Source of the DNA: Herpetosiphonaceae bacterium
GTDB lineage: Bacteria; Chloroflexota; Chloroflexia; Chloroflexales; Kallotenuaceae
DNA length: 32,319 nucleotides
Reading direction: 5' to 3'
NCBI GenBank assembly: GCA_013821605.1
Contig: JACDGP010000057.1
Location: forward strand, 1 to 32,319
Position 1 is the first letter of the stretch. Every line of letters begins with the position of its first letter. Under the pieces are notes generated by a model. The model ran no database searches, had not been told where the DNA came from, and worked only from the letters and a program-made list of their open reading frames with translations. A program made the position numbers and the translations under genes. Shown here piece by piece: positions 1 to 32,319 of this stretch.

Positions 1-631
1 CAACGAAACGCCAGCCGAGAAAGTCGGGATAGTCCATATGCGCCGCGTCCCATGAGCGGGCGCGCTGTAGATAGGTTTGCTGCACGATGATGAGCAGCGC
101 GGCAGCATCGAACAAGAAAAATAAGCTGATGGGAGGTTTAGGCGAGGCATAGGTCAAGTTGACGAAGAGCATCACGGCGTTGAGCAACACGACCCACCAC
201 GCCCAGCCATAGCGCAGCAGCATCCAGATCGAGGCATAGCCGAGCGCCCACGAGATCAATGCTAACACTGCCACAAAGAGGAGCAGATCATCACCGACTC
301 CACCCTGCGCTGCCAAGCGGCCGGCTACGATACCATGGATCAGTAATTCAAGAGCATGATCACGCCACGTCGTCAGCCCGGTATCCATCAGCGGTCCGAG
401 CATTTTCACGGTCCAGGCCAGACCCAACACTGCACTCAGTAAGTGCGCCAGATAGCCGGGCAGCCAACGGAAACGGGCAAAGACTGCGGCGACCAGAATG
501 CCGCCAATTGCAACCGGCGTGATGGCGGTCAGGCCATGCGCCCAATTTGAGAGGGCGACGCTTTGCACAACTGCAAAGGTCATGGCTGCCCCCAACAGCA
601 CCGATAAGGCCCAAGGGCCGTTCGCAGTCAT
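1..631 (-). CDS. TgpA-type transglutaminase-like membrane protein, N-terminal part (partial)
   Basis: The minus strand is open from an ATG at 631 to the left edge, so the 3' part lies outside the window. The 210 visible residues begin MTANGPWALS and hold about five hydrophobic helices separated by short loops, including a segment rich in L, V and A (YLAHLLSAVLGLAWTV) and a later FFLFDAAALLIIV helix. After the last helix comes ARSWDAAHMDYPDFLGW. This pattern matches the membrane domain (DUF3488) that precedes the external transglutaminase core in TgpA-like proteins. That core is not visible, so the family call rests on helix layout and the conserved-looking loop. An in-frame TTG at 691 could be the true start, adding 20 residues. 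Alternative: another multi-pass membrane protein. Confidence 0.6.
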   Translation of the reverse strand, partial: MTANGPWALSVLLGAAMTFAVVQSVALSNWAHGLTAITPVAIGGILVAAVFARFRWLPGYLAHLLSAVLGLAWTVKMLGPLMDTGLTTWRDHALELLIHGIVAGRLAAQGGVGDDLLLFVAVLALISWALGYASIWMLLRYGWAWWVVLLNAVMLFVNLTYASPKPPISLFFLFDAAALLIIVQQTYLQRARSWDAAHMDYPDFLGWRFV

Positions 632-730
632 CCAATGTTGGGGGGCGCGTTCGCGCGTAGCACGAAACGCTTGGGCAGTATCAGCTATCAATGCGTATCT
701 CGATCTTTATTTTTTAACCACTGCATTGTA

Positions 731-1522
731 TTAACCAGCGCCAACATGATTCGGTTTCATCAGGCCGAAGAGTGTCGCGGCATTGGTCCAGGTTGCGGCA
801 GCCACTTCTGCTACGGGCAGTCCACGCAGGACAGCAATCCGCTCGGCTATCTCGCGGACGTAGGCCGGCTCGTTGCGGCGTCCACGGTGGTTTTGCGGCG
901 CCAGATACGGGCAATCGGTCTCGATCAGTAGCCGATCAAGCGGCGTGCGTTGCGCGACCTCGTGCAGCTCTGCCGCCTTGGGAAAGGTCACGGGTCCCGA
1001 AAACGAAAGGTAGGCACCGAGTTCAAGGGCCAACTGGGCAAATTGCCAATCACCACTAAACGAGTGCATGACGATGCGCAAGCCCTGTGCGGCCTCCCGC
1101 AAGATCATGAGTGTATCGGCGTGTGCTTCGCGCGTATGGATGACCACCGGCAGATCCATTTCACGGGCAAGCGCTAATTGCCGGCGGAACAGCTCCGCTT
1201 GCAGCGAGCGGGGCGCACGGTCGTGGTGGTAATCCAGGCCAATTTCACCGAGTGCCACGACGCGGGGGTGGTGCAACATGGTCCGTAGCCGATCTAGCTC
1301 AGCAAGGCCGGTCTCGGAGGCATAGTGCGGCTGAATACCGGCGGTTGCCCAGATGTGGGGGTGTGCATCCGCCAAGTCAAGGGCCGCAACGCTGGTGGGC
1401 AGGTCATAGCCAATAGCGATCATCCGGGCTACGCCCGCTTCCGCTGCACGCTCAAGGACGGCAGCGCGATCACCATCGAATTGTGGGGCGAAGAGGTGGA
1501 CATGTGTGTCGATTAGTTGCAC
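731..1522 (-). CDS. tatD: TatD family metal-dependent DNase/hydrolase
   Basis: A 263-residue protein of normal TatD length. Metal-site motifs of the amidohydrolase-type TIM barrel are all present: the N-terminal DTHVH (H7, H9), EIGLDYH in the middle, HTREA, MHSFSG, and the C-terminal signature ETDCPYLAPQNHRGRRNEP. TatD proteins are cytoplasmic metal-dependent 3'-5' exonucleases linked to DNA quality control; the exact substrate here is not shown. The start is a GTG at 1522 with no Shine-Dalgarno in front. Instead a TGG-TAGAAT extended -10 lies so close that transcription would begin at or near the GTG, suggesting a leaderless mRNA. It is followed downstream by the TgpA-like gene, in the same direction, after a gap of 40 to 100 bases. 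Confidence 0.93.
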   Translation of the reverse strand: MQLIDTHVHLFAPQFDGDRAAVLERAAEAGVARMIAIGYDLPTSVAALDLADAHPHIWATAGIQPHYASETGLAELDRLRTMLHHPRVVALGEIGLDYHHDRAPRSLQAELFRRQLALAREMDLPVVIHTREAHADTLMILREAAQGLRIVMHSFSGDWQFAQLALELGAYLSFSGPVTFPKAAELHEVAQRTPLDRLLIETDCPYLAPQNHRGRRNEPAYVREIAERIAVLRGLPVAEVAAATWTNAATLFGLMKPNHVGAG

Positions 1523-1528
1523 AAGAGG

Positions 1529-1537
1529 ATTCTACCA
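1529..1537 (-). promoter_or_regulatory. Extended -10 promoter for tatD, likely leaderless
   Basis: On the minus strand TGG precedes TAGAAT, whose last base is 6 bases before the GTG start of tatD. No convincing -35 is seen 16-18 bases upstream. The placement predicts a transcript starting at the start codon. Confidence 0.45.
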
Positions 1538-1573
1538 GAGAACGAGGCGGGTCGCCGATGGCAGTATTTCAAC

Positions 1574-1607
1574 AAAAACGATCCGGGCACAGACCCAGAT
1601 CGTTTTT
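1574..1607 (-). terminator. Strong hairpin terminator after the secreted protein gene
   Basis: Perfect 10-bp arms AAAAACGATC / GATCGTTTTT enclose a 14-base interior that can itself pair GGG with CCC. The U-rich arm followed by more T gives a classic intrinsic terminator. It lies 17 bases after the stop of the minus-strand secreted protein gene, upstream of tatD, and would work in both directions. Confidence 0.85.
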
Positions 1608-1623
1608 GCTTTTAGGTGAAGAT

Positions 1624-4392
1624 TTAATGCGTTGCTACATCGTCGTAGAGGGTGTAGGTTGCATCACCGGCATAGTTATCGTCGTGCGAAATGAGCGTCA
1701 GGGTGTAGGAATGACCGGCTGTAACGGACGCACTCACTGACTGATAGGCCCCGGTATTGGTGCAGGTTTTTGCCAGCACGGTCGCAGTGGTGCCAGCAGT
1801 GTTGTCCTTCAGGGTCGCGGTCGCCCAGTCATAGGTAAGGGTGTCAGGGCAAACGACCCGGTAATAGAAGCTGAGCGCGGTTGCACCGGCCGGGGCCGTG
1901 AAGGTTTGGCTGATCGAGCTGTCACCGTTGGTGGGGCCGGTAGAGCCAACGAGGGCTGCATAGCTGCCAGTGTGGGCCGTTGTGCTGGTACTGGCGCTAC
2001 CCGTTGCAGTCCAACCGCTCAGGCTGCCCGTTTCGAAGGTACCATTGGTGATGCCTCCACCTCCGGAAGCAACTGAAAATGCTACATCGTCGTAGAGGGT
2101 GTAGGTTGCATCACCGGCATAATTATCGTCGTGCGAAATGAGCGTCAGGGTGTAGGAATGACCAGCCGTGACCGTAGTGGTCGCCTGCTGGTAGGCCCCA
2201 GTATTGGTGCAGGTTTTTGCCAGCACGGTCGCAGTGGTGCCAGCAGTGTTGTCCTTCAGGGTCGCGGTTGCCCAATCGTAGGTGATGGTGTCGGGACAAA
2301 CGACCCGGTAATAGAAGCTGAGCGCGGTTGCACCGGTCGGGGCCGTGAAGGTTTGGCTGATCGAGCTGTCGCCATTGGTCGGGCTGGTAGAGCCAACGAG
2401 GGCCGCATAACTCCCGCTGTGAGAGGTCGTACTGACGGAGGCGCTGCCCGCTACGGTCCAACCGCTCAGGCTGCCCGTCTCGAAGCCACCGTTCGTGATC
2501 CCCGATCCGCCACCAGAGCCATTGACGGTCAAAGTAACAGTCGTCGTATGGGTGGCCGACGCGCCGGTGCCGGTAACGGTGATGGTATAGGTACCGGGGG
2601 TCGTAGTCGACGAGGTGGAGATCGTTAGTGTGGAACTGCCGCCGGCTGTGACACTAGTCGGATTAAAGGTCGCGGTCGCGCCAGTCGGTAGACCCGTCGC
2701 ACTCAGCGAAACGGTCTGCGCCGATCCGCTGGTCACGGCGGTGGAAATGGTGCTCGTGCCACTTTGCCCTTGCGTTACGGTTATTGTGGAGGGATTGGCG
2801 CTGATTGAGAAATCATTAGTCGCTACGCTACCGCAGCTTGGGAACTTGAAGGAGCCGATGCGCGTGTGCCAGTTGAAGGTGCCGTTGGCGGGAATATACT
2901 CGTTGACGTACCAGAAGGTGCAGTTGTCGACCGGGTCCACTGTCATTTCGGTATAATCACCCCAGCGCGAAAGGCCCGTGGTTTGCGAGCCAGGTCCTGT
3001 GATGATGGTCGCTTCGCCTTGTGGCATTTGGCCTGCTGCGTCACCCACGAGGCGACCGGTGTAGCGAATGCCAGGGTGAAGCGAACTGCTTGAGGTACTA
3101 AAGCCGAGAGCCATATCACCCGACTGGTCCATGGCAATCGAGCCCATCCAGCGGTAGGTGCTATCTGGGGCATAGGTGCCTTGCTGGAAGACAGTGAGGT
3201 TAGCGCCACTTGGCCGGAGTTCGTACCAGCGCACGCCGACGCTGCTGCCAGCGGTAATGCTGTGATTGACGACGAGCGCCTCATGATCACCGAAGTTGCG
3301 GTACGCAAGACGATACATCAACCGGTCGGACAGCGAGTCCAACTGTTGCGTGGTACCGCTCTGCGGGATACAGGTCCCGCCGCTACACGCCTCGCTAAAT
3401 GCCGCAACGGGCAAGGTTGTCGGCCCAGTGAGGGTACTGTTGGCCGGCGTGGCGAAATCGACGTGGAACTTCCAGTAGGCCAATGAATTGGCAGCGGTGG
3501 GCGAAATGGCGACGAACCATTCCGGGGCACCGCTCGGCGGCGTGTTCGTGCCGTCTAGCGTGGCAGGCAGCGCGGTATCTTCGACGCTCGTGGCCATGAA
3601 GCACACCTGGGTGGACGCAGTGCCAGCTACCATCGCCGCGCGGTTGTAAGCGCACAGATTGGTGCCGAGGGCGGCCGTGCCAGCCGGATTAAACATGTTG
3701 AAGCTAACATAGTAGGCGTCAGGCCAGATCCCCATCTTCGGGTAGTCCGGGAAGTTCGTGTATGAGAAACTGTAGCGGTTCCAACTGCCGGTGGCATCGC
3801 TCGTCGTGGAGACGGCCACGCATTCGAGGTAGGGCGTCGTGCTGACCGAAAACTGTGTTACCACCCAGCGCGAGGAGATAGAATCCCAGAGCACGGTGCC
3901 ATCGCCATCGTTGTTGGTCTGACAGCCGCCACCAAAGCCGGACCACAGGGTATTAGTGGCCTCCGGCCCGAGGAGTGATGTACCGCTCTTGTTAAAAACC
4001 TGGAGACGGCTATTCACGAGCTCGACGTACTGCGTGCTGCCTATGGCTCCGTCGTTGTCGGGGGGTGCACTCCCATTGGCACCGATACCTTCGAAGTTGG
4101 TGGCAGGAGTGGGGATGCGCCTGATTGCTGGCCGACCGCTCGTGTCGCTGGCAGCAACGCCGGTCGAAGTCGTATGCCGAGTCAGTGCAGGATACGCTCG
4201 GCTCGGAGTGTGGGACGGCGGGATAGCCCGTAAGGGCGGCGACGTGTCGTGATGGACCTCAGAATTGACTGTGACCTGCTGGTTAGCGGGGGGTCCACCC
4301 TTGTCGACGGCCAAAGCGGTCCCTGGAAGTGCTGAGAAGAGGAGTGCGAGGACGGTGGCGAACGTTCCAACGAGTCCAACCCTGATACGCAT
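1624..4392 (-). CDS. Large secreted protein with Ig-like domain and two duplicated C-terminal modules
   Basis: The ATG at 4392 is chosen over one 24 codons upstream because AGGAGGT sits 5 bases before it, giving 922 residues. Residues 1-28 form a signal peptide (MRIRVG, hydrophobic core, cleavage after ALA). Residues about 80-525 form one large domain, starting near NFEGIGANG and PPDNDGAIGSTQYVELVN, with repeated aromatic and Gly/Asp turns suggestive of a beta-propeller; I do not recognise a catalytic family. Residues about 526-627 are an Ig-like domain rich in Ser/Thr (ISANPSTITVTQGQSG). Two near-identical modules follow, each beginning ITNGxFETGSLSGW and ending YTLYDDVA, resembling jelly-roll carbohydrate-binding modules. 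Probably extracellular polymer or surface binding. It is a single gene with its own terminator, divergent from the P450 gene. Confidence 0.85.
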   Translation of the reverse strand: MRIRVGLVGTFATVLALLFSALPGTALAVDKGGPPANQQVTVNSEVHHDTSPPLRAIPPSHTPSRAYPALTRHTTSTGVAASDTSGRPAIRRIPTPATNFEGIGANGSAPPDNDGAIGSTQYVELVNSRLQVFNKSGTSLLGPEATNTLWSGFGGGCQTNNDGDGTVLWDSISSRWVVTQFSVSTTPYLECVAVSTTSDATGSWNRYSFSYTNFPDYPKMGIWPDAYYVSFNMFNPAGTAALGTNLCAYNRAAMVAGTASTQVCFMATSVEDTALPATLDGTNTPPSGAPEWFVAISPTAANSLAYWKFHVDFATPANSTLTGPTTLPVAAFSEACSGGTCIPQSGTTQQLDSLSDRLMYRLAYRNFGDHEALVVNHSITAGSSVGVRWYELRPSGANLTVFQQGTYAPDSTYRWMGSIAMDQSGDMALGFSTSSSSLHPGIRYTGRLVGDAAGQMPQGEATIITGPGSQTTGLSRWGDYTEMTVDPVDNCTFWYVNEYIPANGTFNWHTRIGSFKFPSCGSVATNDFSISANPSTITVTQGQSGTSTISTAVTSGSAQTVSLSATGLPTGATATFNPTSVTAGGSSTLTISTSSTTTPGTYTITVTGTGASATHTTTVTLTVNGSGGGSGITNGGFETGSLSGWTVAGSASVSTTSHSGSYAALVGSTSPTNGDSSISQTFTAPTGATALSFYYRVVCPDTITYDWATATLKDNTAGTTATVLAKTCTNTGAYQQATTTVTAGHSYTLTLISHDDNYAGDATYTLYDDVAFSVASGGGGITNGTFETGSLSGWTATGSASTSTTAHTGSYAALVGSTGPTNGDSSISQTFTAPAGATALSFYYRVVCPDTLTYDWATATLKDNTAGTTATVLAKTCTNTGAYQSVSASVTAGHSYTLTLISHDDNYAGDATYTLYDDVATH
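1631..2504 (-). repeat. Tandem duplication of a 447-bp coding module
   Basis: The stretch from 1634 matches the stretch from 2081 almost base for base over roughly 420 bases; for example GCTACATCGTCGTAGAGGG occurs at both places. The period is 447 bp, exactly 149 codons, so the frame is kept. Both copies code for the C-terminal jelly-roll-like modules of the secreted protein. Confidence 0.9.
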
Positions 4393-4457
4393 CACGTACC
4401 TCCTGGTAGCAGTCAGCCGAGCGGCGACTGCAAACTGGCCCATCCATACTAGCGCTG

Positions 4458-4485
4458 CTGTCAAGTGTCGCTTTTAGCATATACT
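4458..4485 (+). promoter_or_regulatory. Possible P450 promoter
   Basis: CTGTCA at 4458-4463 and TATACT at 4480-4485 are separated by 16 bases. Transcription would start about 14 bases before the P450 ATG, leaving room for its GGAATAGG ribosome binding site. The -35 matches consensus at four of six positions. Confidence 0.4.
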
Positions 4486-4505
4486 TCCCACAAAGGAATA
4501 GGTGT

Positions 4506-5864
4506 ATGCCAAAAACTGTTGAGCAACTACCGGTGCTTGAGCTTCCCTGGGACAACGTGATGGCCGGCGAACTGCCGACAATGCTCGCTCAAATGGCGAC
4601 GGAGCAGGGACCGATCTTTCAGGTGCCGGTCGACGACGCGGATGAGGCCAATATTTTTATGGTCGGCCCCGAAGCCAATCGCTTTGTGCTCCATACGCAC
4701 CGCGAGCACTTTAGCCATGACAAAGGCTGGACGCCAATTATAGGTGACGATTTCGGCCACGGCCTGCTGAATATGGACGACCCCGAGCACGCGCGCCATC
4801 GCAAGATGTGGAATCCAGCCTTTACCAGCGCGTGTATGGAAGCGTACGTGCCCCTGATGCAGGCAGTAATTGCCGACAGGGCACGGCGCTGGCCGGAGCG
4901 TGGGGTGGTAGATATGCAGGACGAGAGTCGCCAGATTACCTTCGGCGTGGCCGCGACGGTGCTGGCCGGTTTTCATAGTGGGGTTGAGGTGGATAGGCTC
5001 CGTGAGCTATTTTATACGATGCTGCACGGCTTTGATGAGGCGCGAGACAACTGGGATAGCTATGCAGCACGGGCCGCAGCGGCGCGGGGCGAACTAGTCA
5101 GAACGCTGTTGCAACTGATTGCGCGACGTCGGGCGATGCCGCTGGCAGATAGCCCGCGCGATGTGTTGAGCGTGATCGTGCATGCGCGGGATGAGGACGG
5201 CGAGCCACTGACCGATGTACAGGTGCTAGCGCATCTTAATATTTTGTTGGTCGCCGGACATGAGACGACGACTACCTTGGGTGGCTGGGTGCTGTACCGG
5301 CTGGCAACGCAGCCTAAGCTATGGCAGCGGGTTCAAGCGGAAGTGGCCAGAGGGACTCAGGAGGATGGAACAATTACGGCAGAGACCTTGCGCGGTCTGA
5401 GGCTGCTCGATATGGTGATTCGCGAGACCGGGCGGCTGAACTCACCGGTGATTAATGTGCCGCGCGGGGTCGTTAGCCCTTTCGAGTTCGGAGGGTATCA
5501 GATTCCGGCGGGCCGGCAAGTGCGGTTGGGGCTCGCTGCCAGCCACCGCTTGCCTAGCGTTTGGCGTGAGCCCGAGCGCTTTGACCCCGAGCGCTTTGCG
5601 CCACCACGCGAAGAGGATAAGCGCCAGCCATATGCGCTGGTTACCTTCGGCGGTGGACCACGGGTGTGCATCGGGATTAACTTCGCGCAGATCGAGGTCA
5701 AAGCGCTGGTGGCGCATGTGATCCAACACTATGACTTGGCCACGGCCAGCGACCAGATGCCGATCCATACCGGCTGGTGGACGGCGGAAGTACCGGGCGG
5801 TATTCCGATGCGGGTCACAGGGAGAACGACCGTTGGGGACGAGCGGGAGGTGGCTCGTCCCTAA
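4506..5864 (+). CDS. Cytochrome P450
   Basis: A soluble, bacterial-type P450 monooxygenase of 452 residues. The I-helix oxygen-activation motif AGHETT is at 250-255, the K-helix E307-T-G-R310 (ExxR), the FDPERF segment follows, and the heme loop FGGGPRVCIG spans 381-390 with C388 as the axial thiolate ligand. The protein has no N-terminal membrane anchor, so it should be cytoplasmic and need a separate ferredoxin and reductase; none is encoded in this window. The ATG at 4506 has GGAATAGG upstream. Substrate cannot be deduced from the sequence. It is transcribed away from the secreted protein gene and converges on the DUF2087 regulator gene, whose stop lies 10 bases from its own. No dedicated biosynthetic partners are adjacent. 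Confidence 0.95.
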   Translation: MPKTVEQLPVLELPWDNVMAGELPTMLAQMATEQGPIFQVPVDDADEANIFMVGPEANRFVLHTHREHFSHDKGWTPIIGDDFGHGLLNMDDPEHARHRKMWNPAFTSACMEAYVPLMQAVIADRARRWPERGVVDMQDESRQITFGVAATVLAGFHSGVEVDRLRELFYTMLHGFDEARDNWDSYAARAAAARGELVRTLLQLIARRRAMPLADSPRDVLSVIVHARDEDGEPLTDVQVLAHLNILLVAGHETTTTLGGWVLYRLATQPKLWQRVQAEVARGTQEDGTITAETLRGLRLLDMVIRETGRLNSPVINVPRGVVSPFEFGGYQIPAGRQVRLGLAASHRLPSVWREPERFDPERFAPPREEDKRQPYALVTFGGGPRVCIGINFAQIEVKALVAHVIQHYDLATASDQMPIHTGWWTAEVPGGIPMRVTGRTTVGDEREVARP

Positions 5865-5865
5865 A

Positions 5866-5900
5866 GGCTTAAGCTATTCAGGCAGCCAGTAGCTTGAGCC
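5866..5900. terminator. Hairpin between convergent P450 and regulator genes
   Basis: GGCTTAAGCTA at 5866-5876 pairs with TAGCTTGAGCC at 5890-5900, with one G-T position and a 13-base loop. It spans the tail of the regulator gene and the end of the P450 gene, where a shared terminator is expected, but no T-run follows. Confidence 0.4.
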
Positions 5901-6479
5901 GTTCCTTTCACGCTGCAACTGACCGGCGTCAACAAGCTCACGCCGCAGTGTGACCGGGTCACCGAAGGTATGCCATTGGCTGAGCAGGTCGTTGACCTCA
6001 CGCTCGGTATAGCGCCGTTCCGCCTCGAAATGGTCAGTCAGGTAGTTGAGCACGACTTGCCGTTCACGCTGTTTGCTTGGCCATCTGGTGATACGACCCT
6101 CAGCATCCGACAGGTGACGCAGTTCGGGCACCGTCTCGGTCGTCTCGACCGGTACTGGCTGGTCTCCCTCGGCCAACAACCGTTCCAGGGCCTGGAAGGT
6201 ATCCTCGATATGCTGCTGCTCGACGCGGTAGAGCTTGAGCGCGCCCTGGCTACGCCGTTCACGCAAAAAGCCGGCTGACCGGAGTTGATGTAGCTGGCGT
6301 GAGGCGCTCGACTGACTCAACCCTAAAGCGGTCATGATCTCTTGAGCATTCAACTCAGCCCGCTCCGTAAAGAGGTGCAGAATCTGTAGGCGCGTGTCGT
6401 CTGCCAGGGCAGTTAAGCGCGCCAGCAGTTCACGCCGTCCAACCGGCGAGGTACGTAGTCCAACTGTTTGAAAGGTCAT
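5874..6479 (-). CDS. ArsR-type transcriptional regulator with C-terminal DUF2087 domain
   Basis: The ATG at 6479 is preferred to one five codons upstream because GAGGAG lies 7 bases before it; the protein is 201 residues. Residues about 15-95 form an ArsR-like winged helix: LARLTALADDTRLQILHLF, then the recognition region LGLSQSSASRQLHQLRSAG and a basic wing RERRSQGALKLYRV. Residues about 130-201 (VLNYLTDHFEAERRYTEREV through QRERNGSSYWLPE) match the DUF2087 module found at the end of such regulators. No metal-binding cysteines are seen, so it is unlikely to be a metal sensor. It faces away from the lipoprotein gene and may control itself through the inverted repeat just upstream. Confidence 0.85.
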   Translation of the reverse strand: MTFQTVGLRTSPVGRRELLARLTALADDTRLQILHLFTERAELNAQEIMTALGLSQSSASRQLHQLRSAGFLRERRSQGALKLYRVEQQHIEDTFQALERLLAEGDQPVPVETTETVPELRHLSDAEGRITRWPSKQRERQVVLNYLTDHFEAERRYTEREVNDLLSQWHTFGDPVTLRRELVDAGQLQRERNGSSYWLPE

Positions 6480-6500
6480 TTTATGACTCCTCATTTATTC

Positions 6501-6515
6501 ATTTATGCACATAAT
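6501..6515. promoter_or_regulatory. Candidate operator upstream of the DUF2087 regulator
   Basis: ATTTATGCACATAAT contains the inverted repeat TTATG-CA-CATAA, 22 bases upstream of the regulator's ATG in an AT-rich stretch. Its position fits autoregulation by an ArsR-type dimer. It is short, so it may be chance. Confidence 0.35.
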
Positions 6516-6644
6516 CAGTATAGGTACTATAGCACGATGAAAAAAGTAGCGCAAGAGGGTAGGCACATGGTTTTTGTGTTACGATCTTTGGTTGGGTGCT
6601 GCACATGCTTTGGAGTTGAGTGCCCAGGGACAGAAGGTCATTTA

Positions 6645-7745
6645 ATGAAAGCAAGTAAGATGCTCTTACGATTTCGTTTGGTTATGATAGTCGCTCTGCT
6701 CGCGTTGCTGGTGGGATGCGGAGGGACAGGGACAGGCACGTTAGGCTTCGGTCGAACAACAGGAGGTGGGACAGCAGGAGCAGTAAGCGGTTGTCCTGAT
6801 GCGCCCGGTCCAATCACGGGCCCGCTCGTCTTTGGAGCTAATCAGAACGGCTTAGCGGCGATAGCACTTGATGGGAGCAATGTTATGACGCTCGTGAAGC
6901 CATCGATTAATGACCGCGCGTATGATCCATTTTGGTCGCCCGATGGAAAAACGCTCGCATATACGTTCGCTCGGCCTTCTACGAATCCGAATCTCTCATG
7001 GCTCCAAGTAGGCATGATCTGTGGGCTGGACCAGGCGACGGGCAAGGGACGGGTCTTGTTGCAGGCTGTGAGCCCCAGCGAGTCGCTCGAGGATGCGACC
7101 TGGACGCCGGACGGGAAGGGTTTCATCGTGACGCATCACCAGCCACAGCTTGACAGCCAGGGCAATTATAGCGGCGATGACGTCGCGTTGCAGCGGATCG
7201 ATCAAGGGGGTAAGCCACAAACGATCATGAAGGATGCGACGAGTCCGATGCTGTCGGCGGATGGACAGCACCTAGTATACGTGCATGTCGATCCTAATAC
7301 GAATGCCATGATCCTGATGGTGGCCGGAGCAGATGGACGAAATCCGCAAGCCTTGACCAACCAACGCTCGGCCTTTATCACGATCGTAAATCCGCACTGG
7401 TCGCCTGCTGGATCACAAATCGTCTTTACGGCCAGCGGTGGGGCAAGCAAGGCCGAAGCAGCTCCGGCACGTGGGCGCTCACTCGTGGAGCGATTATTGG
7501 GAATCGATGTCGCTGAGGCGCATGGCCTGCCATCAGATTTGTGGATGATAGGGGCGGATGGGCAAAACCTGCAGCGCTTGACGAACAAAGGGCTCGACGA
7601 TCCACGAGCCACCTGGAGTCCTGATGGGCACTCAATTGTGTTTGTCGGCGGCGGTTTCGGCGGCATCTTCCGGATCGACCCGGCAACGAAGAGTGAACAA
7701 ATGCTGTCGAAGCAGGGCTATTACGGCGGCATTGCACTAAAGTAA
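6645..7745 (+). CDS. PD40/TolB-like beta-propeller lipoprotein
   Basis: The ATG at 6645 (GAAGGT 7 bases before) is chosen over in-frame starts up to 59 codons upstream, because it places a lipoprotein signal at the N-terminus: basic MKASKMLLRFR, a hydrophobic stretch, then LLVGC with the lipobox cysteine. The 366-residue protein then has a Gly/Thr-rich linker and repeated WD40-like PD40 blades: FWSPDGKTLAYTF, TWTPDGKGFIV, MLSADGQHLVY, HWSPAGSQIVF and TWSPDGHSIVFVGG, alternating with ALDGSN, GADGRNPQALT and GADGQNLQRLT strands. This is the TolB C-terminal type of propeller, here tethered to the outer face of the membrane. Its ligand is unknown. There is a single Pro/Ala-rich insertion near residues 265-280. 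Confidence 0.88.
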   Translation: MKASKMLLRFRLVMIVALLALLVGCGGTGTGTLGFGRTTGGGTAGAVSGCPDAPGPITGPLVFGANQNGLAAIALDGSNVMTLVKPSINDRAYDPFWSPDGKTLAYTFARPSTNPNLSWLQVGMICGLDQATGKGRVLLQAVSPSESLEDATWTPDGKGFIVTHHQPQLDSQGNYSGDDVALQRIDQGGKPQTIMKDATSPMLSADGQHLVYVHVDPNTNAMILMVAGADGRNPQALTNQRSAFITIVNPHWSPAGSQIVFTASGGASKAEAAPARGRSLVERLLGIDVAEAHGLPSDLWMIGADGQNLQRLTNKGLDDPRATWSPDGHSIVFVGGGFGGIFRIDPATKSEQMLSKQGYYGGIALK

Positions 7746-7781
7746 GGCGTGGATTTTCGGCTCCAGAGCCGCGTCCACGCC
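7746..7781. terminator. Bidirectional terminator between lipoprotein gene and pyrG
   Basis: GGCGTGGA at 7746-7753 pairs with TCCACGCC at 7774-7781, and an inner stem CGGCTC-CA-GAGCCG stacks within. The hairpin starts directly after the lipoprotein stop codon and lies 8 bases from the end of pyrG, in the gap between convergent genes. GTCGTTT follows on the plus strand. Confidence 0.75.
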
Positions 7782-7788
7782 TCGTCGT

Positions 7789-9450
<1,662 letters not shown>

Positions 9451-9474
9451 CTACCAAGGGCCGATTAAAAGCTG

Positions 9475-9502
9475 AAGGGGAAGGTCAGTTGACCTTCCCC
9501 TT
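9475..9502 (-). terminator. Hairpin terminator/attenuator in the pyrG leader
   Basis: Perfect 13-bp arms AAGGGGAAGGTCA / TGACCTTCCCCTT separated by 2 bases. On the minus strand the hairpin is followed by CAGCTTTTAA. It lies only 33 bases before the pyrG ATG. That is too close for a full promoter plus ribosome binding site in between, so it is either a leader attenuator of pyrG or the end of the upstream operon, or both. Confidence 0.7.
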
Positions 9503-9563
9503 TATCGCTGAGACAATCTTCGTTGCGCGTTTCCCGCCGGTACTTGTATACCCACGGATCTAT

Positions 9564-9572
9564 AGTATACCA
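9564..9572 (-). promoter_or_regulatory. Extended -10 promoter for pyrG
   Basis: TGG-TATACT on the minus strand, 28 bases after the stop of the upstream metallo-beta-lactamase-fold gene. Transcription would start near 9557 and give a 5' leader of about 115 bases that includes the 9475-9502 hairpin. No good -35 is present, as is usual for extended -10 promoters. Confidence 0.5.
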
Positions 9573-9599
9573 TGTTTGCGCAACACTTTCCTCGGTTCC

Positions 9600-10235
9600 T
9601 TACAGTTTGCTAAGCTGTTGCAGCACAACCACATGCATTTCGGCACCCTCGGGCGGCAGAGTTGCGGCGGTTACGGTCACTTTTTCTTGGGGTGTCCATT
9701 CTTTGATGCCGAGCTCATGGGCCAGCTTATCGAGCTGTTCGCCAGTCTCATACATGGGGATCACCAAACGTGGCTCAATCTCGCTGATCACCTCGGTCAG
9801 CTTGTTGGCGGCCAGATGCGACGATGCGGGTACGAACAGCACGTCCACACTACCGATCTCTTCGAGTTGGTGGGCAGTCAGCGTATGGCCGAGATCGCCG
9901 AGATGGCAGAAGGTGAATTCGTCCAGGTGAATTACATACACCGTGTTGCGACCGGCTTCGGCCCCCTTCGCATCATCGCGGTAGGTGCGTACGCCATTAA
10001 TCAGCACGCCGCCGACCTCGTATTCACCGGGACCATCGACCACAAAGACGCGTTCGGTCATTGGTTTGACCAGCTCGGCAGCAGGGTGGGCATCGGCTTC
10101 CGAGCTCCAGGTTATGAGATGCGCCGTCCATTTGCTGTTGTCGAAGCCAGGTGCGAGGGCTGGATCGGTCACGACTACACCTTCTTTGCCCCTGATGCGA
10201 AAACAGCGTTGACCAAAATATTGAATATCCGGCAA
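9600..10235 (-). CDS. Metallo-beta-lactamase-fold protein with a degenerate metal motif
   Basis: A 211-residue protein starting at TTG 10235, supported by AAGGAG 7 bases upstream. It resembles the small Lactamase_B_3-type metallohydrolases: IQYFGQRCFRIRG, VVVTDPALAPGF (the TDP strand), HLITWSS, GPGEYEVGGVLINGVRTY, HLGDLGHTL, FVPA, and VIPMYE near the end. In that family the fourth element should read HxHxDH. Here the corresponding stretch is SSEADAH, so most of the metal ligands are missing, and the final histidine of the PMH motif is Tyr. The HLGDLGH element is kept. Metal binding may therefore be lost or changed. It is the fourth gene after recA, recX and a hypothetical gene, separated by 12 bases. 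Confidence 0.75.
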   Translation of the reverse strand: MPDIQYFGQRCFRIRGKEGVVVTDPALAPGFDNSKWTAHLITWSSEADAHPAAELVKPMTERVFVVDGPGEYEVGGVLINGVRTYRDDAKGAEAGRNTVYVIHLDEFTFCHLGDLGHTLTAHQLEEIGSVDVLFVPASSHLAANKLTEVISEIEPRLVIPMYETGEQLDKLAHELGIKEWTPQEKVTVTAATLPPEGAEMHVVVLQQLSKL

Positions 10236-10247
10236 AATCTAACTCCT

Positions 10248-10784
10248 TCAGGTCGTGATTGGGTCTGCTCCATTGGGAGCACTATGCGCAACCTCGTGCA
10301 TGTAGCCCAGCACGATATGTTCACGGGTCCAACCGTTGGTCAGGTCATCGATCAAAGCCAGCGGTACACCACGGTGACATAGCTCAGCGAGCAGTCCAGG
10401 CTCGTTGAGCGCGGATGCGCCGGGCAGGGGTACAGCTTCGGCGCGCAGGTCGCCATCTTCCCAGTAGCGGTAAGCAAACATGCCGCGGTCCGCCGCGAAG
10501 ATGGCACATAGCACTGGTTGCTGCAAACCACGAGCAAGCGTTTCGGCGACTTCCCACTCGGCATCAAGCGCCAATGAGGTCCAGCAGGCGAGCCACTCGG
10601 CCTGTGGTTCGGATAACACAAAGGCGAGCGGTTCGCCCGGCTCATTCAACAGCGGGGTAAAGTCGGCGCGAATGGCGCGGGTGGCCGCACGCACTAGACC
10701 CTGCGAGGCCAAGACTTCATCCAGCGCGCTGGTTACGGTACCCGGCAGCGCTTTGATCAAGATCACACTTTCATTCCGGCTCAT
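10248..10784 (-). CDS. Hypothetical protein of the recA-recX operon
   Basis: Function not recognised. The ATG at 10784 is chosen because GAGGA precedes it by 6 bases; it gives 178 residues beginning MSRNESVILIKALPGTV. The start overlaps the end of recX by 14 bases, implying translational coupling. The protein is soluble, with no signal peptide or membrane segment. It is rich in Ala, Leu and Glu, with a Trp-containing centre (EWLACWTSLALDAEWEVAE), a strand-like stretch PVLCAIFAADRGMFAYRYWEDG, and a C-terminal tail GYMHEVAHSAPNGAD. The predicted alternation of helices and strands suggests one small alpha/beta domain. Its place between recX and the metallo-beta-lactamase-fold gene says only that it is co-transcribed. 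Confidence 0.75.
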   Translation of the reverse strand: MSRNESVILIKALPGTVTSALDEVLASQGLVRAATRAIRADFTPLLNEPGEPLAFVLSEPQAEWLACWTSLALDAEWEVAETLARGLQQPVLCAIFAADRGMFAYRYWEDGDLRAEAVPLPGASALNEPGLLAELCHRGVPLALIDDLTNGWTREHIVLGYMHEVAHSAPNGADPITT

Positions 10785-11460
10785 AGCTATCCTCTTCTTC
10801 ATCCGGCTCGTTCGCACCCTGTAACTCGGCCCAGAGCGTTTGCAGAACCGGCTTACAGGTATCGAAGCGGTAGCCGCGCCGCTGCAAAAACGCGCCGAGC
10901 TTGCGTTGAAAGGTCAGCTTGTCTGGGGCGTTGCTATAGCGGCGCACGACTTGCCGCGCGATCTGCATACATTGCTCGGCTTCGAGCTCGGGGGAGGTTG
11001 ACTCGGCGATCACCTGCGCGGCAATCTCGCGGTCAACGCCTTTGCTCATTAGCTCTTGGCGCAGGGCCTGCGGACCCTTAGGCTTGGTCGCCGCTCGGTT
11101 CTCGATCCATAGCTTCGCGAAGCTGCCATCATCGATAAGGCCCAGTTCACGGAGGCGCAGGACGACACCCTCAATCTGCTCAGGCACGTACGCCTTGCGG
11201 CGCAGGCGATCGCGGATTTCGTGTTCGGTGCGCGGGCGTGTTTCTAGCAGGCGTAGCGCGGCTTGCCAAGCCTGTTCGTCGGCCTCGGCGCGTTCCAGCC
11301 GTGACCAGGCCACGCCGTCCAGCACCTTGCCCTTATAGAGGCCTTCGCGCTGAAGGGTGGCAAGCGTTACGCCCAGCGCAAACGCGCCGTCAACAAAGAC
11401 GTTGACGCGCGTTTTGTCGTGGGTCTGTATGACCAGACTGGTGATGGTTCCTGGCGGCAT
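10771..11460 (-). CDS. recX: RecX family regulatory protein
   Basis: A 229-residue protein directly after recA (12-base gap), the usual place for recX. RecX binds RecA filaments and modulates their growth. The middle carries the family's three-helix repeats: LRLLETRPRTEHEIRDRLRRKAY, VVLRLRELGLIDDGSFAKLWIENRA and GPQALRQELMSKGVDREIAAQVI. An N-terminal strand-rich stretch (ITSLVIQTHDKTRVNVFVDGAFALGV) is typical of longer RecX proteins. The C-terminus is acidic (EPDEEEDSYEPE). Its last 14 bases overlap the next gene. Confidence 0.93.
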   Translation of the reverse strand: MPPGTITSLVIQTHDKTRVNVFVDGAFALGVTLATLQREGLYKGKVLDGVAWSRLERAEADEQAWQAALRLLETRPRTEHEIRDRLRRKAYVPEQIEGVVLRLRELGLIDDGSFAKLWIENRAATKPKGPQALRQELMSKGVDREIAAQVIAESTSPELEAEQCMQIARQVVRRYSNAPDKLTFQRKLGAFLQRRGYRFDTCKPVLQTLWAELQGANEPDEEEDSYEPE

Positions 11461-11472
11461 AGCTGGTTGGGA

Positions 11473-12540
11473 TTAGGCTTCTTCGAAGACGCCGTCGTCG
11501 CCTTCGTCTTCAACGGCAACGGCGGTTGCGGCCGCAGCGACGGGCACGGTCGCCAGTTGCGAGCGGATCAGTCCTTCGATCTCATCCGACAACTCGGGGT
11601 GGTCTTTCAAGAACTGCTTGGCGTTCTCGCGGCCCTGGCCCAGTCGATCATCGCCCAGGTAGAACCAAGCACCACTCTTGCGCACGATCTCTTGTTTGAC
11701 GGCGACATCGAGCAGGTTGCCGGCGCGTGAAATACCTTCGGTACCCATGATGTCGAACTCGGCCAAGCGGAAGGGCGGAGCGACCTTGTTCTTGACAACC
11801 TTGACACGCGAGCGAGCACCGACCACTTCATCGCCGTTTTTGATCGATTCGATCTTGCGAATGTCCATACGGACCGAGGCGTAGAACTTCAGCGCTTGGC
11901 CACCGGTGGTCGTCTCGGGGTTACCGAACATGACGCCGATCTTCATACGAATCTGGTTCAAGAAGATCAAGGCGGTATGCGACTTGGAGACAGCGCCGGA
12001 GAGCTTGCGCAAGGCTTGCGACATCAAGCGTGCATGTAAGCCCATGTGTGAGTCGCCCATGTCGCCTTCGATTTCAGCGCGGGGGACCAGGGCTGCCACG
12101 GAGTCAATCACCACCACGTCGATCGCCCCCGAGCGGACCAAGGTTTCACAGATTTCAAGCGCTTGCTCGCCGGTATCGGGCTGCGAGACCAGTAGGTCAT
12201 CGACGTTCACACCGCAGGTGGTGGCCCACAGTGGATCAAAGGCATGTTCGGCATCGATAAAGGCACATACGCCACCGCGCTTTTGCGCTTCAGAAATGAC
12301 ATGTAAGGTAAGGGTCGTTTTGCCGGAACTTTCCATGCCGTAGATCTCGGTGATACGGCCACGTGGGATGCCGCCGATACCAAGAGCTAGGTCAAGGGCA
12401 ATTGCCCCGGTGGGAATAGCTTCGATCGCCAGCCGGGTATTGGCTTCACCCATCTTCATGATCGAGCCCTTGCCAAACTTCCGGTCGATCTGCGACATAG
12501 CCGCTGCGAGGGCCTTTTCTTTCTCCGCGTTGATCGGCAT
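11473..12540 (-). CDS. recA: Recombinase RecA
   Basis: A 355-residue ATP-dependent strand-exchange protein, also the co-protease for LexA. Walker A is GMESSGKT at 68-75 (usually GPESSGKT), Walker B is [10 protein letters not shown], and the DNA-binding loops include [25 protein letters not shown] and [22 protein letters not shown]. The C-terminal tail is acidic ([13 protein letters not shown]), as in most RecA proteins. The segment after EHAFDP reads LWATTCGV rather than the common VYAKKLGV, a small lineage difference. The gene heads a minus-strand operon with recX, a hypothetical gene and a metallo-beta-lactamase-fold gene. A clear promoter with an SOS-like box is upstream. Confidence 0.99.
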
Positions 12541-12639
12541 ACTTACTCTTCCTTCCTTGTGATTTTACTCGTCCCAACGTGCCAACTACTGGAGCATCCG
12601 GTGACCCGAATGAGTGGTCGCGGGAGCGACGACAGGGCA

Positions 12640-12668
12640 AGTATAGCACGTCTGTTCGCGGCACGCAA
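12640..12668 (-). promoter_or_regulatory. recA promoter
   Basis: On the minus strand TTGCGT (12663-12668) and TATACT (12640-12645) are spaced by exactly 17 bases, and TGC immediately before the -10 makes it an extended -10. The expected start is near 12633, giving a leader of about 90 bases before the recA ATG. Confidence 0.75.
12645..12658 (-). promoter_or_regulatory. Candidate LexA/SOS box in the recA promoter
   Basis: CGAACAGACGTGCT on the minus strand matches the Gram-positive SOS consensus CGAAC-N4-GTTCG at eight of ten fixed positions. It lies in the spacer between -35 and -10 and touches the -10, an ideal place for repression. The second half-site is imperfect. Confidence 0.5.
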
Positions 12669-12776
12669 GTGGCAGTTTAGCTCATTCTGATGCACTATTC
12701 TCCGTTTTAGCTTCGGGGCTGAGGAGACCCCCAGTGCGCAGGGTAGCGACTGCCGGGTTTGCACTACCGTCCGTGC

Positions 12777-12782
12777 TATAAT
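12777..12782 (+). promoter_or_regulatory. Extended -10 promoter for the pseudokinase operon
   Basis: TGC-TATAAT with the hexamer at 12777-12782, on the plus strand. The TTG start codon of the pseudokinase gene follows 12 bases later, so the transcript would have almost no leader. No -35 at the normal distance is seen. Confidence 0.55.
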
Positions 12783-12794
12783 CCCCTGCGTTAA

Positions 12795-14363
12795 TTGACC
12801 GATGGCTTACATTTGAACGCACCACCGCTACTCCACGACCGCTATCGCATTCATGCCAAGCTAGGCGACAGCCGTCTGGCATCGGTTTATCGTGCACAGG
12901 ATGAGCGGCTGCAACGGCCGGTGCTGGTGCATTTGCTAAAGCCTGAGCTGCTTGCGACCTTAAGCCAGCGCTTCGCGGAAGAGGCGCAGCGCGGCGCGCA
13001 ACGTTCCCATCCCGGCCTGCTCGACGTTTATGATACGGGCGAAGTCGGCCAGCGACCTTATATGGTCACGGAAGATGTCGTCGGACAGCCGTTGACCGAG
13101 CGCGTACCGCTACCGGCCGCGCAGGCAGTCGGCGTCCTGCGGACGATCGTGGGTGCAGTAGCACTCGCGCAATCGCAGGGCGCACCACATCCGCCGATCT
13201 CGAGTCGCAATGTGTGGATCTGCGATGGTGGCCGGGCGATCTTGTTGGAGAACTGGCAGCTTTCACCGCGCGAAGCAGGCCTTGACCTGGCGCATTATCG
13301 GGCGCCGGAGCGGGTCCGTGGTGAGCCCCCAAGCCCGGCCACCACGGTCTATGCGCTTGGTATTCTGGCTTGGGAAACGCTGGTCGGGCGACGGCCCTTT
13401 ACGGGGCCGACACCGGATGCGATTGCCACACAGCAACTGGCCGGGGAAATTCTGCCACTGTCGCATGTTTTGCCACGCGTGTTTTCGCCAGAACTGGACC
13501 GTATCATTGATCAGGCAGTCGCCTCTAAAGGCCAAATGCGCTATCCGACGCCGACAGATTTTGGGCGGGCGCTGGATTTGTATGTGGACGGAGTGACGGC
13601 GCATACCGGCCGGCTGGCGATCTTGCAGCACCAGTATGCCCACCCCAGCCAAGTGGCGCGTGACACGCAGGTCTTGCCGGCCGTGGCCAGCGAGATACCG
13701 ACGATGCCAACGGCGAGGCCGCAGGCACGAGCAGTAGCACCGCCGCCGCCGCCCGCCATAATCCGGCAGCCACCGGCACGGCCGACCCGCCGCGTGCCAC
13801 CACCGCCCCGTGACACAGCGCCGGCAGTCCAGGTAGCCAGCCAAGGCGTTGCGCCGGTGATGGATCAGCAGGCCATGGCGAAAGAGGTGCAGCGGGCGAT
13901 GCGCAAAGAGCTACGCCGGCAAAGTTGCCAACGGAGCCTGCTGAGCTTCGCGTGGCGGCTGGTCGTGGCTCTGATGCTGTTCGCAGCACTTTATTTTGGC
14001 GGCGGCTACCTGTTCACAACGATCAATAACTATGTGACAGGGCAAGTGCAACGGCTCACACCGGGTCAAGTGATCGCGCGCCAATTGCCGCATTGGGACT
14101 GGGTCACGCGCTTGCTCAAGAACAATACACCGGATATTCCGCTCGCTACCACGTACCACGTCACGGCGCTGCTGCATATGCGGGATGGACCTAACGTGAA
14201 CGGTACCAAGCTGCGTGACTTACAACCCGGCACTGTCATTCGTTCGCTGGGGCAAAAACAGCTTGACGACCAGGGGACGGAGTGGATCTACGTGTTGGAT
14301 ACTACGGGTGGGCCGCAACGAGGGTGGGTCGCCAATTTGCCCGACGCCCTGCAAAAACAGTAG
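12795..14363 (+). CDS. Membrane-anchored pseudokinase with extracytoplasmic SH3b domain
   Basis: A 522-residue protein from a TTG at 12795; an in-frame TAA lies directly upstream, and a second TTG at 12813 is possible. Residues about 12-265 follow the Ser/Thr kinase (PknB-like) fold: RYRIHAKLGDSRLASVYRAQDE, YMVTEDVVGQPL, then YRAPERVRG and VYALGILAWETLVGRRPFTG. Catalytic residues are missing: the VAIK lysine position reads VLVH, the HRD loop reads HPPISSRN, and DFG reads ENW. It is therefore a predicted pseudokinase. A Pro/Ala-rich linker (about 300-350) leads to one membrane segment (about 383-405). An SH3b-type domain follows (about 452-520: HMRDGPNVNGTKLRDLQPG, then WIYVLD and GWV). It may sense wall or surface ligands and recruit cytoplasmic partners. 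First gene of an operon with the sirtuin and glycerate kinase. Confidence 0.85.
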   Translation: MTDGLHLNAPPLLHDRYRIHAKLGDSRLASVYRAQDERLQRPVLVHLLKPELLATLSQRFAEEAQRGAQRSHPGLLDVYDTGEVGQRPYMVTEDVVGQPLTERVPLPAAQAVGVLRTIVGAVALAQSQGAPHPPISSRNVWICDGGRAILLENWQLSPREAGLDLAHYRAPERVRGEPPSPATTVYALGILAWETLVGRRPFTGPTPDAIATQQLAGEILPLSHVLPRVFSPELDRIIDQAVASKGQMRYPTPTDFGRALDLYVDGVTAHTGRLAILQHQYAHPSQVARDTQVLPAVASEIPTMPTARPQARAVAPPPPPAIIRQPPARPTRRVPPPPRDTAPAVQVASQGVAPVMDQQAMAKEVQRAMRKELRRQSCQRSLLSFAWRLVVALMLFAALYFGGGYLFTTINNYVTGQVQRLTPGQVIARQLPHWDWVTRLLKNNTPDIPLATTYHVTALLHMRDGPNVNGTKLRDLQPGTVIRSLGQKQLDDQGTEWIYVLDTTGGPQRGWVANLPDALQKQ

Positions 14364-14385
14364 AATAAAAGGTAGGAGTTTTCAT

Positions 14386-15156
14386 ATGAGTGTTGCCATT
14401 CCAGAGCAGGCAGTCGCTGCGTTGGTCGCCGCCGAGCGCGTCGTCATTCTGACCGGTGCCGGCGTGTCGGCCGGTAGCGGCGTACCCACCTTTCGCGAGT
14501 CACAAACGGGGGACTGGCAGCAGTATGATCCGCGTGATCTGGCAACACCACAAGGCTTTATGCGCAACAGCCGGTTGGTCTGGGAATGGTATACCTGGCG
14601 GCGTAAGTTGATGGAACGGGCTAAGCCGAATCTGGCGCATTATGCGCTGGTGGATATGGAACAGGCCATTCCCGAGTTTTTGCTGATCACCCAGAACATT
14701 GATGGGCTGCACTGGGCTGCGGGCAGCCGCGATATGATTGAGATGCACGGCAACATTGCGCGCACCAAATGCTTCGACGAGGGTATTCCGGTCGACAGCT
14801 GGGAAGAGACCGGCGAGATACCGCCGCACTGCCCGCACTGTGGTGGCAATCTCCGCCCGGACGTCGTGTGGTTTGGCGAAGGTATCTCCACGAATGTTTT
14901 AAATCAGGCCGGTACGGCGATTAAAAAGTCTGATGTCTTTTTGTGCATCGGTACTGCGGCCATGGCTGCTCCGGCGGCTTCATTTCCCCTGCTCGCTAAA
15001 CGTAATGCTGCGCGGATCATCGAGATTAATCCGGAGCAGACGGCCTCAACCATGATGGCAGACTGGTCGATTCGTGGCACGTGTGCCGAGGTCGTGCCGG
15101 AGTTGGTACGACGCATGGGCATTCCACCGATTGCATTGGAGTCGGCGGGGGGCTAG
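14386..15156 (+). CDS. NAD-dependent protein deacylase, class III sirtuin (CobB/SIRT5-like)
   Basis: The ATG at 14386 has TAGGAG 8 bases upstream and gives 256 residues. Sirtuins remove acyl groups from lysine using NAD. Motifs: GAGVSAGSGVPTFR (24-37), TQNIDGLH (102-109), catalytic H121 in EMHGN, and CIGTAA and INPEQ for NAD binding. Y69 and R72 in WEWYTWRRK correspond to the Tyr-xx-Arg pair that marks class III desuccinylase/demalonylase enzymes. The zinc site looks incomplete. C149 and C152 (CPHCGG) form one pair, but the first pair keeps only C129, with Glu at the usual second position. The gene follows the pseudokinase by 22 bases and precedes glycerate kinase by 6, suggesting co-transcription. 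Confidence 0.92.
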   Translation: MSVAIPEQAVAALVAAERVVILTGAGVSAGSGVPTFRESQTGDWQQYDPRDLATPQGFMRNSRLVWEWYTWRRKLMERAKPNLAHYALVDMEQAIPEFLLITQNIDGLHWAAGSRDMIEMHGNIARTKCFDEGIPVDSWEETGEIPPHCPHCGGNLRPDVVWFGEGISTNVLNQAGTAIKKSDVFLCIGTAAMAAPAASFPLLAKRNAARIIEINPEQTASTMMADWSIRGTCAEVVPELVRRMGIPPIALESAGG

Positions 15157-15162
15157 CCGGTC

Positions 15163-16491
15163 ATGGAGTTCCATCGCCGTCTTGAGAGCGCTACGCTGCA
15201 CGACCACCCGTATGGACGGGCGGTGGTAGCGATGCTCGAGCAGGCGCTGGAGGCGGTTGATCCAGCCCGGGCCGTGCTGCGCGCCCTAAGGCGGGATGGC
15301 GTGGTGTTGCATGTTGGTTCAGAGCAGTTTGCGATTGGCCACGAGCGGCAGGTCGTGCTGCTGGCAGTGGGCAAAGCAGCGCTACCGATGGCGCGGGCCG
15401 CGATGGACGTGGTAGGCGACAGCGTTGTGCGCGGAGTGGTGATCGCTAAAGAGGTCGCGCCGGATGATTACCGCTTGCCTCCACCGATCGTCGTGCTGCA
15501 GGGCGGCCATCCCGTGCCGAACGAGCACAGCATCCGGGCGGGGCAGACGGCCCTTGAGCTAGTGAGCGGTGTGGGGCCGGATGACCTCGTGCTGGCGCTG
15601 ATCTCAGGTGGCGGCTCGGCTTTAATGGCCGCACCACGGGCGGGGTTGACCCTCGCCGACCTCCAAGCCTTAACGGCGGACTTGCTGGCCTCGGGCGCAC
15701 CGATCGAGGCGATGAACACGTTGCGGCGGCGCTGCGACCTGGTTAAAGGCGGGGGGCTGGCAAGGCACAGCAATGGTGCGCAGGTGGCAGTCCTGGTGCT
15801 CTCTGACGTACTTGGCGATGACCTGCGGGCCATCGCTTCGGGTCCTTTTGTGGTGGCGGACGAAGAGGCCGGGGCGGTCGAAGCGGTGCTGGAACGTTAT
15901 GATCTAGGCTCCAACGTGAGCCAAAAGCTCCGCGACGTGCTTGTAGAGCCAGTGTCGGCTGCTGCCCCTAGAGATAGAAGGATTAGCCACACCATCGTCG
16001 GCAATGTTTGGACGGCGGTTGAGATGGCAGCGGCCACAGGGCGGCAGCACGGGTTCAATGTGTTCACCAGGCACGCCGCGCTGGTAGGCGAAGCACGGCG
16101 GGCCGGACCGGCCTTGATTGAAGAATTTGAGCGGCTCAAGATGGAGCGACCGGCGTGCATGATCGCGGGGGGCGAGACGACCGTTACGATCCAGGGCAAC
16201 GGGCTCGGCGGGCGTAACCAGGAGCTCGCGCTGGCCTGCGTTCAGGGCATGGCTGGGCGTGATGTGCTACTCGTGACGCTAGCCACTGATGGCGGCGATG
16301 GACCTACCGATGCGGCGGGAGCAGTTGTGAGCGGTGCGACCCTCGTACGCGCGCAAGCTCTGGGCCTTGATCCAGACGACGCGCTACGGCGTAATGATGC
16401 CTACCATTTCTTCGCGGAGCTTGACGATCTGCTTAAGCCGGGGCCAACACACACTAATGTCAACGACCTGACAATCCTGGTCGCACCCTAG
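15163..16491 (+). CDS. Glycerate 2-kinase, DUF4147/MOFRL type
   Basis: A 442-residue enzyme phosphorylating D-glycerate with ATP, feeding serine or glyoxylate breakdown products into glycolysis. The N-terminal DUF4147 domain has LLAVGKAALPMA, GGHPVPNEHS, ALISGGGSALM, VKGGGLAR and LSDVLGDDLRAIASGP. The C-terminal MOFRL domain has GGETTVTIQGNGLGGRNQELAL, LATDGGDGPTDAAGA and the closing GPTHTNVNDLTILV. The usual DGTDGPTDAAGA reads DGGDGPTDAAGA, a single change. The middle RRRCDLVKGG replaces the commoner RKHLSxVKGG. The ATG lies 6 bases after the sirtuin stop, with no strong ribosome binding site of its own, so translation is probably coupled to the sirtuin. Confidence 0.93.
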   Translation: MEFHRRLESATLHDHPYGRAVVAMLEQALEAVDPARAVLRALRRDGVVLHVGSEQFAIGHERQVVLLAVGKAALPMARAAMDVVGDSVVRGVVIAKEVAPDDYRLPPPIVVLQGGHPVPNEHSIRAGQTALELVSGVGPDDLVLALISGGGSALMAAPRAGLTLADLQALTADLLASGAPIEAMNTLRRRCDLVKGGGLARHSNGAQVAVLVLSDVLGDDLRAIASGPFVVADEEAGAVEAVLERYDLGSNVSQKLRDVLVEPVSAAAPRDRRISHTIVGNVWTAVEMAAATGRQHGFNVFTRHAALVGEARRAGPALIEEFERLKMERPACMIAGGETTVTIQGNGLGGRNQELALACVQGMAGRDVLLVTLATDGGDGPTDAAGAVVSGATLVRAQALGLDPDDALRRNDAYHFFAELDDLLKPGPTHTNVNDLTILVAP

Positions 16492-16722
16492 CCCAGGCAC
16501 CACCGGTAGGAGATGACAGGCAGCCATTGCTAGCAATAGCGTTTTTTGCGCTCCCATCAAGATGCGTTTTAGGCCTTCCCAATGCGCACTCTCGTTTACA
16601 AAGAGCAATGGTAAGGAGCGTGAACGCTGCCTAGACATTCCAACTGAATTAATGAGGGTGTATTATACCACAAAGAGATTTATTTTGTAAGAACGAATTT
16701 TCTACTACATTCGACAGAACCG
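16492..16722. other. Intergenic region between convergent genes
   Basis: Apart from the terminator-like hairpin, the region holds a minus-strand TGG-TATAAT at 16662-16670 with a weak TTACAA 17 bases upstream. It points toward glycerate kinase and has no convincing gene after it. A short minus-strand frame (84 codons, 16384-16638) has no recognisable product. The AT-rich stretch 16640-16710 sits directly after the STAND gene's stop. Confidence 0.4.
16523..16547 (+). terminator. Probable terminator after glycerate kinase
   Basis: GCCATTG at 16523-16529 pairs with CAATAGC at 16534-16540 (one C-A mismatch) around the loop CTAG, followed by G and six T. It lies 32 bases after the glycerate kinase stop. 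Confidence 0.45.
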
Positions 16723-19308
16723 TCAACTATCTTCTCCGAGTGCATCGGCAAGGAGTTGCTCCCATGAGTACGACAGGCCCGTATGCCAGTCCTGCGCAAA
16801 GGGAGCGTCTTGGAGGGCGGTGCGGACCAGCGCGATGGCAGCGTTATGTTTCACGCGTTCCGGTCCCATGACCGGGGTGGCGAGCGTGTGCCCCAGGGCC
16901 GCCGTCGCTCCAAAGAGCCGGGCGGCGCGCTCACGCTGGCCCAGCTCGGCGAACACAGCGGCCAAACGTTCCACGCGCATGGCGATCTCGGGGCGATCGC
17001 CGAGCTGGGCTTGGATCGCTAGTCCCTCTTGATAGAGGCGGATTGCACGGCGACTATCGCCCTGGGAGCGCGCCACGTGCCCAAGATGCTTGAGGAGCAC
17101 GGCGATACCCAATTGATTTTCGGCGGTGCGATGGAGTGCGAGGCTTTCCTCGTAGTATACGATTGCACCGGAGATGTCGCCTTGATCGTGGGCGACATCA
17201 CCTAGCCCTGCCAGCATCCACGGGCCAACCCAGGTGTCGTTGAGTGCGCGACACAGAACGAGGCCTTCCTCGAAATACCGAGCGGCACCCACATAATCAC
17301 CATGCACGAGACCGTGGCTGCCAAGGGCGCTGAGGAGCGTCACGACAATGCGCTGATAGCCCCCGGCGCGTGCTAGCACGAGGCTTTCTTCGAGCAGCAC
17401 GACCTTCCGGCTGTCGTCCGGTTCCACCATCGCAGTGTGACAGAGCATCCAGGCGAGTCCCCAGGTGTCGCCGATGGTGCGAAACAGTTGGAGGCTTTCG
17501 ACTCGCAGATGGGCGGCCTGCACGCTCTCACCCCGTGCTGCCAGCACGTTGCTCAGGCCACGCAGCACGCGCGCCACACCTTGTTGATCCTCCAACGTCC
17601 GATAGAGTCCCAAGCTTTCCTCCAACAAGGTCGTCGCCTGGAGCTGGTCACCTTGGGCGTAGGCCAATTCCCCAGCGCGGTAGAGGGCCTTGGCCTGAGG
17701 AGCGGCGAGGGTCCCTGGTGGTGCCTTTCTGCTGAGGGCTAATAGCTGGGTAAGCCAGCGCCGACCTTCGCTGACGTAGCCACGCGGCCACCAGAACTCG
17801 CCCAAAGCGGCTGCTAAGCGCAGGCCTAGCTCCGTTGCCCCGTGCTCCAAGGACCATTGCAGGGCAACACGTAGATTGTCATGATCCACTTCCAGCTGAT
17901 CAAGCCAGAAGCGCTGCTGGGGGCCTTGCAGGTGAGGCGCGGCGGTGAGGGCGAGCTGCAGGAAGAAGTTGGCATGCTGCTCCCGCGTCAACTGCAGTTC
18001 CCCGTTCGCGGCAAGATGCTCCACTGCGTACTCGCGGATCGTCTCTAGTATGCTGAAGCGTGGTTCACCGCCCACGTCGTGCACCACAAGCAGACTCTGC
18101 TCGGCTAATGAGATCAGTCCGTCCAGTGCATCGAGCGGAAGGAGGTCGGCACAGAGCGCTTCAGCCGCCTGCAAGGACCACCCGCCACGGAAGACGCCCA
18201 GTCGCCGAAACAAGGCCTGTTCCCCCGCCGGGAGGAACGTGTAGCTCCAGGCGATCGTGTCGCGCACGGTTTGCTGGCGCTCTGGCAGGTCGCGCGCACC
18301 CCCCGTCAGGATCTGGAGCGATACCCCTACTTGGTCGTCCTGCAGCCGCCGCAGCAGTGCCTGCACCGGCAGGATCGCGACACGCCGTGCCGCTAGCTCA
18401 ATGGCCAGCGGCAGCCCATCCAGTTGGGTACAGATGTGGGCCACCGTTGCGGCGTTGGCAGCGGTGAGGGCAAAATCGGGCTTGCTCGCCTGGGCGCGCT
18501 CGATGAAGAGTTGTACGGCGGGCACGTGCTGGAGCACCTCCAGTGGCGGCAGATGGCGGGGAGGAGCGACGGCGAGCGGTGGGACGGGGTATACCTGCTC
18601 CACCTGCACACGCAGCACAACGCGACTCGTCACCAGCAGGCGGAGGTTGGGGCACGCTGCTCGCAGGCCAGCCACCTCCGGCCCGGCCGCAGCCACATGT
18701 TCGAAGTTGTCCAGTACGAGCAGGCAGGGCCGATCACGGAGGGCCGTGCTCAGACTCACAAGGATGGGGCGGCTCGGATCTTCCAGCACACCGATGGCGC
18801 GGGCGATCGTGGGTAGTACGCGGTCGGGAGAGTCCAGCGGTGCCAGGGCAACAAAGACGAGCTCATGGCCACGTTGTTCCTGAAACTGGCGAGCCACCGC
18901 CAGCGCTACGCGCGTCTTGCCCACGCCGCCTGGTCCGGTCAGGGTGAGCATGCGGCACTGCTCCTGCTCCAGCAGCGCCAGCACGGCCGCGATCTCACCC
19001 TCACGGCCCACGAGAGGCATGGGCGACACCGGCCAGCCAGGCAGATCGGGTACGTGCAGTTGGGAAGAGGTGCGGTGCCGTGGGGCGGGCGTTACGGCAG
19101 CCAGGAATCGGACAGTCTCCTCGGTCGCCAACCCCAACGCACTGGCCAAACGCTGGGCCGTAGCGCGTTGCGGCGTACTGCCACCCTGCTCAAGTAGGCG
19201 GATGGTGCGTGCGCTGACCCCGGCATGTTCGGCGAGTCCTTCCTGCGTCAATCCCGCAGCGAGACGGCACTCGCGGAGCAACGTCCCAAAGGATGCATGT
19301 GTCTGCAT
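16723..19308 (-). CDS. XRE-family HTH regulator with STAND (NB-ARC-like) ATPase and TPR repeats
   Basis: An 861-residue signal-transduction ATPase. Residues 7-63 are a Cro/CI-type helix-turn-helix (LRECRLAAGLTQEGLAEHAG, VSARTIRLLEQG). VGREGEI at 100-106 opens the nucleotide-binding domain. The P-loop GPGGVGKT spans 125-132, Walker B is CLLVLDNFEH with D200, TSR is at 227-229, and GLPLAIELAARR starts at 298. A winged-helix/arm region follows (TVRDTIAWSYTFLPAGEQALFRRLGVF). The C-terminal half is tetratricopeptide-like helices with repeated LLEESLxL, YYEESLALHR and LYQEGLAIQ units. The family typically keeps ADP bound until a ligand contacts the repeats. The ATG has GAGG 6 bases upstream. It is divergent from the unrecognised two-gene unit and may control it. 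Confidence 0.92.
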   Translation of the reverse strand: MQTHASFGTLLRECRLAAGLTQEGLAEHAGVSARTIRLLEQGGSTPQRATAQRLASALGLATEETVRFLAAVTPAPRHRTSSQLHVPDLPGWPVSPMPLVGREGEIAAVLALLEQEQCRMLTLTGPGGVGKTRVALAVARQFQEQRGHELVFVALAPLDSPDRVLPTIARAIGVLEDPSRPILVSLSTALRDRPCLLVLDNFEHVAAAGPEVAGLRAACPNLRLLVTSRVVLRVQVEQVYPVPPLAVAPPRHLPPLEVLQHVPAVQLFIERAQASKPDFALTAANAATVAHICTQLDGLPLAIELAARRVAILPVQALLRRLQDDQVGVSLQILTGGARDLPERQQTVRDTIAWSYTFLPAGEQALFRRLGVFRGGWSLQAAEALCADLLPLDALDGLISLAEQSLLVVHDVGGEPRFSILETIREYAVEHLAANGELQLTREQHANFFLQLALTAAPHLQGPQQRFWLDQLEVDHDNLRVALQWSLEHGATELGLRLAAALGEFWWPRGYVSEGRRWLTQLLALSRKAPPGTLAAPQAKALYRAGELAYAQGDQLQATTLLEESLGLYRTLEDQQGVARVLRGLSNVLAARGESVQAAHLRVESLQLFRTIGDTWGLAWMLCHTAMVEPDDSRKVVLLEESLVLARAGGYQRIVVTLLSALGSHGLVHGDYVGAARYFEEGLVLCRALNDTWVGPWMLAGLGDVAHDQGDISGAIVYYEESLALHRTAENQLGIAVLLKHLGHVARSQGDSRRAIRLYQEGLAIQAQLGDRPEIAMRVERLAAVFAELGQRERAARLFGATAALGHTLATPVMGPERVKHNAAIALVRTALQDAPFAQDWHTGLSYSWEQLLADALGEDS

Positions 19309-19325
19309 TATGGCCTCACAGCCGG

Positions 19326-19355
19326 ATCATAGCATACGCGTGAATCGACCGCCAA
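19326..19355 (-). promoter_or_regulatory. Promoter for the STAND regulator
   Basis: TGC-TATGAT (hexamer 19326-19331) forms an extended -10 on the minus strand, with TTGGCG at 19350-19355 as -35 at an 18-base spacing. The start would fall about 10 bases before the ATG at 19308. Confidence 0.45.
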
Positions 19356-19461
19356 GTGGCAGAAGCACGGCTTTGGCACACTCTTGCCGGTAATGTTGCC
19401 GGTTTTGCCTGTTCAGTCTGATGGTCGCCGTGTAAGCTGAACTGCATAAGGAGGTAACACG

Positions 19462-20328
19462 GTGGTTGACTACAGTACAAAGGGTGTGGATCCGCCAACA
19501 TTCAGTGCAGGGAATATCGACACAATGCAGCAGTACGTCGATGGGACTGTCCCTCCTCCAAATACAGGCTTTGTCACACAACTTGGGGACGGCGTTCGCA
19601 CTATTGCCGTGTGCCAACCCTGGGAGAGCCTCTCCTGTGTCACGAGTCTCCCAGGTTATAAGGCGGGCAGCCTATCGCCAGCTATCGACCAGGGCGTGCT
19701 CCAGACCCTACGCAACGAATATCGACGCCTTGACTACGCGGTGCAGACCGCCCTCGCCATGCAGGACATCAACAACAACATCTTTGTTAGCCCAGGGTCT
19801 GCGCAAGCCCTACAGAACGACATCACTGCATTGTACGAGGCACAGGCCAAGATTCAAGCCCTCGGCTTCAGCGACCTCCAACAGCTCGACCAGAATAGTG
19901 TGCAGCAGTATCTAGTCTCGACGCAGTATCTGAGTGACCTGAATCAGATCGCGAGCGGCCGGGCCGAGGTCGGCTGGATAATGCAACTTGATGGCGCCTT
20001 CAAACCAAACACTCAAGCCGACCCTAACTTGTCGAAAACCGGAAGCAATGTGGTCTACCCAACGAGTGATGGAACGCCAACCATCGTGATGCAGGCAAAC
20101 CATAGCGATGGGACGATCAGCGTCGGCTTCGTGTATCAGTTCATCCCCGTTGCAACTGGCCAACAACCGCCGACTAAACTGCAGGATCAGGTTCAGTTGA
20201 TGTCGTATATAAAATTCAATGATGATGTCTATCAGGGCTCAGCCGTCACAGGCAGTACGAATGAGCCAAGTAGCACGCACTGGGCGAATTACACCTGGGA
20301 CCACATCGGTGTCTGGTTCGGATCGTAG
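19462..20328 (+). CDS. Hypothetical protein, first gene of a two-gene unit
   Basis: Function not recognised. A GTG at 19462 is supported by AAGGAGGT 7 bases upstream, one of the strongest ribosome binding sites in the window; it gives 288 residues. No signal peptide or membrane segment is seen, although the composition (many Gln, Asn, Ser, Thr and aromatic residues, only three Cys) looks like an exported or surface protein. The middle (residues about 70-170) is helical, with QTLRNEYRRLDYAVQTALAM, ALYEAQAKIQALGFSDLQQL and STQYLSDLNQIASG. The C-terminal third is strand-rich (VYPTSDGTPTIVMQANHSDG, YIKFNDDVYQGS, TWDHIGVWFGS). The next gene, a GH-like protein, begins 230 bases later in the same direction. 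Confidence 0.8.
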   Translation: MVDYSTKGVDPPTFSAGNIDTMQQYVDGTVPPPNTGFVTQLGDGVRTIAVCQPWESLSCVTSLPGYKAGSLSPAIDQGVLQTLRNEYRRLDYAVQTALAMQDINNNIFVSPGSAQALQNDITALYEAQAKIQALGFSDLQQLDQNSVQQYLVSTQYLSDLNQIASGRAEVGWIMQLDGAFKPNTQADPNLSKTGSNVVYPTSDGTPTIVMQANHSDGTISVGFVYQFIPVATGQQPPTKLQDQVQLMSYIKFNDDVYQGSAVTGSTNEPSSTHWANYTWDHIGVWFGS

Positions 20329-20558
20329 ACGCTCACGCGGCCATACCGGCTTGTTCTTCACGTGCTTGATGACAGTGCTCCCGTCGTGTGGCGTCCGCCA
20401 ACGTGAAGCGATGGGAGCACTGTATGGGGCGTTCGTTCTCGACTCTGGAAGTGGTGTCCCTCGCCATGGGTATCAGGCAGCCCGAGATATAGACGTCTCG
20501 TGGCAATCCAACCGGTTGCGATTCTCGGTTCACGTGACAGTGCCAAAGGAGTGACTCG
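20329..20558 (+). other. 230-base spacer with a long hairpin
   Basis: Between the two genes of the unit lies a stable structure. ACAGTGCTCCC at 20372-20382 pairs perfectly with GGGAGCACTGT at 20413-20423, and the 30-base interior contains a second stem TGGCG-TC-CGCCA at 20389-20400. No T-run follows. A 111-codon frame covering 20219-20554 is low-complexity and overlaps the previous gene, so I do not call it a gene. AAAGGAG before the next ATG closes the spacer. Confidence 0.6.
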
Positions 20559-21464
20559 ATGCTGTCAACCAGTAAGCTTGGGGTGTATGTGATGGACGGC
20601 ACGACCGGCGCGCAGCAAATTGCGCTGAGCGGGCCGCAGATGCTGATTGCGTTCGATCCGCAAGCACACAGCAGCGTGCTCCAACTCTGCCGCGATTTCA
20701 AATCGGTGTATTCCGCAGGCCTGATCGTGCTGCACGTCTTCGAGGGTACTCAGGATTTGCAGTATACGACCGATGATAATCCGGTGGACGCGGCGAATGA
20801 TTTCTGGGAACAGGCGCTCGCGTCGGCGCTCCGCGCCTTGGCACCTGCCGATCAAGCGCTCATCGATTACGTCGAAGGCCCCTGCGAGTTCAACAATACG
20901 CCGAAGATCAGCACGTACGAGGTGGCATGCTGGACCGGGCCGTTCTGGTTCCAACTCGCGACGTTGATCGCCGACGCGGGCTACAAGCCCGTGCTTGGGG
21001 AACTGCCAGTCGGATGGCTCGCTATCGACAACCTCGACAACCTCATGCCGCCGCTCGTGCCTGCCCTGCGGACCATCCGAGCGCTCGGTGGTGCCTGGAG
21101 CTACCATGCCTACACCATCGACTACACGACCGAGGTCGACATCGAGCGCTGGTATTCGTTACGCTATCGCCAGATGTATACCTATTTGGGCCAAAACTTT
21201 CCCGACTTGGCCGACATGCCGATGTTCCTGACCGAAGCCGGCGTTGACGAATGCGGCAACCCTGCAAGGTCGGGGTGGCAAGACCGAGGTACTGCTGAGG
21301 ACTACAAGAAGTGGTTGGTATGGTTTGACAGCCAAATCACGCGCGACCCGTATATCACGGCGGCAACCATCTTCCAAATCGGAGACTCGCACTGGAGCTC
21401 GTTCAACATTGAGCCTATCGCTAGCTGGCTGGCCTCCTATCTCAAGGAGACGTGGACGGGCTGA
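20559..21464 (+). CDS. Glycoside hydrolase-like (clan GH-A type TIM-barrel) protein
   Basis: A 301-residue protein; the ATG at 20559 has AAAGGAG 7 bases before it. The order of elements fits a (beta/alpha)8 glycosidase of clan GH-A: LGVYVM at strand 1, LIVLHVFEG at strand 2, IDYVEGPCEFNN at strand 4 with E110 as candidate acid/base, VLGELPVGW, GGAWSYHAYTIDY with H183, and PMFLTEAGVDECG at strand 7 with E226 as candidate nucleophile. The end (ITAATIFQIGDSHWSSFNIEP) resembles strand 8 with its Trp. There is no signal peptide, unusual for this fold if it acts on outside polymers. The substrate is unknown. It follows the unrecognised 288-residue gene, presumably in the same transcript. Confidence 0.6.
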   Translation: MLSTSKLGVYVMDGTTGAQQIALSGPQMLIAFDPQAHSSVLQLCRDFKSVYSAGLIVLHVFEGTQDLQYTTDDNPVDAANDFWEQALASALRALAPADQALIDYVEGPCEFNNTPKISTYEVACWTGPFWFQLATLIADAGYKPVLGELPVGWLAIDNLDNLMPPLVPALRTIRALGGAWSYHAYTIDYTTEVDIERWYSLRYRQMYTYLGQNFPDLADMPMFLTEAGVDECGNPARSGWQDRGTAEDYKKWLVWFDSQITRDPYITAATIFQIGDSHWSSFNIEPIASWLASYLKETWTG

Positions 21465-21519
21465 CCTGATCTGCTCAACTTAATAAACCGATGCACGATG
21501 GCCACGTTCATTTCCGTGC

Positions 21520-22011
21520 TCATGCTTCCGGTGCCATCGCCAGTTTGCCAATTTCCTCATGGCTGCGGCGCGTGGCTCGCTCGACAAAGTCAAGGATGAC
21601 GCCGAGTTGCTCGTTGGTGTAGCATACCATCAGGTCGTCTAGCATCGCCTCCAAGTCCGCAAATAACGGGCCGAACTCGGACATCCGTTCACGGTTCAGT
21701 TCGACGATGACACGTCGCCGATCCGCAGTGTCGCGGACGCGACGGACAAACCCCTTTTTCTCCAGGCGATCGAGCAAATTCGTCACCGAAGCGCCGGCAA
21801 GCCCGGTGTGTTCCGCGAGGTCGCCGGCGGTGAGGGGGCCGTGCTGCTCCAGGATGCCAAGTGTTTTCTCCTCGGTCGCACCCAGCCCCATCCGTGCACC
21901 AATGGCCGTGTGCAACATGACTGCGACGTTGCTATTCTCGCGGCTCGCACGTCTCAAGGCTGAGACGAGTTCAGTGCGTTGCTTATCGGCTGGAATGGGA
22001 GGGCTTGACAT
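21520..22011 (-). CDS. MarR family transcriptional regulator
   Basis: The ATG at 22011 (GAGGT 7 bases upstream) gives 163 residues; in-frame codons further up lie inside the operator region and are rejected. The winged helix spans about 50-120: LGATEEKTLGILEQHGPLTAGDLAEHTGLAGASVTNLLDRLEKKGFVRRVRDTADRRRVIVEL, the full MarR signature ending with the DRR wing. Flanking helices (ALRRASRENSNVAVMLHTAIG and the C-terminal ADLEAMLDDLMVCYTNEQLGVILDFV) form the dimer domain. It is divergent from the SgcJ/EcaC gene, and a perfect palindrome between them is its probable operator. The ligand is unknown; the neighbour suggests an aromatic or antibiotic-like compound. Confidence 0.92.
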   Translation of the reverse strand: MSSPPIPADKQRTELVSALRRASRENSNVAVMLHTAIGARMGLGATEEKTLGILEQHGPLTAGDLAEHTGLAGASVTNLLDRLEKKGFVRRVRDTADRRRVIVELNRERMSEFGPLFADLEAMLDDLMVCYTNEQLGVILDFVERATRRSHEEIGKLAMAPEA

Positions 22012-22036
22012 TCGGACTACCTCAACGTATAGTAGG

Positions 22037-22064
22037 CATATATTTCGATGCTTCGAAATATATG
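22037..22064. promoter_or_regulatory. MarR operator palindrome
   Basis: CATATATTTCGA and TCGAAATATATG form perfect 12-bp arms around TGCT. A further half-site CGAAATATA recurs at 22071-22079 beside TATAAT (22076-22081). The element lies between the divergent MarR and SgcJ/EcaC starts, so a bound dimer would block both promoters. Confidence 0.85.
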
Positions 22065-22075
22065 ATGCGCCGAAA

Positions 22076-22081
22076 TATAAT
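22076..22081 (+). promoter_or_regulatory. -10 of the SgcJ/EcaC gene
   Basis: A consensus TATAAT 28 bases before the ATG at 22110. The region 17 bases upstream, which would hold the -35, is inside the palindromic operator. Confidence 0.5.
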
Positions 22082-22109
22082 ACTACCATACTTATGGGAG
22101 GGATGTGGC

Positions 22110-22580
22110 ATGAGTGTGCTCCGTGAGAATGCAACCGCTGAAACGGCGGTTCAAGGCCTCCTCCAGCAGCTCAATGACGCCTGGGCCTGCGGCGATGCCG
22201 ACGCCTATGCGAACGTCTTTACCGAAGATGCCGATTATGTTGTCCTTGATGGGACGCATCTCAAAGGACGCCGTGCGATTGCCGAGAGCCACCGGCCACT
22301 GTTTGAGCGCTTCCTGAAAGGGTCTCGACTGGTGGGCGAGCCCGCTTCGGTGCGCTTGCTGGTAGATGATGTGGCGCTGATCCATAGCAAAGGGGCAGTC
22401 TTGCGGGCGGGGCAGAAGCAGCCGTCCCGCCGCCGAGTATCGGTCCAGACGATGGTGGCGGTCAAACACGGGAATGATTGGCGTCTGGCTGCGTTTCAGA
22501 ACACGCGCTACCGCCCGTGGGCCGAGAGTCTGATGGGCAAGTTGCTGGTCATGGTCGGGCTCGCTCCACGAAGCAACTGA
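22110..22580 (+). CDS. SgcJ/EcaC family protein (SnoaL-like/DUF4440 fold)
   Basis: The ATG at 22110 has GGAGG 8 bases before it; the 156-residue protein starts MSVLRENATAETAVQGLL. It matches the SgcJ/EcaC family closely: LLQQLNDAWACGDADAYANVFTEDADYVVLDGTHLKGRRAIAESHRPLFERFLKGSRLVGE, then VALIHSKGAVL and WRLAAFQNTRYRPW. The fold is the NTF2-like cone (SnoaL type). Related proteins occur in antibiotic gene clusters and as stand-alone stress or detoxification genes; the catalysed reaction is usually unproven. A C-terminal stretch SLMGKLLVMVGLAPR extends past the fold. It is regulated, by position, by the divergent MarR protein. Confidence 0.88.
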   Translation: MSVLRENATAETAVQGLLQQLNDAWACGDADAYANVFTEDADYVVLDGTHLKGRRAIAESHRPLFERFLKGSRLVGEPASVRLLVDDVALIHSKGAVLRAGQKQPSRRRVSVQTMVAVKHGNDWRLAAFQNTRYRPWAESLMGKLLVMVGLAPRSN

Positions 22581-22614
22581 GCAAATGATACGCCGCTCTT
22601 TAGAGGCTCAACGT

Positions 22615-23532
22615 TCAGGGTGTGCTCGTCCGACGCATCGTTTCGTCTTGGGCTCCACGTAGACGGCGTAGTGGTCCACTAAGGCGGTGGGCGGCGGCGA
22701 GTTCGTCAAGCTGGGCGTCGTCTGCGGCGTCTTGGATGCTTTGGAGTGTCGCGTCAGTGCGCACGGGCACGATCAAGCGCATGGCGGCAATGTAATCCTG
22801 TGCCTCTAGGAGACTTGTGGCAAGACGCGGCGGCTGGGCAGCGGCATCGTCTAGCAGAGCGTCGAGGGTCGGGTAACGCAGGATCAGGTCACGAGCGGTT
22901 TTCGGCCCGATGCCTTTGACACCAGGGAGACCGTCGGAGGGGTCGCCGCGCAGGATGGCAAAGTCCACATAGCGCTCCGGAGGTACACCATACTCCGCTT
23001 GAACCGCAGTAGCGTCGAAAATCTTTAGTTCCGAGACGCCGCGCGTGGTGAAGAGCACTCGGACGGTGGGGCCATCCGCCGAGGGGTCGCGGACTAGCTG
23101 CAACAGGTCGCGGTCGCCCGTCACAATGTCAACGTGATCGCCAGGTTGAGCAGTGGTACAGAGGGTGCCAATGGCGTCGTCGGCTTCCCAGTTGGGTGCT
23201 TCGACCACCAGCATGCCGAGCAGGCGCAGGAACCGGCGCAGGAGGTCGAACTGCGGTGGGAGACCTTCAGGATCGGGCGGGCGAGCGGCCTTGTAGCCGG
23301 GATAGATGCTCACTCGTCCAGCAGGACGCCAATCGTGGTCGAAGACGTGCACGATGCGGGCGTCGGGCAGATGCGGTGCAATACGGTCGGTGAGCAGGCG
23401 GGCAGTCATGTCGAGATAGCCGTGCACGGCGTTGATCGGGGCACCGCTCGGATCGGTGAGCGAGCGCGGCAGGGCGAAGAAGGCGCGGTAGAGCAGGCTG
23501 GAGGTGTCGAGCAGAAGATGGTAGCTTGTCAT
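22615..23532 (-). CDS. 5'-3' exonuclease (Pol I N-terminal/FEN type)
   Basis: A 305-residue stand-alone version of the DNA polymerase I 5' nuclease domain. Metal ligands are visible at the usual places: LLLDTSSLLYRAFFALP at the N-terminus, VHVFDHD, then EADDAIGTL, VTGDRDLLQLV, and the helix-3-turn-helix DNA-binding motif GDPSDGLPGVKGIGPKTA. YPGYKAARPP fits the arch base. Such enzymes remove flaps and RNA primers. It has the exonuclease domain alone, with no polymerase. Its ATG overlaps the stop of the hydrolase gene upstream by 4 bases (ATGA), so the two are translationally coupled on one mRNA, although their functions look unrelated. Confidence 0.93.
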   Translation of the reverse strand: MTSYHLLLDTSSLLYRAFFALPRSLTDPSGAPINAVHGYLDMTARLLTDRIAPHLPDARIVHVFDHDWRPAGRVSIYPGYKAARPPDPEGLPPQFDLLRRFLRLLGMLVVEAPNWEADDAIGTLCTTAQPGDHVDIVTGDRDLLQLVRDPSADGPTVRVLFTTRGVSELKIFDATAVQAEYGVPPERYVDFAILRGDPSDGLPGVKGIGPKTARDLILRYPTLDALLDDAAAQPPRLATSLLEAQDYIAAMRLIVPVRTDATLQSIQDAADDAQLDELAAAHRLSGPLRRLRGAQDETMRRTSTP

Positions 23533-24635
23533 GCATTGGCTCCTTGAACAGATTGCATCGTTGCACCTTCTTCAGGTTCAGCTTTGCCAAGCCAGTCCCA
23601 CAGGAAATCATAGGCCTTGGCACCACTAATTTGATGACTGCCTTCGAAAAAATCGTGGTCAAGATGATCTGCGACGCCAGCTGCGGCATAGGCGTGGGCA
23701 ACACGTTCGTAGGCCACTTTGACCGACACGATCGGAAAAATTTGATCGAGCGTTCCGGCTTCGACAAGCAAGGGACGCGGTGCGAAGAGCGCGGCGAGGT
23801 CGTACATCTCGGCGTCTTCGAGCAAGCCGGGCACGTAGTTGCACAAACAATGGTCGATGGCCAGGATGCTATCGCGGAAGGTACAGAGATAGCCACTCAG
23901 GACAATGGCGCGCAGCCGTTCATCGAGTGCTGCGGCGCACAGGGTGACGGTGCCGCCACCCGAAAGGCCCATGATACCGATACTGGCCGGATCGACCTCG
24001 GGGCGTGTTGCGAGGTAGTCTAGCGTCCGCAGGACATCGTAGACGCGCCGACCCAAGAGCGGACGGCCTAGCATGATGCCCCAGAGGGCCGCATCATGGC
24101 ACGAGCTTTCACCGGTTCCGCGTGCGATGTCTGATAACTCACGTCGCCGCCCAAAGGCCAGCAATTCGGGAGCGATCACGACGAAGCCACGCCGACAGAG
24201 GGCCAGCGCGAAATCCGCGTGGTAGCCGGGAGGGCCGGTGCGGTCGGTGCCATCTGGATTAATGCCGACGATGTCATCGACACCGTAGCCATGGCCATGG
24301 AGGGCGATTACGGCCGGACGAGGGGTCGTGATGCCATCGGGTATGAGCAGCCAGGCCGGTACCACGCTGCCTTCGTCACTTGCAAACTCGATGTACTGCC
24401 GCCGATAGCCGCTGTGCTGCGTAGTGGGAGCGTACTGGGTCGCGAAGGGTGCGTCGGAGGCGGGCAACAGGTTGAGGCGTTGGCGGAGTTGGCGGCGCAA
24501 GTCGTTGCGCCACTGCGTCCAGGCTGCGGGATCACTACCATCCGGCATGGCATAGCGGCGTGGGAGATCGTTGTAGAGATGGTGATAAAGGGGGAGAGGC
24601 CCCATGCGATCCTGCTCAGCCAGCAGTGGGATCAT
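23529..24635 (-). CDS. Alpha/beta hydrolase (dienelactone hydrolase/acetyl xylan esterase-like)
   Basis: The ATG at 24635 is chosen because AAGGAG lies 8 bases before it; an ATG 30 codons upstream lacks such a site. The 368-residue protein has an N-terminal helical extension (PLYHHLYNDLPRRYAMP, WRNDLRRQLRQRLNLLP) seen in the large Abhydrolase_7-type esterases. The catalytic domain follows: VIALHGHGYGVDD (oxyanion strand), FVVIAPELLAFGRR, IGIMGLSGGGTVTL with the nucleophilic serine, RPLLVEAGTLDQIFP with the acid, and FFEGSHQI with the histidine. There is no secretion signal, so it should act in the cytoplasm; the ester substrate is unknown. It is the first gene of a two-gene unit with the exonuclease. 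Confidence 0.85.
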   Translation of the reverse strand: MIPLLAEQDRMGPLPLYHHLYNDLPRRYAMPDGSDPAAWTQWRNDLRRQLRQRLNLLPASDAPFATQYAPTTQHSGYRRQYIEFASDEGSVVPAWLLIPDGITTPRPAVIALHGHGYGVDDIVGINPDGTDRTGPPGYHADFALALCRRGFVVIAPELLAFGRRRELSDIARGTGESSCHDAALWGIMLGRPLLGRRVYDVLRTLDYLATRPEVDPASIGIMGLSGGGTVTLCAAALDERLRAIVLSGYLCTFRDSILAIDHCLCNYVPGLLEDAEMYDLAALFAPRPLLVEAGTLDQIFPIVSVKVAYERVAHAYAAAGVADHLDHDFFEGSHQISGAKAYDFLWDWLGKAEPEEGATMQSVQGANA

Positions 24636-24754
24636 CAGTGATACTCCTTTGATGGTGCCAGTATACGCCATTGCCAAAAGTGGAGGCCGATGAGGCCAGT
24701 CGAACAGCGTGAAACTATCGCTCATCGCACTCGTCTTGTTGCTGCACTCATTGA

Positions 24755-24779
24755 GAGCGACATCATTGCGATGTCGCTC
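24755..24779 (-). terminator. Hairpin after the small membrane protein gene
   Basis: GAGCGACATC and GATGTCGCTC form perfect 10-bp arms around ATTGC, 15 bases after the stop of the 91-residue gene and before the hydrolase gene on the same strand. No T-run follows, so termination is likely but not certain. Confidence 0.5.
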
Positions 24780-24794
24780 CTGCTCTTGCTACTG

Positions 24795-25070
24795 TTACGC
24801 GATCAGCGCGACCAAGGCGAGTACCATGGCTGCCACGACTAGCAGCGGGATGATGTTCAGCGGGTTGTTCCAGCGCCAGTGGGGCTTGGTGTCGAGCGGC
24901 ATATGCGAGCCACGTACTGTGAATAGGAGGCCATTGATATCCTGATACAGGATTCGTGTAGGCCGTTCGAGGGTAGGCCTACGTCGGACGGGCCGCCCAC
25001 TACGACTGCTCACATGTTTGCGTGCGACGGTTTTCGATCCACCGGGAAAAATATCGATTCGAGGTACCAT
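24795..25070 (-). CDS. Small protein with a C-terminal membrane anchor
   Basis: Function not recognised. The ATG at 25070 has AAGGAG 8 bases before it, giving 91 residues. The N-terminal two thirds are basic and soluble (KTVARKHVSSRSGRPVRRRP, then LERPTRILYQDINGLLFTVRG). The C-terminus is a single hydrophobic segment, LNIIPLLVVAAMVLALVALIA, ending at the last residue, so it resembles a tail-anchored protein facing the cytoplasm. It follows a 77-residue gene by 37 bases; the pair share a promoter with near-consensus elements and lie divergent from the CGNR regulator gene. Confidence 0.75.
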   Translation of the reverse strand: MVPRIDIFPGGSKTVARKHVSSRSGRPVRRRPTLERPTRILYQDINGLLFTVRGSHMPLDTKPHWRWNNPLNIIPLLVVAAMVLALVALIA

Positions 25071-25107
25071 AACTTTCGCTCCTTGCTGTCTAGCGCCACC
25101 CACCGTC

Positions 25108-25341
25108 TCACCGAACCCGTCCCATCCGCTCCATCAGAATCATGTCGTCATGTGTGAAGACGCCCTCCCAGCCTGGCTTACCTGTGTTAGTGGAAGGTAC
25201 TTCAGTGCGACCCCAGCGCGGGACCGCCTGTGCGATCTGCTCCATGGTCATGCATTCCAATGGAGCGCGCCGTCGTCGTGCCCAGTGCAGTCGGGGAACT
25301 ACAAAGCCCCATCTGCGGATTGTCATGCTCATCCTTGACAC
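25108..25341 (-). CDS. Small hypothetical protein
   Basis: Function not recognised. A GTG at 25341 is preceded by GGAGG with 6 bases between, a strong site, giving 77 residues. The N-terminal half is basic (MTIRRWGFVVPRLHWARRRRAP); the second half reads MTMEQIAQAVPRWGRTEVPS, then GVFTHDDMILMERMG. It has no membrane segment. It lies between a consensus promoter and the 91-residue membrane protein gene, so it is very likely transcribed, and is probably the first gene of that pair. Confidence 0.6.
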   Translation of the reverse strand: MSRMSMTIRRWGFVVPRLHWARRRRAPLECMTMEQIAQAVPRWGRTEVPSTNTGKPGWEGVFTHDDMILMERMGRVR

Positions 25342-25360
25342 GCTCCACCTCCATACTATC

Positions 25361-25389
25361 TTGACATATAGCCTCTAACCGGCTATAAC
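25361..25389 (+). promoter_or_regulatory. Consensus promoter for the CGNR regulator
   Basis: TTGACA (25361-25366), a 17-base spacer and TATAAC (25384-25389) on the plus strand. The start would be near 25396, with a leader of about 80 bases to the ATG at 25478. Confidence 0.8.
25367..25387. promoter_or_regulatory. Inverted repeat in the CGNR promoter
   Basis: TATAGCC (25367-25373) and GGCTATA (25381-25387) form perfect 7-bp arms with a 7-base spacer. The element fills the space between -35 and -10 of the CGNR gene promoter, as expected for an autorepressor site. Confidence 0.6.
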
Positions 25390-25402
25390 TCATTTGATAG
25401 TT

Positions 25403-25431
25403 ATTATAGTCCTAATTCTATAACCTGTCAA
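25403..25431 (-). promoter_or_regulatory. Consensus promoter for the small-protein pair
   Basis: On the minus strand TTGACA (25426-25431), a 17-base spacer and TATAAT (25403-25408): a perfect sigma-70 type match. Transcription should start near 25396, about 55 bases before the GTG of the 77-residue gene. Confidence 0.85.
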
Positions 25432-25450
25432 TAGACAATAGCAGGTTATA
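25419..25450. promoter_or_regulatory. Inverted repeat over the small-protein promoter
   Basis: TATAACCTG (25419-25427) and CAGGTTATA (25442-25450) form perfect 9-bp arms separated by 14 bases. One arm overlaps the -35 of the minus-strand promoter. The arms share TATARCC with the other inverted repeat, suggesting one regulator for both. Confidence 0.65.
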
Positions 25451-25477
25451 CGCATATTTGTTCTTGGAGCAAAGTTT

Positions 25478-26116
25478 ATGGATGAACATACGGCGGGCAT
25501 CGACGAGCTTAACCTAGTTGGAGGCCGGCTCTGTTTGGATTTTGCGAACACGATTGGCTCGCATGACACCGACCATCCCGACGAGCATCTCACGACGTAT
25601 CACGATCTCCTCGTGTGGAGCCGGCGGGCAGGTGTGCTAGCCAAAGGAGATCAAGAGCAGCTTGCACGTGAAGCCGCCGCTCGGCCAGCCGAGGCGGCGG
25701 TCATTTTTGAGCAGGCGCGTGAATTGCGTGAGGTGATCTATCGAATCTTCGCTGCCGTGGCCGGGGGCAGGCCAGTCGCTCCCGCCGATATCAAGCAATT
25801 CAACGCGCGGCTACAGGAGGCTTTAGCTCATGCCGAGCTGGTGCAAGGCGGCGAGGGATTCGAGTGGGGTTGGGAGCTGGCCGACGGAGCTCTTGAACAG
25901 ATCGTGTGGCCTATTATACGCTCGGCTGCAGATCTATTGACTGCGGGCGAGTTGAGCCGCGTGCGGGAATGCTCGGGAGAGAGCTGTGGTTGGCTGTTTG
26001 TGGACACCAGTCGCAACCGAAGCCGGCGCTGGTGCGATATGGAAGATTGTGGCAACCGAGCCAAGGCACGCCGGCACTACCAGCGTAAGCGGGCGACCGA
26101 CCAGCAAGAGGCCTAA
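25478..26116 (+). CDS. CGNR zinc-finger regulator with ABATE domain
   Basis: A 212-residue protein with GGAG 9 bases before its ATG. Residues about 12-150 form the ABATE domain that starts LVGGRLCLDFANTIGSHD and contains helix-rich REVIYRIFAAVAGGRP. Residues about 160-206 are the CGNR zinc finger: RVRECSGESCGWLFVDTSRNRSRRWCDMEDCGNRAKARRHYQRKR, with zinc ligands C165, C170, C186 and C191. The family is thought to bind DNA through the finger and sense a stress-related ligand through the N-terminal domain. The divergent small-protein pair and the inverted repeats in between make it the likely local regulator. The next gene, for a DinB-type protein, converges on it. Confidence 0.93.
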   Translation: MDEHTAGIDELNLVGGRLCLDFANTIGSHDTDHPDEHLTTYHDLLVWSRRAGVLAKGDQEQLAREAAARPAEAAVIFEQARELREVIYRIFAAVAGGRPVAPADIKQFNARLQEALAHAELVQGGEGFEWGWELADGALEQIVWPIIRSAADLLTAGELSRVRECSGESCGWLFVDTSRNRSRRWCDMEDCGNRAKARRHYQRKRATDQQEA

Positions 26117-26154
26117 GGCGCTCAGTGCCGGAGATGAGCACATGAGGGACTATG

Positions 26155-26679
26155 CTACGTCACCTTCTCCGGATCGATTCGATTGCCGGTGAAAAAGACG
26201 TGCCAGGGGCCACAAGCACGGATGAAGGGTTGCATCACGGCACGTTCGGCCTGGATGGTATGGTTAAGATCATGTGCTGCCCAGGTGTGAAGGAGTTGCT
26301 CCAGGTTAACAGTGCCGAGCTTAGCATGCTGTCCCTGCCGTCCAAACTCGTCCTCAGTCACCGTAGCCAAAGCAGTCAGGCTCCTCGCGCGGAGTTGAGC
26401 AAAGGATGCAGCGAGCGCAGCAGGAGCGTCCGTGCCTCCTGTGCCTTGCTGCATCGGATCAAAGTCCGGAAAGCCGTGCCCCCGGCGGAGCGCCTCCAAG
26501 CGGACGGGGAAGACCAGGCGCTCGGTATCGAGCAGGTGCTGGAGGCAATCCAGCGCCGACCACTCGCCGGGCGCCGGGGGCGCATGGAGCAGATCCTCTG
26601 GGACTGCTTCGATCAATTGGTTCCAGCGTAGGGGCGTGGTGATTAGGATCGCGCGAACGCGTGCTAGGGTGTTGCTCAT
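26155..26679 (-). CDS. DinB-fold family protein
   Basis: The ATG at 26679 (GAGG 5 bases before) gives 174 residues. It has the four-helix DinB/YfiT pattern: LARVRAILITTPLRWNQLIEAVPEDLL, then APGEWSALDCLQHLLDTERLVFPVRLEAL, and LLHTWAAHDLNHTIQAERAVMQPFI. The histidines in CLQHLLDTE and HDLNH are in the positions that bind a metal in this fold. Members are often thiol- or stress-linked transferases, but this one's reaction is not evident. Despite the name the family is unrelated to DNA polymerase IV. It converges on the CGNR gene. Confidence 0.85.
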   Translation of the reverse strand: MSNTLARVRAILITTPLRWNQLIEAVPEDLLHAPPAPGEWSALDCLQHLLDTERLVFPVRLEALRRGHGFPDFDPMQQGTGGTDAPAALAASFAQLRARSLTALATVTEDEFGRQGQHAKLGTVNLEQLLHTWAAHDLNHTIQAERAVMQPFIRACGPWHVFFTGNRIDPEKVT

Positions 26680-26724
26680 ACCTTCCTCTGTTTTCATAGT
26701 CGACAAGATACATTAATCGCCTCG

Positions 26725-26931
26725 CTACTCTAAGGCTTTATGTTGTAGTTCGAGGGATGTGTATTGATCTCGCATGTCACTCAACATACCGGCCCAATCT
26801 CGCCGGAGCTTCTTCGCTGGTGTTCGTGCCCGTTTTACCAACAAGAATTCGACAAAATCACGTACTTCCGCCTGTATATCTGGCGGGAGCTCTTGCACCA
26901 ATTCAATGAGAGGTTTAGTTGCTGCACTCAT
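26725..26931 (-). CDS. Orphan antitoxin-like protein (DUF2281 type)
   Basis: A 68-residue protein with AAGGAG 9 bases before its ATG. LIELVQELPPDIQAEVRDFVEFLLVKRA, then KLRRDWAGMLSDMRDQYTSLELQHKALE, matches the DUF2281 antitoxin-type family that normally precedes a PIN-domain toxin gene. Here no toxin gene follows: 45 bases after the stop comes the DinB-type gene. The C-terminus ends at HKALE, where homologues usually continue a little further. A TGC-TATGAT extended -10 lies upstream at 26953-26961 on the same strand. It may be a relic or a stand-alone antitoxin. Confidence 0.75.
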   Translation of the reverse strand: MSAATKPLIELVQELPPDIQAEVRDFVEFLLVKRARTPAKKLRRDWAGMLSDMRDQYTSLELQHKALE

Positions 26932-26952
26932 ATGCCATACTCCTTTTCAATC

Positions 26953-26961
26953 ATCATAGCA
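26953..26961 (-). promoter_or_regulatory. Extended -10 promoter for the orphan antitoxin
   Basis: TGC-TATGAT on the minus strand, with the ATG 22 bases downstream of the hexamer and the AAGGAG site between. No clear -35 at the normal spacing. Confidence 0.4.
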
Positions 26962-27029
26962 AATCTTTCTATCCTCTTGCATTATGTCGTCAAGGATTGT
27001 AGCTCAGCCAACACCGGCAAATGCCTTGA

Positions 27030-27782
27030 TCAACTCCTATCGATTGCAATCAAGTTGGTTGCGGACGTTAGACCTACCATGTCCCAACCTAGCCCCTGAC
27101 GGTGAACTTCGAAGCATGGGGAATGGCGTAGGTCGTCCACGGTGACGGTGAAGTGGAACGGGAACAGTTCGAGGAGGCGCGGGAGATCGGCGAAGGGGAG
27201 CTCTTGGGCGGGATGGGCGGTAAGTGTGGCGGCAAGCAGCCACTCTTCGACCTCACGGCGGGATGTTGCGAGGGTATGGCGTAGGGGGGTGTAGGTGTAG
27301 CGTCTCGGGCCGTCCACTAACGCGCCCCAATTGCGGAGCGAGAATATCACCCGCTCCGTAGCATTATTGAGAGCACCAAGCTGACCCATCTCGGCGAAGA
27401 TGCGCTGCTTAACTTCTTTGGTGGTGATGGCATCCTGGTAGCGGCTGAGCTGGCCAATCGTGGCAGCGGCGAAGCGAAAGAAGGAGTAATACAGCACGGT
27501 CAGGCCGTAATGCAGCCAGATGCGGTCGTCGGCTGTGGAGGCAGCAAAGAGCTTGCAGGCGGCAGCACGTAGTTCGGGGTGAGCTTCGCGGGTTTTGACC
27601 CAGATGTTGATCAGGATGTCGATGGCTTCGCGGCGGTTATCTTTGCTCGCAATCTGCGCGCCGACAATTGGATCTAAGCGGGCACGAATAAACTCCGGGT
27701 TGTCGCGCTCGCTGCATAGAGCCGCCGTAGCATCGAGCCAGGGCAAGAAGATATTGCGGCGGAAGCCAATGTTTTTATCCAT
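27030..27782 (-). CDS. BrxA-position protein of the BREX-like locus
   Basis: A 250-residue, largely helical protein with no membrane segment. I do not recognise its family with certainty. RRNIFLPWLDATAAL, RREAIDILINIWVKTREAHPELRAAACKLF, WLHYGLTVLYYSFFRFAAATIGQLSRYQD and ERVIFSLRNWGALVDG are the clearest stretches; the last resembles the repeat-like helical ends of DUF1819 (BrxA) proteins. It starts 4 bases after the PglZ stop and is the last gene of the run, the position of brxA in type 3 BREX loci. The frame is intact, unlike PglZ. It could instead be an unrelated BREX-associated accessory protein. Confidence 0.5.
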   Translation of the reverse strand: MDKNIGFRRNIFLPWLDATAALCSERDNPEFIRARLDPIVGAQIASKDNRREAIDILINIWVKTREAHPELRAAACKLFAASTADDRIWLHYGLTVLYYSFFRFAAATIGQLSRYQDAITTKEVKQRIFAEMGQLGALNNATERVIFSLRNWGALVDGPRRYTYTPLRHTLATSRREVEEWLLAATLTAHPAQELPFADLPRLLELFPFHFTVTVDDLRHSPCFEVHRQGLGWDMVGLTSATNLIAIDRS

Positions 27783-27786
27783 CTTC

Positions 27787-28869
27787 CTATCTCTGCGTGA
27801 TCGTGACGAGTGGCACGATCATTTCTTCGAGTGTGAGCCCGCCATGACTTACGACCAGCTCGCCTAGCGGGGCAAAGGCGCCACGACCCTGCGGCATCAG
27901 CACCCATAGATCGGCAGGGAGCAGCTTGTCGGCATGCCATAGGATCGTCACGGGATAGTTCGCCTGGACGTTGCGGGCTAGATCCTCGCTGTTATAGAGC
28001 CGGGCGCGCTTGCTCCGGGAGACGGCGACGACACCTTCCTGGGGCTGGCCGATACCGGTAGCTTCGACATGGCCGTGGTCGGAGGTGAGCGTGACGGTGT
28101 AGCCCGATTCGAGCAACCGGTCGATCAGCGCTTCGAGCCAGGCTGATCCTTGCTCGCACTCGTCGGATTGGCCGAGCCAAATTCAGGGCTTGGCGCGAAA
28201 TTGCCGTAATGCTCGGTATCTGAGCCAGGACAGAGCTTTCGGTCCATTGCCATGCAGGGTGACGCGCCTGCCATACTCGTTGAATTTCCAGCCAACCGGC
28301 CAGGGATAGGCCATCTAGGACCAGCAGTTTGGAGGCGGGTAAGCCGCTGCCACTTGCTCACAAGAGCATCGCCCAATTGTGGTGACATGGGATCGTTGCG
28401 CGCGTGGTAGTCGTCCAGCCATGCGATCAGACGGGCGGGCTGCAGGGCAAGGCCAGGGCTCCAATCAAAGACAGCTTGGAGCAGCTAGTCTTCGGTTTCA
28501 CGCGAGGAGAGCGGCTGTGAAGGTTCGTTGCCGTCCATCTGAGCTTCGGCGAGACGGCGGCGCTGGCTCGGTGTGAGCTGCTGGAGCAGGCTATAGGCCA
28601 GATAACAGTTCATGGAGCGCCAACTCGACGTGGTGGCCCTGCTGCCACAGGTCGTAAGGCAGCATGTTTACGGGCTCGGGCGTCACGATGATCAGAGGTG
28701 CAGCGGTACTCCATGGTCGGGCCTGCTCTACTTGATAGCGTAAGGCAATAGGATCGGGCTCGGTGATGACACGGAAGGTGCGCTCGTGCAAGGCAGCTAC
28801 GTTCTGCGGGTCAGACAGTAGGGCATCGGGGTCGCTCACGAGGATGAGCGGGTAGGTGTTCCCCCTCAC
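27787..28869 (-). pseudogene. pglZ: PglZ-type alkaline phosphatase-superfamily protein, BREX (degraded)
   Basis: Three reading frames together give a PglZ. The N-terminal part is NTYPLILVSDPDALL, RVITEPDPIALRYQVE and VTPEPVNMLPYDLWQQGHHVELALHE. The centre is LLVLDGLSLAGWLEIQRVW, ESSVLAQIPSITAISRQAL. The end is GYTVTLTSDHGHVEATGIG and VSHGGLTLEEMIVPLV. The core serine and SDHGH metal-site residues are present but split apart. Disruptions on the minus strand: a frameshift near 28591-28605 that brings in a TAG, an amber codon at 28485-28487, a frameshift near 28325-28337, and another near 28180-28190. Its apparent ATG at 28869 lies inside the neighbouring palindromic repeat, so the true N-terminus is also lost. 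PglZ is the one component common to all BREX types. Confidence 0.85.
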
Positions 28870-28901
28870 CCCGGCCCTCTCCCACGCGGGGAGAGGGAGA
28901 A
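28862..28901. repeat. Dispersed palindromic intergenic repeat
   Basis: CCCTCACCCCGGCCCTCTCCC, then ACGCG, then GGGAGAGGG: arms CCCTCTCCC (28875-28883) and GGGAGAGGG (28889-28897). This C-rich palindrome is a familiar dispersed repeat in many bacterial genomes. It supplies the first codons of the surviving PglZ frame. Confidence 0.75.
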
Positions 28902-28942
28902 GGAGGAGTTATCCATACACGTGTGACGGGCAACGGGTTGAG

Positions 28943-29281
28943 TCAGCCATACAAGCGCACTCCCTCGGAAGCGACGATCCGTGCAATATGTCCTGGCAGT
29001 TGAAGGCCTCGGGTCCATCCTTCGGGTGTGAGCACAATGATGTCTAGTGGTAGAAGCCAGCCATCAAATAAGGCGTGAATTGCTCGCGCCTTATCGCGCA
29101 GCGTCTCACCCTCGGCTAATTTCATAATTACGAGCAGGTCGAGATCGCTACCCGGTCGCTGCTGATGACGGGCTGCCGATCCGAAGAGCATGATCGCATC
29201 GGGGTTGTATGCTTTAACAATCCGGTCGCGGACTTCAGTGATGAGTGCATCGTCAATAGTTCGTAAGGTAACTGTTGCCAT
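28943..29281 (-). CDS. MNT-type nucleotidyltransferase-domain protein (orphan)
   Basis: A 112-residue minimal nucleotidyltransferase. The signature GSAARHQQRPGSDLDLLV (G-S then D-x-D) is the metal and nucleotide site, and LPLDIIVL carries the third acidic residue. GAGGT lies about 9 bases before the ATG. Such proteins usually act as the MNT half of a HEPN/MNT toxin-antitoxin pair, adding AMP to the HEPN RNase. No HEPN gene is beside it: the palindromic repeat and degraded PglZ follow, and the methyltransferase fragment precedes by 10 bases. It sits where the helicase gene (brxHII) would be in a type 3 BREX order. Confidence 0.85.
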   Translation of the reverse strand: MATVTLRTIDDALITEVRDRIVKAYNPDAIMLFGSAARHQQRPGSDLDLLVIMKLAEGETLRDKARAIHALFDGWLLPLDIIVLTPEGWTRGLQLPGHIARIVASEGVRLYG

Positions 29282-29291
29282 AACCTTTACC

Positions 29292-29957
29292 TCAGTTAAC
29301 CCGCAAGCTTGCGTTGTCGTAGTACATCAGCAGGTTCGGGTCTTCTTGTAGCACATTCTCCGGCAAACGTTCGGCCATTTGGACAATCGTCGCATAGTCC
29401 CGTTCGCGCCAGGCTTGGGCAAAGCCCGCGCGAACGGCTTCGGTGCGGAACTGCTTGAGCTTACCCTTACTCGTTTGGTAGGTTGCAAACTCGCGGAGCA
29501 AACTTTTGGTGCGTAGCTTCTCTAAGTCGGCTGCTTTGTTCGGGTCGGGCACATACCAGCGGTCGCGCGCACGTGATTTGAGCTGGTGATTATCGGTTTC
29601 GACGCTGCCGTCCTCTAGTTCGCGGCCTTCCTTGGCTAGGAGATCGCGCATGTCGGTGCTCTTTTTGAGCCATGATACAATCTGGCCCGGGATGGGGCCG
29701 TTGCTGAAGTACCGCAGAAAGTTTTGCTCTAGAAGTTCGACCATCTCAACGCCTACCTCGTGCTTCTGCCAACTGCGTAGCTCTTGCATAAACTGTGGAG
29801 TCAGAGCGGCACTTGTTTGAGGCTTGTTAGCAAGCTGCTGGCGTAGCCATAAGATTGCCGATGCTTCATCGGAGACAAAAATTTGGAGTTGTTGTACTTC
29901 GCGGACCGTCATGCGCTTTCGCTCGTACTCGGACACTTGCTCGGGCAGAAAGAACAT
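29292..29957 (-). pseudogene. C-terminal fragment of a probable PglX-type DNA methyltransferase
   Basis: A 221-residue frame starting FFLPEQVSEYERKR and containing IFVSDEASAILWLRQQL, RDRWYVPDPNKAADLEKLRTKSLLREF, FRTEAVRAGFAQAWRERDYATIVQMAERLPENVLQEDPNLLMYYDNA. This is the C-terminal region of large methyltransferases that I associate with PglZ-containing defence loci. The methylase motifs (FxGxG and DPPY/NPPY) lie upstream in such proteins and are absent. Its start codon was created by the join to the stub of another gene. The frame itself is uninterrupted, so the deletion may be relatively recent. The assignment to PglX is from memory of homologues and should be tested. Confidence 0.6.
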
Positions 29958-30004
29958 GCCATCTCGTTCATGGGGTCGAAGTGGACGAGGTCTCGGTAGA
30001 GCAT
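29958..30004 (-). pseudogene. N-terminal stub of a BrxC-like ATPase
   Basis: From an ATG at 30004 with GAGG 7 bases before it the frame reads MLYRDLVHFDPMNEM, then runs out of frame into the methyltransferase fragment and stops at 29909. LYRDLVHFDP is the opening of the large BrxC-type (DUF6079-like) ATPases of type 3 BREX as I remember them. It follows the BrxF-like gene by 38 bases, the expected order. Nearly the entire gene is missing; the break lies between about 29957 and 29975. Confidence 0.55.
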
Positions 30005-30042
30005 GCGCTGCCTCAATGAAGCGGAATGAGATACATCATACC

Positions 30043-30516
30043 CTATATGGGAATAATGCACGACGAGCAGAGGTCGGGTTGTGACCAGGAACGATAGTAG
30101 GCATGGGCAGGCTCGGCATAGGTCAGCACGTTGTTAGCAAAGCGACCAGGCCAGGTGACGATCATGGGCGCGACACGACTGGCATCACGCAAAAGCCGGA
30201 GCGGATCGAGCGCCAACGCAGGCTCAAACAACAGATCGATAGCGGTGCAGATGATGGGTCCGGGCTGGCGCTGTCGCAGAGCATCTGTTATCAGGCCGTA
30301 GGTCGCGCCGGAGCGACGATCCTTGCTCACAGTCAGGAGTTGTTCACTCACCGTCCGCCCAAGGTGGAACTCCGGCCACCCATACTGCGCCTTGAGTTGT
30401 TCACCAGTTTGCTGCAACTGCGCGACATCCGGATGCACGAGCAAGCAACACGGGTAGTAGGGCTGCGCGGTCAGGAAACGGTCGAGCGTCAGATGTACTT
30501 CAACAGGTGCTAGCAA
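30043..30516 (-). CDS. brxF: BrxF-like protein with degenerate P-loop
   Basis: A 157-residue protein from TTG 30516, or a little upstream; an in-frame TAG at 30529-30531 limits the extension to four codons. The C-terminal half fits BrxF of type 3 BREX: PGPIICTAIDLLFEPALALDPLRLLRDASRVAPMIVTWPG, then LTYAEPAHAYYRSW. BrxF is a small P-loop ATPase-type protein; here the N-terminal strand YYPCCLLVHPD lacks the GxxGxGKT loop, so nucleotide binding seems lost. The gene follows the MBL-fold gene by 12 bases and precedes the BrxC-like stub. Identity rests on motif memory and order. Confidence 0.6.
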   Translation of the reverse strand: MLAPVEVHLTLDRFLTAQPYYPCCLLVHPDVAQLQQTGEQLKAQYGWPEFHLGRTVSEQLLTVSKDRRSGATYGLITDALRQRQPGPIICTAIDLLFEPALALDPLRLLRDASRVAPMIVTWPGRFANNVLTYAEPAHAYYRSWSQPDLCSSCIIPI

Positions 30517-30528
30517 TGAAGCAACCAG

Positions 30529-31260
30529 CTAAAGATTGTGGTCGGAGTGTGCGAGGGATTGCGCGACGCGCTGTAGTTGCTCGTTGGCGTTATCTCGTAC
30601 GACGCCGCCGTGGTAGCAGACAATCGTTTGTACGTCTAGTTTGGCCAGCTTCTGCACTGACTTCGCTGCTTCGGTCATGTCCATCGTCGCTTGCTCGCTT
30701 GGTCCGGATAGTTGACCATCGGTGGCGCTCAAGGCATCGCCCGTAATCAGTGTCCGCGAACGTTCTAGGTACAGAGACATATGGCCGGGGGTGTGGCCGG
30801 GTGTGAAGATCACCCGCACGCCACCTGCCAGATCGAGGTGATGGCCATCTTCCAGGGGCTCATCAACGGGCGTCCACTTGAAGTGTTCGACAAGGGCGCG
30901 CATCTCTGGCCTTTGGGCCAACATTGCGGGCGTTGCGAACCTGGCAGGCAAGGTGCCATCAATATAGGGGACCTCGGTTGAGTGAGCATAGACGCGGGCA
31001 CCGGAGGCTCGAACGAGATCAGGCAGGCCACCGACGTGGTCGATATCCTGGTGGGTGAGGATAACGCCGGTGAGATCTTGCACGCGCAGACCTGCTTCGG
31101 CGAGGGCGGCGGCAAGGAGATCGCTCTGGCCAGGAATGCTGGTATCGACCAAAGTGGGACCGTTCGCCGAATCAAGCAGCAGGCTCAGGTTGAGTTGGCT
31201 CGATTGGCCACCCATCTGCATGGGCAGCGGCAGGACGTAGAGATCATCGTTAAGTTTCAT
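30529..31260 (-). CDS. MBL-fold metallohydrolase
   Basis: A 243-residue enzyme of the metallo-beta-lactamase superfamily. TLVDTSIPGQ is followed by LTHQDIDHVGG (H70, D72, D74, H75; the second His of HxHxDH is Asp, as in several family branches), FTPGHTPGHMSLYL, LITGDALSATDG and CYHGG. All remaining metal ligands are present, so it is probably an active hydrolase of an unknown ester or thioester. No signal peptide is seen. The BrxF-like gene follows 12 bases later on the same strand, which may place the two on one transcript even though MBL proteins are not standard BREX parts. Confidence 0.9.
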   Translation of the reverse strand: MKLNDDLYVLPLPMQMGGQSSQLNLSLLLDSANGPTLVDTSIPGQSDLLAAALAEAGLRVQDLTGVILTHQDIDHVGGLPDLVRASGARVYAHSTEVPYIDGTLPARFATPAMLAQRPEMRALVEHFKWTPVDEPLEDGHHLDLAGGVRVIFTPGHTPGHMSLYLERSRTLITGDALSATDGQLSGPSEQATMDMTEAAKSVQKLAKLDVQTIVCYHGGVVRDNANEQLQRVAQSLAHSDHNL

Positions 31261-31475
31261 TCGCCTTCCTTCACTTTCGTTGCGTGTAGTCGATCTTGCC
31301 TAAGGCTGTGTGCTACCTGAGGCAGTGTAGCATACGGGCAGATCTCGAATTATCGCAGTCCTCAGAATGGATGGGAGGCAGTACTAATGACAAATAAGAC
31401 TGATCTGTCTTGATGAGGCGGTATTATGCTTGTATCCAGGACCCAATTTATACACAGTAACAAGTGAGGTCGTGC

Positions 31476-32228
31476 ATGACCAACTCCCAGCAGGAGAAAG
31501 CTCACAGTAGGAAGAAGCCGGCAGCAAGTGGGCATCATGATGCAGTTCACCACAGCCTCGAACAAGCGATTGTGCAGAACGAAGAGGCCCGTCGCCAATC
31601 GGAACAGCAGGTACAAGAATTGTCAGAGCTGCGAGTGCAACTGCATAGTGCCCAGCTGCGGTTGGAGCGCTATCAGGTGGAAGCGACTGCAGCCACGCAG
31701 GAAATCGAACAGCTACGGGGGCAAGTGGAAGGTCAGCGCACACGGGCTCATGATATGGCGATCGCCCTTAAGGATATTCACCGCTCGTTGTGGAGTGGCA
31801 ATATCTATGAGTTGATTCTGCGTACTTGCCTTGCACTTTCAGGCGCGACCCGTGGCTTATATATAACAGCACGGAGCGAGGAAGATATCTTGGAAATCCG
31901 CGCGGTCATTGATGTTGACCATTATCCCCAAAAGGCTTTATCGCCCTTTATCAGCGGGCTCTGCCGCCAGGTGCTTGAGCAAAATGATGTCATCATCCAT
32001 ACGAAAAACGACACCCCCGCCGGAGAGCTCGACTCGAACGATCCTGGGGAACAGTTTCGCAACTACGTCGTGGCCCCGGTCGTATTGCTCAAAAATCTCG
32101 ACGGAATCTTGATCGCCATCGACAAAGTACAGGGCGATTTTGAGAAAGCTGACGTCGAGCTTTTGCTGAGTGTTGGTGATCAGGCCGCCGTCGCCGTTGA
32201 AAAGATGCTGCTGGCGAACCTCCACTAG
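31476..32228 (+). CDS. Coiled-coil GAF-domain protein
   Basis: The ATG at 31476 has GTGAGGT 5 bases before it, giving 250 residues. Residues about 28-95 are a long coiled coil (AIVQNEEARRQSEQQVQELSE, LRLERYQVEATAATQEIEQLRGQVE), residues about 110-245 a GAF domain: LILRTCLALSGATRGLYI, LEIRAVIDVDHYPQ, ISGLCRQVLEQNDVIIHT, then FRNYVVAPVVLLKNLDGILIAIDK and EKADVELLLSVGDQAAVAVEK. GAF domains bind small ligands or sense redox state; here no output domain follows, since a TAG ends the protein directly after the GAF fold. The 91 bases to the right edge show no certain continuation. A possible TATTAT -10 lies at 31422-31427. Confidence 0.85.
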   Translation: MTNSQQEKAHSRKKPAASGHHDAVHHSLEQAIVQNEEARRQSEQQVQELSELRVQLHSAQLRLERYQVEATAATQEIEQLRGQVEGQRTRAHDMAIALKDIHRSLWSGNIYELILRTCLALSGATRGLYITARSEEDILEIRAVIDVDHYPQKALSPFISGLCRQVLEQNDVIIHTKNDTPAGELDSNDPGEQFRNYVVAPVVLLKNLDGILIAIDKVQGDFEKADVELLLSVGDQAAVAVEKMLLANLH

Positions 32229-32319
32229 GAGCCCTCACGTCAGATCGGTGCTCCCGCAAGTCGGCCAAATGATGACCTTCGGGTGGCGGCGCGTCGGGTA
32301 TCGGCCAACCACGCCGCAA

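Follow-up and report, generated by a model that had tools for sequence, protein, structure and literature searches.

Type 3 BREX was reportedly described by Goldfarb and co-workers as an operon in the order brxF-brxC-pglXI-brxHII-pglZ-brxA. A BREX system cannot work without its ATPase, the catalytic part of its methyltransferase and PglZ. The type 3 systems have been re-surveyed (PMC12839542), with BrxHII in 77% of the taxa and thus missing from about 23%, and the same survey reports that HEPN genes, some of them fused to MNT, serve BREX loci as auxiliary effectors. In Candidatus Chloroploca mongolica, whose locus is split over two contigs like that of Oscillochloris, all five genes (brxF, brxC, pglXI, pglZ and brxA) are open across those two contigs. 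The brxC of C. asiatica (L036:13665-17774, G038:C168), open in C. mongolica, is split by a single in-frame TAA, which may be a sequencing error or a separate case of decay, and no DUF6079 match was found in the genome of Viridilinea, whose locus contig stops near the start of pglXI. Another type 3 order was seen in locus L040 (G041:C1:1370001-1390000), namely brxF-pglXI-brxC, a restriction enzyme and methyltransferase pair, and then a BrxH helicase.

Here we describe a locus from a Herpetosiphonaceae bacterium, found in a window of 32,319 nucleotides that makes up a whole contig (C178) of a draft genome of 5.88 Mb in 259 contigs, 99.57% complete. The locus very probably represents what is left of a type 3 BREX anti-phage operon, no longer functional and derived from a helicase-free sub-lineage of Chloroflexales. 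It is a fresh instance of an already known system type, and as such an ordinary genomic wreck.

Gene content and order

The features of the locus, all on the minus strand, are the following:
30043 to 30516, minus strand: brxF, open frame from TTG, N-terminus possibly shortened
29966 to 30004, minus strand: brxC remnant, first 11-15 codons or so (MLYRDLVHFDP), then an out-of-frame junction to pglXI
29965 to 29975, minus strand: brxC/pglXI deletion junction, with a possible overlap of a few bases within CCCCATGAA
29292 to 29969, minus strand: pglXI remnant, about 226 C-terminal codons, no stop or frameshift
28943 to 29281, minus strand: MNT minimal nucleotidyltransferase, intact
28860 to 28910, minus strand: palindromic C-rich repeat with 9-bp perfect arms (CCCTCTCCC/GGGAGAGGG), occupying the expected pglZ codons 1-12
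28609 to 28860, minus strand: pglZ remnant a, codons 13-96
28601 to 28609, minus strand: pglZ frameshift (small indel), where the alignment quits one frame at 28609 and picks up another at 28601
28332 to 28601, minus strand: pglZ remnant b, codons 101-190, in-frame TAG at about 28485-28487
28327 to 28332, minus strand: pglZ internal deletion junction 1, about 206 codons (191-396) gone
28184 to 28327, minus strand: pglZ remnant c, codons 397-444, with the LLVLDG motif
28182 to 28184, minus strand: pglZ internal deletion junction 2, about 88 codons (445-532) gone
27790 to 28182, minus strand: pglZ remnant d, codons 533-662 to the natural end, with TSDHGH
27030 to 27782, minus strand: brxA, complete open frame of 250 aa

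Read along the minus strand from 30528 to 27030, the locus thus holds brxF, a brxC stub, the C-terminal quarter of pglXI, MNT, the pieces of pglZ and brxA. A first-pass annotation had already listed six pieces in this order, and searches with PADLOC, Pfam and NCBIfam profiles name five of them, that is, all but the brxC stub. The latter is too short for any profile to score, and its identity comes from its alignment with the start of Chloroploca BrxC (MRYRDLVQFEP) and from its position right after brxF. The annotation had also likened the pieces to the six-gene type 3 operon, and indeed five of its six core families can be recognised, each on the expected strand and in the usual order. Its list stood for these five core pieces; MNT, its sixth, is cargo in a variable slot and not a BREX core gene. 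The profile searches it proposed matched the core families other than BrxC in place, and the comparison with the loci of relatives gave the lesions. The order brxF-brxC-pglXI-(slot)-pglZ-brxA is also found in the Chloroploca loci, and homologues of the fragments do neighbour PglZ in other genomes, a point on which the first reading had been made to depend. This common gene order, together with the E-values, excludes a chance origin.

The BrxF match spans 30046-30528, with a PADLOC E-value of 3.7e-22 and 88.5 bits for the NCBIfam model BREX_3_BrxF (NF033453, cut-off 50), as expected for a type 3 BrxF, and the protein is 47% identical to Chloroploca BrxF aa 18-165 in an alignment reaching the last residue. 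Its frame is open only from a TTG located 13 bp past the stop of the upstream metallo-hydrolase gene, and for this reason the native start may be lost. Since about 275 bp lie between brxF and its upstream gene in C. mongolica, versus 13 bp here, the native promoter region is probably gone as well. At the other end, brxA matches the PADLOC BrxA profile (1.3e-49, positions 2-234 of 238) with 58-59% identity to its relatives in Chloroploca, Viridilinea and Oscillochloris, so that the BrxA of type 3 BREX is present. The earlier remark that both end genes are still open is therefore borne out, fully for brxA and with a possibly lost native start for brxF. Directly downstream of brxA, at 26725-26931 on the minus strand, lies a DUF2281/VapB-family antitoxin-like gene (Pfam, 66.7 bits); the next gene, of the DinB family, follows too closely to leave space for a toxin gene.

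Deletions and other lesions

A single deletion, of about 6.1-6.3 kb by comparison with the Chloroploca loci, has joined brxC at about codon 11 to pglXI at about codon 734. In C. asiatica (L061, 3896 to ~9998) these positions are separated by some 6.1 kb, and in C. mongolica (L060, 3664 to ~9998) by 6.3 kb; the junction is exact to a few bases only, the aligned relatives being about 65% identical. Because the fusion shifts the reading frame, the tail of pglXI makes up a frame of its own that begins with an ATG at 29957. This tail (match at 29295-29972) covers positions 704-916 of the 919 in the PADLOC PglXI profile (2e-94), short of a full-length catalytic PglXI, and is 64-66% identical to Chloroploca and Viridilinea and 58-67% identical across the closest Chloroflexales loci. 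No PF19557 match, and hence no BrxC ATPase (DUF6079) of the kind that type 3 BREX carries, was found in the genome.

As mapped by translated comparison with the Chloroploca and Viridilinea proteins, pglZ is altered at its 5' end and carries a small frameshift, an in-frame TAG and two deletions in its interior, of about 206 and 88 codons. Its N-terminal piece (28594-28908) matches BREX_PglZ_3 (NF033449) at 7.4e-13 and its C-terminal piece (27790-28182) at 5e-33, which makes it specifically a type 3 PglZ; both ends match this model yet score below its whole-protein cut-off, and no intact type 3 PglZ is present. The C-rich repeat at the 5' end has many sites in other Chloroflexales genomes and gives short partial matches only in its own, where it is not an abundant exact repeat; it was accordingly dropped as a candidate agent of the deletions.

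Neither a second brxC (DUF6079) nor a second pglXI or pglZ was found in the 99.57%-complete host genome, so the BREX system cannot be complete, and complementation by another copy was rejected. The first-pass claim of a decay that destroyed brxC, pglZ and the catalytic portion of pglXI is supported, with no back-up in the genome. BREX function at the locus is almost certainly gone, and both adenine methylation and phage restriction by it are predicted to be absent, the catalytic parts being gone. Among five family-level relatives of the host, none gave a pglXI match above background, which fits either a gain by transfer here or a loss elsewhere; a search by synteny for the empty insertion site in the same family met only distant homologues of the flanking genes, which marked no one shared site.

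The cargo slot

MNT is separated from pglXI by 10 bp, and from the C-rich repeat and the pglZ remnant by about 35-80 bp. At 28946-29281 it scores 35.7 bits with Pfam NTP_transf_2, above the cut-off, and it falls below the cut-off with NCBIfam MntA_antitoxin. All five MNT homologues inspected adjoin a HEPN-like gene, as called by eye from a HAQQCAEKALKA-type motif and not by profile, and one of the five is located elsewhere in the same host genome. At the locus no HEPN toxin gene adjoins MNT, nor is there room for one beside it, and it is thus probably an orphan antitoxin-like gene. The idea that MNT regularly occupies the BREX slot was rejected, because no homologue turned up among the ORFs of 80 pglXI-containing loci. 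The content of the slot is diverse: Chloroploca has AAA ATPase genes there, on the opposite strand, Viridilinea has DUF6883 and DUF4926, Oscillochloris has no gene in it and the window has MNT. In loci L060-L139, the interval between brxC and pglXI also often holds extra genes. Cargo thus seems to enter type 3 BREX at two positions, one before pglZ and another between brxC and pglXI.

The missing helicase

No BrxHII helicase was found in the locus by profile searches, and the first-pass annotation had taken this as one more sign of decay. Across the 53 scorable loci, in which pglXI and pglZ share a contig, the interval between these two genes holds a full-length helicase in 36 cases, a fragment in three and none in 14, although one of the latter has a helicase located past brxA. 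The model used was built from a single seed protein, so very divergent helicases could escape it. The frequency of 36 in 53 would favour a helicase once present here and lost in the same decay, an option otherwise compatible with a decayed BREX operon that we nevertheless regard as unlikely. The interval is free of helicase in the three scorable sister loci (Chloroploca asiatica, Viridilinea and Oscillochloris), and the sister genomes searched (G038, G045, G059 and G051) contain no protein in the BrxH range, their best score being 382 bits with a local model under which the top 45 matches from the survey loci all reach at least 713 bits; in contrast, the BrxH-bearing G041 reaches 1530 bits with PDLC02500. 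A BrxH encoded elsewhere in the sister genomes was likewise discarded, for only other SNF2-type helicases appeared, scoring far below true BrxH. Neither a BrxHII remnant between 28870 and 29292 nor a close sister locus with a helicase in the slot was seen. Moreover, the window groups only with Oscillochloridaceae loci in the tree of the pglXI C-terminal part (support 100/99), and with the same group in the brxA tree (100/100). Sister loci and genomes without BrxH, the survey figure of 77% and both trees make an ancestral absence the simplest explanation, and the helicase was probably never present in the locus of this lineage. Its absence here is therefore no evidence of decay, against the earlier claim, and BrxHII, lacking from the sister loci and from about 23% of type 3 taxa, is not a strict mark of the type.

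The brxA of the window and of six helicase-free loci (L061, L063, L073, L088, L094 and L129) form one supported branch of the brxA tree, which also includes the helicase-bearing L105 and has long branches. This could be a real sub-type or long-branch attraction: the brxA tree carries a long-branch warning and the pglXI tree does not group the same loci. The brxA tree hints that the absence of the helicase goes with a divergent BrxA branch, which is left as a lead. On a broader scale it is conceivable, and we propose it tentatively as somewhat short of an even bet, that Chloroflexales carry a working, helicase-free type 3 BREX with a swappable cargo slot in the place of BrxHII and a divergent BrxA branch, of which the window would be a decayed member.

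Decay and its alternatives

The ancestral operon very probably read brxF-brxC-pglXI-[cargo slot]-pglZ-brxA, with MNT in the slot and probably a HEPN partner. As read from the alignment, the brxC-pglXI deletion removed the ATPase and the catalytic part of the methyltransferase, and pglZ gained its frameshift, its stop and its two internal deletions. The loss of methyltransferase and ATPase presumably abolished self-methylation and restriction, and the remaining genes would thereby have been freed from selection as a system. The decay looks recent, given that the remnants are about as similar to their relatives as these are to each other: the pglZ remnants share 205 of 352 residues with C. asiatica (58%), where the same parts of the intact Oscillochloris pglZ share 198 of 345 (57%), and the corresponding identities for window and Oscillochloris are 58% versus 55% in brxA and 66% versus 62% in the C-terminal part of pglXI. 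A broken pglZ without clear excess change indicates that most of the divergence arose while the gene was under selection.

The draft status of the genome, and the fact that the window is a whole contig, could raise the suspicion that the deletions arose in the assembly of metagenomic reads. This is extremely unlikely, because the lesions are of different kinds, several separate sites within 2 kb are affected, the flanks of each can be aligned, and the missing pieces were not found elsewhere in the assembly; a chimeric join could fake one junction, hardly all lesions. Another reading would have brxF, brxA, MNT and perhaps the C-terminal domain of pglXI kept for a reduced function such as DNA binding, regulation or phage interference. 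All four frames are open, without stop or frameshift, and about as conserved as in intact relatives, which could mean recency or remaining use. Taking the rate of two small disabling lesions in about 355 pglZ codons, some 3.6 lesions are predicted in the 631 codons of brxA, the pglXI C-terminal part and brxF, and none was seen, with a Poisson chance of about 0.03, or about 0.10 for brxA and brxF alone. However, pglZ may simply have broken first, and brxF has probably lost its upstream promoter region, so that we hold a retained function to be quite improbable; none of the 80 fetched loci consisted of brxF and brxA alone, but these loci were anchored on pglXI, and any such locus falls outside the sample. 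Elsewhere in the window (16723-19308, minus strand) an 861-aa protein with HTH, AAA, NB-ARC and TPR regions was observed, which may be a regulator of the STAND type or act in defence.

Gain and loss of defence systems are common, and alone this locus matters little. As a relic, it shows with readable junctions how a few deletions disarm a multi-gene defence operon with its end genes still open. Its placement among relatives also corrects an easy error, in that the absence of the helicase is most simply a lineage trait, and helicase-free type 3 BREX deserves a functional test.

Comparison with known systems

Compared with type 3 BREX as described, the locus shares five of the six core families in the canonical order and strand, and differs in its truncated or broken brxC, pglXI and pglZ, in the absence of the helicase and in the presence of MNT. 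With the type VII MntA/HepT-like MNT-HEPN pairs it has in common an MNT domain with the GSAAR...D.DLLV motif, 33-44% identical to Chloroflexales MNT proteins of such pairs, but here no HEPN gene adjoins and the NCBIfam MntA score stays below the cut-off. The loci of Chloroploca, Viridilinea and Oscillochloris (L060, L061, L063 and L073) are its closest relatives for both brxA and the C-terminal part of pglXI, and have, where readable, a helicase-free interval as here, whereas their pglXI, pglZ and brxA are intact and their cargo is another (AAA ATPases, DUF6883 plus DUF4926, or nothing) in the place of MNT.
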